Made by a program: the position numbers and the translations under genes | The notes under the pieces: model-generated | Told to the model about the DNA's origin: nothing | The model's database searches: none | The model's input: the letters and a program-made list of their open reading frames with translations, nothing else | From: Pseudogulbenkiania ferrooxidans 2002 | GTDB taxonomy: Bacteria; Pseudomonadota; Gammaproteobacteria; Burkholderiales; Chromobacteriaceae | Length of the DNA stretch: 64,000 nt | NCBI RefSeq assembly: GCF_000174355.1 | Contig: NZ_ACIS01000001.1 | Span: forward strand, 62,001-126,000 | Reading direction: 5' to 3' | Part shown: one piece after another, positions 1-64,000 of the stretch | Position numbering within the stretch: the stretch's first letter is position 1 | Layout: every line of letters starts with the position of its first letter

Positions 1-513
1 GTGTGGGCCTTCACCAACGCGCGCGACAATCCCGCCACCTGCGTCTACTCCACCACCCGCAGCGAGGATCGCGAGGCGCAGTTCAAGTGGGTCGGACCGC
101 TGGTCGACAACCCCTGGGTGCTGTTCGCGCGCAACGACGACACGCGCCCGGTGCGCGCACTGGAAGACGTCCGCCCCTACCTCTTGGGCGGCTACGTCGG
201 CGATGCCACCGCCCAGTTCCTGATGAGCAACGGCTACCGCGTCGAACTGGTGCCGGCCGACATACTCAACATGCGCAAGCTGGCCGACGGCCGCATCGAC
301 TACTGGGCCACCGGCAAGTACCAGGGCGCGTATCTCGCGGCACAGCAGAAGCAGGTCGGCATCCACCCGGTGCTCACCTTCAAGACGGTGCAGCTCTATC
401 TCGCCTGCAACAAGTCTACCGACGACGCGCTGATCCAGAAGCTCAACACCAGCCTCGGCGGTATGCGCGAGGAAGGCGTGATACAGAAGATCGTCGACCG
501 CTACCTGCATTGA
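1..513 (+). CDS. Solute-binding protein family 3, C-terminal part (cut by window start)
   Basis: The frame is open from the first base to a TGA at 511-513, so only the last 170 residues are present and the real start lies upstream. The residues resemble the second lobe of periplasmic family-3 solute-binding proteins: a GGYVGDATAQFL stretch near residue 63, a segment assigning a property to 'LADGRIDYWATG' near residue 96, and a C-terminal helix ending in IVDRYLH. Such proteins bind amino acids or related small molecules in the periplasm, either for an ABC importer or as an orphan receptor. No permease or ATPase gene follows, so this looks like the last gene of its unit. The ligand cannot be told from what is visible. 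Confidence 0.7.
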   Translation: MWAFTNARDNPATCVYSTTRSEDREAQFKWVGPLVDNPWVLFARNDDTRPVRALEDVRPYLLGGYVGDATAQFLMSNGYRVELVPADILNMRKLADGRIDYWATGKYQGAYLAAQQKQVGIHPVLTFKTVQLYLACNKSTDDALIQKLNTSLGGMREEGVIQKIVDRYLH

Positions 514-595
514 AGCGGCCGGGTTTTGCGGGACGCCGCCGCCGGGGCGGCGGCGGCTCTGCTAGAATGGCGCTTTTGCCGTCACCCCCATCGTC

Positions 596-1195
596 ATGAG
601 TCGTCCTCTTACCCCGCCGCGTGGGCGCCGGGCCTTGCCGCGCCTGCCCGCCGTTGCGCTGTTGCGGAGGGCCAGGGCTGTGCTGCAGCAGGGCGGTGTG
701 CTGGCCTATTCCACCGAATCCTGTTTCGGCCTGGGGTGCGATCCGTTCAATGTTGCAGCGATCCGCCGCGTGCTGGCGCTCAAGGCACGCCCCAACCACA
801 AGGGCCTGATCGTGATTGCCGCCTCGCTGGCGCAGGTGCGTCCGCTGATCCGCCCGTTGTCGGCGGCCGAGGAAGCGGAACTTGCCCGCTACTGGCCTGG
901 TCCTTATACCTTTTTGCTGCCGGCCTCGCCGCGCGTCCCGCCGCTGCTGCGCGGGCGGCACGACAAGATCGCGGTGCGGGTGACCGCGCACGGCGAGGCG
1001 GCGGCGCTGTGCCGCGCGCTGGGGACGGCGCTGGTGTCGACCTCGGCCAACCGCGCCGGGCAGACGTCGCTGAAAACCGCACAAGCCTGCCGCCGCGCCT
1101 TCGGTGCCGCGGTCTTGACGTTGCCGGGACGCATCGGCGGCAGCCGCCGTCCCTCCACCATCATCGATTTTGAAACCGGCCGCGTGCTCCGCTGA
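596..1195 (+). CDS. tsaC: L-threonylcarbamoyladenylate synthase, TsaC/YrdC/Sua5 family
   Basis: The 199-residue protein has the YrdC fold signatures: LKARPNHKGLIVI (about residues 61-73) for nucleotide and bicarbonate binding, a VSTSANRAG loop (about 147-155), and PSTIIDF near the C-terminus. The family makes threonylcarbamoyl-AMP from threonine, bicarbonate and ATP for the t6A37 modification of ANN-decoding tRNAs in the cytoplasm. The length fits the short TsaC form without the extra Sua5 domain. The ATG at 596 is the first start that gives a normal N-terminus; no strong Shine-Dalgarno is visible. A tolQ-like gene follows 33 bases later. Confidence 0.85.
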   Translation: MSRPLTPPRGRRALPRLPAVALLRRARAVLQQGGVLAYSTESCFGLGCDPFNVAAIRRVLALKARPNHKGLIVIAASLAQVRPLIRPLSAAEEAELARYWPGPYTFLLPASPRVPPLLRGRHDKIAVRVTAHGEAAALCRALGTALVSTSANRAGQTSLKTAQACRRAFGAAVLTLPGRIGGSRRPSTIIDFETGRVLR

Positions 1196-1228
1196 AGCGC
1201 ACGCGCCGTTTGTAACGAGGAACTAGCT

Positions 1229-1897
1229 TTGCAACCGATTTCTTTCATGAGCCTGATCCTGAACGCCAGCCTGGTGGTGCAACTGGTCATGCTGGGGCTG
1301 GCGCTGCTGTCGGTGCTGTCGTGGACGCTGATCATCAGCAAGCTCGGCACGCTGCGCTCGGCACGGCGCCACAGCGAAAGCTTCGAGCAGAATTTCTGGG
1401 GCGGCACCGACCTCAACCGGCTGTACGAGGATGCACGCCAGCAGGGCGACACCGTCGGCATGGAGCGCATCTTCCAGTCCGGCTTCGCCGAGTTCCTCAA
1501 GCAGCGCGGCCGTAGCGGCGCCGAGCTGTCCGACATCATGGACGGGGCGCGCCGCGCCATGCGCGCCGCCGCCCAGCGCGAGCTCGACCGCCTCGACAGC
1601 CACACTTCGTTCCTCGCCACGGTCGGTTCGGTGAGCCCCTACATCGGCCTGTTCGGCACGGTGTGGGGCATCATGCACGCCTTCATCGGCCTCGGTAACG
1701 CCGGCCAGGCGACGCTGTCGACGGTGGCGCCCGGCATCGCCGAGGCGCTGGTGGCCACCGCCATCGGCCTGTTCGCGGCGATTCCGGCGGTGGTGGCTTA
1801 CAACCGCTTCGCCGCCGACGTCGACCGCCTGGCGTCGCGCTTCGACACCTTCATGGAAGAGTTCTCCAACATCCTGCAGCGTCTCGCCACGCGCTGA
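1229..1897 (+). CDS. tolQ: TolQ-like proton channel protein (MotA/TolQ/ExbB family)
   Basis: The 222-residue inner-membrane protein has an N-terminal membrane helix (about residues 10-35), a cytoplasmic loop, and the family signature in the last two helices: TVGSVSPYIGLFGTVWGIM (about 131-149) and ALVATAIGLFAAIPAVVAYN (about 173-192). TolQ works with TolR to energise TolA in the Tol-Pal cell envelope system. I chose the TTG at 1229, which has a GAGGAA stretch upstream; an ATG at 1247 is the alternative. The usual partners (ybgC, tolR, tolA, tolB, pal) are absent: hairpins and an exporter gene follow. It could instead be an ExbB/TolQ paralogue serving another system. Confidence 0.8.
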   Translation: MQPISFMSLILNASLVVQLVMLGLALLSVLSWTLIISKLGTLRSARRHSESFEQNFWGGTDLNRLYEDARQQGDTVGMERIFQSGFAEFLKQRGRSGAELSDIMDGARRAMRAAAQRELDRLDSHTSFLATVGSVSPYIGLFGTVWGIMHAFIGLGNAGQATLSTVAPGIAEALVATAIGLFAAIPAVVAYNRFAADVDRLASRFDTFMEEFSNILQRLATR

Positions 1898-1915
1898 GAA
1901 CCTGCCCGCGATACC

Positions 1916-1949
1916 GGCTTCGGCCTAGCCGCCAAGGTTGGCCGAAGCC
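1916..1949. terminator. Imperfect hairpin carrying the GGTTGGCCGAAG word
   Basis: The left arm (1916-1930) and the right arm (1935-1949) pair imperfectly just after the tolQ stop. The right arm is an exact copy of the repeated word GGTTGGCCGAAG. A second, perfect 8-bp hairpin (CTGTTCGC/GCGAACAG) follows at 1951-1970. Together they probably end the tsaC-tolQ transcript, although no long T-run follows. Confidence 0.55.
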
Positions 1950-2048
1950 ACTGTTCGCCTGCGCGAACAGTCTTGTCGCGTCCACCTGCCTTGTATTTCG
2001 TGCCGGCAGTGGGATGATGTCATCCTGTTTCCGATGCGATGTCCTGCC

Positions 2049-2930
2049 ATGTCCCCGCGCCGCGTGCCTCCCCTTACCCTTGCCGCCCTGCTGTCGCTCT
2101 ACCTGATCTGGGGCTCGACCTACTTCGCCATCCACGTCGCCGTCGACTCGTGGCCACCGCTGTTGATGGCCGGGGTGCGCTTCGTGATCGCTGGCACCGT
2201 GCTGGCGTCGTTTCTGCTGTGGCGCGGCGAGGCCTTGCCGAACTGGCGCCAGCTCGGCAGCTCCACCCTGCTCGGCGTGCTGATGCCGGGCATGGGCAAC
2301 GGCCTGGTGACGGTGGCGCAGAAGAGCGTGTCGTCCGGCGTGGCGGCGCTGATGGTGGCGACGGTGCCGCTGTTCACCACCTTGTGCGCCCGGCTGTTCG
2401 GGCAGCGCACCCGCCCGCTGGAGTGGGCCGGCATGGGGCTGGGCCTGGCCGGCATCGCGCTGCTCAACATGGGCAGCAGCCTGTCGCTGAGCCCGCTGGG
2501 CGGCATCCTGCTGTTGCTGGCCTGCGCCGGCTGGGCGCTCGGCTCGGCCTGGAGCAAGCACCTGCCGCAGCCGGGCGGCCTGATGGCGAGCGCCATGATG
2601 ATGCTGATGGGCGGCATCGCGCTGCTGGTCGCCAGCGTGGCAAGCGGCGAGCGCCTGGCGGCGGTGCCCACCTTCGAAGGCTGGCTGGCGCTGGGCTACC
2701 TGGTGGTGTTCGGCTCGCTGATCGCTTACAGCGCCTATCTCTATCTGCTCGCCAACGTCAGTCCGGCCACCGCCACCAGCTACGCCTACGTCAACCCGGT
2801 GATCGCGGTGCTGCTGGGGGTGCTGTTTCTCGGGGAGCAGGTCGGCCGCCAGGAGCTGGGCGCGCTGGTGGTGATCGTGGCGGGCGTGGTGTTGATCGGC
2901 TGGAAGAAGGCCGAGCCGCGCCCCGCCTAG
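2049..2930 (+). CDS. yedA: EamA-family drug/metabolite exporter, YedA-like
   Basis: The 293-residue membrane protein shows about ten hydrophobic segments in two EamA repeats. It opens with a YLIWGSTYFAI motif (about residues 18-28) and has the typical SYAYVNPVIAVLLG motif near residues 242-255. The family (10-TMS drug/metabolite transporters) exports small metabolites or drugs across the inner membrane; YedA is the closest named resemblance, but the substrate is unknown. Starts at 2034 and 2049 are both in frame. I prefer 2049 because it gives the usual short N-terminus. The stop codon overlaps the stop of the converging lrp-like gene. Confidence 0.8.
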   Translation: MSPRRVPPLTLAALLSLYLIWGSTYFAIHVAVDSWPPLLMAGVRFVIAGTVLASFLLWRGEALPNWRQLGSSTLLGVLMPGMGNGLVTVAQKSVSSGVAALMVATVPLFTTLCARLFGQRTRPLEWAGMGLGLAGIALLNMGSSLSLSPLGGILLLLACAGWALGSAWSKHLPQPGGLMASAMMMLMGGIALLVASVASGERLAAVPTFEGWLALGYLVVFGSLIAYSAYLYLLANVSPATATSYAYVNPVIAVLLGVLFLGEQVGRQELGALVVIVAGVVLIGWKKAEPRPA

Positions 2931-3367
2931 TCCACCGGCAGCGGCGGCAGGCGCGGCGTGATCGGGGTGTCGATGACGATCGAGGTCTTGGTGTCGCCGT
3001 ACTGCATCAGCTCGGCGATCAGCGTCTGCAATGCCGCCATGGTGTCCACCGCCACCTTCAGCAGCAGGCCGCTGCTGCCGGTGATCGACTCGCACGACAC
3101 GATGCCCGGCACGTCCTTGAGTTTCTCCAGCACGGCGTAGAACTCCAGGTGTTTCACCGTCAGCTCGATCACGCACTGGATCGGAAAGCCCAGCCGCGCC
3201 AGGTCCACCCCGACGTGGTAGCCGGTGATGATGCCGGCGCGCTCCAGCTTGTCGATACGGTCGGCCACCGCGGGGGCCGACAGGTTCACCCGTCGCGCCA
3301 GCTCGGCGAAGCTGAGACGGGCGTTTTCGTGCAGTGCAGCGAGAATCTTGTGATCGAATTTGTCCAC
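2927..3367 (-). CDS. Lrp/AsnC family transcriptional regulator
   Basis: The 146-residue protein has an N-terminal helix-turn-helix (about residues 1-55, with the pattern DHKILAALHENARLSFAELA and the recognition helix near SAPAVADRI). A C-terminal RAM/AsnC effector-binding domain (about 65-140) contains the typical GIVSCESITGSSGLLLKV strand-turn. Such proteins form octamers that sense amino acids and control metabolism or transport genes. It converges on the EamA exporter and shares its last bases. Divergently lies a 418-base stretch leading to phoB. A TATAAT lies on its strand at 3417-3412, a suitable distance upstream of the ATG. Confidence 0.88.
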   Translation of the reverse strand: MDKFDHKILAALHENARLSFAELARRVNLSAPAVADRIDKLERAGIITGYHVGVDLARLGFPIQCVIELTVKHLEFYAVLEKLKDVPGIVSCESITGSSGLLLKVAVDTMAALQTLIAELMQYGDTKTSIVIDTPITPRLPPLPVD

Positions 3368-3411
3368 TTTGGATTCGAAGGCGTTAGCCGGAAATATGCG
3401 TTGAAACGAAA

Positions 3412-3417
3412 ATTATA
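3412..3417 (-). promoter_or_regulatory. Likely -10 box for the Lrp/AsnC gene
   Basis: On the minus strand the bases read TATAAT, preceded by GGGG, about 45 bases before the ATG at 3367. No good -35 box lies at the usual distance, so an activator-dependent or self-regulated promoter is possible. Confidence 0.4.
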
Positions 3418-3466
3418 CCCCGGTAAATCGACGGTTTTCTTATTAATTCGGCCCCGCAGCCTACGT

Positions 3467-3675
3467 ACAATACGTTCCGTGATGAGGCAGCGCGCTACCG
3501 TCCCGCGGGACGGCGGCACGCTCCTTGGACTGGATACGTGGACCCCCCGAGGTGTGCCCGATGCGTCGGGAGCGGTCGCTGTTCTGGTGATCTCTTTGTC
3601 CCCGGTCTCAAGTCATTTCTCTTTAGTATTGACGACGATCCTTCAAGGCCTGTCTTGCGACAGGCCTGTTTTTTT
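3467..3675 (+). ncRNA. Candidate small RNA with intrinsic terminator
   Basis: There is no convincing protein gene between 3368 and 3785. A TACAAT (3467-3472) could be a -10 box, though its -35 is weak. About 200 bases later comes a strong intrinsic terminator (stem 3646-3654/3659-3667, then seven T). No gene precedes this terminator on the plus strand, so it must end a short transcript. Two more perfect hairpins lie inside: CCGTCCC/GGGACGG at 3498-3513 and CCCGA/TCGGG at 3557-3570. The size resembles regulatory RNAs, but I recognise no known family, and 6S RNA pairing is not apparent. Confidence 0.35.
3646..3675 (+). terminator. Intrinsic terminator upstream of phoB
   Basis: A perfect 9-bp stem (AGGCCTGTC/GACAGGCCT) with a TTGC loop is followed by a run of seven T. 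It faces the phoB direction but lies upstream of phoB, so it ends an unannotated short transcript. Confidence 0.8.
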
Positions 3676-3722
3676 GCCTGTTTCCCCCGACTTTGTTACC
3701 GTGACTTGGCATTTCCCGGGAA

Positions 3723-3740
3723 ATGTCATATTTCTGTAAT
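3723..3740 (+). promoter_or_regulatory. Pho box upstream of phoB
   Basis: The bases ATGTCAT-ATTT-CTGTAAT follow the PhoB-binding pattern of two 7-bp direct repeats (CTGTCAT-like) with a 4-bp spacer, ending 45 bases before the phoB start. This predicts autoregulation of phoBR under phosphate starvation. A perfect 16-bp palindrome (3710-3725) overlaps its left edge. Confidence 0.6.
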
Positions 3741-3785
3741 CCCCGCTTCTTATCCTCTGGGCAGACTCTCTGCCAATGGATCATC

Positions 3786-4475
3786 ATGCCTGCGAACATT
3801 CTGCTCGTTGAAGACGAACCGGCCATTCAGGAACTGATAGCGTTCAACCTGACCCAGGCCGGCCACCATGTGCTGCGCGCCAGCACCGCCGAGGCCGCGC
3901 TGATGCTGGTCAAGAATGCCTTGCCGGACCTGGTGCTGCTGGACTGGATGCTGCCCGGCGGCTCCGGCATCGACATCGCCAAGCGCCTGCGCGCCGACGA
4001 GCGCACGCGCCAGGTGCCGATCATCATGCTGACCGCGCGCTCCGACGAACAGGACAAGATCGTCGGGCTGGAAACCGGCGCCGACGACTACATCACCAAG
4101 CCGTTCTCGCCGCGCGAGCTGTTGGCGCGCATCAAGGCGGTGCTGCGCCGCCGTGCGCCACAAATGACCGACGACGCGGTCGAGGTTAAGGGCCTGCGGC
4201 TCGATCCGGCCACCCACCGCGTCAGCACCGATGGCAATCCGATCGACCTCGGCCCGACCGAATTCCGCCTGCTGCACTTCTTCATGACCCACCCGGAACG
4301 GGTGCACTCGCGCGCGCAGCTGCTCGACCAGGTCTGGGGCGACCACGTGTTCGTCGAGGAGCGCACCGTCGACGTGCACATCCGCCGCCTGCGCAGCTCG
4401 CTGGAAGCGACCGGGCACGATGGCCTGATCCAGACCGTGCGCGGCACCGGCTACCGCTTCTCCACGCAACAGTGA
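3786..4475 (+). CDS. phoB: Phosphate regulon response regulator PhoB
   Basis: The 229-residue protein has a receiver domain (about residues 1-120) with the acidic pair ED at 10-11, phospho-acceptor Asp in LLDWMLP (about 54), Thr in MLTAR and Lys in YITKPFSPREL. A winged-helix OmpR-type DNA-binding domain (about 135-228) ends with VRGTGYRFS. The WMLPGGSG and TKPFSPRELLARI segments match PhoB closely. Phosphorylated PhoB activates phosphate uptake genes. The ATG at 3786 follows a Pho box by 45 bases, and phoR begins 11 bases after the stop, so the two form an operon. Confidence 0.93.
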   Translation: MPANILLVEDEPAIQELIAFNLTQAGHHVLRASTAEAALMLVKNALPDLVLLDWMLPGGSGIDIAKRLRADERTRQVPIIMLTARSDEQDKIVGLETGADDYITKPFSPRELLARIKAVLRRRAPQMTDDAVEVKGLRLDPATHRVSTDGNPIDLGPTEFRLLHFFMTHPERVHSRAQLLDQVWGDHVFVEERTVDVHIRRLRSSLEATGHDGLIQTVRGTGYRFSTQQ

Positions 4476-4486
4476 GGTAGGCTTTT

Positions 4487-5791
4487 TTGCGCGAATTTGC
4501 ACAGCGTACGCTGCTCTGGCTGGTGGCCATCGTGCTGCTCGGGCTGGGGTTCTGGTGGGCCTCCGGCGCGCTCGACGCCTTGCTGGTGCTCTGCATCGGC
4601 CTGGGCGGCTGGCTCGCCTTCCATCTCTATCACCTCGCGCTGCTGCTGCGCTGGCTCCAGCACCCCTCGGCCGAGCGCGTGCCGGATGGTTTCGGTGCCT
4701 GGCACACGGTGTTCATCACGCTGTACCGGCAGAGCAAGATGCAAAGCCAGAGCAAGCGCAAGCTGACCAAAACCGTGGAGCGCTTCATCAACGCCGGCGA
4801 GGCGATGCCGGACGGCGTGGTGGTACTGGACGAGCACGACCGCATCGAGTGGCTCAACCCGATGGCGGTGGAGCATTTCGGGCTCGACCGCAAGCGCGAC
4901 GTCGGCAACCAGATTTTCAACCTGATCCGCCAGCCGGCGTTCAACGCCTACATGAAGGCGGACCGCTTCAGCCAGCCCTTGATCCTGCGCTCCTCCCAGC
5001 CTGACGAGCGGGTGCTGAGCATCCAGCTGGTGCCGTTCGACTCCACCCGCAAGCTGATCCTGTCGCGCGACATCACCCAGCTGGAGCGGGTGCAGACGGT
5101 GCACCGCGACTTCGTCGCCAACGTCTCGCACGAGCTGCGTACGCCGTTGACGGTGATCGGCGGCTTCCTCGAGACGCTCTCCGACATGCCGGACAACCCG
5201 GCGCTGTTGCGCCAGTTCCTGCCGATGATGATGGAGCAGTCGCGGCGCATGCAGAGCCTGGTGGAGGATCTGCTGATCCTGTCGCGGCTGGAGAACAGCC
5301 CGAAGAACACCGCCAACGAGAAGGTCAACATGAGCGAGCTGCTCGACACGCTGATGGTCGAGGCCGAGGGGCTGTCGCAGGGGCGCCATCAGATCCGGCT
5401 GCAGCGCGACACGTCGCTGTGGCTGTGGGGCAACGCCCAGGAGCTGCACTCGGCGTTCGGCAACCTGGTGTCCAACGCGGTGCGCTACACCCCGGACGGC
5501 GGCGACGTCACGCTATGCTGGAAGGAGGAGGGCGAGAAGCTGGTGTTCTCGGTCAAGGACAGCGGCATCGGCATTCCGCGCGAACACATCCCGCGTCTGA
5601 CCGAGCGCTTCTACCGCGTCGACCGCGGCCGCTCGCGCGGCAATGGCGGCACCGGGCTGGGACTCGCCATCGTCAAGCACGTGGTGGCGCGCCACCAGGC
5701 GCGCCTCGAGGTGCACAGCGAGCCGGAGCGCGGCAGCACCTTCAGCGTGGTGTTCAACCGCTCCCAGATGGCCGAGCCGGAAGCGGCCTGA
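4487..5791 (+). CDS. phoR: Phosphate regulon sensor kinase PhoR
   Basis: The 434-residue protein has two N-terminal membrane helices (about 7-55), a PhoR-type linker, a PAS domain (about 95-200), a dimerisation/histidine domain with the phospho-His in NVSHELRTPLT (about 212-222), and an ATPase domain with the N box (FGNLVSNAVRYTPDGG), G1 (DSGIGIP) and G2 (GGTGLGLAIVKH). It senses phosphate status through the Pst/PhoU complex and phosphorylates PhoB. The start is a TTG at 4487 with an AGGTAGG ribosome site just before it. No large periplasmic domain is present, as expected for PhoR. Confidence 0.92.
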   Translation: MREFAQRTLLWLVAIVLLGLGFWWASGALDALLVLCIGLGGWLAFHLYHLALLLRWLQHPSAERVPDGFGAWHTVFITLYRQSKMQSQSKRKLTKTVERFINAGEAMPDGVVVLDEHDRIEWLNPMAVEHFGLDRKRDVGNQIFNLIRQPAFNAYMKADRFSQPLILRSSQPDERVLSIQLVPFDSTRKLILSRDITQLERVQTVHRDFVANVSHELRTPLTVIGGFLETLSDMPDNPALLRQFLPMMMEQSRRMQSLVEDLLILSRLENSPKNTANEKVNMSELLDTLMVEAEGLSQGRHQIRLQRDTSLWLWGNAQELHSAFGNLVSNAVRYTPDGGDVTLCWKEEGEKLVFSVKDSGIGIPREHIPRLTERFYRVDRGRSRGNGGTGLGLAIVKHVVARHQARLEVHSEPERGSTFSVVFNRSQMAEPEAA

Positions 5792-5886
5792 GCGCGTGAT
5801 CCTGCCCTTGGCGTGGGCCGCTGTGCCGCGCTAAGATGATCTTCCTGTTGTCATCGAATACCCCTCAACCAACCGGGAAGTACGCC

Positions 5887-6945
5887 ATGAACCGCCTGCA
5901 AGCCATCCGTCCCTTCGGCCAACGTATCTGGCTGGACAACCTGTCGCGTGAACTGCTGGCCTCCGGCACGCTCGCGCGCCTGGTGGAGGAAGACGGCATC
6001 GCCGGCGTGACCTCCAACCCGACCATCTTCCACAAGGCCATCGCCAGCGACCCGCGCTATCAGGAAGACCTGGCCGCACTGAAACTGCGCGCGCTGGACG
6101 CCGAGCAGTGCTACGAGGCGCTGGTGATCCCGGACATCCAGGCCGCCTGCGACCTGTTGGCCCCGCAGTACCGCGCCAGCGCCGGCGACGACGGCTACGT
6201 CAGCCTGGAAGTGTCGCCGCTGTTGGCCAACGATGCCGCCGGCACTCTGGCCGCGGCGCGCCGGCTGTGGCAGGCGGTCGCTCGTCCCAACCTGATGATC
6301 AAGATTCCGGCCACCGCCGCCGGGGTGGAGGCATTGCGCACCCTGACCCGCGAGGGCGTCAACGTCAACATTACGCTGCTGTTCAGCCTGCCCCAGGTCG
6401 AGGCAGTGTGGGACGGCTACCTCGCCGGCCTGCAGCAGCGCCTGGAGGACGGCAACGACGTCAAGCCGGTCAAGGCGGTGGCGAGCTTCTTCCTGTCGCG
6501 CGTCGACAGCCTGCTCGATCCGCAGCTGGCACCAGAGCTGCAGGGCAAGGTCGCGGTGGCGCTGGCCAAGGCCGCGTACGCGCGCTACCGCCAGCGTTTC
6601 CACGGCGCCGAATTCGCCGCGCTGCGCGCCGCCGGGGCACGCCCGCAGTACCTGTTGTGGGCCAGCACCGGGACCAAGAATGCGGCCTACTCCGACGTGC
6701 TGTACGTCGCCAGCCTGATCGGCCAGGAAACCGTCAACACCGTACCGGACGCCACCCTGGCGGCGTTCCGCGACCACGGCGCCGCCGCCGAGACCCTGCC
6801 GCACGGGCTGGAGGAAGCGATGACGGTGTTGCACCGCGTCGGCGCTTCCGGTATCGACCTTGTCGCCGTCGGCGACAAGCTGCAGCAGGACGGTCTCAAG
6901 CTGTTCGTCGAGTCGTATCAGGCGCTGCTGGAGCTGACAGCCTGA
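5887..6945 (+). CDS. tal: Transaldolase
   Basis: The 352-residue cytoplasmic enzyme of the non-oxidative pentose phosphate pathway moves a dihydroxyacetone unit between sugar phosphates. The catalytic Lys is in NLMIKIPATAAG (about residue 140). GVTSNPTIFHKAI (about 39-51) and LLWASTGTKN (about 257-266) are class signatures. The length fits the longer TalB-like/Tal2 group common in bacteria outside the enterics. The ATG at 5887 has a GGGAAG ribosome site; an upstream ATG at 5836 is less likely. It stands alone between phoR and an intergenic element, and a strong terminator follows at 7111-7140. Confidence 0.92.
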   Translation: MNRLQAIRPFGQRIWLDNLSRELLASGTLARLVEEDGIAGVTSNPTIFHKAIASDPRYQEDLAALKLRALDAEQCYEALVIPDIQAACDLLAPQYRASAGDDGYVSLEVSPLLANDAAGTLAAARRLWQAVARPNLMIKIPATAAGVEALRTLTREGVNVNITLLFSLPQVEAVWDGYLAGLQQRLEDGNDVKPVKAVASFFLSRVDSLLDPQLAPELQGKVAVALAKAAYARYRQRFHGAEFAALRAAGARPQYLLWASTGTKNAAYSDVLYVASLIGQETVNTVPDATLAAFRDHGAAAETLPHGLEEAMTVLHRVGASGIDLVAVGDKLQQDGLKLFVESYQALLELTA

Positions 6946-7110
6946 GATCTGGTGAATAAATCTGCTGTGCACCTCCATTCCGGTCCTGTGATGCTCGCCG
7001 TACCACTTGTACGGCTGAGTCATTCGATCTTCCTTGGGTCGAACCAGCCTGGGGGTGCTCGCAACGATGTCTTTCACCCGCTCTGAGCCTGATGATGCTT
7101 CGGAGCCAAT
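6946..7110. other. Intergenic element with hairpin, possibly a repeat family
   Basis: There is no gene here. The stretch contains a perfect hairpin GCCGTAC/GTACGGC (about 6998-7016). It also has short blocks (CATTCCGGTCCTGTG near 6976, then an ATCTTCCTTGG block) that resemble blocks in the element at 8908-9110. This suggests a related interspersed element, but the similarity is partial. Confidence 0.3.
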
Positions 7111-7140
7111 AAAAACGGGATGGCGTACCATCCCGTTTTT
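7111..7140. terminator. Bidirectional terminator between tal and the hemerythrin gene
   Basis: A perfect 13-bp stem (AAAAACGGGATGG/CCATCCCGTTTTT) with a CGTA loop has A and T runs on both sides. It can therefore end tal on the plus strand and the hemerythrin gene on the minus strand. Confidence 0.9.
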
Positions 7141-7149
7141 TGTTGGATA

Positions 7150-7164
7150 AGGTTGGCCGAAGCC
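7150..7164 (+). repeat. Single copy of AGGTTGGCCGAAGCC
   Basis: This exact copy of the repeated word abuts the stop codon of the hemerythrin gene (7165-7167) and lies next to the terminator at 7111-7140. It is not part of an inverted pair. Confidence 0.8.
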
Positions 7165-7695
7165 TCAGCCCGGTTGCTGCCGCCGCGCCGCCATGCGCTG
7201 CCCGGCCTGGCGCAGCTCCTCCTCGCTCAGGGTGGCGGCAACCAGCGGGAACAGCCAGTCCTCCTCCAGCTGGGCGTGGCTGCGGTAATGCACCGTGAAG
7301 GCGTGGATCGCTTCGGCGTCGACCCGCGCCGCCGTACCGTCCTGCAGCGCCAGCAGTTGCTTCCGCAGCGCCTGCCAGCGTTGGCCGAACATGACGTGAT
7401 CGGCCGCCAGCCGCGCCAGCGGCGTGTCGGTGTCGGGCAGGCGCTGGCGCAATAGCGGGAACAGCTCGTCTTCCTCGTCGGCGTGGTGCGCCGGGCCGGC
7501 CACGTCGAAGTAGCGCAGGATACCCGCCACCGAACTCTGCAGTGCCGGGGTGACACCCTGTGCGGCGAGATAGCCGGGCAGCTTGTCGAGCAGGCTGCAG
7601 AAGTGGCGCACCTTGTCGTGGCAGGCGCCGAGCATCTCCAGCGGCGCGTCGAAGCTGGGGGCGGCATTCTGGCCGAGATTGTCGAGTCGCAGCAT
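7165..7695 (-). CDS. Hemerythrin (HHE cation-binding) domain protein
   Basis: The 176-residue protein looks like a four-helix HHE domain. The His and Glu ligands are at the expected places: ACHDKVRHFC (about 24-33), AGPAHHADEEDELFP (about 68-82), LAADHVMF (about 95-102) and HYRSHAQLEEDWLFP (about 136-150). Such domains bind a di-iron centre and serve in oxygen or nitric oxide sensing, iron handling or stress repair. The ATG at 7695 has an AGGAAC ribosome site. It converges on tal. Its exact role is unknown. Confidence 0.82.
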   Translation of the reverse strand: MLRLDNLGQNAAPSFDAPLEMLGACHDKVRHFCSLLDKLPGYLAAQGVTPALQSSVAGILRYFDVAGPAHHADEEDELFPLLRQRLPDTDTPLARLAADHVMFGQRWQALRKQLLALQDGTAARVDAEAIHAFTVHYRSHAQLEEDWLFPLVAATLSEEELRQAGQRMAARRQQPG

Positions 7696-7872
7696 GGCAG
7701 GTTCCTGGTGGGATGGCAGGCGTCCAGTGTGCCCGAGCCCGGCGCGCGCGGCCATGACTGCGCTCAAGAAACGCCGGGCAGGCTGGCCGGCGCCGCGCTT
7801 CTGCACCACAATGACGGGGTATGCGCCCGTGGTGCGGCGCTGCGTCTCTCGCTCGTTACCAAGAGTCTCCCC

Positions 7873-8907
7873 ATGGATCAACCGTTCGTTGTGCGCGCCC
7901 CCGATCTGGCCGAGCCGGGCCTGGCCGAAGCCGCGTTTCGCCTGCAGCTGGCGGCCCACCGCGTGGAACTGGACTGGCTGGGCGAACCGCCCGACCTGCC
8001 GCTGCTGTGGGATAGCCCGGCGGCTGTGACGGCCTGCCCCTATCGTCTGCTCGGCGCGTTCGAGGGCACGGCGCTGCGCGGTCTGCTGGTGTACGAGGAG
8101 GAGAGCGATACGGTGCATATCCAGCGTACCGTGGTCGATCCCGCCCATCTCGGCCAGGGCTGGGGCTACCGCCTGGTCAATGCGCTGCTGGCGCTCGCGC
8201 CGCGCGTCACGGTGGACACCGCCGAGGCCAACGCGGCGGCACTGCGCCTCTACGGCAAGGCCGGCTTCGTGCCGGAGCAGCGCTGGCACTCGCCGGGCGG
8301 GCTGGCGCTATGGCGGCTGGGCTACCGCCGTCCCCCCGACGAGGCGGTGCTGCCGGCGCTGTCGCTCGACGCCGCCGGCTGGGTGCCGGAGGCGCGCCGC
8401 TGTCCCTCGCCCAACCGCGACGCGCGCGCCGCCGGCGTGGCGACGGAATTGCTGGTGGTGCACAACATCAGCCTGCCGCCGTACCGCTACGGCGGTCCGG
8501 GCGTGGAGCAGCTGTTCACCAACACGCTCGACCCTGCCGCGCATCCCTACTACGCCACCATCCACCACTTGCGCGTCTCGGCGCATTTCTTCATCCGCCG
8601 CGACGGCGAGCTGGTGCAGTTCGTGCCGGTGACCGAGCGCGCCTGGCACGCCGGGGTGTCGAGCTGGCATGGGCGCGAGCGTTGCAACGATTTCTCGCTC
8701 GGGGTGGAACTGGAGGGCTGCGACTTCGAGCCGTTTGCCGACGCCCAGTACCGTACCCTGATCGCGCTGGCGCGCCTGCTCAAGCAACAACTGGGGCTGA
8801 CCGGCATGACCGGCCACGAACACATCGCGCCGGGGCGCAAGACCGATCCCGGCCCGTTCTTCGACTGGGCGCGGCTGAGACGACTGGTGGACCTGCCGGC
8901 CGAGTGA
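7873..8907 (+). CDS. GNAT acetyltransferase fused to AmpD-type N-acetylmuramoyl-L-alanine amidase
   Basis: A single uninterrupted 344-residue frame has two parts. Residues about 1-150 are a GNAT domain: VVDPAHLGQGWGYRLVN carries the acetyl-CoA loop and AALRLYGKAGF is the usual last helix. Residues about 160-344 match AmpD in full, with zinc ligands in VVHNISLPP, AWHAG and the GHEHIAPGRKTDPGP loop. AmpD removes the peptide from 1,6-anhydroMurNAc-peptides in cytoplasmic wall recycling and keeps AmpR-controlled beta-lactamase off. An acetyltransferase joined to it is unusual. A GTG at 8347 could start AmpD alone, but its ribosome site is weak. The start ATG at 7873 has no strong Shine-Dalgarno. 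Confidence 0.85.
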   Translation: MDQPFVVRAPDLAEPGLAEAAFRLQLAAHRVELDWLGEPPDLPLLWDSPAAVTACPYRLLGAFEGTALRGLLVYEEESDTVHIQRTVVDPAHLGQGWGYRLVNALLALAPRVTVDTAEANAAALRLYGKAGFVPEQRWHSPGGLALWRLGYRRPPDEAVLPALSLDAAGWVPEARRCPSPNRDARAAGVATELLVVHNISLPPYRYGGPGVEQLFTNTLDPAAHPYYATIHHLRVSAHFFIRRDGELVQFVPVTERAWHAGVSSWHGRERCNDFSLGVELEGCDFEPFADAQYRTLIALARLLKQQLGLTGMTGHEHIAPGRKTDPGPFFDWARLRRLVDLPAE

Positions 8908-9110
8908 GCGCCTATCCCATTAGACGGCTGCGCCTTCGCATCTTGAGTGCCGGTAGACTGCGTGCGAATCCATCGCTGAGCCAATCGAAGATTGGCACGC
9001 AGAGATTGGCTCAGCGATGCGGAATCCTCATGTACTTTGAGTACATTCCGGTTCCTGTGCGCTGGCGGCGCTCAATCTGCCTTGGCTCGCTCGCCTACTG
9101 GGATGGCTCT
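8908..9110. repeat. Large imperfect palindromic intergenic element
   Basis: This non-coding stretch folds back on itself. An inner perfect 15-bp inverted repeat is at 8972-8986 and 9004-9018. A 7-bp palindrome (ATGTACT/AGTACAT) is at 9030-9046. Outer arms around CTATCCCATTAG (about 8921-8932) and CCTACTGGGATGG (about 9091-9103) also pair. CCAATCGAAGATTGG at 8981-8995 can form a competing hairpin. No transposase or target duplication is seen. A non-autonomous repeat or a structured RNA are both possible. Confidence 0.45.
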
Positions 9111-9142
9111 ATGGGTTTTATTTTTGATTAATCCGGTGCATG

Positions 9143-9169
9143 CAAAACGGCCGCTGAGCGGCCGTTTTG
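9143..9169. terminator. Terminator downstream of kup
   Basis: A perfect 12-bp stem (CAAAACGGCCGC/GCGGCCGTTTTG) with a TGA loop lies 22 bases beyond the kup stop. It is symmetric, so it can end kup on the minus strand and any read-through from the amidase on the plus strand. Confidence 0.85.
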
Positions 9170-9190
9170 TGTGTTCGGAGAGGAGGGGCA

Positions 9191-11056
9191 CTACAGCTCG
9201 ATCTGCGCACCCAGCTCCACCACGCGGTTGGTCGGGATGTGGAAGAAGTCGGTGGCCCTCAGCGCGTTCTTGCTCATCCACACGAACAGCTGCTCGCGCC
9301 AGCGCGCCATGCCCGGACGCGCGGTGGACAGCAAGGTTTCGCGCGACAGGAAGAACGAGGTATCCATCACCTCGAATTCGAGGCCCTGCTGGGCGCACAG
9401 ATCGAGGATTTCCTGCACGTTCGGCGTTTCCTGGAAGCCGTAGAACGCCTCGACCTGCCAGAACGAATTGGACAGGCGGGTGATGCGTACCCGCTCCGCC
9501 GGTGCCACGTAGGGCACGTCCTCGCCTTGCATTGTCAGCAACACGATGCGTTCATGCAGCACCTTGTTGTGTTTCAGGTTGTGCAGCAGGGCGTGAGGGA
9601 CGCCCTGCAGCGTGCTGGTCAGGAACACCGCGGTGCCCTGCACCCGGCTGGGCGGGAACGACTCCATGTTCTCGACGAAGCTGTCGAGCGGGATGGCGTG
9701 TTCGGTCAGTCGCTCGACCAGGATCTCGCGGCCGCGCTTCCAGGTTGCCATCAGCGTGAAGACCGCGAGCCCGATCAACAGCGGCAGCCAGCCGCCGGAG
9801 AACAGCTTGAGCGCGTTGGCACTGAAGAAGCCGGTGTCGATCACCAGGAAGAATGAGGTCACCGCCAGCGCCAGCGGCTGCGGCCAGCCCCAGTTGGCGC
9901 GCGCCACGATATAGGCCAGTAGCGTGGTGATCAGCATGGTGCCGGTCACCGCGATGCCGTAAGCGGCAGCCAGGTTGCCGGACGATTTGAACGCCAGCAC
10001 CACCACCATCACCGCGACCAGCAGCCCCCAGTTCACGAACGGCATGTAGATCTGGCCGATCTCCTTGGCCGAGGTGTGCAGGATGCCCATGCGCGGGCAG
10101 TAGCCCAGCTGGATCGCCTGGCGCGTCAGCGAGTAGGCGCCGGAGATCACCGCCTGCGAAGCAATCACGGTGGCCAGCGTGGCGAGGATGATCAGCGGCA
10201 TCAGCGCCCAGGACGGGGCCAGCAGGTAGAACGGGTTGCGGATCGCCGACGGGTCCGTCATCAGCAGGGCGCCCTGGCCGAAGTAGTTGAGCAGCAGCGC
10301 CGGCAGCACCAGGTTGAACCAGGCCAGGCGGATCGGCTTCTTGCCGAAATGCCCCATGTCGGCGTACAGCGCCTCGGCCCCGGTCAGCGCCAGCACCACC
10401 GCGCCCAGCGCCAGGAAGGCGTCGTGACCGTGTTTGACCAGGAAGTCGAAGGCATACAGGGGGTTGAGCGCGGCCAGTACCTGGGGCGTCGCGGCGATCT
10501 GCATCAGGCCCAGCACGCCCAGCGTACCGAACCACAGCAGCATGACCGGTCCGAACAGCATGCCGACGCTGGCGGTGCCGAAGCGCTGGATCAGGAACAG
10601 CGCCATCAGCACCACGATCGACATTGGCAGCACGTAGGCTTCCAGCTCCGGCTTGATCACCTCCAGACCCTCGGCGGCGGACAGTACCGAAATCGCCGGG
10701 GTGATGATGGCATCACCGTAGAACAGCGCGGCGCCGAACAGCCCGAGCACCACGACCAGGCCGCGGCGCTTGCCCGAGGCGGCCTGACGGGCCAGCGCCA
10801 TTAGCGACATGATGCCGCCCTCGCCGCGGTTGTCGGCCTTGAGGATGAAGATCACGTACTTGAGCGTCACCACGAACAGCAGCGACCAGAAAATCATCGA
10901 CAGGATGCCGAGTACGTTGCCCGGGGTAACCGGCAAGCCGTGACCGGCGAAACATTCTTTAAGGGTATAGAGCGGACTGGTGCCGATGTCGCCGTACACC
11001 ACGCCCAGTGCGGCGAGCGTGATGCCCGCCAGCGCCTGCTTGCTGTGTGCTTGCAT
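9191..11056 (-). CDS. kup: Low-affinity potassium transport protein Kup
   Basis: The 621-residue protein begins with the family hallmark [17 protein letters not shown] (about residues 19-35), has about twelve membrane helices up to residue ~440, and ends with a soluble cytoplasmic tail. Kup proteins take up potassium with protons across the inner membrane. The length matches the usual 620-630. The ATG at 11056 is chosen because it gives a standard N-terminus; the frame is open further upstream but without family resemblance. A terminator follows at 9143-9169. It is divergent from proS. Confidence 0.92.
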
Positions 11057-11342
11057 AATGTTCTGTTTTTTGCCGTTTTTATGGCAGCAAGCCGTGTTGC
11101 GCGGAAGGTTGCTGCAGTGCGGTAGATGGTCAACGAGCGCGAAGCTTACTCCTGTGCCGGGACAGTGCAAAGAGCCGGCTGGTAAATGTCCCGGCAGGCC
11201 GGGGTTTCTGTCGGGAGCCTGCCACAGGCCGCGAAACGGTGCCAGGGCCGGCGGCGAAGGCGAGCGGTGCGCCGCTTCCCCCCGGACGGCGCAAACCGCT
11301 ACAATCAACGCCATTTATCGGAATTTCCAAGGACATCCCGCC
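11057..11342. promoter_or_regulatory. Divergent kup/proS upstream region
   Basis: These 286 bases hold no gene. They must contain the promoters of kup (minus) and proS (plus), but I find no clear matching -35/-10 pairs and no strong hairpin. Confidence 0.3.
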
Positions 11343-13058
11343 ATGCGCGCCTCGCAGTTTTTCATCTCCACCCTGAAAGAAGCTCCCGCCGACGCCGACA
11401 TCGTCAGCCAGAAACTGATGCTGCGCGCCGGCTTCATCCGCAAGGCCGCCGCCGGCATCTACTCGTGGATGCCGATGGGGCTCAAGAGCCTGCGCAAGGT
11501 GGAAGCGATCGTGCGCGAGGAAATGAACCGCGCCGGCGCCATCGAGGTGATCATGCCGATCGTGCAGCCGGCCGGGCTGTGGCAGGAAACCGGGCGCTGG
11601 GACACCATGGGCGAGGAAATGCTGCGCTTCAAGGACCGCCACGAGCGCGACTTCGTGATCCAGCCGACCTCCGAGGAAGTCGTCACCGACCTGATCCGCG
11701 GCGATCTGAAGAGCTACCGCGCGTTGCCGAAGAACTTCTACCAGATTCAGACCAAGTTCCGCGACGAGCGCCGCCCGCGTTTCGGCGTGATGCGCGGCCG
11801 TGAATTCACCATGAAGGACGCCTACTCCTTCGACCGCAGCGCCGACGCCGCCGGCGTCAGCTACGACAACATGTACGCCGCCTACTGCAAGATATTCGAC
11901 CGCATCGGCCTGACCTACCGCGCCGTAGCGGCCGACACCGGCGCCATCGGCGGCGACCGCTCGCACGAATTCCAGGTGATCGCCGCCACCGGCGAAGACG
12001 CCATCATCTACTGCCCGGACTCCGACTACGCCGCCAACATCGAGCTGGCCGAAGCCGTGGCCCCGGCCGGCGAGCGTCCGGCGCCGGGTGCCGCCATGGA
12101 AAAGGTGTACACCCCGAAGGTCAAGACCATCGCCGACCTGGTGGACTTCCTCAAGGCCGACATCAAACAGACCGTCAAGGCCATCGTGGTGGACGGTGAC
12201 GGCGAAGACGGCCAGCCGGTGCTGCTGTTGGTGCGTGGCGACCACGAACTGAACGAGGTCAAGGCCGGCAAGCTCGATGGGGTGAAGAGCCCGCTCACCT
12301 TCGCCAGCCCGGACGCCATCCGTGCCTCCTTCGGTGCCAACCCGGGCTCGCTCGGTCCGGTCAACTTCCCGGGCAAGGTCTACGCCGACCGCACCGTGGC
12401 CAAGATGGCCGACATGATCACCGGCGCCAACGAGGACGACCAGCACTTCACCGGCGTCAACTTCGGCCGCGACTGCCCGGAACCGATCGTCGCCGACATC
12501 CGCAACGTGGTGGCCGGCGACCCGAGCCCGGACGGCAAGGGCGTGCTGGCCATCGAGCGCGGCATCGAGGTCGGCCACGTGTTCTACCTCGGCACCAAGT
12601 ACTCCCAGGCGATGAACGCCACCTTCCTCGATGAAGACGGCAAGCCCAAGTTCTTCGAGATGGGTTGTTACGGCATCGGCGTGACTCGCATCCTGGGCGC
12701 CGCCATCGAGCAGAACTTCGACGCCAAGGGCATCATCTGGCCGGACGCCATCGCACCGTTCACCGTGGTGCTGTGCCCGGTCGGCTACGACCGCTCGGCC
12801 GAGGTCAAGGCCGCCGCCGACCAGCTCTACGCCGAGCTGGTCGCCAACGGCGTGGACGTCATCCTCGACGACCGCGGCGAGCGCCCGGGTGCGATGTTCG
12901 CCGACTGGGAGCTGATCGGCGTGCCGCACCGCGTCACCATCGGCGACCGCGGCCTGAAGGAAGGCAAGGTGGAATACCAGCACCGCCGCGACAGCGAAGC
13001 CACTGGCATGGCCGTCGATGCTATTCTGGAGCATGTGCTAGTCAAACTGGGTAAGTGA
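11343..13058 (+). CDS. proS: Prolyl-tRNA synthetase, bacterial type
   Basis: The 571-residue class II synthetase charges tRNA-Pro. It opens with the usual [15 protein letters not shown]. Motif 2 ([21 protein letters not shown] region) lies at about residues 140-160. The INS editing domain (about 225-400) removes mischarged alanine. Motif 3 ([10 protein letters not shown], about 442-451) and the anticodon-binding domain (about 470-571) follow. The layout is the bacterial form with the editing domain. The next gene starts inside the stop codon (TGATG), so the two are probably translated together. Confidence 0.95.
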
Positions 13059-13801
13059 TGCCTGCTGCCGCTCGTTCCGCCGTCTCGCTTTGCTGGCCGC
13101 GTCGTTCGATGCTGAGTCGCCCGTTCGGCGCGCTCGCACGCCAGCTGAGACAAGGGGCGTGGCGTGAGGGATGGGCCGTTCTCCTGGCGCTGGCGCTGTG
13201 CGCGGCGGTGCCGGCCTGGGCCGGCGCGCAGCGCGAGGAAGCGTTGTCGGCCAACGTGGCCTCGGCGATGCGTCGCTCGGTGAACGACGCCAATGCGCCG
13301 CGGCTGGTGTTCGACGACGCCCGCGAAGGCCAGGCCTGGCTCGCCGAGATGTCGCGCCGCCTGGAAAAACGCATCCCCGACGCCTGGATGCGGCAGCGTC
13401 TGCTCACCGCCATCCAGTACGAGGCCAGCCGCGCCGGCCTCGACCCGCAGCTGGTGCTGGGGCTGATCCAGGTCGAGAGCGGCTTCAAGAAGTACGCCAT
13501 CTCCGGCGCCGGCGCGCGCGGGCTGATGCAGGTGATGCCGTTCTGGGTGCGCCATATCGGCAACAGCGAGCACAACCTGTTCGACCTCACCACCAACCTG
13601 CGCTACGGCTGTACCATCCTGCGCCACTACCTCGACCTGGAGCGCGGCAACCTGTTCCGCGCGCTGGGACGTTACAACGGCAGCCTCGGCCGGCCGGAGT
13701 ACCCCAACCTGGTGCTGGGCGCCTGGCGCGCCCATTGGCAGTGGCAGCCGCCGGCGGCGCTGCGCACCGCCCGGCTGGAGTCGGGCGCCACCCAAAACTG
13801 A
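13058..13801 (+). CDS. Lytic transglycosylase, SLT domain
   Basis: The 247-residue exported protein has a long basic N-terminus, then a hydrophobic stretch (about 44-57) ending in WAGA as a likely signal cleavage site. The SLT domain (about 115-220) contains the catalytic Glu in IQVESGF (about 147-153), followed by GLMQVMPFW and RYNGS. It cleaves the glycan strands of peptidoglycan to anhydromuropeptides, the substrates that AmpD-type amidases later process. Its ATG overlaps the proS stop; an internal ATG at about 13109 would give a tidier signal peptide. A terminator follows at 13815. Confidence 0.85.
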   Translation: MPAAARSAVSLCWPRRSMLSRPFGALARQLRQGAWREGWAVLLALALCAAVPAWAGAQREEALSANVASAMRRSVNDANAPRLVFDDAREGQAWLAEMSRRLEKRIPDAWMRQRLLTAIQYEASRAGLDPQLVLGLIQVESGFKKYAISGAGARGLMQVMPFWVRHIGNSEHNLFDLTTNLRYGCTILRHYLDLERGNLFRALGRYNGSLGRPEYPNLVLGAWRAHWQWQPPAALRTARLESGATQN

Positions 13802-13814
13802 GTCGTCTTCCCGC

Positions 13815-13838
13815 ACGCCACCGCCCGGTGGCGTTTTT
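13815..13838 (+). terminator. Terminator after the lytic transglycosylase
   Basis: A perfect 8-bp stem ACGCCACC/GGTGGCGT with a GCCC loop is followed by a short T-run. It ends the proS-transglycosylase transcript. Confidence 0.8.
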
Positions 13839-13901
13839 CATGGGCGCCTGCCGGCGCGAACTGCCATGATGAAGCACGGACGATGTTCTAAGGAGCCCGG
13901 C

Positions 13902-15212
13902 ATGAAAACCGCCATACGGGGGGCGCTGCTCACCTTCCGCCGCGACCCGCTGCTGGCCGGCGTCGAGGCCGGCATGTACTACGAGTCGGACGGCGTGGTG
14001 GTGATCGAGGCGGGCGGCGTCGCCGCCGTCGGGCCGGCGACGCTGCTGTCCGGGCTCGGCGCCGACGTCGCCGTGACCCACTACCCGGAGCACCTGATCC
14101 TGCCCGGCTTCATCGATTGCCACGTGCACTATCCGCAGACCGAGATGATCGCCGCCTACGGCGAGCAGCTGATCGACTGGCTCAACCACTACACTTTCGT
14201 CACCGAGCAGGCGTTCGCCGACAAGTCGCACGCCGCCGAGGTGGCCGAGGTGTTTCTCGCCGAGCAGCTGCGCCACGGCGTGACCAGCTCGGCGGTGTTC
14301 TGCACCGTGCACCCGGACTCCGTCGACGCCCTGTTCGAGGCGGCCGAGCGGCGCCAGATGCGGCTCCTGGCCGGCAAGGTGTGCATGGACCAGTACGCTC
14401 CGGCCGAACTGCTCGACAACGCCGAGCGCGCCTACGCCGAGTCCAAGGCGTTGATCGAACGCTGGCACCGCCGCGGCCGCGCCGAGTACGCCATCACCCC
14501 GCGCTTCGCGCCGACCTCGTCGGTGGCGCAGTTGGAGGCGCTGGGGGCGCTGGCGGCGGAATACCCCGACATGGCGATCCAGTCGCACCTGGCGGAGACG
14601 CCGGGCGAGATCGCCTGGGTCAAGTCGCTACACCCGGACTGTCCGCACTACACCGCGGTCTACCAGCGTTACGGCCTGTTGCGGCCGCGCGCCGTGTACG
14701 GTCACGGCGTGCACCTGGCGGACGAGGAACTGCAACTGCTCTACGACAGCGGCGCCAGCCTGGCGCACTGTCCCAGTTCCAACGCCTTTCTCGGCTCCGG
14801 CCGCTTCGACCTGCGCCGCGCCCGCGCCGTGCCGCGCCCGGTGCGGGTCGGACTGGCCACCGACCTGGGCGCCGGTACCAGCTTCTCGATGCTGCAGACC
14901 ATGCGCTCGGCCTACGAGGCGGCGCAGACGCACGGTGTCGCGTTGTCGGCGCCGCAGGCGTTCTACCTCGCCACGCGCGGCAGCGCCGAGGCGCTGGGCA
15001 TCGCGGACAAGGTGGGGTCGATCGAGGTCGGGCTGGAGGCCGACCTGGTGGTACTCAACCTGCGTTCCACCCCGCTGATCGACTTTCGCATGCGCTACGT
15101 CCGGGACATCGAGGAGGCGCTGTTCGTGCAGATGATCCTGGGCGACGACCGCGCCGTCGCCGCCACCTACGTAGCAGGCCAGCTGCAGCCCGCGGCCGGC
15201 TTGGCGGGGTGA
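13902..15212 (+). CDS. guaD: Guanine deaminase
   Basis: The 436-residue amidohydrolase converts guanine to xanthine. Metal ligands are seen in PGFIDCHVHYPQ (about residues 68-79), IQSHLAET (about 226-233), YGHGVHL (about 267-273) and LATDLGAGTS (about 321-330). The PQTEMIAAYG segment is typical of guanine deaminase rather than cytosine or chlorohydrolase relatives. The ATG at 13902 has an AAGGAG ribosome site at 13890-13895. It stands alone and ends in a long perfect hairpin at 15220-15261. Confidence 0.88.
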   Translation: MKTAIRGALLTFRRDPLLAGVEAGMYYESDGVVVIEAGGVAAVGPATLLSGLGADVAVTHYPEHLILPGFIDCHVHYPQTEMIAAYGEQLIDWLNHYTFVTEQAFADKSHAAEVAEVFLAEQLRHGVTSSAVFCTVHPDSVDALFEAAERRQMRLLAGKVCMDQYAPAELLDNAERAYAESKALIERWHRRGRAEYAITPRFAPTSSVAQLEALGALAAEYPDMAIQSHLAETPGEIAWVKSLHPDCPHYTAVYQRYGLLRPRAVYGHGVHLADEELQLLYDSGASLAHCPSSNAFLGSGRFDLRRARAVPRPVRVGLATDLGAGTSFSMLQTMRSAYEAAQTHGVALSAPQAFYLATRGSAEALGIADKVGSIEVGLEADLVVLNLRSTPLIDFRMRYVRDIEEALFVQMILGDDRAVAATYVAGQLQPAAGLAG

Positions 15213-15219
15213 GGAAACG

Positions 15220-15261
15220 AAAACGCTTCGGCCAACCGTTGAAGGTTGGCCGAAGCGTTTT
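15220..15261. terminator. Perfect 18-bp hairpin made of two inverted copies of the 12-bp word
   Basis: The arms at 15220-15237 and 15244-15261 pair without mismatch around a GTTGAA loop. Each arm holds one copy of the repeated word (CTTCGGCCAACC and its complement), flanked by A and T runs. It sits between converging genes (guaD and the RDD protein) and should terminate both. Confidence 0.9.
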
Positions 15262-15316
15262 GTCCTGGCCCCGCCCGTATCCTGGCATCGTGGAGCGGGG
15301 CCGGTCTTGCCCGGCG

Positions 15317-15832
15317 TTACGCCTTCTGGCGCGGCGGCAGCAGGACCTGGCGCGTGCCGGCCAGCTGGTCGTGCAGGAATTGGCGCTCCTTGTCGTGGAA
15401 CGCCGCCAGGAACGGGATCAACCACCACAGCAGCGGCAGCCAGCGCGCCTCGGGCGTGTGGCCGAGGGCGCGTTCCCAGCCCAGGTAGCTCAACAGCGGC
15501 AGACCGACGAACAGCGCCAGCGCCACCAGGTAGCGCCCCAGCGCCTGCGGCCAGCCCACGCTTCCGCCGTCGCGCCCCACCAGCTTGATGCGCCAGGTCT
15601 TCATCGCCACCGTCTGGCCGCGCCGCACCCAAGACAGGCCGAAATAACCGAACAGCGCCGCCGCCAGGAACAGGCGGAACAGCTGCTCGAGCCAGAACGA
15701 GGCGCCGAGCCAGGCCTTGAGCGGGGTGAACAGTGCCGAGGCGAGCAGCAGCACCGCCAGCATCAGCAACAGTTCGTACAGCAAGCAACACAGGCGACGG
15801 GTCAAGCCGGGGGTGGTCAGGGAAGATGTCAT
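15317..15832 (-). CDS. RDD family membrane protein
   Basis: The 171-residue protein has an RDD domain. The conserved R-D-D like positions are in TPGLTRRLCCLLYELLLML (about 7-25) and SVGWPQALGRYLV (about 95-107), and three to four membrane helices are predicted. QTVAMKTWRIKLVGRDG matches the family's middle segment. RDD proteins are inner-membrane proteins of mostly unknown role, some acting in ion exchange. The ATG at 15832 gives the best start; the frame is open upstream. It converges on guaD. Confidence 0.78.
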   Translation of the reverse strand: MTSSLTTPGLTRRLCCLLYELLLMLAVLLLASALFTPLKAWLGASFWLEQLFRLFLAAALFGYFGLSWVRRGQTVAMKTWRIKLVGRDGGSVGWPQALGRYLVALALFVGLPLLSYLGWERALGHTPEARWLPLLWWLIPFLAAFHDKERQFLHDQLAGTRQVLLPPRQKA

Positions 15833-15987
15833 GCCGAAAACGGGAATGGTTGGTCGGGGCAAGTGCGCGCGATCATTCAGCACGCTATCAGAGCGCCATG
15901 GTAGCAGAGCCCGATGGAGGCGGATACCCGCCCTAGGGGCGCCTTAACCATTGGATTTGCGTGGATTTTGCATGTGCACAAAAGCCC

Positions 15988-16017
15988 TTGACCGGTCTTT
16001 CCAAGATACGCTAAGGT
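15988..16017 (+). promoter_or_regulatory. Possible promoter of the ilvBNC operon
   Basis: TTGACC (15988-15993) and TAAGGT (16012-16017) are separated by 18 bases and lie about 45 bases before the ilvB start. The -10 match is modest. No obvious leader peptide or attenuator is seen in the short leader. Confidence 0.35.
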
Positions 16018-16061
16018 CAGAGGCTATAACGGGACAAAACCACCACATAAAAGAGGCAACG

Positions 16062-17822
16062 ATGCAGATTTCGGGCGCGGAGATCGTAGTCCGCTGCCTG
16101 CAGGAAGAAGGAGTCGAGTTCGTTTTCGGCTACCCCGGCGGCGCGGTACTAGAAATTTATGATGCCATCTTCAAGCAGAGCCAGTTCAAGCATGTTCTGG
16201 TACGGCACGAGCAGGCAGCGGTGCATGCCGCCGACGCCTACTCGCGTTCCAGCGACAAGGTCGGCGTGGCACTGGTCACTTCCGGTCCGGGCGCGACCAA
16301 TGCCGTGACCGGCATTGCCACCGCCTACATGGACTCGATTCCGATGGTTGTGCTGTCTGGCCAGGTGCCGACGCCGGCCATCGGTCTGGACGCCTTCCAG
16401 GAAGTCGACATGGTCGGTATCACCCGGCCGTGCGTGAAGCACAACTTCCTGGTCAAGGACATCAACGAGCTGGCGGAAACCATCAAGAAGGCGTTTTACA
16501 TCGCCAAGACCGGTCGCCCCGGTCCGGTGGTGGTCGACATCCCCAAGGATGTGACGCAGAAGCTGGCCGAGTTCCACTACCCGGAAAGCGTCAGCATCCG
16601 CTCCTACGTGCCGGTGCTGCGCGGCCATCCGGGCCAGATCCGCAAGGCCGTCAACCTGCTGCTGGAAGCCAAGCGCCCCTACGTCTACGTCGGCGGCGGC
16701 GCGGTGCAGGGCGCGGCGGAGCAGGAAGTCACCGAACTGGTGCGCTCGCTCGGGCTGCCGTGTACCAACACCCTGATGGGCCTGGGCGCCTATCCGGGCA
16801 GCGATCCGCAGTTCCTCGGCATGCTCGGCATGCACGGCACCTACGAAGCCAACATGGCGATGCAGAACTGTGACGTGCTGATTGCCGTGGGTGCTCGCTT
16901 CGACGACCGCGTGATCAGCGTGCCGTCGCACTTCCTGTCCAAGCCGAAGAAGATCGTCCATATCGACGTCGATCCGTCTTCCATCGCCAAGCGCGTCAAG
17001 GTCGACGTGCCTATCGTCGGCGACGTCAAGTACGTGCTGCGCGACATGCTCGACCAGCTCAAGGAAAGCGGCAAGAAGCCCGATCCGGCTGCGCTGGCGG
17101 CGTGGTGGAAGCAGATCGAAGAATGGCGCGCGCCCAATTCGCTGCTGTATGCTCCCTCCAACGAGCTGATCAAGCCGCAATACGTGGTGGAAAAGCTGTA
17201 CGAAATCACCGGCGGCGATGCCATCATCACCTCCGACGTCGGCCAGCACCAGATGTGGGCGGCGCAGTACTACAAGTTCGACCGGCCCAAGCAGTGGCTC
17301 AACTCCGGTGGCCTCGGCACCATGGGCTTCGGCCTGCCGGCCGCCATCGGCGCCCAGCTGGCCAACCCGGACAAGGCCGTCGCCTGCATCACCGGCGAGG
17401 GCTCGATCCAAATGAACATCCAGGAGCTGTCCACCGCCAAGCAGTACCACACCCCGGTCAAGGTCGTCAGCCTGAACAACCGTTACCTGGGCATGGTGCG
17501 CCAGTGGCAGGAGTTCTTCTACGGTACGCGCTACTCCGAGTCGTACATGGACGCGCTGCCGGATTTCGTCAAGATCGCCGAGGCCTACGGCCACGTCGGC
17601 TTCAAGATCGAGAATCCGGCCGACGTCGAGCCGGTGCTGCGCGAAGCCTTCAGCCCGGCGCTGAAGGAACGCCTGGTGTTCTTGGATTTCCGTACCGATC
17701 AGTCGGAAAACGTGTTCCCGATGATAGGCAACGGCAAAGGTCTGGACGAAATGGATCTGCCGCCGCATATGAGGAAAACCGACGAGCCGGATGCCGAACG
17801 CGACTACGGCAACCTGTGCTGA
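16062..17822 (+). CDS. ilvB: Acetolactate synthase, large (catalytic) subunit
   Basis: The 586-residue thiamine-diphosphate enzyme makes 2-acetolactate and 2-aceto-2-hydroxybutyrate, the first step of valine, leucine and isoleucine synthesis. FGYPGGAVL and RHEQAAVHAADAYSR (about residues 22-65) hold the catalytic Glu. The central FAD-binding region includes GARFDDRV. The C-terminal ThDP motif runs from GEGSIQMN to NNRYLGMVRQWQ. The ATG at 16062 follows a short leader. The regulatory subunit starts 15 bases after the stop. Confidence 0.94.
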   Translation: MQISGAEIVVRCLQEEGVEFVFGYPGGAVLEIYDAIFKQSQFKHVLVRHEQAAVHAADAYSRSSDKVGVALVTSGPGATNAVTGIATAYMDSIPMVVLSGQVPTPAIGLDAFQEVDMVGITRPCVKHNFLVKDINELAETIKKAFYIAKTGRPGPVVVDIPKDVTQKLAEFHYPESVSIRSYVPVLRGHPGQIRKAVNLLLEAKRPYVYVGGGAVQGAAEQEVTELVRSLGLPCTNTLMGLGAYPGSDPQFLGMLGMHGTYEANMAMQNCDVLIAVGARFDDRVISVPSHFLSKPKKIVHIDVDPSSIAKRVKVDVPIVGDVKYVLRDMLDQLKESGKKPDPAALAAWWKQIEEWRAPNSLLYAPSNELIKPQYVVEKLYEITGGDAIITSDVGQHQMWAAQYYKFDRPKQWLNSGGLGTMGFGLPAAIGAQLANPDKAVACITGEGSIQMNIQELSTAKQYHTPVKVVSLNNRYLGMVRQWQEFFYGTRYSESYMDALPDFVKIAEAYGHVGFKIENPADVEPVLREAFSPALKERLVFLDFRTDQSENVFPMIGNGKGLDEMDLPPHMRKTDEPDAERDYGNLC

Positions 17823-17837
17823 TTGAAGGGCGGACAA

Positions 17838-18329
17838 ATGCGACATATTCTTTCCATTCTTCTGGAGAATGAAGCGGGGGCTCTTTCCCGCGTAGTGGGC
17901 CTGTTTTCGGCCCGGGCGTACAATATCGACTCCCTGACAGTGTCCACGACCGAGGACCGGACACTGTCGCGCATGACGATCGTCACGCACGGCTCCGACG
18001 ACGTTATCGAGCAGATCACCAAGCAGCTCAACAAGCTGATCGAGGTGGTCAAGGTGATAGACCTCAACGAATCCGAGCACATCGAACGGGAGATGATGCT
18101 GATCAAGGTGCGCGCTACCGGCAAAGACCGGGAAGAAATGAAGCGCATGGCGGATATCTTCCGCGGTCGCATCATCGACGTGACGGAAAAGACTTACACC
18201 ATCGAGCTGACCGGTACGAGCGACAAGCTGAATGCCTTTATCGAGGCGATCGACCGCACAGTGATCCTGGAGACGGTTCGTACTGGCGCATCCGGCATTG
18301 GCCGCGGTGAGCGGGTTCTGAAAATCTGA
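17838..18329 (+). CDS. ilvN: Acetolactate synthase, small (regulatory) subunit
   Basis: The 163-residue subunit carries an ACT domain at the start (RHILSILLENEAGALSRVVGLFSARAYNI region, about residues 2-31) and the usual ALS C-terminal half with ELTG and GRGERVL. It binds valine and makes the catalytic subunit sensitive to feedback. The length matches the 160-165 residue IlvH/IlvN type. The ATG at 17838 gives the conserved MRHILS start. ilvC follows 56 bases after the stop. Confidence 0.93.
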   Translation: MRHILSILLENEAGALSRVVGLFSARAYNIDSLTVSTTEDRTLSRMTIVTHGSDDVIEQITKQLNKLIEVVKVIDLNESEHIEREMMLIKVRATGKDREEMKRMADIFRGRIIDVTEKTYTIELTGTSDKLNAFIEAIDRTVILETVRTGASGIGRGERVLKI

Positions 18330-18370
18330 TAAATCGATCAATACGGACGGAGTCATCTCCGTTCGGCTGA

Positions 18371-19402
<1,032 letters not shown>

Positions 19403-19424
19403 TTGACGTGCAGTTTGGCTAGTG

Positions 19425-19450
19425 AGGCCGGGGTTTCCCCGGCCTTTTTT
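19425..19450 (+). terminator. Terminator of the ilvBNC operon
   Basis: A 9-bp stem AGGCCGGGG/CCCCGGCCT with a TTT loop runs into a T-run. The following 220 bases up to the psd stop hold nothing I recognise. Confidence 0.9.
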
Positions 19451-19670
19451 CTTGCCCGGAAGCCGAGCAGTGCCTTCGGCGCGGGCGCGTTGCAGCGAGG
19501 TGCTACCGGGCGTGAGTGATGAGGGGAACTGCAGGTGGGATGGATGCGGCGCTTGCTCTGGCTGGCAAGCCCGTGTTGAGCGTGGCAGGAGAGGGGGGGG
19601 CGAGCGCGGCAGCGGCGGAGCCGCTGCCGCCTGGTCAGGAAGTATCGTCGGTCGGTTCGTTCGCCGGCAC

Positions 19671-20510
19671 TCAGTCGGCCATGGCCTCGCCCATGCGCAC
19701 CGCGCGGCCGGGTGCCCAGTCGGCATCGAACTGCAGCGGACCCTGCGGGAACAGCAGCACCACGGTGGAGCCGAGCAGGAAGCGTCCCATCTCCTCGCCC
19801 TGTTTCAGAGTGATGTCCTGGTCGCGGTAGTCCCAGTGGCGCACGTCGGCGCTACGTGGCGGGTTGATCACGCCGTGCCACACCGTGGCCATGCTGCCGA
19901 CGATGGTGGCACCCACCAGCACCAGCGCGAACGGGCCGTGCGGCGAGTCGAAATGGCACACCACGCGCTCGTTGCGCGCGAACAGCGCGTCGACGCCGCG
20001 CGCGGTGGCCGGGTTGACCGAATACAGCTCACCCGGTACGTAGCTCATCGACAGCAGGCGGCCATCGCACGGCATGTGGATGCGGTGGTAGTCGCGCGGG
20101 CTGAGGTAGATGGTGGCGAACAGGCCGTCGTCGAACTGGCGCGCCAGCGCCGCGTCGCCGGCGAGCAGGGCGGCGCTGCTGAAGGATTTGCCCTTGGCCT
20201 GGAAGATCTGGTCGCGCTCGATGTGGCCGAACTGGCTGATGGCGCCATCCACCGGGCAGACCAGCCGCGTCGCCGCCAGTGGGCGCACGCCGGGCTGCAA
20301 GGCGCGGGTAAAGAAATCATTGAAGCTGGCGTAGGCACTGGGTTGGCGTGCTGCGGCTTCTGCCATGTTGACGTCGTAGCGGGCAATGAAGCGGCGTATC
20401 ATCCACTGTGTCAGGGCGCCAGCGCGCTGGCGCGCGACGAAACCGAACAGGCGAGTGATCAGGAGCTTGGGCAGCAGGTGCTGCAGCAGGACGAAGAGGC
20501 GCTCTGACAA
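19671..20510 (-). CDS. psd: Phosphatidylserine decarboxylase proenzyme
   Basis: The 279-residue inner-membrane enzyme turns phosphatidylserine into phosphatidylethanolamine. The autocleavage site LGST is in EMGRFLLGSTVV (about residues 240-251) and creates the pyruvoyl group on the Ser. SPRDYHRIHMP (about 138-148) holds the conserved catalytic His. The start appears to be TTG at 20510, giving the usual MSERLFVLLQ N-terminus. It sits opposite the pssA gene, which makes its substrate. Length and motifs match the bacterial type I enzyme. Confidence 0.92.
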   Translation of the reverse strand: MSERLFVLLQHLLPKLLITRLFGFVARQRAGALTQWMIRRFIARYDVNMAEAAARQPSAYASFNDFFTRALQPGVRPLAATRLVCPVDGAISQFGHIERDQIFQAKGKSFSSAALLAGDAALARQFDDGLFATIYLSPRDYHRIHMPCDGRLLSMSYVPGELYSVNPATARGVDALFARNERVVCHFDSPHGPFALVLVGATIVGSMATVWHGVINPPRSADVRHWDYRDQDITLKQGEEMGRFLLGSTVVLLFPQGPLQFDADWAPGRAVRMGEAMAD

Positions 20511-20862
20511 GGACGGGTTCCCAAAAGTTCGGTCAAAGCGGCAAAGTATAGCCTATTCGCCTGCCAGCCGCGCTGGCTGGACTGGCAAGGCTGACAAGGT
20601 GTTGCACGCCCGCCGCGCCGCTCGCGTTACAATAGCCGGCTAAGAACCGGTTAGCGCTCTTCGTGTGGTCCGCTGGAGCGGGTAAGGCGGGCATCTCTTT
20701 GCGCCTTGTCCGGCGCGGACGTGTCCTTGGCGGGGTCGGCCCTGGCTGTCATGCCGTCGGCCACGTGTCGAGCCGCTGCCATCCGTCAAAAGATCGTAAG
20801 CCGATTCGTTGATACCAACCGCAACGGTGCCTTGGTGCCGTTGTATTCTGCGGAAAGTGAAG
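20511..20862. promoter_or_regulatory. Divergent psd/pssA upstream region
   Basis: These 352 bases hold no supported gene. TTGCAC (20602-20607) and TACAAT (20628-20633) could be a plus-strand promoter, though the 20-base spacing is too long. That would give pssA a leader of over 200 bases. Short inverted repeats occur at about 20640-20656 (GCTAA/TTAGC) and 20821-20843 (CAACGG/CCGTTG). Confidence 0.3.
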
Positions 20863-21642
20863 ATGCAGACTTCTGTCACACCCAGCCGGGAAAAGCCGAC
20901 GCTCCGGCGCCAGGGCATTTACCTGTTGCCCAACCTGTTCACGCTGGCCGCGCTGTTCGCCGGTTTCTACGCCGTAGTGCAGGGCATGAACAAGAATTTC
21001 GAGTACGCCGCGATGGCGATCTTCATCGCCATGGTGCTGGACGGGCTGGACGGCCGCGTGGCGCGGCTGACGCACAGCCAAAGCGCCTTCGGCGCGGAGT
21101 TCGACAGTCTCTCCGACATGGTCAGCTTCGGCGTGGCGCCGGCCCTGGTGGCGTACGAGTGGATGCTGCGCGGGCTGGGCAAGCTGGGCTGGATGGTGGC
21201 CTTTATCTATTGCGCCGGCGCCGCACTGCGCCTGGCGCGCTTCAATACCATGATCGGCACCGCCGACAAGCGCTGGTTCACCGGCATCCCCAGCCCGGCG
21301 GCGGCGGCGCTGGTGGCCGGGCTGGTGTGGATCTGCCACGAGTACGGCTACAACGACCTGGCGATCCTGCCTTGGGTGGCGCTGGGCTTTACCGCCTTCG
21401 CCGGCATCTCCATGGTGACCAACGTCAAGTTCTGGAGCTTCAAGGAGATTCACCTGCGCCGCAAGGTGCCGTTCGTCGCCATGCTGGTGGTGGTGCTGGT
21501 GATCCTGCTCTTGGTGTCGAAGCCGCCGCTGGTGCTGTTCGGCTTCTTCGTCGGCTATGGCCTGTCCGGCTACGTGATGGCGCTGCTCGGCCTGTCGCGC
21601 AACAAGAGCGGGGGCAGTGGCGTGGCGTCTCCGGAGCAGTAA
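20863..21642 (+). CDS. pssA: CDP-diacylglycerol-serine O-phosphatidyltransferase
   Basis: The 259-residue membrane protein has about seven helices and the CDP-alcohol phosphatidyltransferase signature. The Asp and Gly residues lie in DGLDGRVARL and FGAEFDSLSDMVSFG (about residues 60-90). It makes phosphatidylserine from CDP-diacylglycerol and serine, the step before Psd. The integral-membrane subclass II form is indicated, unlike the peripheral E. coli enzyme. The ATG at 20863 is preceded by a GGAAAG stretch. A strong terminator follows at 21665. Confidence 0.88.
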   Translation: MQTSVTPSREKPTLRRQGIYLLPNLFTLAALFAGFYAVVQGMNKNFEYAAMAIFIAMVLDGLDGRVARLTHSQSAFGAEFDSLSDMVSFGVAPALVAYEWMLRGLGKLGWMVAFIYCAGAALRLARFNTMIGTADKRWFTGIPSPAAAALVAGLVWICHEYGYNDLAILPWVALGFTAFAGISMVTNVKFWSFKEIHLRRKVPFVAMLVVVLVILLLVSKPPLVLFGFFVGYGLSGYVMALLGLSRNKSGGSGVASPEQ

Positions 21643-21664
21643 GCGACCCATTGCGGGATGCGGG

Positions 21665-21692
21665 AAAAAAGGCGGCCTTGGCCGCCTTTTTT
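21665..21692 (+). terminator. Terminator after pssA
   Basis: A perfect 12-bp stem AAAAAAGGCGGC/GCCGCCTTTTTT with a CTTG loop ends pssA and separates it from leuA. Confidence 0.92.
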
Positions 21693-21734
21693 TGCGTTCG
21701 TGGAGAGGCGTGGGCGGTTTACTGTAGAATCGTG

Positions 21735-21801
21735 TTGGACTAAATGTCTAATATTTGTTGATTGGACACACCGTAATGAGTTCATGTTCGAAAAGTTGGA
21801 C
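21735..21801 (+). promoter_or_regulatory. Three TTGGAC boxes upstream of leuA
   Basis: TTGGAC occurs at 21735-21740, 21762-21767 and 21796-21801. The first is followed by GTCTAA, giving an imperfect dyad TTGGAC-TAAAT-GTCTAA. They lie just upstream of the leuA promoter and may be operator sites, possibly for the helix-turn-helix domain joined to LeuA. Confidence 0.4.
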
Positions 21802-21809
21802 GTTTATGT

Positions 21810-21838
21810 TTGACATTGTGTCGTACTGTCAGTATTGT
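21810..21838 (+). promoter_or_regulatory. leuA promoter
   Basis: TTGACA (21810-21815) and TATTGT (21833-21838) are spaced by exactly 17 bases. Transcription would start about 20 bases before the AGGAG ribosome site and the ATG at 21867. This supports translation from the upstream start that includes the helix-turn-helix domain. Confidence 0.7.
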
Positions 21839-21866
21839 GAAATCCATAACGCAGCAGGAGCTGGGC

Positions 21867-23660
21867 ATGCAATTGGACATTGAGCGTCTGATCGCCAACT
21901 TTGGCGGACCGAGCGAGTTGGCTGAGGCGCTGAACGCGGCGTTTCCGGACGAACCGGTCTCCCGCGCGGCGATTTACAAGTGGCGCGAGCGCGGCAGTCT
22001 GCCGCTCGCCCAGTTGAACAAGCTGGCGCAACTGGCCGCCAGCCAGGGCAGAAGATTCGACTTCAACGACTATCTGAGCGGCACCGCGGTGGTGCCGGGA
22101 CAAGGGAAGGGTTTCAACATGGGCGATCGTTTGTACATCTTCGACACCACCTTGCGCGACGGCGAGCAGAGCCCCGGCGCCTCGATGACCAAGGAAGAGA
22201 AAATCCGTATCGCCCGCCAGCTGGAACGCCTGGGCGTGGACGTGATCGAGGCCGGCTTCGCGGCGGCGAGCCCCGGCGACGCCGATGCCATCCACGCCAT
22301 CGCCGAAGTGATCAAGGAGTCCACCGTCTGTTCGTTGGCGCGGGCCAACGAGCGCGACGTGCGTGCCGCCGGCGAGGCGATCAAGCCGGCCGTCAAGGGC
22401 CGCATCCACACCTTCATCGCCACCAGCCCGATCCACATGGAGAAGAAACTGCGCATGACGCCGGACCAGGTGGTCGAGGCGGCGGTGAAGGCGGTGAAGA
22501 TTGCCCGCGAGTATACCGACGACGTCGAATTCTCTGCCGAGGACGCGCTGCGCTCCGATATCGACTTCCTCGCCCGCATCTTCGGCGCGGTGATCGAGGC
22601 CGGCGCCACCACGCTGAACGTGCCGGATACCGTCGGTTACGCCGTGCCGCGTGTCACCGAGGCGTTCTTCCGCGAGCTGATCGCCAAGACCCCGGGCGGC
22701 GACAAGGTGATCTGGTCGGCGCACTGCCACAACGACCTGGGCATGGCGGTGGCCAACAGCCTGGCTGCGGTATTGGGCGGGGCGCGCCAGGTGGAGTGCA
22801 CCATCAACGGTCTGGGCGAGCGCGCCGGCAACGCCGCGCTGGAAGAGATCGTGATGGCGGTGCGCACCCGCAAGGACATCTTTGCCGTCGATACCCGTGT
22901 CGATGCCACCCAGATCGTGCCGTCGTCCAAGCTGGTGTCGACCATCACCGGCTACCCGGTGCAGCCGAACAAGGCCATCGTCGGCGCCAACGCCTTCGCC
23001 CACGAGTCCGGCATCCACCAGGATGGCGTGCTGAAGCATCGCGAGACCTACGAAATCATGTCGGCGGAGAGCGTGGGCTGGTCCACCAACCGTCTGACCC
23101 TGGGCAAGCTGTCCGGCCGCAACGCCTTCAAGACCAAGCTGGCGGAACTGGGCATCGTGTTGTCCAGCGAGGAGGCGCTCAACGCCGCCTTCGCCCGCTT
23201 CAAGGAGCTGGCCGACAAGAAGCGCGAGATTTTCGACGAGGATCTGCAGGCGCTGGTGTCGGACGAGATGGTGGCGATCGACCAGGAAGAGTTCAAGTTC
23301 GTCTCGCTCAAGGTCAATACCGAGACCGGCGAGCTGCCGCGGGCCGAGATCGTGTTCAACGAGCGCGGTGCCGAGCAGCGTGCCGTCAGCAGTGGTTCCG
23401 GCCCGGTGGATGCGGTGTTCAAGGCGATCGAGAGCGTGGCCAAGAGCGATTCCGAACTGGAGCTGTACTCGGTCAACGCCGTGACCAAGGGCACCGAGTC
23501 GCTGGGCGAGGTGACGGTGCGTCTGGCGCGCGATGGCCGCATCGTCAACGGCCAGGGTGCCGATACCGACGTGATCGTCGCCAGTGCCAAGGCTTATCTT
23601 TCCGCACTCAACAAGCTGGCCAGCAAGTTGGAGCGCGTTAATCCGCAAGGCGAGGTGTGA
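21867..23660 (+). CDS. leuA: 2-isopropylmalate synthase with N-terminal helix-turn-helix extension
   Basis: The frame codes for 597 residues. Residues 85-597 are a complete Leu[19 protein letters not shown] near the start, metal and substrate residues in [12 protein letters not shown] and GLGERAGN, and a C-terminal leucine-sensing domain from about 475. It makes 2-isopropylmalate from 2-oxoisovalerate and acetyl-CoA. Residues 1-60 form a Cro/YdaS-like helix-turn-helix ([11 protein letters not shown], then [16 protein letters not shown] as turn and recognition helix). The ATG at 21867 has AGGAG six bases before it and a good promoter. An internal ATG at 22119 with AAGGGAAGG upstream could make the normal 513-residue enzyme as well. 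Confidence 0.88.
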
Positions 23661-23716
23661 CGTTACCGCGTCCCCACCATTTCTAGCCGCGAATCGGCAA
23701 TCCTGATTGGCAGGCC

Positions 23717-23745
23717 GGGCGACCCTCACGAGGGGTCGCCCTTTG
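23717..23745 (+). terminator. Terminator after leuA
   Basis: A stem of nine to ten pairs (GGGCGACCCT with AGGGGTCGCCC) is followed by CTTTGTC. It ends leuA before bioD. Confidence 0.75.
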
Positions 23746-23801
23746 TCGTGTCCAGGGTGTGCCGATCGGCACGACGGCTACTTCTCGAACAAGGACTCAG
23801 C

Positions 23802-24425
23802 ATGCAAGGCTATTTCGTCACCGGAACCGATACCGACATCGGCAAGACCCATGCCGCCGTCAAGCTGATCGAACGCTGGCGCGCCGAGGGCCAGCGCGTG
23901 CTGGCGATGAAGCCGGTGGCGTCGGGCTGCGAGGTGTTGCCGGACGGGCGCTGGAGCAACAGCGACGTCGAGCGCCTGGTGGCTGCGACCGGCCAGACCG
24001 ATCTCGAGCTGATGAACCCCTACCGTTTCCTGCCGCCGATCTCGCCGCATATCGCGGCACGCCAGGCCGGGGTGGATATCTCGCTCGAGGTGATCGGCGC
24101 GCACTACCGGCGTCTGGCCGAGTCGGCGGACGTGGTGCTGGTGGAGGGGGCGGGCGGCTGGCTGGCGCCGCTGACCGAGTGCTTGTTCATGAAGGACTTG
24201 GCGCAGGTGCTGCGGCTGCCGGTGATCCTGGTGGTGGGGATGCGGCTGGGTTGTATCAACCATGCCTTGCTGACGGTGCGGGCGATCGAAGCCGCCGGCC
24301 TGCCGCTGGCCGGGTGGGTGGCCAACCGCGTGGTGCCGGAGCAGGCGGCGTACGCCGAGAACCTTGCCACGCTACAGGCGCACATCGCCGCGCCGCTGTT
24401 GCTGGAGATTCCCTACGAAGGCTGA
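23802..24425 (+). CDS. bioD: Dethiobiotin synthetase
   Basis: The 207-residue ATP-dependent carboxylase closes the ureido ring of dethiobiotin. The P-loop GTDTDIGKT is at about residues 7-15; KPVASGC (about 37-43) and EGAGGW (about 112-117) are family signatures. The ATG at 23802 follows a weak AAGGAC ribosome site. No other bio gene is nearby, so the pathway is split in this genome. The transcript ends in the 16-bp hairpin at 24467-24504. Confidence 0.9.
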   Translation: MQGYFVTGTDTDIGKTHAAVKLIERWRAEGQRVLAMKPVASGCEVLPDGRWSNSDVERLVAATGQTDLELMNPYRFLPPISPHIAARQAGVDISLEVIGAHYRRLAESADVVLVEGAGGWLAPLTECLFMKDLAQVLRLPVILVVGMRLGCINHALLTVRAIEAAGLPLAGWVANRVVPEQAAYAENLATLQAHIAAPLLLEIPYEG

Positions 24426-24466
24426 GGGCGGGTGCCGGGTCGGGCTGGTGCTCTGGCTGTACTGAC

Positions 24467-24504
24467 AAGGCTTCGGCCAACCGTGAAAGGTTGGCCGAAG
24501 CCTT
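24467..24504 (+). terminator. Perfect 16-bp hairpin made of two inverted copies of the 12-bp word
   Basis: Arms 24467-24482 and 24489-24504 pair fully around GTGAAA and are followed by TTTTTC. Each arm carries one copy of the repeated word. It ends bioD, separating it from the oxidase operon. Confidence 0.92.
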
Positions 24505-24651
24505 TTTCATGCCCTGCATATTGCAGTGCGTCATGACATGTTCTTGTTTTCCGGGTGCTTTTTCCTACTATCGATAATAGCCGGCGCGCGAAAAGGTCGG
24601 CATGTCTGCTTCGGTCCGACGTGGGCCGCCTAGGTATACAAGGGGGACGCG

Positions 24652-25767
24652 ATGTCCGGCAAGCGTATCCTGCTGTCCATGTTGGGTGGGGTCGGTACCG
24701 TCTACGCTGCCGACTTTACCTTCCAGCCGCCGGTGACCCCGGTGGCGCGCCAGATCTACGACCTGCACAGCCTGCTGCTGCTGATCACGGTCACCATCTT
24801 CATCGTGGTATTCGGCGTGATGTTCTACGCCATCTTGCGCCACCGCAAATCGCTCGGGCACCGGGCCCGGCCGTTCCATGAAAACACCACCGTCGAAATC
24901 ATCTGGACCGTGATCCCGTTCCTGATCCTGGTCGGCATGGCGTGGCCGGCCACCAAGGCGGTGCTGGCGCAAAAGAGCACGCGCGCCGAGGACATGACCA
25001 TCAAGATCACCGGCTACCAGTGGAAGTGGCGCTACGACTACCTGGACGACGGTGTCGGTTTCGTCAGCCATCTGGCGACGCCGACCGAGGCGCTGCACAG
25101 TGCTTCGGCCAAGGGCACGCATTACCTGCTGGAGGTGGACGAGCCGCTGGTGGTGCCGACCGGCAAGAAGGTGCGGCTGCTGCTCACCGCCAACGACGTG
25201 ATCCACTCCTGGTGGGTGCCGTCGCTGGGGGTGAAGCAGGATGCCATTCCCGGTTTCGTGCGCGACGCCTGGTTCCTGGTCGACAAGCCGGGGGTGTACC
25301 GCGGGCAGTGCGCCGAGCTGTGCGGCAAGGACCATGGCTTCATGCCGATCGTGGTCGACGCCCGGACGCCGGAGGATTACGCCGTGTGGCTCGCCGCCAG
25401 GAAGAAGCTGGCGGCCGCCAGTGCCGACGACCCCAACAAGGTGTGGGCGTTGGCGGATCTCAAGGCGCGCGGCGAGAAAGTGTTTCAGCAGAACTGCGTG
25501 GCCTGCCACCAGGCCAACGGCAAGGGGATTCCGGGCGCGTTCCCGGCGTTGGACGGCTCCCCCATCGCCACCAAGGACAAGCCGGCGCATATCGACATCG
25601 TGCTTAACGGCAGCAAGCGCAACCCGGCGATGGCCGCCTGGGGCAAGCAGCTGTCGGACACCGACATCGCGGCGGTGATCACCTACGAGCGCAATGCCTG
25701 GGGCAACCATACCGGCGATGTGGTGCAGCCCAAGGACATCAAGGCGGCGCGCGGTGGCAAGGCATAA
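24652..25767 (+). CDS. ctaC: Cytochrome c oxidase subunit II with fused cytochrome c domain
   Basis: The 371-residue protein has a signal sequence, two membrane helices (about 40-62 and 82-100) and a periplasmic CuA domain with ligands in HSWWVPS and GQCAELCGKDHGFM (about 221-234). A C-terminal cytochrome c domain (about 265-355) has the haem site CVACH and a distal Met in NPAMAAW. This is the caa3-type arrangement, in which the fused haem passes electrons to CuA. It is the first gene of the oxidase operon; subunit I follows after 43 bases. Confidence 0.94.
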   Translation: MSGKRILLSMLGGVGTVYAADFTFQPPVTPVARQIYDLHSLLLLITVTIFIVVFGVMFYAILRHRKSLGHRARPFHENTTVEIIWTVIPFLILVGMAWPATKAVLAQKSTRAEDMTIKITGYQWKWRYDYLDDGVGFVSHLATPTEALHSASAKGTHYLLEVDEPLVVPTGKKVRLLLTANDVIHSWWVPSLGVKQDAIPGFVRDAWFLVDKPGVYRGQCAELCGKDHGFMPIVVDARTPEDYAVWLAARKKLAAASADDPNKVWALADLKARGEKVFQQNCVACHQANGKGIPGAFPALDGSPIATKDKPAHIDIVLNGSKRNPAMAAWGKQLSDTDIAAVITYERNAWGNHTGDVVQPKDIKAARGGKA

Positions 25768-25810
25768 AGCCCGCCCTGACCGCGACGGCAGGGGAATCAG
25801 GAGGACGAGC

Positions 25811-27439
25811 ATGGCGATCAGCACCACGGCGGGACACGCTCCCCACGCACACGGCAAGCCGACCGGCCTCTGGCGCTGGCTGGCTGCCACCAACCACAAG
25901 GACATCGGCTCGATGTACCTGTGGTTCTCGTTCACCATGTTCCTGTCGGGCGGGGTGATGGCCTTGTGCATCCGCGCCGAGCTGTTCCAGCCGGGGCTGC
26001 AATTCTTCCAGCCGGAGCTGTTCAATCAGCTCACCACGCTGCACGGCCTGGTGATGGTGTTCGGCGCCATCATGCCGGCCTTCACCGGGCTCGCCAACTG
26101 GCTGCTGCCGCTGATGATCGGCGCGCCGGACATGGCGTTTGCGCGCATGAACAACTGGAGTTTCTGGCTGCTGCCACCGGCGGCGGCGCTGCTGCTGATT
26201 TCCTTCTTCGTGCCCGGTGGCGCTGCCGCCGCCGGCTGGACGCTGTACGCGCCGTTGGCCACGCAGATGGGCATGGGCATGGACCTGACCATCTTTGCCA
26301 TCCACATCCTCGGCGTGAGCTCGATCATGGGTTCGATCAACATCATCGTCACCATCCTCAACCTGCGCGCGCCGGGCATGACGATGATGAAGATGCCGAT
26401 GTTCGCCTGGGCGTCGCTGATCACCGCCTACCTGATCATCGCGGTGATGCCGGTGCTGGCCGGGGTGGTGACCATGGTGCTGACCGACCGCCACTTCGGC
26501 ACTCATTTCTTCAACGCCGCCGGCGGCGGCGACCCGGTGATGTACCAGCACATCTTCTGGTTCTTCGGCCATCCCGAGGTGTACATCATGGCCTTGCCGG
26601 CATTCGGCATCGTCAGCCACATCATCCCGACCTTCAGCCGCAAGCCGCTGTTCGGCTACACCTCGATGGTGTACGCCACCAGCTCCATCGCCGTGCTGTC
26701 GTTCATGGTGTGGGCGCACCACATGTTCACCACCGGCATGCCGGCCACCGCCCAGCTGTTCTTCATGTACGCCACTATGCTGATCGCGGTGCCGACCGGG
26801 GTGAAGGTGTTCAACTGGATCGGCACCATGTGGCAGGGGTCGATGAGTTTCGAGACGCCGATGCTGTTCGCGGTCGGTTTCGTCTGTCTGTTCACCATCG
26901 GCGGCCTGTCCGGCGTGACCCTGTCGGTGGCCGCGGTGGATATCCAGTTGCAGGATACCTATTACGTGGTGGCGCACTTCCATTACGTGCTGGTGGCGGG
27001 CGCCCTGTTCAGCCTGTTCGCGGCGATCTATTACTGGTTTCCGAAGATGACCGGCAAGATGTACTCGGAACCGCTCGGCAAATTCCACTTCTGGTGGTCG
27101 ATGATCTGGTTCAACGTGACCTTCTTCCCGATGCACTTCCTCGGCCTGGCCGGTATGCCGCGGCGCATTCCCGATTACGCGCTGCAGTTCACCGATTTCA
27201 ACCGCATCGCCTCGATCGGCGCCTTCTGCTTCGGCCTGGGGCAATTGATTTTCCTCTACAACATGCTGCGCTCGATCCGGCACGGCCAGGCGGCGCCGCA
27301 CAAGCCGTGGGAGGGGGCCGAGACGCTGGAGTGGCAGATTCCGACGCCGGCGCCTTACCACAGCTTCGTCGAGGCGCCGCACGTGGAGGCGGGCGATAAC
27401 GGCGTGATCCATTCCATGACGGGGGGCGCTCATCACTGA
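25811..27439 (+). CDS. ctaD: Cytochrome c oxidase subunit I
   Basis: The 542-residue membrane protein has about twelve helices and all the haem and copper ligands. A low-spin haem a His is in TTLHGLVMVFG, the CuB His-Tyr crosslink in FFGHPEVYIM, the paired His in WAHHMFTTGM, and the haem His residues in VAHFHYVLV. It reduces oxygen to water and pumps protons. The ATG at 25811 follows a CAGGAGG ribosome site. The copper chaperone gene ctaG begins 9 bases after its stop. Confidence 0.96.
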   Translation: MAISTTAGHAPHAHGKPTGLWRWLAATNHKDIGSMYLWFSFTMFLSGGVMALCIRAELFQPGLQFFQPELFNQLTTLHGLVMVFGAIMPAFTGLANWLLPLMIGAPDMAFARMNNWSFWLLPPAAALLLISFFVPGGAAAAGWTLYAPLATQMGMGMDLTIFAIHILGVSSIMGSINIIVTILNLRAPGMTMMKMPMFAWASLITAYLIIAVMPVLAGVVTMVLTDRHFGTHFFNAAGGGDPVMYQHIFWFFGHPEVYIMALPAFGIVSHIIPTFSRKPLFGYTSMVYATSSIAVLSFMVWAHHMFTTGMPATAQLFFMYATMLIAVPTGVKVFNWIGTMWQGSMSFETPMLFAVGFVCLFTIGGLSGVTLSVAAVDIQLQDTYYVVAHFHYVLVAGALFSLFAAIYYWFPKMTGKMYSEPLGKFHFWWSMIWFNVTFFPMHFLGLAGMPRRIPDYALQFTDFNRIASIGAFCFGLGQLIFLYNMLRSIRHGQAAPHKPWEGAETLEWQIPTPAPYHSFVEAPHVEAGDNGVIHSMTGGAHH

Positions 27440-27448
27440 GCGGGAGGT

Positions 27449-27994
27449 ATGGCGGAATCGAGCCGAGCGGATAACCGGGTACTGCTGCTGAAACTGGGCG
27501 TCATCGCCTGCGTGATGTTCGCCTTCGCCTGGGCGCTGATCCCGCTGTACCGGGTGATCTGCGAGGTGACCGGCATCAACCAGCTGGTCAAGGCCGATGC
27601 GCCGGCGGCAGTGGCGAGTGATCCGGCGGTCACGGCGGCGCCGGTGCGCCTGCGCTTCGACGCCACGGTGCAAGCGGGCCTGCCGTGGCAGGTCAGGCCG
27701 CTGGTGGGGCAGATGGCGGCGCCGCGCGGCGAATTCGTGCGGGTCGACTACGAGATCACCAACGCCAGCAACCGCGAGGTCACCGGCCAGGCGGTGCCGC
27801 GCTACCTGCCGGCGGCGGCCGGTAATTACGTCAAGAAGCTGGAGTGTTTCTGTTTCCGCCAGCAGGTCTTCAAACCCGGCGAGACCCGGCGCTTTCCGGT
27901 GGTGTTCGTGATCGACCGCGCCATGCCAGCCGAGATCGGCGAGATCACGCTGGCCTACAGCGTGTTCGATGTGCCGGGGCAGGGGACGCCGTGA
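27449..27994 (+). CDS. ctaG: Cytochrome c oxidase assembly protein CtaG/Cox11
   Basis: The 181-residue protein has one N-terminal membrane helix (about 12-33) and a periplasmic domain with the copper motif CFCF (about 132-135). It delivers copper to the CuB site of subunit I. The VICEVTGINQL segment after the helix is typical of Cox11. It sits right after ctaD, and its stop overlaps the start of the next small gene (GTGA). Confidence 0.93.
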   Translation: MAESSRADNRVLLLKLGVIACVMFAFAWALIPLYRVICEVTGINQLVKADAPAAVASDPAVTAAPVRLRFDATVQAGLPWQVRPLVGQMAAPRGEFVRVDYEITNASNREVTGQAVPRYLPAAAGNYVKKLECFCFRQQVFKPGETRRFPVVFVIDRAMPAEIGEITLAYSVFDVPGQGTP

Positions 27995-28167
27995 AATGGC
28001 TGGCCGGGGTGTCGGCGGTGCTGTCGGCGTTTCTCGGCATCCGCAAGGGCAAGGCGGCACGGCAGGACGTCAAGCTGCGCTTCTGGCAGATCGCGGTGGC
28101 CGCGCTGCTGCTGCTGGCATGTTTCATCGGCGGGCTGTTACTGCTGGTGTCGCTGGTGACCCGCTGA
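27991..28167 (+). CDS. DUF2970 small membrane protein
   Basis: The 58-residue protein has an amphipathic start (KWLAGVSAVLSAFLGIRKGK), then one membrane helix (about 30-55). It resembles the DUF2970 proteins found between cox11 and coxC in beta- and gammaproteobacterial oxidase operons. The GTG start at 27991 overlaps the ctaG stop by four bases, which implies coupled translation. Its role is unknown; a part in oxidase assembly is suggested only by position. Confidence 0.72.
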   Translation: MKWLAGVSAVLSAFLGIRKGKAARQDVKLRFWQIAVAALLLLACFIGGLLLLVSLVTR

Positions 28168-28335
28168 CGTCGACGGGTCTGGGCGCGCCAAGGCGGGCGG
28201 CGGCCTGCGGCGAAGCATGGCGCTCGGCGCGTTGCCGGGGCTGCTGAGCGGGGATGCCGCCGCTGCTCTTCCGCGCGGTCGGGCCGTCCTCGTTCCGGCT
28301 GGGGCGGGGAGTGAGTCATCTACAGGAGAACGGGC

Positions 28336-29193
28336 ATGGAATCGGTCTCGCATCAAACGCATTACTTCGTGCCACAACCCTCGCGCTGGCCGGTGGTGGG
28401 TGCGCTGGCGCTGTTCTGCCTGGGCCTGGGCGCGGCACTGGCGGTCAACGGTGTCGGTTTTGGCAAGGTGTCGCTGGGGGTCGGCTTCGCCATCCTGTTC
28501 TACATGTTGTTCGGCTGGTTTGGCGACGTGATCCGCGAGAGCCTGAAAGGGGAGTATCACGGCAAGGAGGACACCTCGTTCCGTTGGGGGATGGGCTGGT
28601 TCATCTTCTCCGAGGTGATGTTCTTTGCCGCTTTTTTCGGCGCGTTGTTCTACGTGCGCACGATCTCGGTGCCCGAGCTCGGCAATTTCGAACACAAGCT
28701 GCTCTACCCGGATTTCGCCGCCGCGTGGCCCTTGTCCACCGGGCCCGGCATCACCCAGCCTTACCAGGCGATGGCGGCGTGGGGGCTCCCGGCCATCAAT
28801 ACGCTGATCCTGCTGTCGTCGGGCGCCACGCTGACCTGGGCGCACTGGGGGCTGATCCAGGGCAAACGCGCGTCGCTGACCATTGGCTTGGGGGCGACGG
28901 TGCTGCTGGGGGTGTTGTTTCTCAGCCTGCAGGCCTATGAATACCGCCACGCCATGCACGAGCTGAATCTGACGTTGGCCTCGGGTGCCTACGGCATGAC
29001 CTTCTACATGCTGACCGGCTTTCATGGCATGCACGTGCTGCTGGGGGCGATCATTCTGGCGGTGGTCTGGCTGAGGGTGATGCGGGGGCATTTCAACCCC
29101 GAGCACCATTTCGCCTTCGAGGCGGCGGCGTGGTACTGGCACTTCGTCGACGTGGTGTGGCTGCTGCTGTTTACCCTGGTGTACTGGCTCTAG
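28336..29193 (+). CDS. ctaE: Cytochrome c oxidase subunit III
   Basis: The 285-residue protein has seven predicted helices and family signatures such as FIFSEVMFFAAFF (about 92-104), GFHGMHVLLG (about 232-241) and a WYWHFVDVVWLLLF ending. It stabilises the catalytic core and proton uptake. The ATG at 28336 follows a CAGGAGAA ribosome site. The preceding 168 bases (28168-28335) contain no gene or clear signal. Confidence 0.94.
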   Translation: MESVSHQTHYFVPQPSRWPVVGALALFCLGLGAALAVNGVGFGKVSLGVGFAILFYMLFGWFGDVIRESLKGEYHGKEDTSFRWGMGWFIFSEVMFFAAFFGALFYVRTISVPELGNFEHKLLYPDFAAAWPLSTGPGITQPYQAMAAWGLPAINTLILLSSGATLTWAHWGLIQGKRASLTIGLGATVLLGVLFLSLQAYEYRHAMHELNLTLASGAYGMTFYMLTGFHGMHVLLGAIILAVVWLRVMRGHFNPEHHFAFEAAAWYWHFVDVVWLLLFTLVYWL

Positions 29194-29218
29194 GGAGCGC
29201 CGGCCAGTGTCTTAATTC

Positions 29219-29244
29219 TTCGGCCAACCTCAGGGTTGGCCGAA
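29219..29244. terminator. 11-bp hairpin with two inverted copies of the repeated word
   Basis: TTCGGCCAACC (29219-29229) pairs with GGTTGGCCGAA (29234-29244) around a TCAG loop, between the converging ctaE and DUF2909 genes. The right-hand copy departs from the 12-bp word in its last base. No long T-run follows. Confidence 0.75.
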
Positions 29245-29254
29245 CGAGCGGAAC

Positions 29255-29452
29255 TCACAGGTGATGGGGGCGCCACCAGCCGAACAGCGCGCCCAGAATC
29301 AGCAGGCAGAACAGGCCGATCGACAGCCCGACCCGGAGCGTCAGCGAGCGCACTACGCGTTGCGAGCCGGGCTCACTGCGCAACAGGCCGTTCAAGCCCC
29401 AGAACAGGGTGAGGATGATGCAGGCGAGCAGAACGAGCACGAGCAGTTTCAT
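29255..29452 (-). CDS. DUF2909 twin transmembrane protein
   Basis: The 65-residue protein has two membrane helices (about 2-22 and 42-60) joined by a polar loop with GSQRVVRSLTLRVG. Small DUF2909 proteins occur at this place in many beta- and gammaproteobacterial cytochrome oxidase clusters, often on the opposite strand, as here. It diverges from the SURF1 gene with only about 19 bases between the starts. Its function is unknown. Confidence 0.7.
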   Translation of the reverse strand: MKLLVLVLLACIILTLFWGLNGLLRSEPGSQRVVRSLTLRVGLSIGLFCLLILGALFGWWRPHHL

Positions 29453-29471
29453 ATCCGGTCCCCCTTTACCA

Positions 29472-30149
29472 GTGTCCTCTTGTAAGCCTAGACGAAAGTC
29501 CCGGGCTTGGCAGGCGCTGGGGTTGGTCCTGCTGGCCGGCGTACCCGGCCTCCTTTCTGTCTGGCAATGGCAGCGAGGCGAGGTTCGCTCCGCCCAACTG
29601 GCGGCGTTCGATGCGTCGGCACGACGTCCGGCAGAGCCCCTGCAGACGCGAGCGCTGTCCGCCGTGCCGGACATGAGCCGGGTGCAGCTGCAAGGCCGGC
29701 CGATGGCGGCGTCATTGCTGCTGGCCAACTCGCTGCTGGAGGGCCGCCCGGGGGTGAGGGTGTTGGTACCGCTGGCGCTGGCCGATGGCTCGGCGGTGCT
29801 GGTGGATAGGGGGTGGCTGGTAGACGCACGGGCAGGCACGCCGCTGCCGCCGTTGCCCGCCAAGCTGGACGGGCGCTGGATGCCCTTGCCGCAGCGCTTC
29901 ACGTTGCCCGGTGCGTTGCGTGGTACCCAGGGCCGGGTGGACGACGTCGATCCGGTGCAACTGGCCCGGCGCTTGGGCCGGCACTTGCGCGGCGGGGTGG
30001 TGGTGTTGGGTGAGACCACCGCGCCGTTGCGGGCCTGGCCCGCCCGGCCCCCCTTCGATCCCCGTCGCCACTATGGCTACGCTTTGCAATGGCTGCTGCT
30101 TGGGCTATGCCTGATAGCAGGGTCGGTGCTGTTGTGGAGGCGCACATGA
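29472..30149 (+). CDS. SURF1 family oxidase assembly protein
   Basis: The 225-residue protein has the SURF1 plan: an N-terminal helix (about 14-30) followed by SVWQWQRGEVR, a large periplasmic domain with GRPGVRVLVPLAL and VDRGW, and a C-terminal helix after RRHYGYALQW. Surf1 inserts haem a into subunit I. The start is uncertain: a GTG at 29472 gives a natural N-terminus, while in-frame ATGs at 29409 and 29415 would run into the opposite gene. The stop overlaps the next start. Confidence 0.82.
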   Translation: MSSCKPRRKSRAWQALGLVLLAGVPGLLSVWQWQRGEVRSAQLAAFDASARRPAEPLQTRALSAVPDMSRVQLQGRPMAASLLLANSLLEGRPGVRVLVPLALADGSAVLVDRGWLVDARAGTPLPPLPAKLDGRWMPLPQRFTLPGALRGTQGRVDDVDPVQLARRLGRHLRGGVVVLGETTAPLRAWPARPPFDPRRHYGYALQWLLLGLCLIAGSVLLWRRT

Positions 30150-30694
30150 TGTCATTGCCCATCGATGGCCAGCCCGCCCGTGCCGGGGGCGCGGTGCCGC
30201 GGCACCGAGGCCGCCTCAAGCTGTTCCTGATCGCCTTGTGTTGCATCAGCCCGGTGCTGGGTTCCTACCTGGCGTACTACCTGATGCCGCCGGCCGGGGG
30301 CAAGAGCTACGGCCAACTGCTGCAGGTGGCGCCGCTGGCCGGCGCGCGGCAGGAGGGGTGGCCCCGGGGCAAGTGGGTGCTGCTGACGGTGCAGGCCGGG
30401 CGCTGTTCCGATGACTGCAAGCAGCGGCGTTTCGTGCTTCGGCAGATTCATGCCGCGCAGGGGGAGGCTTTCACGCGGATGCAGCGCGTCGAGCTGCGCA
30501 CGCCGGATGCCGGCCCGCTGCCGGCGGGGCTGCTCGGGCTGCCGCTCGACCCCGCCGCCGCCTTGCGTCGCGACGGCTACTACCTGATCGATCCTCTGGG
30601 CAACCAGGTGATGTTCTACCCCGATCAGGCCGAGCCGGGGCCGGTCATCCGCGAACTGGCCCGTCTGCTCAAGACCAATAACGGTCTGGGCTGA
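30146..30694 (+). CDS. Membrane-anchored thioredoxin-like protein of the oxidase cluster
   Basis: The 182-residue protein has one N-terminal helix (about 27-49) and a periplasmic domain. That domain has a Cys pair in AGRCSDDCKQRRF (about 88-100), a spacing like the CxxxC of Sco proteins, and a GYYLIDPLGNQVMFY strand near the C-terminus. It belongs to the unnamed 'cytochrome oxidase assembly' proteins found between SURF1 and ctaA. A redox or copper role is an inference. The ATG at 30146 has GGAGG five bases upstream and overlaps the SURF1 stop. Confidence 0.75.
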   Translation: MMSLPIDGQPARAGGAVPRHRGRLKLFLIALCCISPVLGSYLAYYLMPPAGGKSYGQLLQVAPLAGARQEGWPRGKWVLLTVQAGRCSDDCKQRRFVLRQIHAAQGEAFTRMQRVELRTPDAGPLPAGLLGLPLDPAAALRRDGYYLIDPLGNQVMFYPDQAEPGPVIRELARLLKTNNGLG

Positions 30695-30826
30695 GAGCGG
30701 GCGCCGCGTGCCGGTCCGGGCGCGCAAGACTCACGGCCTGTGCCGTATCCGCCGCGGCCAGCCTAGGCCTGCCCGGTGGGCCAAACGGTCCTGACCACGA
30801 CGGGAAACCCGTCCGAAAGGGGAGAC

Positions 30827-31843
30827 ATGAGAAAGCTCATCGGTTTCGCCATCCTGCTGGCCTGTCTCGTGGTGCCGTTCGGCGCCTACGTGCGTTTGTC
30901 CGACGCCGGCCTGGGCTGTCCCGACTGGCCAGGCTGTTACGGTCAGCTCTCGCCCCACCATGCCGCCGACACCATTCAGCAGATCGCCGTGGCCAACCCC
31001 GACGGCCCGGTGAGTCTGCCCAAGGCGTGGAAGGAAATGCTGCATCGCTACCTGGCGGCCTCGCTGGGGCTGGTCATCCTGCTCACGGCCGTGCTGGCCT
31101 GGCGGCGGCGTCACGAGCGGCTCCCGGCCAGTCTGTTGCTCGCCGGGGTAGTGGTGCAGGGCCTGCTCGGCATGTGGACCGTCACCCTGTTGCTCAAGCC
31201 CGCCATCGTCTCGCTGCACCTGATCGGCGGCATGAGTATCGCCGCCGGGCTGCTGTGGTTCGGCCTGCGTCGGCCGGCCGTCGAGGCGCCCCATGCCGTC
31301 ACCGGGCTGGCGTGGTTGCTGGTGCTGGCGGTGCTGCTGCAGATCGCGCTCGGCGGCTGGGTCTCGTCCAATTATGCCGCGCTGGCGTGCCAGGGCTTTC
31401 CGACCTGCAACGGCGCCTGGCTGCCGCCGGCGATGCGCTTCGAGCACGCCTTCCATCTGTGGCGGGAGCTGGGCATGGCACCGGACGGCACACCGCTCGA
31501 CAGCGCTAACCTGATCGCCATCCACTGGTTGCATCGTGCCGGCGCCGTGCTGGTGTCGCTGCTGGTATGGAGCCTGGTCTTGAGCGGCTGGCGCCAGGCT
31601 GCGCTGCGTCCGTCGCTGTTGTTGTTGCTGGGGGCCTGGCTGCTGCAGGTGGCGCTGGGCATCGCCAATGTGCTGTTGCAACTGCCGCTGCCGCTGGCCG
31701 TGGCGCACAACGCCGGGGCATTGTTGCTGCTGTCGGTGACGGTGCTGCTCGCCGCGCAATGCCGCTGGCGCGCCTTGCCGGCGCTGCCCACGCTGTCCGT
31801 CCGGCTGCACCATGGCCTGACCGACAAAAGGAGCCTGCAATGA
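30827..31843 (+). CDS. ctaA: Haem A synthase
   Basis: The 338-residue protein has about eight helices in two repeats. [17 protein letters not shown] (about 22-38) and the matching His positions ([25 protein letters not shown]) bind haem. It oxidises the methyl group of haem O to make haem A. A GGGGAGA ribosome site precedes the ATG at 30827. Its stop overlaps the ctaB start (ATGA), so the two haem-modifying enzymes are coupled. Confidence 0.93.
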
Positions 31844-32739
31844 CGACGCTGAGCCGCGACCTCACCCGGAGCCACGTGCGCGCCTTGTGGCAATTGGCCA
31901 AGCCGCGCGTGGTGGCGCTGATCGTGTTCTGCGCCGTGATCGGCATGTTCCTCGCCACGCCCGAGCTGCCTTCGGCCAACCTGGTGATTCCCGCCACGCT
32001 CGGCATCGCGCTGGTGGCCGGGGCGGCGGCGATGGTCAACTGCCTGGTCGAGCGCACCGTCGACGCGCGCATGCGCCGCACCGCCTGGCGCGCCACCGCA
32101 CGCGGCGAGGCCGGCGTGCTGGAGACGCTGCTGGTGGCACTCGGCGCCGGCGGTTTCGGCATGGCGCTGCTGGTGGCCTTCGTCAACGCCCTCACCGCCT
32201 GGCTGACGCTGGCCACCTTCGTCGGTTACGCCATCGTTTATACCCTGCTGCTCAAGCCCAACACCCCGCAGAACATCGTGATCGGCGGTGCCAGCGGCGC
32301 CATGCCGCCGGTACTGGGCTGGGCGGCGGTCACCGGCGACATCAGCGCGCTGCCGTTGGTGCTGTTTCTGATCATCTACACCTGGACCCCGCCGCACTTC
32401 TGGGCGCTGGCGCTGTACCGCCGCGACGACTACGCCCGCGCCGGCCTGCCGATGCTGCCGGTCACCCACGGCATCCGTTTCACCACCCTGTCCATCCTGC
32501 TCTATGCCTGCCTCTTGGCCGGGGTGACGCTGCTCCCGGTCGCATTGCGCGAGGCAGGCCTGCTCTACCTTGTCGTCGTTGTCATGCTCAACGCCCGTTT
32601 TATCTGGCTTGCCGCCCATCTCCATCGCCAGTATGCTGACGCCCTCTCGCGCCGCACCTTCACCTGGTCGATCTGGTACCTGACCTGGCTGTTTGCGGCC
32701 CTGCTGATCGATCACTACTGGTGGATTGCTCCGTACTGA
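31840..32739 (+). CDS. ctaB: Protohaem IX farnesyltransferase (haem O synthase)
   Basis: The 299-residue UbiA-family membrane enzyme adds a farnesyl group to haem B. The Asp-rich motif [15 protein letters not shown] (about 67-81) and the second loop [13 protein letters not shown] (about 179-191) are the family's active-site segments. It feeds CtaA. One copy of the 12-bp repeated word lies inside the gene (31970-31981), read as Ser-Ala-Asn. The stop overlaps the sco start. Confidence 0.94.
31970..31982 (-). repeat. Repeated word CTTCGGCCAACCT inside ctaB
   Basis: An exact single copy within the coding sequence, covering codons for Ser-Ala-Asn-Leu. It is not part of a hairpin. Confidence 0.8.
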
Positions 32740-33326
32740 TGCGCGCATTCATAGTCAGACTGCTGACGTGCTTGTTGCTGGCTTCGCTGCTGGCCTGTTC
32801 GCCCGACACCCCGAAGGCGGAATTCAAGGGTACCGATATTGCCGGCGTCAAGTTCGGCGGCGACTTCACCCTGACCGATCACACCGGCAAACCCCGTTCG
32901 CTCAGCGAGTTCAAGGGCAAGGTGGTGGCGCTGTTCTTCGGCTATACCCATTGTCCCGACGTCTGCCCTACCACCATGCTCGAATTCGCCTCGGCGATGA
33001 AACTGCTGGGCTCCCAGGCCGACCAGGTCCAGGTGCTGTTCATCACCGTCGACCCCGAGCGCGATACCCCGGCGCTGCTGGCAGGCTACGTGCCGCATTT
33101 CGACCCCCGCTTCATCGGCCTGAGCGGCTCGCCGGAGGCCGTGCGCGAGGTCGAGGCACGCTTCAAGATCGTGGCGCAGAAGCGTGCCGAGCCGGGCGGC
33201 GGCTACAGCGTGGACCACAGCGCCGGCGCCTATTTGTTCGATCGGAGCGGACAATTGCGCGTCTATCTGCCTTACGGTTTGCCCGCGGCCGATCTGGCTC
33301 ATGATATAAAAGAGCTAATACGCTAA
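32739..33326 (+). CDS. SCO1/SenC family copper chaperone lipoprotein
   Basis: The 195-residue protein has a lipoprotein signal ending LLASLLAC (Cys at about 20) and a thioredoxin-like domain. The copper-binding CxxxC is in THCPDVCPTT (about 70-79) and the third ligand His in YSVDHSAGAYLF (about 155-166). It supplies copper to the CuA site of subunit II. The start overlaps the ctaB stop, making it the last gene of the oxidase assembly run. Length fits the family. Confidence 0.9.
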   Translation: MRAFIVRLLTCLLLASLLACSPDTPKAEFKGTDIAGVKFGGDFTLTDHTGKPRSLSEFKGKVVALFFGYTHCPDVCPTTMLEFASAMKLLGSQADQVQVLFITVDPERDTPALLAGYVPHFDPRFIGLSGSPEAVREVEARFKIVAQKRAEPGGGYSVDHSAGAYLFDRSGQLRVYLPYGLPAADLAHDIKELIR

Positions 33327-33327
33327 A

Positions 33328-34134
33328 ATGGGCGTCGATGCGCCGCCGAAGATACCGAAAGTCGTGATTGTGACCGAAGAAAACCGCTCCGATAGCCCGG
33401 TCGCCCCCAGTGACACGCTGGACCTGGCCAACTACACCCTGGCATCGCCGGTCGAGATTGCCCACCATCTGCGCAGCATTGCCCAGCAGGGGCATATGGT
33501 GACGGTGTTTTCCAACAAGGGCCGCACCTTCATCCTCACCCGTATCCTCGGCGTCGACGCCCAGAACGGCACCCTGACGCTGGACTGGGGGGCCGAACCC
33601 GGCGTCAACGAGCAATTCCTGGCCAGCGAGCGCAACGTCTTCGTCTGCTCGCCGGACGGGGTGAAAACCCAGTTCGTCACCGGCCAGCCACGGCGCATCG
33701 AGCTGGACGGACGCCCGGCGTTCGAGGTCGACCTGCCGGAGCAGGTGATCAAGCTGCAGCGGCGCGAGTTCTTCCGCATCCAGACCCCGGTCGCCAACCC
33801 GGTGATCTGCCGCATCGTCGACTACCCGCAGCACACGCTCGACCTGCCGCTGTTCGACATCAGCCTGGGCGGCCTGTCGTTCTGGCTGCCGTCGCCGACC
33901 ACGGCGGGTTTCGACGTCGGGCAGGTGTACTACGACTGCTCGCTCGACCTCAAGCCGCTGGGCGTGCTGCAGGTCCGCCTCGAAGTGCGCCACCGCCTGC
34001 CGGTCCAGCGCCGCAACGGACAGGATGCGCTGCGCATCGGCTGCGCCTTCCAGCAGCTGCCGACCGCCATGGAAAACCTGATCCAGCGTTACGTCGGCCA
34101 GCTCGAGCGCGAACGCCGCGCCCTGATGCCCTGA
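33328..34134 (+). CDS. PilZ-domain flagellar brake protein, YcgR-like
   Basis: The 268-residue protein has an N-terminal YcgR domain (about 30-135) and a C-terminal PilZ domain. The c-di-GMP-binding residues are RREFFRIQTP (about 147-156) and DISLGGLSFW (about 178-187). YcgR binds c-di-GMP and slows the flagellar motor. No flagellar gene is nearby. The start at 33328 has no good ribosome site; later GTG codons (about 33364-33370) are possible. It lies immediately before the histidine operon. Confidence 0.82.
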   Translation: MGVDAPPKIPKVVIVTEENRSDSPVAPSDTLDLANYTLASPVEIAHHLRSIAQQGHMVTVFSNKGRTFILTRILGVDAQNGTLTLDWGAEPGVNEQFLASERNVFVCSPDGVKTQFVTGQPRRIELDGRPAFEVDLPEQVIKLQRREFFRIQTPVANPVICRIVDYPQHTLDLPLFDISLGGLSFWLPSPTTAGFDVGQVYYDCSLDLKPLGVLQVRLEVRHRLPVQRRNGQDALRIGCAFQQLPTAMENLIQRYVGQLERERRALMP

Positions 34135-34173
34135 TGCCCAACCTTACTGAATATTGATTGCCTGAGCCTCGCC

Positions 34174-34815
34174 ATGACGCTGACGATTGCCCTGTCCAAG
34201 GGCCGCATTTTTGAAGAAACCCTGCCGCTCCTGGCCGCCGCCGGTATCGTTCCGGCCGAAGACCCGGAGTCCTCGCGCAAGCTGATCATCGGCACCAACC
34301 ATCCGGACGTGCGCCTGGTCATCGTGCGTGCCTCCGATGTGCCGACCTACGTGCAGTACGGCGCCGCCGACCTCGGCATCGCCGGGCGCGACGTGCTGAT
34401 CGAGCACGGCGGCGCCGGCCTGTACCAGCCGCTCGACCTCAACATCGCCAAGTGCAAGATGATGGTGGCGGTGCAGAACGGCTTTGACTACGACGATGCC
34501 GTCAAGCACGGCGCGCGCCTCAAGGTGGCTACCAAGTACCCCAAGATCGCCCGCGAACACTTCGCGCAGAAGGGCGTGCACGTCGACATCATCAAGCTGT
34601 ACGGCTCGATGGAACTGGCGCCGCTGGTCGGCCTGGCCGACGCCATCGTCGACCTGGTGTCCACTGGCGGCACGCTGCGCGCCAACAACCTGCTGGCGGT
34701 CGAGCACATCCTCGACATCAGTTCGCGACTGGTGGTGAACCAGGCCGCGCTGAAGCTGAAATACAACACCATCCAGCCGGTGCTGGATGCCTTCGCCTCG
34801 GCCGTGCCGGCCTGA
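34174..34815 (+). CDS. hisG: ATP phosphoribosyltransferase, short form
   Basis: The 213-residue protein is the short HisG type, which lacks the regulatory ACT-like domain and needs HisZ for activity and histidine feedback. [15 protein letters not shown] is at the start, and [14 protein letters not shown] (about 162-175) is the PRPP loop. It catalyses the first step of histidine synthesis. No hisZ is in this window, so it must lie elsewhere. It is the first gene of the his run. Confidence 0.93.
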
Positions 34816-34833
34816 GCCAGAAACGGAACCAGC

Positions 34834-36126
34834 ATGCTGCGACTCTCTTCCTCCCAAGCCGATTTTGCCGAGCGCCTCAAGGCGCTGCTGGCGTTTGAAA
34901 CCGCGCAGGACCCGGCGGTCGATGCCGCCGTGGCCGCCATCTGCGACGACGTCAAGGCGCGCGGCGACGCGGCGCTGGTGGAGTACACCAACCGCTTCGA
35001 CCGCACCGATGCCGCCTCGATGGCCGGCCTGACGCTGTCGCGCGACGAGCTCGAAGCCGCCTACCACCGTCTTTCGGCCAACGTGCGCGAGGCGCTGGAA
35101 GCCGCCGCCGCGCGGGTGCGACGCTACCACGAGAAGCAGTTGATGCAGTCGTGGAGCTACGAGGACGAGGACGGCACGCTGCTGGGCCAGCAAGTCACCG
35201 CGCTCGACCGCGTCGGCATCTACGTGCCGGGCGGCAAGGCCGCCTACCCCAGCTCGGTGCTGATGAACGCGCTGCCGGCCAAGGTCGCCGGCGTGGGCGA
35301 GATCATCATGGTGGTGCCGACGCCGGGCGGCGAAAGGAATGACCTGGTGCTGGCGGCCGCCTACGTCGCCGGCGTCGACAAGGTGTTCACCGTGGGCGGG
35401 GCGCAGGCCGTCGCCGCGCTGGCCTACGGCACCGAGAGCGTGCCGCAGGTCGACAAGATCACCGGTCCCGGCAACGCCTACGTCGCCGCCGCCAAGCGCC
35501 GCGTGTTCGGCGTGGTCGGCATCGACATGGTGGCCGGCCCGTCCGAGATCCTGGTGATCTGCGATGGCGAGACCGATCCGGACTGGATCGCCATGGACCT
35601 GTTCAGCCAGGCCGAGCACGACGAGATCGCCCAGGCCATCCTGCTGTGTCCGTCGGCGGACTACATCGCCCAGGTGGAAGCCAGCATCGAGAAACTGCTG
35701 CCGAGCATGCCGCGCCGCGCCATCATCGAGGCCAGCCTCGGTAACCGCGGCGCGCTGATCGAGGTGATGGACCTGGCCGAGGCCTGCGCCATCGCCAACT
35801 ACATCGCCCCGGAACACCTGGAGTTGTCGGTGGCCGAGCCGGACACCTGGCTGCCCGGCCTCAAGCACGCCGGCGCCATCTTCATGGGCCGCTTCACCTC
35901 CGAGAGCCTGGGCGACTACTGCGCCGGCCCCAACCATGTGCTGCCGACCAGCCGCACCGCGCGCTTCGCCAGCCCGCTCGGGGTGTACGACTTCCAGAAG
36001 CGCACCAGCCTGATCCGCGTCTCGCACGCCGGCGCGCAGAAGCTCGGCCAGATCGCCAGCGTGCTGGCTCACGGCGAGGGCCTGACCGCCCACGCCCGCG
36101 CCGCCGAATTACGGCTGGATAAATGA
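34834..36126 (+). CDS. hisD: Histidinol dehydrogenase
   Basis: The 430-residue zinc enzyme oxidises histidinol to histidine in two steps. [19 protein letters not shown] (about 128-146), the Zn ligands in QAEHDE (about 256-261) and the catalytic Glu-His pair in APEHLEL (about 324-330) are all present. The ATG at 34834 follows GGAACC. It lies 18 bases after hisG. Confidence 0.95.
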
Positions 36127-36257
36127 GGCGGGCAAGACCGTCCCCGGGTAGCCCAATCGGAACGAACGCGGTACGATGACGACTTGTCGCCACCCTGAGC
36201 CGGCCCCATGCCGGGCCGCAGCGTCCCGGCCGTGATCGGCCGGTTCGTGGAATCGAG

Positions 36258-37328
36258 ATGAAACTGTCTGCACAACACCTGGTCCGCCCTGAAATCGCCG
36301 CGATGGGGGCCTATCACGTCGCCGATGCCTCGGGCCTGATCAAGCTCGACGCCATGGAAAACCCCTACCGCCTGCCGCAACCGCTGCGCGCGGAACTGGG
36401 GCAGGCGCTGGCCGACGCGCTGATCAACCGCTATCCCGATCCGCACGGGGGCGGCTTGAAGCCGCAGCTCAAGAACGCCTTCGCCATCCCGGCGGCGGCC
36501 GAGGTGCTGCTCGGCAACGGCTCCGACGAAATCATCACGATGGTGGCACAGGCCCTGGCCAAGCCCGGCGCGGTGATGCTGGCCGCCGAGCCGTCGTTCG
36601 TCATGTACAAGATGAACGCGCTGTTCTCCCGGCTGGAGTACGTCGGCGTGCCGCTCAAAGCCGACTTTACCCTCGACCTGTCGGCGATGCTGGCCGCCAT
36701 CGAACGGCACCAGCCTGCCGTGGTGTTCCTGTCCTACCCCAACAACCCGACCGGCAACCGCTTCCCGCGTGAAGACGTGTTGGCGGTATTGGACGCCGCG
36801 CCGGGGCTGGTGGTGGTCGACGAGGCCTACCAGGCCTTCGCCGACGACAGCTTCATGGATCTCGCCGGCCGTGTCGACAACCTGCTGGTGATGCGCACGC
36901 TGTCCAAGCTCGGCCTGGCCGGCATCCGCCTAGGCTACGCCGCCGGTTCCCCGGACTGGATCTCCGAACTCGACAAGGTGCGCCCGCCGTACAACGTCAA
37001 CGTGCTGACCCAGGCGGCCGCCAAGGTGGCGCTCAAACACATGGACGTGTTCGACGCCCAGGCCAGCGAACTGCGCCGCGAGCGCGCCAGGTTGGCCGAA
37101 GCGCTGGCACAGTGGCCCGCCTGTACCGTCTTCCCGAGCGAGGCCAATTTCCTCACGGTCCGCGTCCCGGACGCCCCGGCCCTGTTCGACTACCTGCGTC
37201 AGCAGGGCATCCTGATCAAGAACCTGCACGGCGCCCATCCCTTGCTCGCGCATTGCCTGCGCTTCACCGTCGGCTCGCCGGACGAGAATTCCGCGGTACT
37301 TGCCGCGCTTAACGCCTATTTCGAATGA
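36258..37328 (+). CDS. hisC: Histidinol-phosphate aminotransferase
   Basis: The 356-residue PLP enzyme converts imidazole-acetol phosphate to histidinol phosphate. Motifs: [11 protein letters not shown] (about 92-102), [11 protein letters not shown] (about 156-166), [10 protein letters not shown] (about 184-193) and the PLP lysine in [12 protein letters not shown] (about 214-225). It is separated from hisD by 131 bases without a gene, so a second promoter is possible. It contains one copy of the 12-bp word. Confidence 0.94.
37089..37102 (+). repeat. Repeated word AGGTTGGCCGAAGC inside hisC
   Basis: A single exact copy read in frame as Arg-Leu-Ala-Glu-Ala. Confidence 0.8.
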
Positions 37329-37924
37329 CCATGCGCACCGCTACCGTTACCCGTAATACGCTGGAAACCCAGATCACCGTCAGCCTCAACCTGGACGGCA
37401 CCGGCCACTCCCATTTCGATACCGGCGTGCCGTTCCTCGACCACATGCTGGACCAGATCGCCCGACACGGCCTGATCGACATCGAAATCGTCGCCAAGGG
37501 CGACCTGCATATCGATGCCCATCACACCGTCGAGGACATCGGCATCACCTTCGGCCAGGCCTTCGCCAAGGCCATCGGCGACAAGAAGGGCATCCGCCGC
37601 TACGGCCACGCCTACGTGCCGCTCGACGAAGCGCTCTCGCGCGTGGTGATCGATCTGTCCGGCCGTCCCGGCCTGCAGTACCACATCGACTTCACCCGCG
37701 CCGCCATCGGCGGCTTCGACGTCGACCTGTTCTCCGAATTCTTCCACGGCTTCGTCAACCACTCGATGGTGACGCTGCACATCGACAACCTGCGCGGCGT
37801 CAACAGCCACCACCAGGCCGAGACCGTGTTCAAGGCCTTTGGCCGGGCGCTCAGGATGGCGGTCGAGTTCGACGAACGCATGGCCGGCGTGACGCCGTCC
37901 ACCAAGGGGACATTGACCGCATGA
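37325..37924 (+). CDS. hisB: Imidazoleglycerol-phosphate dehydratase
   Basis: The 199-residue monofunctional enzyme has the metal-binding clusters [16 protein letters not shown] (about 38-53), [10 protein letters not shown] (about 66-75), FFHGF and [12 protein letters not shown]. It carries no phosphatase domain, so histidinol phosphatase must be a separate protein. The ATG at 37325 overlaps the hisC stop; an ATG at 37331 is an alternative. Confidence 0.94.
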
Positions 37925-38562
37925 AAGTCGCCGTTATCGACTACGGCATGGGCAACCTGCATTCCGTGCTGAAATCCGTCGAGGCCGTCAACGAGGTTGG
38001 CGCCGAGGTGTTTCTGACGCGCGACCCCGAGGCCATCGTCAAGGCCGACAAGGTCGTCTTCCCGGGGCAGGGCGCCATGCCCGATTGCATGCGCGAACTG
38101 AACAGCTACGGCCTGGCCGAAGCGGTGATCGAGACCACCAAGAGCAAGCCGTTCTTCGGCATCTGCGTTGGCGCCCAGCTGTTGTTCGAGCACAGCGAGG
38201 AGGGGAATACCCCCGGTCTCGGGCTGTTTGCCGGCAACGTGGTGCGTTTTGCCGACGGCATGGTCGACGCCAACGGCGATCGCCTCAAGGTACCGCACAT
38301 GGGCTGGAACCGGGTGTTCCAGACCCGGTCGCACCCGCTGTTCGCCGGCATCGACGACGGCGAGCGCTTCTACTTCGTGCACAGCTACCATTTCGCCCCG
38401 GCCGACCCCGGCCTGACCTTGGCCGAGAGCGAATACCCTGACCGGTTTTCCTGCATCGTGGGGCGCGACAACGTGTTCGCGACCCAGTTTCACACCGAAA
38501 AGAGCCACCGCGCGGGACTTCAGATGATGAAGAACTTCCTCGCCTGGGACGGCAGTGTCTAA
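37921..38562 (+). CDS. hisH: Imidazole glycerol phosphate synthase, glutaminase subunit
   Basis: The 213-residue class I glutamine amidotransferase has its nucleophile Cys in [12 protein letters not shown] (about 79-90) and the catalytic His-Glu in FHTEKSH (about 190-196). It passes ammonia to HisF. The start overlaps the hisB stop. Length is normal. Confidence 0.94.
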
Positions 38563-38586
38563 CTTACCGACAAATCACTCAGCACC

Positions 38587-39327
38587 ATGTTGCTCATACC
38601 CGCAATCGACCTCAAGGATGGTCAGTGTGTCCGCCTCAAGCAAGGCGTGATGGAAGATGCCACCGTGTTCTCGGACGACCCGGTCAAGGTGGCCGTGCAC
38701 TGGCGTGATCAGGGCGCCCGCCGCCTGCATCTGGTGGATCTGAACGGCGCCTTCGCCGGCAAGCCGAAGAACCTGGCGGTGATCCGCGACATTCTCGCCG
38801 AGGTAGGCGAGGATTTGCCGGTACAGCTCGGCGGCGGCATCCGTGATCTCGACACCATCGATGCCTATCTCGGCATGGGTCTCAAGTACGTCATCATCGG
38901 CACCGCCGCGGTGAAGAACCCCGGCTTCCTGCACGATGCCTGCGATGCCTTCCCCGGACAGGTCATCGTCGGCCTCGACGCCAAGGACGGCATGGTCGCC
39001 ATCGACGGCTGGGCCAAGATCACCCAGCACAACGTGATCGATCTGGCCAAGCGCTTCGAGGATTACGGCGTGGCCTCGGTGATCTACACCGACATCGGTC
39101 GCGACGGCATGCTTAACGGCGTCAACATCGAGGCTACCGTCAAGCTGGCACAGGCGTTGACCATTCCGGTGATCGCCTCCGGTGGCCTGACCAACCTCGA
39201 CGACATCAAGCAGCTGTGCGCGGTGGAAGGCGAAGGCATCGAAGGTGCCATCACCGGCCGCGCCATTTACGAAGGCAGCATCGACTTCGCCCAGGCCCAG
39301 AACCTGGCCGACGAGTTGAGCGTCTAA
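38587..39327 (+). CDS. hisA: ProFAR isomerase (HisA)
   Basis: The 246-residue TIM barrel opens the sugar ring of ProFAR. Catalytic Asp residues are in [14 protein letters not shown] (about 4-17) and [12 protein letters not shown] (about 130-141). It keeps the half-barrel phosphate sites shared with HisF. It lies 24 bases after hisH. Confidence 0.94.
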
Positions 39328-39348
39328 TTGATTTGCGGGGCACTGCCG

Positions 39349-39383
39349 CACCAGTCATGTGGCTGGTGACGGGGTGTCCCGTC
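39349..39383 (+). other. Two adjacent hairpins between hisA and hisF
   Basis: CACCAG/CTGGTG (39349-39368) and GACGGG/CCCGTC (39368-39383) form side-by-side stems in the 77-base hisA-hisF gap. They share one base, so both cannot be full length at once. No T-run follows; RNA processing or partial attenuation is possible. Confidence 0.35.
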
Positions 39384-39404
39384 TTGCCGTGGTAGCACTC
39401 GCCC

Positions 39405-40172
39405 ATGCCTTTAGCCAAACGCCTCATTCCCTGCCTCGACGTCACTGCCGGCCGCGTGGTGAAAGGGGTCAACTTCGTCGGTCTGCGTGACGCCGGCGAC
39501 CCGGTGGAAATCGCCCGTCGTTACAACGAACAGGGAGCCGATGAGCTGACCTTCCTCGACATCACCGCCAGTTCCGACGATCGTGACATCATCCTGCACG
39601 TGATCGAGTCGGTCGCCGAGCAGGTGTTCATCCCGCTGACCGTGGGCGGGGGCGTGCGCAAGGTCGAGGATATTCGCCGCCTGCTCAACGCCGGCGCCGA
39701 CAAGGTCAGCATCAACACCGCCGCCGTGACCAACCCGGAACTGGTGAAAGAGGCCGCAGACAAGTTCGGCAGCCAATGCATCGTGGTCGCCATCGACGCC
39801 AAGGCGGTGACGCCTGAGAACGACCGCTGGGAGGTGTTCACCCATGGCGGCCGCAACCGCACCGGTCTCGACGCGGTGGAGTGGGCGCAGAAGATGCAGG
39901 AGCTGGGCGCCGGCGAGATTCTGCTCACCAGCATGGACCGTGACGGTACCAAGATCGGCTTCAACCTGCCGCTGACCAGGGCCGTGTCCGAAGGCGTGAA
40001 CATTCCGGTGATCGCCTCGGGCGGTGTCGGCAACCTGCAGCATCTGGTCGATGGCATCAAGCAAGGCAAGGCCGATGCGGTACTGGCCGCCAGCATCTTC
40101 CACTTTGGCGAATACACCGTGCGCGAGGCCAAGGAAGCGATGCAGGCCGCCGGCATCGAAGTGCGGCTGTAA
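39405..40172 (+). CDS. hisF: Imidazole glycerol phosphate synthase, cyclase subunit
   Basis: The 255-residue TIM barrel carries [19 protein letters not shown] (about 5-23, first catalytic Asp) and [15 protein letters not shown] (about 172-186, second catalytic Asp). With HisH it makes imidazole glycerol phosphate and AICAR. hisI follows 26 bases after its stop. Confidence 0.95.
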
Positions 40173-40198
40173 GCCACACCGAAACAATGGAAGTGAAG

Positions 40199-40585
40199 AT
40201 GAACTGGCTTGATGAAGTGAAGTGGGACGACGACGGCCTGGTGCCGGCCATTGCCCAGGATGTCCGCAGCGGCCGTGTGCTGATGGTGGCGTGGATGAAC
40301 CGCGAGTCGCTGCAGCTCACCGCCGATACCGGTATCGCCCATTACTGGAGCCGCTCGCGTCAGCGCCTGTGGAAGAAAGGCGAGGAGTCGGGCCATCTGC
40401 AAAGCGTCAAGGAACTGCGCCTCGACTGCGACGGCGACGTGGTCACTATGCAGGTGGAGCAGGCCGGCGGCATTGCCTGTCATACCGGCAGGGAAAGCTG
40501 CTTCTACCGCCGCTACGAGAATGGCGGCTGGGTGGTGGTGGACGAGGTGCTGAAAGACCCAGACGCCATCTACCACCAGCATTGA
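40199..40585 (+). CDS. hisI: Phosphoribosyl-AMP cyclohydrolase
   Basis: The 128-residue zinc enzyme has ARDVRSG-like and [10 protein letters not shown] segments, the [16 protein letters not shown] loop, and metal ligands DCDGD and [11 protein letters not shown]. It is the separate form, not fused to hisE. The ATG at 40199 gives the normal MNWLDEVKW start with GGAAG before it; an ATG at 40187 adds four residues. Confidence 0.93.
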
Positions 40586-40699
40586 GCCGGGCTTCCCGGC
40601 CGATGTTTGACCTAGGATAACCCTGCTCGACCTTTGTTACCGGACGGCAACAGAATCGACATATACTTGCCGGATTAACCGCACAGGAACCCCGACACC

Positions 40700-41026
40700 A
40701 TGAGCATTGACGTGCTGAAAACGATCGGCGACACGCTGGAAGCCCGGCGCGAAGCCAGTCCGCAGTCCTCCTACGTGGCATCGCTGTTCCACAAGGGCGA
40801 GGATGCCATCCTGAAGAAGGTCGCCGAAGAGGCCGCCGAAACCCTGATGGCGTCGAAGGACAAGGACAAGCTGCACCTGGTGCGCGAAGTGGCCGATCTG
40901 TGGTTCCACTCGATGGTGCTGCTCACCTATCATGGCCTTCGTGCCGAGGACGTGCTGATGGAGTTGAAGCGCCGCGAGGGCATTTCCGGCATCGACGAAA
41001 AAGCCTCCCGTACCCCGACCGCCTGA
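40700..41026 (+). CDS. hisE: Phosphoribosyl-ATP pyrophosphatase
   Basis: The 108-residue MazG-like enzyme removes pyrophosphate from [19 protein letters not shown] (about 37-50) and [14 protein letters not shown] (about 58-71) hold the metal-binding Glu/Asp residues. It is a separate gene from hisI, as in many betaproteobacteria. The 114-base gap before it holds no gene. Confidence 0.93.
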
Positions 41027-41045
41027 TATCCAAGGATTTGTGGAC

Positions 41046-41369
41046 ATGAGTGACTGCCTTTTCTGCAAGATTGCTGCCGGCGAAATTCCCTGCGACAAGG
41101 TCTACGAAGACGACGACGTGCTCGCCTTCCACGACATCCGGCCAATCGCCCCGGTGCACTTCCTGATCATTCCGAAGCAGCACGTGGCGTCGCTCTCCGA
41201 GTGTGGCCCGGAGCACGAGGCCATGCTGGGCCGCCTGCTGGCGCACGTTCCCAAGCTGGCGCGCGAGCAGGGGCTGGCCGCCGGTTTCAAGACCGGCATC
41301 AACACTGGCCGCGCCGGCGGCCAGGAAGTGTTTCACCTGCATATCCATGTGTTCGGCCACAAGGCCTGA
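41046..41369 (+). CDS. HIT family hydrolase
   Basis: The 107-residue histidine-triad protein has an N-terminal zinc-type DCLFCKIAAGEIP segment and the triad HLHIHVFGH near the end. HIT proteins of the HINT class split nucleoside phosphoramidates. It lies between hisE and tatA, a common betaproteobacterial neighbourhood. The ATG at 41046 is preferred over a GTG at 41040. Confidence 0.9.
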   Translation: MSDCLFCKIAAGEIPCDKVYEDDDVLAFHDIRPIAPVHFLIIPKQHVASLSECGPEHEAMLGRLLAHVPKLAREQGLAAGFKTGINTGRAGGQEVFHLHIHVFGHKA

Positions 41370-41436
41370 GCAACATGACCGCGGCGCTGTCCAGGCGCGC
41401 GGCCTGAACGATCGTATTAAGTAAAGGGAAGTCATC

Positions 41437-41634
41437 ATGGGTTCTTTCAGCATTTGGCACTGGCTCATCGTGTTGGTGGTCGTGGTCCTGATCTTCGGCA
41501 CCAAGAAGCTGCGTAACGTCGGCGAGGATCTCGGCGGCGCCGTGCGCGGTTTCAAGGAAGGCATGAAGGGCGAGACCGAGAAGGATGACAAACCGGCTGG
41601 CCGCGTTATCGACGGCGAGTCCGAGAAGAAGTAA
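41437..41634 (+). CDS. tatA: Sec-independent translocase subunit TatA
   Basis: The 65-residue protein has one N-terminal membrane helix (about 5-20), the [14 protein letters not shown] hinge and an amphipathic helix, then a charged tail. It forms the Tat pore for folded proteins. An AAAGGGAAG ribosome site precedes the ATG. tatB and tatC follow. Confidence 0.93.
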
Positions 41635-41649
41635 GCGGCGGACTGCGCG

Positions 41650-42168
41650 GTGTTTGAGATCAGTTTTGGCGAGTTGCTGCTGATTGGCGTGGTGGCGCTG
41701 GTCGTCCTGGGGCCGGAAAAGCTGCCGACGGTGGCGCGCACCCTGGGGGCCTTGATCGGCCGGGCGCAGCGCTTCGTCGCCAGCGTCAAGGCCGACATCC
41801 ACCAGCAGGCCGACCTGACCGGCCTCGCCTCGCTGCAGCAGGAGGTACAGAACGCGACCGCTTCGTTCCGGCAGAGCATCGAGACCGAGATGAAGGAGGT
41901 CGAAGGTGTGATGCAGGAGAATGTCGCGGCCGTGCGTGCAGTCGGTGACGAGGCCACCGCAGTGCTCGATTCCGCCCACTCCTCGATTGCTCCGCACTCT
42001 CCCGAGCCGGATGCGGCGCTGGGAGCCGATCTGTTTGCGGCCGCTCGCGAAGGTGACAGCACCGAGCCGGGCGCCGCGCCTGTCGTGGTCCACGATGAAA
42101 ACCAGCTGGATCTGTTCGACAGTCCTCCGGTGAAACCCGCCACCCCTCCTGCCGAAACGCGCGAATGA
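41650..42168 (+). CDS. tatB: Sec-independent translocase subunit TatB
   Basis: The 172-residue protein starts MFEISFGELLLIGVVALVVLGPEKLP, the TatB membrane helix and GPEKLP hinge, followed by a long amphipathic and acidic tail. With TatC it binds twin-arginine signal peptides. The start is a GTG at 41650. The stop overlaps tatC. Confidence 0.92.
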   Translation: MFEISFGELLLIGVVALVVLGPEKLPTVARTLGALIGRAQRFVASVKADIHQQADLTGLASLQQEVQNATASFRQSIETEMKEVEGVMQENVAAVRAVGDEATAVLDSAHSSIAPHSPEPDAALGADLFAAAREGDSTEPGAAPVVVHDENQLDLFDSPPVKPATPPAETRE

Positions 42169-42893
42169 ACGAACAGCCTCTCCTGGCGCATCTGATCGAA
42201 CTGCGCACGCGCCTGGTGCGTGCCGCCGCCGGTCTGCTGATTGTGTTTCTGGCCCTGTTCCACTGGTCCGGCGACATTTACCACCTACTGGCCAAGCCTT
42301 TGCTCGACGTGCTGCCCAGCGGCAGCAACATGATCGCCACCGACGTCACTGCGCCGTTCTTCGTGCCGGTCAAGGTGACCATGCTGGTGGCGTTCCTGAT
42401 CTCGCTGCCAAATACCCTGTATCAGATCTGGGCCTTCGTCGCCCCGGGCCTGTACGCCCACGAGAAAAGGCTGATTCTGCCGCTGGTGGTGTCCAGCGTG
42501 GTGCTGTTTTTCACCGGCATGGCCTTTGCCTATTTCCTGGTGTTCCCGGTGGTGTTCGGCTTCATGTCTTCGGTGACCCCGCAAGGGGTGGCGATGATGA
42601 CCGACATCGACAAGTACCTGTCCTTCGTACTCGGCATGTTCGTCGCCTTCGGCGTCACCTTCGAGGTGCCGATCGTGGTGATCCTCCTGACGCGCATGGG
42701 CATCGTGACGGTGGAGAAACTGCGTGCCGGCCGCCCCTATGTCATCGTCGGAGCTTTTGTCGTCGCCGCCGTGGTGACGCCGCCCGACGTGTTGTCGCAG
42801 ATCATGCTGGCGCTGCCTCTGTGGTTGCTGTACGAGTTCGGCATTATCATGGCCATTTTCTTCGGGCGTCAGCCCAAGCGCGAGACCGCATGA
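42165..42893 (+). CDS. tatC: Sec-independent translocase subunit TatC
   Basis: The 242-residue protein has six helices. HLIELRTRLVRA (about 6-17), FVAPGLYAHEKR (about 89-100) and the conserved Glu in FGVTFEVPI (about 164-172) are TatC signatures. It is the receptor for Tat signal peptides. The start overlaps the tatB stop. Confidence 0.94.
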   Translation: MNEQPLLAHLIELRTRLVRAAAGLLIVFLALFHWSGDIYHLLAKPLLDVLPSGSNMIATDVTAPFFVPVKVTMLVAFLISLPNTLYQIWAFVAPGLYAHEKRLILPLVVSSVVLFFTGMAFAYFLVFPVVFGFMSSVTPQGVAMMTDIDKYLSFVLGMFVAFGVTFEVPIVVILLTRMGIVTVEKLRAGRPYVIVGAFVVAAVVTPPDVLSQIMLALPLWLLYEFGIIMAIFFGRQPKRETA

Positions 42894-43240
42894 GTGTACG
42901 TTTCTTTCATTGGGGGGCGATCGTCAGTCTGATCGCCCTGATCCTGCTGACCCTGGGCTGGGAGCTGTGGCTGGCTCCCTTGCGTCCGGGCGGCTCGCTG
43001 CTGGCCCTGAAGGCCGTGGTGCTGCTGGCGCCACTGATGGGGGTGCTCAAGGGGCGTATCTACACTTACCAGTGGTCGAGCATGTTCATCCTCGCCTTCT
43101 TCGCCGAAGGCGTGATGCGCGCCTGGGCCGACGCCGGGCTCTCGCAACAGCTGGCCGGCGTGGAGGTCATGCTGACGGTGTTGTTCTTCGGCTTCGTCAT
43201 CTTTTTCGTTCGCTCCAGCCAATCCCAAAAAAATACATAA
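42890..43240 (+). CDS. DUF2069 membrane protein
   Basis: The 116-residue protein has four predicted helices and matches DUF2069 in the LWLAPLRPGGSLLALK and KGRIYTYQWSSMFIL regions. The start overlaps the tatC stop. Function is unknown. It ends the his-tat gene run; a 91-base gap with a dyad precedes the Lap locus. Confidence 0.78.
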   Translation: MSVRFFHWGAIVSLIALILLTLGWELWLAPLRPGGSLLALKAVVLLAPLMGVLKGRIYTYQWSSMFILAFFAEGVMRAWADAGLSQQLAGVEVMLTVLFFGFVIFFVRSSQSQKNT

Positions 43241-43274
43241 TTGTCCTGCCTTACCCTTCTGGAATGTCCTATAA

Positions 43275-43305
43275 CTGACTGAAACAGTAATAACGATTCA
43301 GTCAG
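43275..43305. promoter_or_regulatory. Dyad CTGACTGAA/TTCAGTCAG upstream of lapB
   Basis: A perfect 9-bp inverted repeat (43275-43283 and 43297-43305) with a 13-base centre lies 26 bases before the lapB start. It lacks a T-run, so an operator is more likely than a terminator. The LuxR-type regulator encoded in the same locus is a candidate binder. Confidence 0.45.
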
Positions 43306-43331
43306 GTAATGTGGCCAATAGGGGGTAGGAG

Positions 43332-45491
43332 ATGGATAGCGCTTCCATCAAGGACATCGGGATATCTCCGAGGTCCGTGCATGTGGATCCGCTGCTGGAA
43401 TGCCTGTTCCAGCTGACGCGCATTCATGGCGTGACGACCACGCACGAGGCGTTGGTGGCGGGCATCCCGCTCTCCAACAATCGGCTGACGCCGGCCTTGT
43501 TCGGCCGCGCCGCGCGGCGCACCGGCCTCGCCTCGCGCGTGAGCCGGCGCCCGCTCGACACGATAGACCAGCATCTGCTCCCAGCGGTATTGCTGCTCAA
43601 GGACGACGATGCCTGCCTGCTGTGGGGCTGGAACGATGACGGCTCTGCCCGTATCAGCCTGGGCGCCTTGAGCGACGGCGAGATGACCATGGCGCGCGAA
43701 GAGCTCGATGGGCGGTATCTCGGCTATGCCATCTTCGTTCGTCCCCGTTTCCGCTTCGAACCGCGTGCTCCCGAACTGGGCCGGGTACGCACGCGCCACT
43801 GGTTCTGGCAGGCGCTGCTGGAGTGCCGTCCGCTATACCGCGATGCCTTGGTTGCGGCCACCTTGCTGAATCTGTTCGCGCTGGCGACGCCGGTGGTGAC
43901 CATGAACGTCTACGACCGCGTCGTGCCGAACCGGGCCACCGATACCCTGTGGGTGCTCGCGCTCGGCTTGGGGCTGGTGCTGCTGTTCGACTTCCTGCTA
44001 CGCATGACGCGCAGCTACCTGATCGATATCGCTGGCAAGCGGGTCGATGTCATGCTGTCTTCCCTGATCTTCGAAAAAGTCGTCGGTCTGCGCTTCGATG
44101 CCCGGCCGGCATCGGTCGGCGCGTTTGCCGCCAATCTGCGCGCCTTCGAGCAGGTGCGCGATTTCATCGCTTCGGCCACCGTGACGGCCTTCGTCGATCT
44201 GCCTTTCGTGTTGCTGTTCATGGCGGTGATCGCCTGGATCTCCCCGTGGTTCCTGCTGCCCCTGTCTCTGGCGATGGTGCTGATTCTCGGCGCGGCGCTG
44301 TTGATTCAGCCGCGCATGCAGTCGCTGACGCAGGACAGCTTCAAGGCGGCGGCGCAGCGCAACGCCTACCTGGTGGAGGCTCTGGTCGGGCTCGAGGCGA
44401 TCAAGACGCAGTGTGCCGAGGGCGAGCAGCAGCGGCGCTGGGAGGCGGCCACGTTGTTCCTGGCCCAGATCGGTACCCGGCTCAAGGTGCTGTCGTCGCT
44501 GGCGAGTCACTTTGCTTCGTTTCAGCAGCAGGTGATCGTGGTCGGTATCCTGATCGTCGGGGTGTACGCCATCATCAATGGGGACGCCAGCCTGGGGGCG
44601 CTGATCGCGGCGATGATGCTCAGCAGCCGTGCGCTGTCGCCGATGGGGCAGGTGGCCGGGCTCCTGACGCAATACCACAACGCACGCAACGCCCTGACGT
44701 CGCTGGAGGGCTTGATGAAGATGCCGGTGGAGCGCGACAGTGACACCCCTTTCTTCCACCGCGTGCAGTTTGTCGGTGAGATCGAGTTCAACAACGTCAG
44801 TTTCGTCTACCCGGGCACGCAGCAGGCGGTGCTGAAGGATGTGTCGTTCCGCATCAAGGCTGGCGAGCGGGTGGCCTTGCTGGGCCGGGTGGGCTCGGGC
44901 AAGAGCTCGCTGCAGAAGTTGATGATGGGGCTGTACTCGCCGACCGAGGGGGCGGTACGGGTCGATGGTATCGATATCCAACAGCTCGATCCGGCCGAAT
45001 TGCGGCGCCACGTCGGCTATGCGGCGCAGGATCCGCTGCTGTTCTATGGCTCGCTGCGGCAGAACATCACCATGGGGTCGAGCTTCGTCCACGACGCCAG
45101 CGTGGTTGCCGCCACCGAGATGGTCGGGCTGAGCGATTTCGTCAACCATCATCCGCAAGGCTACGACATGCTGATCGGCGAGCGTGGCGAGTCGCTGTCC
45201 GGGGGACAGCGCAAGGCGGTGTGCCTGGCGCGGGCACTGGTCAACGCGCCGCGCATCCTGTTGCTGGATGAGCCGACCAGCAATATGGACAGCGCCAGCG
45301 AGACCAAGGTGAAGCAGTCGCTGGCCAAGCTGGCGCAGGGACGGACCATGGTGCTGGTAACGCATCACGCGGGGCTGCTCGACCTGGTCGATCGCCTCAT
45401 CGTGCTGGATCAGGGGCAGGTGGTGGCGGATGGTCCGAAGCAGCAGGTGCTGGAGGCGCTCAAGGAAGGGCGGCTGGGGAGAGGGCTATGA
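43332..45491 (+). CDS. lapB: Type I secretion ABC transporter, LapB type
   Basis: The 719-residue protein has an N-terminal C39-like domain (about 1-130) without the catalytic Cys, as in adhesin exporters that recognise but do not cut their cargo. A six-helix membrane domain (about 165-445) and an ATPase domain follow, with Walker A LLGRVGSGKSSLQ (about 515-527), signature LSGGQRKAV and Walker B ILLLDEP. It drives export of the adhesin encoded downstream. lapC starts within its last codons. Confidence 0.93.
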   Translation: MDSASIKDIGISPRSVHVDPLLECLFQLTRIHGVTTTHEALVAGIPLSNNRLTPALFGRAARRTGLASRVSRRPLDTIDQHLLPAVLLLKDDDACLLWGWNDDGSARISLGALSDGEMTMAREELDGRYLGYAIFVRPRFRFEPRAPELGRVRTRHWFWQALLECRPLYRDALVAATLLNLFALATPVVTMNVYDRVVPNRATDTLWVLALGLGLVLLFDFLLRMTRSYLIDIAGKRVDVMLSSLIFEKVVGLRFDARPASVGAFAANLRAFEQVRDFIASATVTAFVDLPFVLLFMAVIAWISPWFLLPLSLAMVLILGAALLIQPRMQSLTQDSFKAAAQRNAYLVEALVGLEAIKTQCAEGEQQRRWEAATLFLAQIGTRLKVLSSLASHFASFQQQVIVVGILIVGVYAIINGDASLGALIAAMMLSSRALSPMGQVAGLLTQYHNARNALTSLEGLMKMPVERDSDTPFFHRVQFVGEIEFNNVSFVYPGTQQAVLKDVSFRIKAGERVALLGRVGSGKSSLQKLMMGLYSPTEGAVRVDGIDIQQLDPAELRRHVGYAAQDPLLFYGSLRQNITMGSSFVHDASVVAATEMVGLSDFVNHHPQGYDMLIGERGESLSGGQRKAVCLARALVNAPRILLLDEPTSNMDSASETKVKQSLAKLAQGRTMVLVTHHAGLLDLVDRLIVLDQGQVVADGPKQQVLEALKEGRLGRGL

Positions 45492-46906
45492 GCGAGGGTC
45501 GCGGTTGGCGTCATTGGCTGCGGGTGCGGCTGTCGGGCGCGGAGGGGGGGCTGGGGCCGGCCTGGCTGGAGCGCTGGCTGGACTGGCTCAGTGCGCGCGA
45601 TCTGCGGGAGCGGCAGGATTTTGCCGCCGATGCCGATTGGGCGATTCTGGAGCAGCAGCCGGTGCGGCCGCGCTTCTTTGTCTGGCTGCTGCTGGCGATC
45701 GTGTTTGCCGGTTTGGTGTGGGCGTCGTTGGCCCAGGTGGACGAAGTGGCGCGCGGCGAGGGCAAGGTGGTGCCCTCCAGCCAGATTCAGCGCATCCAGA
45801 GCCTGGACGGCGGGGTGGTGTCGGAGATCCTGGTGCGCGAGGGAAATCGGGTGCAGAAGAACCAGCTGTTGTTGAAGATCGACAGCACCCGTTTCGAATC
45901 ATCGCTCAACGAGAACCGCGCACAGTACCTGTCACTGTTGGCCAAGGCGGCGCGGCTGCGCGCCATCACCGACGGACGGGCCTTCGTGGTGCCGCCCGAG
46001 GTACAACGCGAAGCACCCGACATCGGGGCGCACGAGCTGGAGCTGTACGGCTCGAAACGGCGCGAGCTCGAGGCCAACGTGTCGATCGCCCGCGAGCAGC
46101 TGGCGCAGCGCAACCAGGAGCTGGTGGAAGTGCGGGCGCGGCGGGAACAGGCCGAGCAGGGGCTCGGCTACACCACCAAGGAGCTGCAGGTAACCCGCCC
46201 GCTCAAGGATAGCGGGGCCGTGTCCGATGTCGACCTGCTGCGGCTGGAACGTGATGTCAGCCGTTTCCGCGGTGAGCGCGACATGGCGGCGGCCCAGATT
46301 CCCAAGATCCAGGCGGCCATCGCCGAGGCGCAGCGCAAGATCGAGGAGGTGGAGCTGTCGTTCCGCAACCAGGCCAGCGCCGAGTTGTCCGAGACCCTGG
46401 GAAAGCTGAGCAGCCTGACCGAAACCCGGGTGGCGCTGAACGACCGGGTGAAGCTGGCCGAGTTGCGCTCTCCGGTCAACGGCACGGTGAAACAGCTGCT
46501 GGTGAACACCATCGGCGGCGTGGTGCAGCCGGGCAAGGACATCGTCGAAATCGTGCCGACGGAAGACACGCTGTTGCTGGAGGCGCGCATCCTGCCGCGT
46601 GACATCGCCTTCCTGCACCCGGGGCAGAAAGCCTTCGTCCGCTTCACGGCCTATGATTTCGCGATCTACGGCGGGCTGGACGCCACGCTGGAGCAGATTG
46701 GCGCCGATACCGTCACCGACGACAAGGGCAACGCCTTCTATCTGGTGCGGGTGCGGACGCGCAAGTCTTATTTGGGGAGTGCGTCGCGCCCGATCATTCC
46801 GGGCATGGTGGCCGAGGTGGACATCATGACCGGCAAGAAGAGCATCCTGTCCTATCTGCTCAAACCGGTGCTGCGTGCCCATAGCTATGCCATGACCGAG
46901 AGGTAA
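45488..46906 (+). CDS. lapC: Type I secretion membrane fusion protein, LapC/HlyD type
   Basis: The 472-residue protein has one membrane helix (about 58-78), a barrel-sandwich half-motif (GKVVPSSQIQRIQSLDGGVVSEILVREG region), long coiled-coil arms (about 180-310) and a second lipoyl half plus a beta-barrel domain (about 325-450). It links the ABC transporter to the outer-membrane channel. The ATG overlaps the lapB stop. Confidence 0.93.
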   Translation: MSEGRGWRHWLRVRLSGAEGGLGPAWLERWLDWLSARDLRERQDFAADADWAILEQQPVRPRFFVWLLLAIVFAGLVWASLAQVDEVARGEGKVVPSSQIQRIQSLDGGVVSEILVREGNRVQKNQLLLKIDSTRFESSLNENRAQYLSLLAKAARLRAITDGRAFVVPPEVQREAPDIGAHELELYGSKRRELEANVSIAREQLAQRNQELVEVRARREQAEQGLGYTTKELQVTRPLKDSGAVSDVDLLRLERDVSRFRGERDMAAAQIPKIQAAIAEAQRKIEEVELSFRNQASAELSETLGKLSSLTETRVALNDRVKLAELRSPVNGTVKQLLVNTIGGVVQPGKDIVEIVPTEDTLLLEARILPRDIAFLHPGQKAFVRFTAYDFAIYGGLDATLEQIGADTVTDDKGNAFYLVRVRTRKSYLGSASRPIIPGMVAEVDIMTGKKSILSYLLKPVLRAHSYAMTER

Positions 46907-46910
46907 GGCC

Positions 46911-47525
46911 GTGACGATCCTGCTCGCGACCTCGAGTCTGTATTTGTGCCAACGCTGGACGGAGGCACTGGCCGACGACGACCCGGTGGTGGTGGACGAT
47001 GGCGATCACCTGGACCGGCAACTGGCCGGAGAGGCGCCGACCGTTCCCCTGTTGCTGGACCTGGCATGGCCGCATGCACCGCGTAGCGATGCGGAGTGGC
47101 AAGCGCTCGCCCGGCGGTGCCGGCCGTTGGTGCTGGCCGATGCCCCGCAGGAGCAACAGGGCCTGCACCTGTTCGGACTTGGCGTGCGCGGCTACGGGCA
47201 TACGCTGTCGCCGGCGGTCATGCTGCGGCTGATGGTCGATACCGTCCTCAATGACGGGGTGTGGGTCGGCGCGGCGCTGATGGCGCAGATGATCGGCACT
47301 CTGTCCCGTGTCATCCCGGAGAAGCCGACGGTGGATGGCTGGCGCGATGCGCTCAGCGTGCGCGAGCAGGAGGTTGTGGAGCAACTGCTGACCGGGGCCA
47401 GCAACAAGCTCATCGCCCGAGAAATGGGCATCAGTGAGCGCACCGTCAAGGCGCACCTGAGCGCGGTGTTTGAAAAACTCGATGTTTCCGACCGTCTGCA
47501 ATTGCTGCTGAAGGTTCGAAGTTAG
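46911..47525 (+). CDS. LuxR-type response regulator-like protein
   Basis: The 204-residue protein ends in a LuxR helix-turn-helix (about 140-200: LSVREQEVVEQLLTGASNKLIA and SERTVKAHLSAVFEKL). The N-terminal 125 residues look like a receiver fold, but I cannot identify a clear phospho-acceptor Asp with its acidic pair, so it may be a pseudo-receiver. The start is GTG at 46911 after AGGTAAGG. It sits between the exporter and adhesin genes and probably controls them. Confidence 0.8.
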   Translation: MTILLATSSLYLCQRWTEALADDDPVVVDDGDHLDRQLAGEAPTVPLLLDLAWPHAPRSDAEWQALARRCRPLVLADAPQEQQGLHLFGLGVRGYGHTLSPAVMLRLMVDTVLNDGVWVGAALMAQMIGTLSRVIPEKPTVDGWRDALSVREQEVVEQLLTGASNKLIAREMGISERTVKAHLSAVFEKLDVSDRLQLLLKVRS

Positions 47526-47614
47526 TCGGGTGATTGCCCTTCAGTACAATAAGAACTTGTCGATCGGCCTCCTATGCTTACGGTATCCATTCATCGAGTA
47601 TAGGGAGAAGCACC

Positions 47615-49093
47615 ATGGCCATCACGACGCATGTTTCCAGCGAAATCGCCGTGTCGGGCGAAGCCAAGGTCGATAGTGTCCACGGCTCCGTCAGAGTCAT
47701 CAATGGCCAGGGTGAAGTACGCCTGCTCAAGGCGGGTGACATCGTCCACGTTGGCGAGCGGATCGTGGCGGATGCCGATGGTTCCGCCGTTCTGCTCACG
47801 GCCAGCGGCGACTCCCTGGTCATCGAAGGAGGGCGGCTGGTCGGCCTGGACGAGTCCATCCTCAATCCCCAAGCCGTTCCCGATACTCATGAAGCGGCGC
47901 TGCAGGCGCCGTCGGTGGATCAGCAGGCTGCCGCGGATACCAATGCCATTCTGCAGGCGCTCGAGTCTGGTCAGGACCCCTTCGCGGCCTTGGCGCCAGC
48001 CGCAGCCGGCTTGAGCGGGGCCGGTGGCGAGGATGGCGGGCTCACCTTCATCCGCCTGGCACGCATCACCGAGGGGCTGACCGATATCGGACTGGTGGGT
48101 AGTTTCGATATCGCCAACGTCCAGCAGAACGATCTGGGCGGCACCTTGCCGGCCCTCTCGGTGAACAATGGTGTCACCATCAGCGACCTGACCCCGGCGG
48201 TACAGGGCGGCGAGGGTACGGTGTTCGAGGCCGGTCTGGAGGGCGGCAGCACGCCGGGGGCTGCGACCAGCTTCACGGGCACCTTCGCAGTGACCGCCCT
48301 CGATGGACTCAACACCATTACGGTGGGCGGGGTCACGATCGTCTCGGGTAACGCGCTGACGGCGAACACCACGATCACCACGGCGCTGGGCAGCACCATC
48401 ACCATCACCGGGTTCGACCCGGCCACCGGGGTGGTGAGCTACACCTACACACTGAACACGGCGGAAACGCATACCAGCGGCGACGGCAACAACAGCCTGC
48501 TCGACAACGTGACGGTCACCGCCACCGATGTGGACGGCAGCAACACCAACGGCACGCTGAGCGTGAACATCGTCGACGACGTGCCGACGGCGCATCCGGA
48601 CACGGCGGGCGTGACCGAAGACGGCACGCTGACGGCCAGCGCCAACGTGCTGACCAACGACACGCTGGGCGCCGACAGCCCGGCCACGGTGACCAGCGTG
48701 AACGGTGCTTCGGCCAACGTGGGCGTGGCGATCGCCGGGCTGTACGGCACGCTGACGCTGCACGCCGACGGCAGCTACACCTACACCCTGAACAACAGCA
48801 ACGCCACGGTGCAGGGGTTGAGTGCCGGCGAGCACCTCACCGACAGCTTCAGCTACGGCATGCAGGACGCCGACGGCGACCCGTCGGCCAGCACGCTCAC
48901 CATCACCATCAACGGCACCGACGACGGCGTCACCATCAGCGACCTGACGCCAGCGGCGCAGGGCGGCGAAGGCACGGTCTACGAAGCGGCGTTGAGCATC
49001 GGCAGCGACCCGAGCGCGACCACCGAAAGCATGAGCGGCACCTTCAAGGTGACGGCGGCCGACGGTCTGGACGAAATCGTCATGGCGGGGTGA
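47615..49093 (+). CDS. LapA-type giant adhesin, N-terminal part (frame broken)
   Basis: The first 492 residues hold a retention module (about 1-110: SGEAKVDSVHGSVRVINGQ, GERIVADADGSAVLL), then a PAAAG at residues 128-132. That matches the di-alanine site cut by LapG in LapA proteins. Repeats with VCBS/cadherin-like segments begin at about 187. The frame ends at a TGA at 49091-49093. Compared with the next repeat (near 49834), one C is missing at about 49083 (ATGGCGGGG against ATCGGCGGGG). The protein should continue in the frame at 49090 and then, after a second missing base near 49281, in the frame at 49314. The ATG at 47615 has an AGGGAG ribosome site. Confidence 0.85.
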   Translation: MAITTHVSSEIAVSGEAKVDSVHGSVRVINGQGEVRLLKAGDIVHVGERIVADADGSAVLLTASGDSLVIEGGRLVGLDESILNPQAVPDTHEAALQAPSVDQQAAADTNAILQALESGQDPFAALAPAAAGLSGAGGEDGGLTFIRLARITEGLTDIGLVGSFDIANVQQNDLGGTLPALSVNNGVTISDLTPAVQGGEGTVFEAGLEGGSTPGAATSFTGTFAVTALDGLNTITVGGVTIVSGNALTANTTITTALGSTITITGFDPATGVVSYTYTLNTAETHTSGDGNNSLLDNVTVTATDVDGSNTNGTLSVNIVDDVPTAHPDTAGVTEDGTLTASANVLTNDTLGADSPATVTSVNGASANVGVAIAGLYGTLTLHADGSYTYTLNNSNATVQGLSAGEHLTDSFSYGMQDADGDPSASTLTITINGTDDGVTISDLTPAAQGGEGTVYEAALSIGSDPSATTESMSGTFKVTAADGLDEIVMAG

Positions 49094-50090
49094 AGGTGGT
49101 CGATAACAACGCGCTGACGGCGAACACCACCATCACCACGGCGCTGGGCAGCACCATCACCATCACCGGGTTCGACCCGGCCACCGGAGTGGTGAGCTAC
49201 ACCTACACGCTGAACACGGCGGAAACGCATGCCAGCGGCGACGGCAACAACAGCCTGCTCGACAACGTGACGGTGACCGACGCAAGGACGGCAGCAACAC
49301 GAGCACGCTGAGCGTGAACATCGTCGACGACGTGCCGACGGCGCATCCGGACACGGCGAGCGTGACCGAAGACGGTACGCTGACGGCCAGCGCCAACGTG
49401 CTGACCAACGACACGCTGGGCGCCGACAGCCCGGCCACGGTGACCAGCGTGAACGGCGCTTCGGCCAACGTGGGCGTGGCGATCGCCGGGCTGTACGGCA
49501 CGCTGACGCTGCACGCCGACGGCAGCTACACCTACACCCTGAACAACAGCAACGCCACGGTGCAGGGGTTGAGCGCCGGCGAGCACCTCACCGACAGCTT
49601 CAGCTACGGCATGCAGGACGCCGACGGCGACCCGTCGGCCAGCACGCTCACCATCACCATCAACGGCACCGACGACGGCGTCACCATCAGCGACCTGACG
49701 CCGGCGGCGCAGGGCGGCGAAGGCACGGTCTACGAAGCGGCGCTGAGCATCGGCAGCGACCCGAGCGCGACCACCGAAAGCGTGAGCGGCACCTTCAAGG
49801 TGACGGCGGCCGACGGCCTGGACGAAATCGTCATCGGCGGGGTGAAGGTGGTCGACAACAACGCGCTGACGGCGAACACCACCATCACCACGGCGCTGGG
49901 CAGCACCATCACCATCACCGGGTTCGACCCGGCCACCGGGGTGGTGAGCTACACCTACACGTTGAACACGGCGGAAACGCACGCCAGCGGCGACGGCAAC
50001 AATACCCTGCTGGACAACACCAGTGTGGTGGTACGGGACGTCGACGGCAGCAGCGCGACCGACACCCTCAGCATCACCATCGTCGACGAC
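48173..50090 (+). repeat. Tandem ~250-residue adhesin repeats, nearly identical in DNA
   Basis: The segment GVTISDLTPA starts at 48173, 48929 and 49680 (steps of 756 and 751 bases). Long parts of the units (for example 48640-48930 and 49390-49680) are almost the same base for base. The last unit stops after its NNALTANTTI and TLNTAETHASGDGN parts at about 50090. Such repeats recombine easily and are hard to assemble. Confidence 0.85.
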
Positions 50091-51647
50091 GTGCCGTCCG
50101 TTTTCACCCCGGACACCGCCCATATGGTCGACCAGACCGCTACCAGCCATAGCGTTACCGATGAGCTGAATTTTGCCGGCCACACCGGTGCCGACGGTCT
50201 GGGCAACGTGGTGTTCAACATCACCGAGGGCATGGCGGCGCTGGATGCGCACGGCAATCAGTTGCGGCTGGACGGGGAGGATCTGTTCCTCTTCTACGGG
50301 GCCGACCAGACCATTTTGGTGGCCAAGACGGCGACGGGCGATATCGGCTTTACCGTCGATATCGATCCGCTCACCGACAGCTACACCCTGACCACCTTCG
50401 GCATCCTGTCGAGCGGTGCGGCGGCAGTGGAAGTCACCAGCCTGTCCAGCGTCGGCGGCGGCAACGTCACGATCAAGGGGCTGCTGGACGTCGGCGGGAC
50501 GACGCAGGACGTGATCCTGTCGTCGACCTCGGGCACGGTCAATACCGACCAGAATGACATCGGGGTTGGCAGCGGCCAGAGCCTCAACAGCACCGACAAT
50601 GTACGGCTGGATTTCGTCAACGGGCTGGTTGTTGGCAACGGGTACAGCTACACCGATCACAATATGGTGTCCGGCTTCGAGCAGTTGGTGTACATCACCG
50701 GCAGCGCGTCGGCGACCGCCAACCTGACCCTGACGGCGATCGTGGCCGACAACGACAAGATTTACGGCACGACGGACAGCGGGGAAAGCCAGCTCGATCT
50801 CAGCGTGTCCAACATCACGATCTACGACGCCAACCACAACGTCGTGGCCAACGGCACGCAGGGGCTGACCATCACGGATATCGGCAACAGCATCCTGGTC
50901 ACCGGCATGCACGATGGCTGGAGCTACCAGATCACCTCGACCGATACCTTCAGCGCGGTGAACGTGGCCGGCGCCACCGACACCCACACCTTCTCGCTGG
51001 GCGCCTTCTCCTACTCCGAAACGGTGCCGTCACAGCCGATCGACCTGTCGTTCGGGATTACCGCCAGCGATGGCGACGGCGACACCGTGGCGAGCCAGAT
51101 CGACGCCACGCTCTATCCGTCCGACGTCAGCCTGCTTGGAGATGGTAGCGCCAACACCCTGACGGCCACGTCGAGCCAACCCTACGTCTTCGGCTACGGT
51201 GGTGACGACACCCTGGACGGCTCGATCGGCCATGCGGTGCTGGTGGGGGGCGACGGCAACGATCTGTTGATCTACGGCATCGGCGATACCATCGATGGCG
51301 GCCAGGGGGTGGATACCGTGCGCTTCGACACCGCCGGGCTGGTGGACCTGACCGGCGCCAAGCTGAGCGATGTCGAGCAGTTGCAGATGAATGGGGCGGC
51401 GACCAATACCACGCTGCAGCTGCGGCCGGAGGATGTGCTCAACTTCACCAACAACGCCGATCACACGCTGTTTGTGCGTGGCCAGAGCGGTGATGCGGTG
51501 AACATCGACGTTGTCGACCCGGCCACGGCCCCGGCGGGAACGACGGTCAACATCGGCGGGGTGGATTATGTCCAGTTCCACCTCGATGTCAGCGGCTCGA
51601 CGGTGACGATCAACGTCGAAAACACCGTGCAAACCCACTTCATCTGA
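49314..51647 (+). CDS. LapA-type giant adhesin, C-terminal part (frame broken)
   Basis: The 777-residue frame begins inside a repeat at a GTG that is not a real start. It carries the third repeat unit (to about residue 260), a unique region (about 260-600), then RTX-like nonapeptides (GYGGDDTLDG, GGDGNDLLIYG, about 625-650) and a C-terminal type I secretion signal region ending VQTHFI. With the N-terminal part it would make an adhesin of about 1,340 residues exported by LapBCE. The break just upstream (49281: GACGCAAGG where GACGCCAAGG is expected) is the second of two one-base losses. Confidence 0.82.
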   Translation: MNIVDDVPTAHPDTASVTEDGTLTASANVLTNDTLGADSPATVTSVNGASANVGVAIAGLYGTLTLHADGSYTYTLNNSNATVQGLSAGEHLTDSFSYGMQDADGDPSASTLTITINGTDDGVTISDLTPAAQGGEGTVYEAALSIGSDPSATTESVSGTFKVTAADGLDEIVIGGVKVVDNNALTANTTITTALGSTITITGFDPATGVVSYTYTLNTAETHASGDGNNTLLDNTSVVVRDVDGSSATDTLSITIVDDVPSVFTPDTAHMVDQTATSHSVTDELNFAGHTGADGLGNVVFNITEGMAALDAHGNQLRLDGEDLFLFYGADQTILVAKTATGDIGFTVDIDPLTDSYTLTTFGILSSGAAAVEVTSLSSVGGGNVTIKGLLDVGGTTQDVILSSTSGTVNTDQNDIGVGSGQSLNSTDNVRLDFVNGLVVGNGYSYTDHNMVSGFEQLVYITGSASATANLTLTAIVADNDKIYGTTDSGESQLDLSVSNITIYDANHNVVANGTQGLTITDIGNSILVTGMHDGWSYQITSTDTFSAVNVAGATDTHTFSLGAFSYSETVPSQPIDLSFGITASDGDGDTVASQIDATLYPSDVSLLGDGSANTLTATSSQPYVFGYGGDDTLDGSIGHAVLVGGDGNDLLIYGIGDTIDGGQGVDTVRFDTAGLVDLTGAKLSDVEQLQMNGAATNTTLQLRPEDVLNFTNNADHTLFVRGQSGDAVNIDVVDPATAPAGTTVNIGGVDYVQFHLDVSGSTVTINVENTVQTHFI

Positions 51648-51667
51648 GACGATTCAGCCTCATCGTC

Positions 51668-51694
51668 ACGGGCCTCCTTGCGGAGGCCCGTTTT
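51668..51694. terminator. Terminator between the adhesin and lapD
   Basis: A perfect 10-bp stem ACGGGCCTCC/GGAGGCCCGT with a TTGC loop and TTTT follows the adhesin stop. It also lies beyond the stop of lapD on the minus strand. Confidence 0.88.
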
Positions 51695-51719
51695 CTGTGC
51701 CGGGATGACGACTGACGGC

Positions 51720-53642
51720 TCAGGCCGCGCTCACTCCCGGCCCGGTGATGCCATCCACACCGGCGCGCAGCAACTGGCTGCCCTCCGCCGAGGTCGTCAC
51801 GCCCTTGGCGTACACCTCGAGGTCGAGCATGCGTGCCACCTGCAGCAGGTTGGACAGCAGCAGCTGCGCTCCGGGGTCGCTTTCGGCACCGCGGATCAGC
51901 GCGCCGTCGATCACCAGGTAGTCGAGTGACACCTCGTGCAAGCGGGCCAGCAGGTTGAAGTGCTCGCCGGTCATCTCCAGCCCGATGCGCACGCCCAGCG
52001 GCCGAATCGAGCGGCAGAAGCCCTGGAACGCGGGCCAGCGTTCGGCCAGGCCGGGCTCCAGCCATTCCAGTGCCAGCTTGCCCTGGGGCAGGCTGGCCTG
52101 CAGTCGGTCACGTACCGTCTCGGTGAAGGCGTAGGGGACATCCAGCGAGGGCGCGCTCAGGTTGACGGCGATGACACGCTGCCCGGCCAGCGAGAGCAGG
52201 GCCTGCTCGATGGCTTCCTGATCCAGCGCCGGGCTCAGGCCGAGACGGGCGGCATGGGCGGTGAGGGTGCCGGCACGCAGCGTGCTGGCCCCGTGCTGTG
52301 GCAGCGTGATCATGCCTTCCTGATGGATCACGGCGCCCTCGCCATTCACCACCGGGTAGAAGGCGAGGCGGAAGGCATGATCGGCCAGCGCTTCGCGCAG
52401 CCGCTTGTTCCAGTCGAAATCGCTGCTCGGCAGCGTGCCGCCATCCGGGTCGTAGCGGCACCAGCTCTTGCTGCTTTGTTGTTCCGCCAGGGTCACGGCC
52501 TCGTTGGCGCGCAGCAGGATCGCCGGCAAGGTGTCGTGCTGCGCATAGCGGGTGAGGCCGAGCGTAGCGCGCCAGCCGGCGGCGGCGGGGTCGCTGGCCT
52601 CCTGCCAGCGCTCCCCCAGCTCGGTGGCCAGCCGTTCCGCCGCCTGTGGTTCGGCTCCCGGCATCAGCAACACGAACTCGGCGCCGCGCAGGCGGGCGGC
52701 CTGCCAGCCGGTCTGGCCGCTGGCAGACCGCTGTAGCTCCGATGCCACGTGCTTGAGCCGGCGGTTGACCGCGTCGCCGCCGAGCCGCTTGTTGGCTTCG
52801 GCCAGGTCGGGCAGCCGCACCAGCATCAGTTCGCCTTCGGCGGCGGCCTGGGGGTCGGCCAGTTCACCGATCATGCGCTCTTCGAAGCGCGAACGGTTGG
52901 CCAGGCCGGTCAGCGGGTCGGACAGGGTGGCGGCACGCAGCTGGTCGATATGGCGTGCAGCCTCGTCCAGCATCGACTTGATGCGTCCGGAGAGCGTATT
53001 CATGGCGCGCGCCACGGCCGACAGCTCGGGGGTGCCGGGCTCCGCCATGGTGACGAAGCGGCGCTCGCTGATCGCCTCGGCCTGCTGGACCACCTGGTGG
53101 AGCTGGCGGCGAATGTAGCGGATGCCCACGGTGGCCAGCGCTCCGGTCAGCAGCGCCGCCAGCGACAGCCAGGCCAGCATGCGCAGCGAGCCCTGCCACA
53201 ACGCGATCCAGGCGTAGCTGGTTTGCGCCTCGACGGTGATGGTGCCGGCCTGCAGCCAGCCCTTGGAGAGGTTGGCCGAAGCCGGGCGAGGGTTGAGCGG
53301 CAGCAGCTGCTGGAACCAGCGCGGCACCTGTTCCTCCAGCTGCTGGTTGACCCGTTCCAGGCGGGTCTTGCCGTCGACCCCAGTCCAGCGGATGAGACGG
53401 TAGTGGGCGTTGTCGAAGGTGGCGTTGATCAGCGTTTCGCTCATCGCCGGGTCGGCCTGGTACTGGTTGATCGACAACGCCAAGGCATTGGCCCCGCTGA
53501 CGCTCTGGGCGTACAGCTGCTGCGACAGGTAGTCGCGCGCGGTGAGCAGGCTGACCGTGAGGCTGGCGAGGACGGTGGTGAACAGCGTCATCGCCACCAG
53601 CAGCCAGACCTGTTCGATCAGCGTCATGTGGGCTCGTTTCAT
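51720..53642 (-). CDS. lapD: LapD-type c-di-GMP receptor (degenerate GGDEF-EAL)
   Basis: The 640-residue inner-membrane protein has a LapD/MoxY-type periplasmic domain between two helices (about 10-32 and 150-172), a HAMP segment, and degenerate GGDEF and EAL domains. The GGDEF motif reads RGAEF and the EAL position reads EGM, so neither enzyme activity is expected. In the known system, LapD with c-di-GMP bound inside holds LapG in the periplasm and protects the adhesin. lapG is 27 bases upstream on the same strand, with a GGAGGGAGG ribosome site before lapD. One 12-bp word lies inside. Confidence 0.9.
   Translation of the reverse strand: MKRAHMTLIEQVWLLVAMTLFTTVLASLTVSLLTARDYLSQQLYAQSVSGANALALSINQYQADPAMSETLINATFDNAHYRLIRWTGVDGKTRLERVNQQLEEQVPRWFQQLLPLNPRPASANLSKGWLQAGTITVEAQTSYAWIALWQGSLRMLAWLSLAALLTGALATVGIRYIRRQLHQVVQQAEAISERRFVTMAEPGTPELSAVARAMNTLSGRIKSMLDEAARHIDQLRAATLSDPLTGLANRSRFEERMIGELADPQAAAEGELMLVRLPDLAEANKRLGGDAVNRRLKHVASELQRSASGQTGWQAARLRGAEFVLLMPGAEPQAAERLATELGERWQEASDPAAAGWRATLGLTRYAQHDTLPAILLRANEAVTLAEQQSSKSWCRYDPDGGTLPSSDFDWNKRLREALADHAFRLAFYPVVNGEGAVIHQEGMITLPQHGASTLRAGTLTAHAARLGLSPALDQEAIEQALLSLAGQRVIAVNLSAPSLDVPYAFTETVRDRLQASLPQGKLALEWLEPGLAERWPAFQGFCRSIRPLGVRIGLEMTGEHFNLLARLHEVSLDYLVIDGALIRGAESDPGAQLLLSNLLQVARMLDLEVYAKGVTTSAEGSQLLRAGVDGITGPGVSAA
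53269..53283 (+). repeat. Repeated word AGGTTGGCCGAAGCC inside lapD
   Basis: A single exact copy; on the gene's strand it reads as Ala-Ser-Ala-Asn-Leu codons. Confidence 0.8.
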
Positions 53643-53669
53643 CGTCCTCCCTCCGGTCTCGCCGCCATG

Positions 53670-54392
53670 TCAAAAACCTTCCGCCCGCATCCGTTCCTGC
53701 AGATTCATCCAGCGCGTCAGACGCTGCACGTTGCCGGCCGGGCGAGCGTTGTTGCCGGGCATCCAGACGCCATCATTGTTGAAACTGAAGACCGGCACCA
53801 GGTCGGGGCGCTGCGAGGCGGGCTTGATGTCGGTAATCAGGTTATCCAGCACCAGCGGCTCCCCCTCCGGGGTGGGGTAGTAGGCCAGCACCATGTGCGC
53901 CTGGCTGAGGGTGCTGCCGGGTCCGCCCAGCAAGGCGCGCACGTAGGTCAGCCGGAACTTGGCGGCGGGGATGCCCAGCAGGGTCAGCGTCATGTACTTG
54001 GCGATGACGAAATCCTCGCAGTCGCCGGCCCCCTTGCCCAGGGTCTCGATCGGCGTGGCCCAGTAGTCGTCCTGATGCCAGACGATTGTGTCGTCGCGGA
54101 ACAGGATGCGGCGATTAAAAAAACCGTTGACCTCAATTACCTTGGCATTTTCAGTACGATTTCCTAAAACAGAGATAAGCGATCGCCATGCTTCGTAGTT
54201 CTCGATTCCACGTGGGCCAAATTTCTGGATGGCCTGGAATTGCCGGGAAAAATCCAGCGCAGCGTCACTTTTCGGCGTTGCGCAAGCCGAGACCAGACTG
54301 ATGATTGCCCAGATCAGCAGGGTCGACCGCGCTCTCCATGTTCGAGGACCTGGCTGGGCGTTGCGGCGGTGTCGGCTATGACAAAGTGCCAT
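53670..54392 (-). CDS. lapG: LapG-type periplasmic cysteine protease, lipoprotein-like
   Basis: The 240-residue transglutaminase-like protease has its Cys in GKGAGDCEDFVIAKY, His in SQAHMVLAYY and Asp in EPLVLDNLI, the LapG catalytic triad. LapG cuts the adhesin's di-alanine site when c-di-GMP falls, releasing cells from surfaces. The N-terminus has a hydrophobic run ending LVSAC, a lipobox, so this LapG may be lipid-anchored; LapG is usually soluble. The start is uncertain: ATG at 54392 is preferred to a TTG at 54413. It diverges from lapE. Confidence 0.88.
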   Translation of the reverse strand: MALCHSRHRRNAQPGPRTWRARSTLLIWAIISLVSACATPKSDAALDFSRQFQAIQKFGPRGIENYEAWRSLISVLGNRTENAKVIEVNGFFNRRILFRDDTIVWHQDDYWATPIETLGKGAGDCEDFVIAKYMTLTLLGIPAAKFRLTYVRALLGGPGSTLSQAHMVLAYYPTPEGEPLVLDNLITDIKPASQRPDLVPVFSFNNDGVWMPGNNARPAGNVQRLTRWMNLQERMRAEGF

Positions 54393-54473
54393 CTGGCGTT
54401 GTCCTGGTTGCAATGGGCATGTGGCGTAGACGAGCTTGCAGCACTTAACTGATCTTCATAATAGGACGTAGCC

Positions 54474-55973
54474 ATGAAACTGCGAAAAATATGCCTTGCG
54501 TTGCTCGGCCTGGGCTTTGCTAGTGGAGCATTGTGTGCCGAAGTGACCGATTTAAGAAGCGCCGTAGAGAATACCGTGGTGAACAATCCTGAGGTCCAGG
54601 TGAAGTGGCGCACTTTCCGCCAGTCTACCGAGGAAATCGGCATCGGCCGTTCCGAGTTCTTCCCGATCGTCGACGTGAACTACAAGTACGCCCATGAAGA
54701 CCACAACGAGCCGCCGCTGTCGGGGGGCAACCAGGATTTTGACCGTTACGGCTGGTCGGCGGCGCTGCAGCAGAACCTGTTCAAGGGCTTCTCCACCGTG
54801 AACCTGGTGCGCCAGCTCGACCATACCCGGCGTGCCAGCTATTTCGACTTCCTCTCCGAGTCGGAGAACCAGGCACTGGAAGCGACGCGCGCCTACCTCG
54901 ATGTGCTGCGCTACCGCCAGCTGCTCGAGCTGGCCCAGTACAACTACGCCGTGCACAAGGGGATTCACCAGCAGCTGATGCAGAAGGTCGCGGCCGGGGT
55001 GGGGCGGCGCGTCGACCTGGAACAGGCCACCGGTCGTCTGGCGCTGGCAGAATCGAACCTCATCACCGAAGAAGCCAACCTGCATGACGTGACGGTACGT
55101 TTCACCCGCATCGTCGGCATGCCGCCGCCGATGAATCTGAGCAAGCCGGCGCCGTTCACGATCGCGAAGCAGGAACCGAGCGACATGTTCAAGCAGGCCT
55201 TCCAGCGCAACCCGCAATACCTCTCCGCCGTGGAGAGCGTGCGCGCCGCCACGGCCGAGGTGGACGTGCGCAAGGGCGCCTTCTCGCCCACCGCCGACCT
55301 GCGCGCCCAGTATGAACGCACCAACAATCTGGATGGCGTGGGGGGCGTGCACAAGATCGGCGTGATCGAGGTGGTGCTCAACATGAACCTGTTCCGTGGC
55401 GGAGCCGATCGCGCCCGACTGCGGGCCTCCGCCGAGCGCCGCGAGGCAACCCGCGACCTGCAGCTGAAGGCCTGTCGCGACATCCACCAGACGGTCCAGA
55501 TCGCCTACAACGACATCCGTCGCATCGGCGAGCAGATCGACCCGCTACGCCTGCATTCGCTCTCCACCGAGAAAGCGCGCGACGCCTACCGCAGCCAGTT
55601 CGAGATCGGCCAGCGTACCCTGCTCGACCTGTTGGACAGCGAGAACGAGCTGTACGACGCCAAGCGCGCCGTGGTCAATGCCGAGAGCGACCTGCTGTTG
55701 GCGCAAGCGCGGCAACTGGCCAGCTCCGGCCTGCTGCTGGAAACGCTGGAGGTCAAGCCGAAGGAATCGCTCACGTTCGACGGCAGCCCGTCCGACGAGT
55801 GGCAGGCCTGCGATACCTCGCTGGTGCCGAGTGCGACCATCGACAAGAATGCCATCCAGCCGGTGACGCTGGGGGCCTCCACCACGATGGATGCACCGCC
55901 GGCCATCGTGCCCGAAGCCACCAAACCGCAGAAAGCGCCCGCCAAGAAAAGCACGACCAAGAAGAGCGGCTGA
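54474..55973 (+). CDS. lapE: Type I secretion outer-membrane protein, LapE/TolC type
   Basis: The 499-residue protein has a signal peptide (about 1-22, ending LCA-EV) and two repeated TolC-type coiled-coil/beta regions with segments such as GWSAALQQNLFKGF, LDVLRYRQLLELAQ and FEIGQRTLLDLLDSENELYDA. The C-terminal tail is rich in Pro, Lys and Thr. It is the outer-membrane channel for the adhesin. It is divergent from lapG and downstream of the regulatory pair, and completes the export system with lapB and lapC. Confidence 0.92.
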   Translation: MKLRKICLALLGLGFASGALCAEVTDLRSAVENTVVNNPEVQVKWRTFRQSTEEIGIGRSEFFPIVDVNYKYAHEDHNEPPLSGGNQDFDRYGWSAALQQNLFKGFSTVNLVRQLDHTRRASYFDFLSESENQALEATRAYLDVLRYRQLLELAQYNYAVHKGIHQQLMQKVAAGVGRRVDLEQATGRLALAESNLITEEANLHDVTVRFTRIVGMPPPMNLSKPAPFTIAKQEPSDMFKQAFQRNPQYLSAVESVRAATAEVDVRKGAFSPTADLRAQYERTNNLDGVGGVHKIGVIEVVLNMNLFRGGADRARLRASAERREATRDLQLKACRDIHQTVQIAYNDIRRIGEQIDPLRLHSLSTEKARDAYRSQFEIGQRTLLDLLDSENELYDAKRAVVNAESDLLLAQARQLASSGLLLETLEVKPKESLTFDGSPSDEWQACDTSLVPSATIDKNAIQPVTLGASTTMDAPPAIVPEATKPQKAPAKKSTTKKSG

Positions 55974-55999
55974 TTTCCTCCTGCTGTTTTCTCTGGACA

Positions 56000-56039
56000 C
56001 CCCCGTGTTGCACGCACTTCACACGGGGGGCGTTTTTTT
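56000..56039 (+). terminator. Terminator after lapE
   Basis: CCCCCGTGT (56000-56008) pairs with ACACGGGGG (56021-56029) around a 12-base loop and is followed by seven T. Confidence 0.85.
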
Positions 56040-56101
56040 GTCGGGTGGCCGGGTGTGACCGCAGGCCGTCTCCCCGGACGGACGCGGCCGGGCCATCGCG
56101 G

Positions 56102-56887
56102 TTAGCCGAGCCCGAGCGCCTCCAGCGTGTTGCGACGGGTTGCCGAGCGTACCGCCTCTGTGGTGGTGTCGCGCAGTTCGGCCAATAGCCCGGCGTAGCG
56201 CGCGATGTTGGCGGGCCGGTTGGGTTCCTCTTGCGCCCATTCCGGGCGCATGTCCGGCGCATCGGTTTCCAGTACCAATGCGGACAAGGGCAGGGTGGCG
56301 GCCAGCCGACGGATGCGCTGGGAGCCGCGAAAGCTCATGGCGCCGCCGAAGCCCAGCTTGAACCCCAGCGCCAGAAAGGCCGCCGCCTGCTGCTCGCTGC
56401 CGTTGAAGGCGTGGACGATGCCGCCGACGACCGGCACCTGGCGCAGGTATTTCAGCAGCCGGTCCTGCGAGCGGCGCGCGTGCAGCACCACCGGCAGGCC
56501 ATACTTGCGTGCCAGCTTGAGCTGTTCCACGAACAGCGCTTCCTGGCGCGCCGGGTCGAGGTCTGGCAGGTAGAAGTCGAGCCCGATTTCGCCCACCGCC
56601 AGCGGCCGGTCTTCGGCCAACCTGTGTTCCAGTTCGGCCAGGTGCGAATCCACGTGCTGCGACAGGTAGACCGGATGCAGCCCGAAAGCCAGCCAGCAGC
56701 CGTAGCGTTCGCGCATCGCCAGCGTCTGGGCGAACGTGGCCTGGTTGACGGCCGGCACCAGAATCTGGCCGATGCCGAGCCCGACCGCCTCGGCCACGAC
56801 CTCGTCACGCACGCCGTCGAACTCCGCCGCGTCGAGGTGGCAGTGCGAATCGATCAGGCAATCGTCGTCGGGCAGGATGCGGAACAT
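56102..56887 (-). CDS. tatD: TatD family metal-dependent hydrolase
   Basis: The 261-residue TIM-barrel nuclease family protein has its metal ligands in LIDSHCHLDAAEFD (about 11-24), VGEIGLDFY (about 97-105), VVLHAR (about 133-138), HAFNGS and LVLETDAPDMRP (about 205-216). TatD-type DNases act in DNA repair or quality control of Tat substrates. It converges on lapE. A copy of the 12-bp word lies inside. Confidence 0.9.
   Translation of the reverse strand: MFRILPDDDCLIDSHCHLDAAEFDGVRDEVVAEAVGLGIGQILVPAVNQATFAQTLAMRERYGCWLAFGLHPVYLSQHVDSHLAELEHRLAEDRPLAVGEIGLDFYLPDLDPARQEALFVEQLKLARKYGLPVVLHARRSQDRLLKYLRQVPVVGGIVHAFNGSEQQAAAFLALGFKLGFGGAMSFRGSQRIRRLAATLPLSALVLETDAPDMRPEWAQEEPNRPANIARYAGLLAELRDTTTEAVRSATRRNTLEALGLG
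56611..56623 (-). repeat. Repeated word CTTCGGCCAACCT inside tatD
   Basis: A single exact copy; on the gene's own strand it reads Arg-Leu-Ala-Glu-Asp. Confidence 0.8.
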
Positions 56888-57004
56888 GGTGCGCAGAACC
56901 AGGATAGAGAGAGTGTTGAGTATCAGCCTACAAGGCCCGCCCGTGCCTTGCCAAGACGGGCATGCACAGGCGCATCACCAGACCGGGCGCAAACGGAGTT
57001 TCCA

Positions 57005-57382
57005 ATGGCAAAACCTTCGACTGCCGACATCATCTGGCTGACCGATGTGGAAGAGCATGACTATGCCGCCGCCGCCTCCTATCTTGCCTTGCTGTGGCGT
57101 GAAGACCGCGTGGCCGAGGTGGTGGAACACCTGCAGGCGGCGCCCCTGGTGCAGTTCAGGGCCAAGGACATCTTCCGTGCCTCTCAGCTCTCCCTGCTCG
57201 GCATCAGTAATTCCCATGTTGAAAAGGACCGGTCCAAGATTCGCAAGGGGGAGGGTCTCTCGCCATTGCTGCTGGTGCGCGACGAGGCAAATGGCAAGGT
57301 GGTGATTGCCGACGGCTACCACTGGCTGTGCGCCCTCTATGGCGTCGATGAAGACGCCTGGGTGCACTGCAAAATCGTGTGA
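57005..57382 (+). CDS. Conserved protein of unknown function, ParB-like region
   Basis: The 125-residue soluble protein begins MAKPSTADIIWLTDVEEHDY. It has a QFRAKDIFRASQLSLLGISN region and a late SPLLLVRDEANGKVVIADGYHWL that recalls the ParB/sulfiredoxin fold (ADGYHRLxA motif, with Trp in place of Arg here). I believe similar small proteins are common in betaproteobacteria, but I know no function. It stands alone between tatD and an MgtC-like gene. Confidence 0.7.
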   Translation: MAKPSTADIIWLTDVEEHDYAAAASYLALLWREDRVAEVVEHLQAAPLVQFRAKDIFRASQLSLLGISNSHVEKDRSKIRKGEGLSPLLLVRDEANGKVVIADGYHWLCALYGVDEDAWVHCKIV

Positions 57383-57470
57383 GGTGCACGACTCACCTTG
57401 GCCGGCGCCGGGAGCAGCGGCGGGCAGTATACAATTCGACTCTTCACACCACGGTGCCACGCTGATCGCC

Positions 57471-58217
57471 ATGAATCTCCTCTCCCTCCCGCTGTTTGCC
57501 GGTTATTGGACCGAAACCTCGGTTGACGTCAACGTCGTGATCGTGCTCAACCTGGTTGGCGCGCTGTTGCTCGGCATCGTCGTCGGCTACGAGCGGGCCT
57601 ATCGCGGCCGTGCCGCCGGCATGCGCACCTACGGTCTGGTATGCATGGCCTCGGCGGCCTTGACCGTGGTGGTCGGCTATCCGGGGTATTGGTACGGCGG
57701 GCATATGATGAGCAGCAGCGGCGACCCCACCCGGGTGATCCAGGGCATCGTCACCGGCATCGGTTTTCTCGGTGCCGGGGTCATCATGAAGGACGGCCTG
57801 AACATCAGCGGCCTGACCACCGCCGCCTCGATCTGGGCCTGCTCCGCCATCGGGGTGCTGGTGGGCATCGGCTTCTACGCCGCCGCCATCCTGCTCACCG
57901 TGATCTGCGCGCTGTCGATGATCCTGGTCTCGCGCCTGGAACAATGGTTGCCCTCGCATCCCGCCATTGGCGTGGTGCTGCGCTTCCAGAAGGGCTTCGT
58001 GCCGCAGGAACACGCCCTGCACCGAGCCGCGCTGGAGCGCGGCTACGAGATCGCCGGCAGCAGCCTGTCGATCAGCTACCAGGACGGTCAGCCGGAGTGG
58101 CACTTCACCGCCACGGTGCTGAACAAGAACGAGGGCGCTTCGCTGTCGGAACTGGCGGAAGAATTATCGCGTTTCGACGGTGTCCAAAGTTTCAGCATGG
58201 CACCCGCCCGCAACTGA
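57471..58217 (+). CDS. MgtC/SapB family membrane protein
   Basis: The 248-residue protein has about five helices and the MgtC/SapB signature: GIVVGYERAYRGRAAGMRTYGL (about 37-58) and GFLGAGVIMKDGLNISGLTTAASIW (about 97-121). A C-terminal ACT-like domain (about 165-248) follows. Members act in survival at low Mg2+ or in membrane homeostasis. The ATG at 57471 is preceded by TATACAAT, which may be its -10 box. Confidence 0.85.
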   Translation: MNLLSLPLFAGYWTETSVDVNVVIVLNLVGALLLGIVVGYERAYRGRAAGMRTYGLVCMASAALTVVVGYPGYWYGGHMMSSSGDPTRVIQGIVTGIGFLGAGVIMKDGLNISGLTTAASIWACSAIGVLVGIGFYAAAILLTVICALSMILVSRLEQWLPSHPAIGVVLRFQKGFVPQEHALHRAALERGYEIAGSSLSISYQDGQPEWHFTATVLNKNEGASLSELAEELSRFDGVQSFSMAPARN

Positions 58218-58517
58218 ATACGGGGCGCTCTGCCGGGCAAGCGTTCCATGCGCGGCCGTGCCATGTGAGTAGGGTCGCCGTTTGCTCCGCCTGAATTCAG
58301 TCAGCCAACTGTCATTTTCACCGTCTATAGTTAGTGCCTGGCACAGGTCGCACGGCGCTGACCTCTCGCCGGCGAGCCGTGAGTCGAGCGCTTCGAGCTG
58401 GCCTGATTCGGGTCGAGCTTGCCCGTCGCTACCATGCCAGTCCGTGGTGCCGCTTGCCGGGTATCCCCCGCCCCGGCACATCCCCGTATCGTTTCGATCT
58501 CTCCCTAAGGAGACGTC
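58218..58517. other. Intergenic stretch without a recognised gene
   Basis: These 300 bases separate the MgtC-like gene from a VOC-family gene. I see no convincing reading frame, terminator or RNA gene. The promoter of the downstream gene must lie here but does not stand out. Confidence 0.4.
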
Positions 58518-58931
58518 ATGCAAATCCAGTCCTATCTGTTTTTCGATGGCCGCTGCGAAGAAGCGGTCGAGTTCTATCGTCGCACCTTGGGTGCCGAAGT
58601 GGAGATGCTGATGCGCATCAAGGACAGCCCCGAGCCACTGCCACCGGGCAGGGTGCCGCCGGGGTCGGAGGACAAGGTGATGCACGCCAGCTTCCGCATC
58701 GGCGACAGCGTGGTGATGGCCTCCGACGGCCGTTGCCAGGGGCAGCCGAATTTCCAGGGATTTGCCCTGTCGTTGTCGGTGGTCGATCAGCGCGAGGCCG
58801 AGCAGCGCTTCGCGGCCCTGAGCGAAGGCGGCCAGGTGCAGATGCCGCTGGGCCCGACCTTCTTCTCGCCGTGCTTCGGCATGGTCGCCGACCGCTTCGG
58901 CGTGTCGTGGATGATCATCGTGCCGGCGTGA
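58518..58931 (+). CDS. VOC/PhnB-like glyoxalase-fold protein
   Basis: The 137-residue protein fits the PhnB-like branch of the VOC superfamily: LFFDGRCEEAVEFYRRTLGAEV at the start, KVMHASFRIGDSVVMASDG in the middle, and FGMVADRFGVSWMI at the end. These proteins bind metal or small ligands and often have unknown activity. AAGGAG precedes the ATG. A YCII-related gene follows, a common pairing. Confidence 0.82.
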   Translation: MQIQSYLFFDGRCEEAVEFYRRTLGAEVEMLMRIKDSPEPLPPGRVPPGSEDKVMHASFRIGDSVVMASDGRCQGQPNFQGFALSLSVVDQREAEQRFAALSEGGQVQMPLGPTFFSPCFGMVADRFGVSWMIIVPA

Positions 58932-59037
58932 GTGTCGATTCTGTCGTACCCCCATCGCCATGCCGGGGAGCGCTGACCCGACCGGTTGACCCCGTTGGCG
59001 GCGTGCTCCCTGTGCAACCCATCCAAGGAGCAACGCG

Positions 59038-59466
59038 ATGCGATTCATGATGCTGATGATTCCCAAGGGCTACGAGAGCGCCGAACCGGGCGCCATGCCG
59101 AGTGCCGAGGCCGTGGCGGCGATGATGAAGTACAACGAGGCGCTGCAAAAAGCCGGCGTGTTGCTCGCCCTCGACGGCCTGCACCCGCCCTCGATGGGCG
59201 CGCGCGTCTCGTTCGAAGGCGGTCAGCCCACGGTCACCGACGGCCCCTTTGCCGAGGTGAAGGAGGTGATCGGAGGCTACTGGATGATCCAGGTGGCGTC
59301 GCGACAAGAAGCCATCGACTGGGCCAAGCGCTGCCCGGCTTCGGCCAACGAGGTAATCGAAATCCGCCAGGTGCAGGAGTTCGAGGACTTCCCGGCGGAC
59401 GTGCAACAGGCGGCCGCCGGCTTCTCGGAAATGCAGGCACCGCCGGCGGCACGACGCGAGGGGTGA
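59038..59466 (+). CDS. YCII-related (DGPF domain) protein
   Basis: The 142-residue protein has MRFMMLMIPKGYESAE, TDGPFAEVKEVIGGYWMI (the DGPF motif, about 66-83) and RQEAIDWAKRCP. DGPF/YCII proteins are small ferredoxin-like folds often found near ECF sigma factors and PhnB-like genes. None is seen here. AAGGAG precedes the start. Function is unknown. Confidence 0.8.
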   Translation: MRFMMLMIPKGYESAEPGAMPSAEAVAAMMKYNEALQKAGVLLALDGLHPPSMGARVSFEGGQPTVTDGPFAEVKEVIGGYWMIQVASRQEAIDWAKRCPASANEVIEIRQVQEFEDFPADVQQAAAGFSEMQAPPAARREG

Positions 59467-59618
59467 GCGCCTGCGCAACCGGCGCACATGGGCGCCGCCG
59501 GGCGGCTGGAAAGAGGATTGGTTGGGCCGGTTTCCCCGGCGGTACCGGGCATCTCTAGCGGTCCGGGCAGGGCGGCTGGCTGAGGGCAGGGTGTCGGAAC
59601 CGGCAGGCGACAGGCAAC

Positions 59619-59640
59619 AAAAAAGCGCCTTGCGGCGCTT
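59619..59640 (-). terminator. Terminator downstream of tRNA-Leu
   Basis: On the minus strand the stem AAGCGCC/GGCGCTT with a GCAA loop runs into six T, ending the tRNA transcript. Confidence 0.8.
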
Positions 59641-59676
59641 GATCGTGTTTTCCTGCGAGCCTTATCTGGTAAGGCC

Positions 59677-59761
59677 TGGTGCCCGGGGCCGGACTCGAAC
59701 CGGCACACCTTGCGGCGGGGGATTTTGAGTCCCCTGCGTCTACCAATTTCGCCACCCGGGC
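59677..59761 (-). tRNA. tRNA-Leu (anticodon CAA)
   Basis: The 85-base minus-strand sequence pairs its ends (GCCCGGG/CCCGGGC) and carries an encoded CCA. The anticodon loop CTCAAAA sits in the stem GGGGA/TCCCC, giving anticodon CAA for UUG codons. A class II long variable arm and a GGTTCGAGTCC T-loop are present. It lies alone between rsmI and a terminator. Confidence 0.95.
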
Positions 59762-59815
59762 AGGAAAGAGAAGGCAGTTTACCCAATGCCATCAAGCTTG
59801 TAAATGCGTGGCGCG

Positions 59816-60694
59816 TCAGTCCTTGTCCGCGTTCTTCAGCGCAAGGGCGCGGTCGTACAGCAATTTGCGGTTGGCGCCAGTGATCTGCGCCGCCAGCGTC
59901 GCCGCCTGCTTGGTGGGCAGCTCGGCGGCCAGCACCGCCAGCGTGTGCAGGGTCTGTTCGTCCAGGGCTTCCGGTTCTTCCCGCGGCGGCGCGGCGTCGA
60001 TGATCAGCACGATCTCGCCGCGCTGCTGGTTGCTGTCGGAAGCCACCCAGTCCCGCATCTCCCCGGCCGGCAGATGGCGTATGGTTTCGAAGGTCTTGGT
60101 CAGTTCGCGTGCCAGCATCAGCCTTCGCTCCGGCCCCAGTTCGACGACGATGTCCTCCAGCGTGTCGAGCAGGCGGTGCGGCGCCTCGTAGCAGGCCACG
60201 CAGAACGACGCATTGCGCCAGCCCGCCAGCACCCGGCGCCGCTCGCCCGATTTGGGCGGCAAAAAGCCGTGAAACAGGAAGGAAGTCGCGGAGAGACCGC
60301 TGGCCGACAGCGCCGCCACCACTGCCGACGGACCGGGAATCGGGCACACGCGCCGCCCGGCGTGGTGCACCGCTTCGGCCAACCTGGCGCCGGGGTCGGA
60401 CACGGCCGGGGTGCCCGCATCGGACACCTGCACCACGATCTTGTCTTCGCCGAGCCAGCGGATCACCTGCTCGGCCATGGCGCGCTCGTTATGCTCGCGC
60501 AGGCTCACCAGCTTGGCACTGATGCCGTAGGCCGACAGCAGGTGGCCGGTCACGCGGGTATCCTCGGCGCAGATCACATCCGCCACGCTGAAGGCGGCCA
60601 GGGCGCGGGCGGTGATGTCGGCCAGATTTCCAATGGGCGTGGCCACCACATATAATGTGCCGCGAGTAAAACTTTCCCGAGCAGATTCAAGCAA
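59816..60694 (-). CDS. rsmI: 16S rRNA 2'-O-methyltransferase RsmI
   Basis: The 292-residue enzyme methylates C1402 of 16S rRNA. LYVVATPIGNLADIT (about 14-28), AEDTRVTGHLL (about 42-52), VSDAGTPAVSDPG (about 90-102) and IPGPSAVVAALSASGL (about 118-133) are the family's SAM-binding segments. I chose a TTG at 60694, which leaves 13 residues before the conserved LYVV, the usual length. It is divergent from lpoA, with their starts almost touching. A copy of the 12-bp word lies inside. Confidence 0.88.
   Translation of the reverse strand: MLESARESFTRGTLYVVATPIGNLADITARALAAFSVADVICAEDTRVTGHLLSAYGISAKLVSLREHNERAMAEQVIRWLGEDKIVVQVSDAGTPAVSDPGARLAEAVHHAGRRVCPIPGPSAVVAALSASGLSATSFLFHGFLPPKSGERRRVLAGWRNASFCVACYEAPHRLLDTLEDIVVELGPERRLMLARELTKTFETIRHLPAGEMRDWVASDSNQQRGEIVLIIDAAPPREEPEALDEQTLHTLAVLAAELPTKQAATLAAQITGANRKLLYDRALALKNADKD
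60372..60385 (-). repeat. Repeated word GCTTCGGCCAACCT inside rsmI
   Basis: A single exact copy; on the gene's own strand it reads Arg-Leu-Ala-Glu-Ala. Confidence 0.8.
60627..60656 (+). promoter_or_regulatory. Likely lpoA promoter inside the start of rsmI
   Basis: A perfect TATAAT (60651-60656) with TTTCCA (60627-60632) 18 bases upstream would start transcription near 60663, 30-60 bases before the lpoA start codons. It lies within the rsmI coding sequence. Confidence 0.5.
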
Positions 60695-61816
60695 GTGAGC
60701 AAACGACGTATGCAAAGAATGGCCTCGCTGTTGGTTGGCGTGTTGACGGCCTGGCTGGGCGTGGCCCAAGCACAGGTACCGGACTATATCATCCAACTCA
60801 ACGCGGCGCCGCTCAAGGCCAGAGCCGCTGCCAGCGCACCGCACCCGGTGGCCGTCCCCGCGGCCAAGCCCGTCGTCGCGCCGGCGCCGCGTACCAGGCC
60901 GCGCATCGGCGTGCTGCTGCCGCTCGGGTCCGCCCGTCTCGGCGAAGCCGCCGAGGTGGTGCGCCAGGGCATCGAAGCCGCCGCCGCGGTCGACGACAAG
61001 GCCGACGTGGTGGTGGTGGCCGCGGACGAGGACAACGTGGCCGCACGCTACCAGACGGCATTGGCCGACGGCGTCAACGTCGTGATCGGCCCGCTGACGC
61101 GGCCCGCTATTGCCGCCGTGGCGCCGCTGGTGAAAGTGCCGACGCTGGCGCTCAACGCGCTGGATCGCGGCATGCCGGCCAATCCCAAGCTCTACAGCCT
61201 GGCCTTGGTCGTCGAGGGCGAGGCGCAGCAGATGGCCGGGGTGATGTACGACGACGGACGGCGCAACCCGCTGCTGGTGGCGTCGCAAGATGCCTTGTCG
61301 GCACGGCTGCGCAAGGCCTTCGCCGAGCGCTGGCAGGCGCTGGGTGGCAAGAGCCCTCGGGTGGTGGAGCTGGCCGGTGCCGATCAGGCGACACTATCGG
61401 CCGCCGCGGCGCAGGGTGACGCGGTATTTCTCGCCGTCGACGATAGCGAGGCGGCGGGAGTCAAGCAGGCGTTGCCTGCCGATCTGCCGGTGTATGCCAC
61501 CTCGCAGCTGAACAGCCGCCATCCGCCGGCGGCGCTCAACAACGTGCGTCTGATCGACATGCCGTGGCTCCTGCTGCCGCAGCACGAGGCGGTCAGACGC
61601 TACCCGCGTCCCGAGGGCGCGCTGACGATGCAGACCGAGCGCCTCTACGCGCTGGGCATCGACGCCTACCGGCTGGCAGTGTTGCTGGCCAACCCCAAGG
61701 CGAGTCCGGCTGCGCTGCGTCTGGACGGCGTGACCGGCGACCTCCAGCTCGGGCGCGACCGCCAGTTCACCCGCCAGCTGCCGCTGGCGGTGCTCGGCGC
61801 GGGTGGCCTGCAATGA
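60695..61816 (+). CDS. LpoA-like penicillin-binding protein activator
   Basis: The protein of up to 373 residues has a signal sequence ([12 protein letters not shown]) and a periplasmic-binding-protein type I fold from about 70. [37 protein letters not shown] and VPTLALN are typical of the LpoA/YraM C-terminal domain. It is shorter than enterobacterial LpoA because the N-terminal TPR half is missing, and it shows no lipobox. The start could be GTG 60695 or ATG 60710/60719. The place between rsmI and yraN is the usual one for lpoA. Confidence 0.78.
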
Positions 61817-62148
61817 ACGAACTGGGCCGGCAGGCAGAAGACCGGGCGCTGGCTTTCCTGCAGCAGCAGGGGCTGCGGCTGGTCGAACGCAACTGGCAGT
61901 GCAAGGGCGGTGAGATCGACCTCGTGATGCGCGAGGGCGAATACTGGGTATTCGTCGAGGTGCGTCACCGTGCCGATCAGCGCTTCGGCGGCGCCGGCGC
62001 CAGCATCACGCCGGCCAAATTGCGGAAACTCACGCTGGCGGCAGGGGTCTACCTCAGTTCCAGGGGTATCGACGCCCCCTGCCGCTTTGACGCCGTGCTG
62101 TCGCACGGTAACGGAGCCCCCGAATGGCTCAAGAACATACTGGCGTAA
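61813..62148 (+). CDS. YraN family (UPF0102) putative endonuclease-like protein
   Basis: The 111-residue protein has the Holliday-junction-resolvase-like fold: [33 protein letters not shown] (Glu-Ile-Asp active-site-like, about 35-50) and FVEVRHR. The role of YraN is unknown. The start overlaps the lpoA stop, and the order lpoA-yraN-diaA-dolP matches that of other proteobacteria. Confidence 0.88.
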
Positions 62149-62174
62149 GCTACGTCGGATACAAAAGGATGGAC

Positions 62175-62765
62175 ATGGACCTGATCGAACGCGTCAACGG
62201 ACACTTTCTGGAAAGCATCGCGGCCAAGCAGGAGACGATGGAGCAGCTGTCGCCGGCCGTCGCCGCCGCGGCCGAGCGGATGGTGGCCTGCCTGATGAAC
62301 GAAGGCAAGATTCTGGCCTGCGGTAATGGCGGTTCCGCGGCCGACGCCCAGCACTTTGCCGCCGAGATGGTCGGCCGCTTCGAGAAGGAGCGTCCGGGGC
62401 TGGCGGCCTTGTCGCTGGCCACCGACAGCTCGGCGTTGACCGCCATCGGCAACGATTACGACTTCGACATGGTGTTCTCCAAGCAGGTGCGCGCGCTGGG
62501 CCATACCAACGACCTGCTGCTGGCGATTTCCACCTCCGGCAATTCGGCCAACGTCATCGAGGCCATCTACGCCGCCCACGAGCGTGGCATGGGGGTGATC
62601 GCGCTGACCGGCAAGGACGGCGGCAAGATCGGCGAGATCCTCAGCGCCGACGACATCCAGCTCAACGTGCCGGTTTCGCGTACCGCGCGTATCCAGGAAG
62701 TTCACATCCTGCTGATCCACGCCCTGTGCGACGCCATCGACTACATGCTGCTGGGAGGAGAATGA
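62175..62765 (+). CDS. diaA: SIS-domain protein, DiaA/GmhA-like
   Basis: The 196-residue SIS protein has LACGNGGSAADAQHFAAEMVGRF (about 40-62) and LLAISTSGNSANVIEAI (about 110-126), the sugar-phosphate-binding loops. Position between yraN and the BON lipoprotein points to DiaA, which binds DnaA and times replication initiation; phosphoheptose isomerase (GmhA) is the close alternative. The ATG at 62175 has AAAGGA upstream; an ATG at 62169 is in frame. Confidence 0.85.
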   Translation: MDLIERVNGHFLESIAAKQETMEQLSPAVAAAAERMVACLMNEGKILACGNGGSAADAQHFAAEMVGRFEKERPGLAALSLATDSSALTAIGNDYDFDMVFSKQVRALGHTNDLLLAISTSGNSANVIEAIYAAHERGMGVIALTGKDGGKIGEILSADDIQLNVPVSRTARIQEVHILLIHALCDAIDYMLLGGE

Positions 62766-62766
62766 C

Positions 62767-63348
62767 ATGCGACGCAAACTCGTGCTGCTGGCCAGCGTTG
62801 CCCTGCTGAGCGTGGGGATGAGCGCCTGCGTGCCGCTCGTGGTAGGCGGCGCGGCGGCGGGGGCGGCGGTGGCGACCGATCGCCGTACCAGCGGGGCCTA
62901 TATCGATGACCAGGCCATCGAGCTGAAGGCCTCCGACCAGGTGAACGCCAAGCTGCCCTCGGCCCACGTCAACATCGCCAGCTACAACCGTGCCGTGCTG
63001 ATGAGCGGCGAAGTGCCCTCGGAAGCGGCACGCGAGCAGGCCGAGCTGATCGTGCGCGGCACGCCCAACGTACGCAAGGTCTACAACCATACCGTGGTGG
63101 CAGGTTCCTCGGCGCTGTCCGAGCGCAACAACGACACCTGGATCACCACCAAGGTTCGTACCCGTCTGTTCGACGGCAAGGGCTTCTCGCCGCAGACCAT
63201 CAAGATCGTGACCGAGCGCGGCGTGGTCTACATGATGGGCCTGGTCACCCAGGCCGAGGGCGAGGCCGCTGCCAAGGTGGTGAGCCAGACCTCCGGGGTA
63301 CAGAAAGTGGTGACGCTGTTCGAATACATCAGCGAAGTGCAGCCCTGA
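62767..63348 (+). CDS. dolP: BON-domain outer-membrane lipoprotein, DolP/YraP-like
   Basis: The 193-residue lipoprotein has a signal ending VGMSAC (Cys at 21) and two BON domains (about 48-115 and 125-190) with GEVPSEAAREQAELI and GVVYMMGLVTQAEGEAA. DolP binds anionic lipids at the division site and supports outer-membrane integrity. The order after diaA is the conserved one. A strong terminator follows. Confidence 0.88.
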   Translation: MRRKLVLLASVALLSVGMSACVPLVVGGAAAGAAVATDRRTSGAYIDDQAIELKASDQVNAKLPSAHVNIASYNRAVLMSGEVPSEAAREQAELIVRGTPNVRKVYNHTVVAGSSALSERNNDTWITTKVRTRLFDGKGFSPQTIKIVTERGVVYMMGLVTQAEGEAAAKVVSQTSGVQKVVTLFEYISEVQP

Positions 63349-63368
63349 GGCGGCACGGTTTTGCCATG

Positions 63369-63397
63369 AAAAACGGACCGCGTGGCGGTCCGTTTTT
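63369..63397. terminator. Terminator between dolP and the EAL gene
   Basis: A perfect 12-bp stem AAAAACGGACCG/CGGTCCGTTTTT with a CGTGG loop is symmetric and serves both converging genes. Confidence 0.9.
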
Positions 63398-63418
63398 GCG
63401 TCGGCAGGGCCGATCCGT

Positions 63419-64000
63419 TCAGTTGCGCGCCACCAGCACGTCGGCGCACAGCACGTGCATCGCCTCGTCGATCTCGATCGCCATCGACAGCGTCACGCAG
63501 TTGCGGGTGTCGGTCATCGACAGGTAGGGATCGCTCATGTACAGCACACCGGGCTGGTCGATGGCGTGCTGGAAGTAGGCGCGCCGCGACCAGATCGCCC
63601 CGGTGGTGTCGGTCAGCGGGGCCAGCTTGGGGTCTTCCGGCGCCGGCGGCTGCAGCGAGTTGAGGTTCTGGCCGATCTGGCGGCCGGCGCTGTCGAGCAG
63701 GAAGCAGCGGATCACGTCCGGCATGTTCAGCATCGGCGTGGCGGCGTGCAGGAACGGCGTGCCCTGCATCAGCGCGATGGCGGTCTGCACGAAGGATTGC
63801 CGTGCCAGCTCCAGTTGTCGCCGCGTCAGCTTGCGCTTGAGCAGCTCGCGCACCATCAGTTCGTCCCAGCGCGCATCGATGCGCGGGGTGATCACGCTAT
63901 CGTTTTCCGGCTGTTCGTGCGGGCGCGAGATGTAGTAGCCCTGGACCAGGTCGCAGCCGGATTCCAGCGCGATCAGCACGTCCTTCTCGGTTTCGATGCC
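63419..64000 (-). CDS. EAL-domain protein with C-terminal sensor domain (cut by window end)
   Basis: The visible 193 residues are the C-terminal part. They contain the end of an EAL domain (LIALESGCDLVQGYYISRP, the last helix and strand) and a PAS/cache-like domain with LDSAGRQIGQNLNS and SDPYLSMTDTRNCVTLSM, similar to YkuI-type EAL-associated domains. The catalytic EAL motif lies outside the window. It probably degrades or senses c-di-GMP. It is the third c-di-GMP protein in the window, after YcgR and LapD. Confidence 0.8.
   Translation of the reverse strand, partial: GIETEKDVLIALESGCDLVQGYYISRPHEQPENDSVITPRIDARWDELMVRELLKRKLTRRQLELARQSFVQTAIALMQGTPFLHAATPMLNMPDVIRCFLLDSAGRQIGQNLNSLQPPAPEDPKLAPLTDTTGAIWSRRAYFQHAIDQPGVLYMSDPYLSMTDTRNCVTLSMAIEIDEAMHVLCADVLVARN

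Follow-up and report, generated by a model that had tools for sequence, protein, structure and literature searches.

A GNAT acetyltransferase domain fused to the AmpD amidase in Pseudogulbenkiania ferrooxidans 2002 and in most of the Chromobacteriaceae

It was confirmed that a GNAT acetyltransferase domain followed by a full AmpD amidase forms a single chain in the window, i.e. the whole 64,000-nucleotide stretch of Pseudogulbenkiania ferrooxidans 2002 DNA that was analyzed. The translation of positions 7873-8907 gave 344 residues with zero internal stops (Table 1). The uninterrupted GNAT-AmpD frame noted in the first-pass annotation was borne out by the translation and by the Pfam and NCBIfam matches, so the architecture held, as did the suggestion that the acetyltransferase is retained. 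Acetylation of a recycled muropeptide or amino sugar, which was suggested there too, is kept as a candidate role. The same annotation knew of no described example, which is outdated: the fusion is not new, as AmpD1 of Chromobacterium violaceum was described in 2025 in PMC12323641, and no other paper recognisably on this architecture was found among the open-licence papers listed. The distribution of the fusion, its likely single origin, its repeated loss and the residues specific to the fused form are added here to that description. Leaving the substrate aside, it is quite probable that the protein is a cytosolic two-domain enzyme combining AmpD with an active RimI-like GNAT, which would have been joined a single time, retuned at its acceptor side and kept as an accessory.

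Table 1. Features of the fusion gene and its neighbours (positions in the window)
Feature	Position	Strand	Basis
Transaldolase gene, left neighbour	5887..6945	+	NCBIfam PRK03343
Hemerythrin-domain gene, divergent left neighbour	7165..7686	-	Pfam PF01814
GNAT-AmpD fusion gene, 344 aa and stop	7873..8907	+	Open frame, Pfam and NCBIfam matches
Kup-type potassium transporter gene, right neighbour	9191..11056	-	Pfam PF02705, PF22776
GNAT acetyltransferase domain, residues 1-152	7873..8328	+	Pfam PF00583; model compared with GNAT folds
Interdomain linker, residues 153-166	8329..8370	+	Length and sequence vary in alignment
AmpD amidase domain, residues 167-344	8371..8904	+	NCBIfam AmpD equivalog; structure match 2y28
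R85 to L101, presumed acetyl-CoA pyrophosphate loop region	8125..8175	+	Residue conservation; usual loop role in GNATs
N120 to Y127	8230..8253	+	Conservation in fused and free forms; usual roles in GNATs
His197, equivalent of His34 of C. freundii AmpD	8461..8463	+	Alignment; invariant in 28/28
His315, Lys323, Asp325, equivalents of His154, Lys162, Asp164	8815..8847	+	Alignment; invariant in 28/28
GTG codon 159, suspected internal start, rejected	8347..8349	+	Same-genus comparison
Trp35 codon, same number as the W35* site of three ceftazidime-resistant C. violaceum isolates	7975..7977	+	Alignment; PMC12323641 Table 3

A chance read-through was excluded because the GNAT part was conserved, sharing 39-89% identity with 16 relatives and showing dN/dS values of 0.02-0.43 in 14 close pairs. 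In all 28 aligned sequences, that of the window included, no stop separated the N-terminal part from AmpD (alignment A1, which holds 28 of the first 30 loci; the free AmpD sequences of L029 and L030 were omitted). The ATG at 7873 aligned with the ATG starts of the relatives. An AGGAGG-like site preceded some of those, e.g. in L013 and L015, the former having a good ribosome site, CAGGAGGTTGG, ahead of the aligned ATG, and no obvious ribosome site was seen ahead of 7873 in the window sequence itself.

It is hardly conceivable that two separate proteins are made, with AmpD translated from the GTG at 8347. This codon is present in the genome of the window, and polarity on a coupled internal start could formally underlie the truncation phenotypes of C. 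violaceum. However, neither of the two congeners (G001 and G002) has a start codon at the corresponding position, and in PMC12323641 the W35* and frameshift mutations of C. violaceum accompany the AmpD1-loss phenotype. Separate genes in close relatives, together with a start at 8347, had been named as evidence against the fusion; no such start was found in the congeners, and no GNAT of this kind was found around ampD in the fetched stretches of all nine non-fused family genomes. Since the W35* mutants of C. violaceum behave as AmpD1-deficient, the data of PMC12323641 support the whole chain as one translation unit. Sequence comparison and these published genetics in a relative showed that translation begins at 7873 and yields the complete chain.

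According to PMC12323641, AmpD1 carries an N-terminal GNAT and a C-terminal AMI_2 domain in one chain, an architecture which was overlooked in the original annotation and was called unique, with its distribution given as "data not shown". The protein was predicted to be cytoplasmic. It controls beta-lactamase expression, and its deletion raised the expression of two beta-lactamases. Mutations in ampD1 were found in 11 of 13 ceftazidime-resistant isolates, namely W35* in three, W166* in one, a frameshift at nt 406-416 in one and missense changes in six (four sites). The W35* isolates and the frameshift were among the ampD1 mutants that overexpressed both beta-lactamases, and both lesions lie inside the GNAT part. 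Every ampD1 mutant was rescued by ampD1 except SM59, a W35* isolate. The protein of the window resembles AmpD1 (CV_0566, Q7P0K1) in domain order and family, and the Chromobacterium-group rows of the alignment (L011 and L012) have Trp at the positions that the paper numbers W35 and W166. The two systems differ in that the loss of AmpD1 raises two beta-lactamases, whereas no class C beta-lactamase was found in the genome of the window at E 1e-60. How much of the muropeptides that signal cell-wall damage is present depends on AmpD, and in C. violaceum the loss of such a fusion raises beta-lactamase expression.

Judged by its sequence, the C-terminal domain was established as a canonical zinc amidase AmpD. 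Pfam Amidase_2 matched residues 212-328 (E 3.7e-29), and the NCBIfam AmpD equivalog PRK11789 matched residues 165-340 with 267.5 bits, above its cut-off of 143. An AlphaFold2 model of the chain, built from 28 sequences, reached a mean pLDDT of 87.0 and a pTM of 0.84. In VIA-align its residues 163-340 matched Citrobacter freundii AmpD (2y28) with Z 27.2 and an rmsd of 1.6 Å over 177 aligned residues at 62% identity, and the C. freundii chain aligned over residues 168-340. The residues H197, E279, H315, K323 and D325 aligned with H34, E116, H154, K162 and D164 of C. freundii AmpD (numbered by hand) and were invariant in 28/28 aligned sequences. We take this set to be the zinc ligands, H34 among them, and the catalytic Glu and Lys. 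The C. freundii enzyme (1j3g, 2y28) shares these active-site residues but is free-standing and has no GNAT. The AmpD half should thus work like any AmpD, and it would cleave the bond between anhydro-MurNAc and L-Ala of imported muropeptides in the cytosol. A second, weaker Amidase_2 match (51.1 bits) was noted elsewhere in the genome of the window, at C15:200740-201120.

The N-terminal half was matched by Pfam Acetyltransf_1 (PF00583) at residues 56-132 with E 3.1e-10 and 40.8 bits, above the cut-off of 20.7. In VIA-align, the N-terminal part of the model matched 3f0a over residues 3-153 (Z 19.1, rmsd 2.2 Å, 142 aligned) and RimI 2cnm over residues 4-158 (Z 17.7, rmsd 2.9 Å, 138 aligned). The GNAT fold is shared with RimI, YjaB and other small GNATs (2cnm, 5isv, 2kcw and 3f0a) at Z 16.3-19.1, but identity was only 13-21%, and a substrate is not transferable from them.

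The residues of 33 fused GNATs were compared with those of 13 free relatives (L027, L028, L091, L093, L095 and L096 were omitted). R85, V88, P90, G96, R100 and L101 were present in 33/33 non-degenerate fused GNATs and lie in a loop that presumably holds the acetyl-CoA pyrophosphate. N120 and Y127, taken by us to belong to a stretch that contacts CoA and supplies the general acid, were kept in 33/33 fused and 13/13 free sequences; V88, P90 and G96, like these two, occurred in 12 or 13 of the 13 free relatives. The usual acetyl-CoA motif of GNATs is R/Q-x-x-G-x-G/A. Its G-x-G/A portion was kept in the non-degenerate aligned rows, but its first position, R/Q by the motif, was Leu in the protein of the window. 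Most relatives carried Leu, Phe or His there, and L020, L025 and L026 carried Gln.

Ten residues were typical of the fused form (F5, H29, W35, W46, A62, F63, H82, W97, A122 and R137). Among the fused sequences H29 was found in 31/33, W35 in 32/33, W46 in 33/33 and H82 in 30/33, while the 13 free relatives had Tyr at 29 in 13/13, Leu at 35 in 11/13, variable residues at 46 and Asp at 82 in 6/13. In the AlphaFold2 model H29, W35, W46 and H82 map to helix 1, to the loop that follows and to strand 4, which we assume from general GNAT anatomy to be the acceptor side. It was proposed that the GNAT may have been retuned there after the joining, at H29, W35, W46 and H82.

Selection on the two halves was compared by dN/dS. 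The GNAT values were 0.22-0.25 in the genus of the window (3 pairs), 0.02-0.14 in g6 (4 pairs), 0.04-0.15 in g7 (3 pairs), 0.23-0.43 in g4 (3 pairs) and 0.35 in g2 (1 pair), i.e. below 0.45 in 14/14 close pairs. Sixteen pairs were run; two with decayed g8 copies were saturated and left uncounted (GNAT 0.28 and 0.63). Over the same 14 pairs the AmpD values were 0.02-0.23 and stayed below those of GNAT in 13/14, therefore the constraint on GNAT was weaker. Because of the low dN/dS and the kept CoA-site and catalytic-type residues, and yet several losses or decays while AmpD stayed, the GNAT half is probably an active but dispensable accessory acetyltransferase. It would work as an acetyl-CoA-dependent N-acetyltransferase of RimI-like fold, and its activity would not be needed by AmpD, which is free in 9/61 family genomes and persists beside a decayed GNAT in G032 and G036.

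A regulatory or structural appendage without catalysis was regarded as rather improbable. The altered first position of the CoA motif and the loss of catalytic-type residues in G032 and G036 point towards it. So does the published screen: in PMC12323641 all six missense isolates (four sites) had their changes in the amidase half and none in the GNAT half, so that the GNAT lesions selected there were truncating ones only, which with four sites is no more than a hint. Such an appendage is contradicted by N120 and Y127 in all 33 non-degenerate fused sequences and by GNAT dN/dS values well below 1.

The fusion was found, by match coverage, in 52 of the 61 Chromobacteriaceae genomes and in 8 of 10 genera (in g8 only in part), so that the suggested search for the domain pair in related genomes did recover it. 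NCBI places Pseudogulbenkiania, Chromobacterium, Aquitalea and Paludibacterium all in this family. In 50/61 genomes the match spanned from residue 18 or earlier to residue 335 or later. In G032 and G036 the frame was open with a degenerate N-terminal part and N120 and Y127 were lost; since the GNAT of the window alone as the query gave no match in G036 at 1e-6, the remnant there rests on the alignment. At both loci (L028 in G032, L027 in G036) the GNAT was decayed, the AmpD residues were intact and the frame remained open into AmpD, perhaps an intermediate on the way to GNAT loss. AmpD stood alone in nine genomes: G004 and G013 (g3), G010, G018, G023 and G028 (g9), and G009, G017 and G027 (g8). 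In other families of the order the whole-protein match began at residue 126 or later in 24/24 genomes. A GNAT profile (A2, made of 17 of the 28 A1 sequences without the decayed L027 and L028) matched at 1e-12 in at least 27 of 399 order genomes and at least 5 of 398 phylum genomes, the two samples overlapping; the best nine candidates per genome were scored at first look and weak relatives may be missed. Among the matches listed, in a sample and not a census, AmpD was the partner in Chromobacteriaceae only, i.e. the fusion was restricted to bacteria close to C. violaceum in the sampled order and phylum genomes.

The surroundings of ampD were compared in the fetched stretches of 29 genomes (20 fused, 9 free). 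In 29/29, fused or not, ampD was preceded by the divergently oriented hemerythrin gene; transaldolase lay further upstream in 28/29, and kup downstream in 22/29 (18/20 fused and 4/9 free). The GNAT query of the window matched at the ampD locus in 19/20 fused and 0/9 free genomes. In G004 (L110), a globin-like frame, recognised by eye, lies between hemerythrin and ampD, at the place of the GNAT of the fused relatives.

A tree of four genes (transaldolase, Kup, AmpD and ProS) was built for 32 genomes, namely 29 of the 61 family genomes and three outgroups, several of them with missing genes. No major branch of the family lacked fused species, and the g8 group, which branches first, contained them too. 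The free-AmpD genomes fell into three groups apart from one another (g3, g9 and a subclade of g8); five changes were needed in total, outgroups counted. The simplest reading of this tree would be one GNAT gain followed by three losses inside the family. As the outgroups were long and did not fall on one side of a branch, the root is unsure, and gain-then-loss is put forward as the simplest course. In a GNAT tree from which L027, L028 and L095 were left out, 17 fused GNATs formed one clade against 16 free ones with support of 99/97, which suggests a likely single origin of the fusion; the GNAT would have joined ampD once, in the family ancestor. Two further ideas were rejected. The GNAT has not simply moved in a free-AmpD species, as the free GNAT found in G009 does not belong to the fused clade, and an ancestral site between map and glnD was not recovered, neither GNAT nor glnD lying within 1.5 kb of map in 10/10 family genomes.

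It was estimated with about even chances that the GNAT is active on a substrate with no relation to peptidoglycan; the fusion would then give joint expression only and be an accident of a roaming module. The GNAT subfamily indeed looks like such a module. In family f22 a free GNAT adjoins glnD in 9/9 loci (L172-L174, L176-L180 and L182) and has map, the methionine aminopeptidase gene, on its other side in eight; in the ninth locus the contig starts 764 bases before the GNAT. These neighbours were named by family search for map and glnD of L178 and map of L172, and by similarity to these in the other loci. The free GNATs of f22 and a GNAT joined to PncC in G049 belong to the same subfamily by profile (71-122 bits), but they are not joined to AmpD and several of their residues consistently differ. 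Since the free relatives adjoin unrelated genes, a substrate unrelated to peptidoglycan is favoured. Three separate groups that keep AmpD without GNAT, and the absence of any link with Mpl, AnmK or class C beta-lactamase, agree with this. What speaks against it is the spread of the fusion over 52/61 genomes and 8/10 genera, the fused-specific residues, and one free relative that follows ddl after a murA-like gene. An acetyltransferase that stays on AmpD in most of the family suggests that a so far undescribed chemical step lies close to peptidoglycan recycling.

The most interesting substrate candidate is the alpha-amine of L-Ala in the tripeptide or tetrapeptide released by AmpD, an amine which the GNAT may acetylate in place; this is an unproven guess and was held to be unlikely. 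The rest of the probability goes to another small amine or a protein N-terminus. Capping is weakly suggested by RimI, an alanine N-acetyltransferase, among the close folds and by the related free GNAT beside methionine aminopeptidase, which likewise exposes an amine. Such amine-exposing neighbours (map, pepN and AmpD) are suggestive, if few and mixed. RimI is, however, one of many GNAT folds at similar Z. Repeated loss would be odd for a GNAT whose substrate is the product of AmpD itself. Moreover, Mpl needs the L-Ala amine free, so that Mpl, matched in 61/61 genomes, could not reuse a capped peptide. A fuller version, in which the GNAT would N-acetylate the freed amine, part of the peptide pool would leave reuse and the signal read by the muropeptide sensors would change, was considered rather improbable.

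Mpl and AnmK matches were found in all 61 family genomes (each split over two frames in G011, and only part of AnmK in G036), and AmpG was present in the genome of the window; therefore these recycling steps occur both where the GNAT is present and where it is lacking, and a fusion compensating for missing recycling genes was rejected. A class C beta-lactamase at E 1e-60 occurred in 18/61 genomes, and with 17/52 fused and 1/9 free genomes, and none found in that of the window, a tie of the fusion to this enzyme was rejected too. In its distribution the fusion follows none of Mpl, AnmK and class C beta-lactamase.

Re-acetylation of an amino sugar in the recycling pool (de-N-acetylated anhydro-muramic acid or glucosamine) was judged very improbable. 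The Trp and His residues that mark the fused form, located in helix 1, directly behind it and in strand 4, are compatible with sugar stacking, but their acceptor-side placement was derived from the alignment and predicted secondary structure. No report of an amino-sugar substrate for such a GNAT was found in the open-licence literature.

Some other settings of the subfamily were recorded. In G049 (L186:4434-5456, minus strand) the GNAT relative forms the C-terminus of a PncC/CinA-type nicotinamide-nucleotide amidase in a frame of 341 aa, with both Pfam domains above cut-off. In G009 (L187:5891-8794, minus strand) a murA-like gene, ddl and the free GNAT stand in a run with a gap of 6 bases between ddl and GNAT, so that this relative adjoins genes for cell-wall precursors; the next frame resembles NUDIX but scored below its NCBIfam cut-off. 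A weak GNAT relative follows pepN in G292, another relative follows an O-succinylhomoserine sulfhydrylase gene in G091, and further free relatives occur in G317, G677 and G769.
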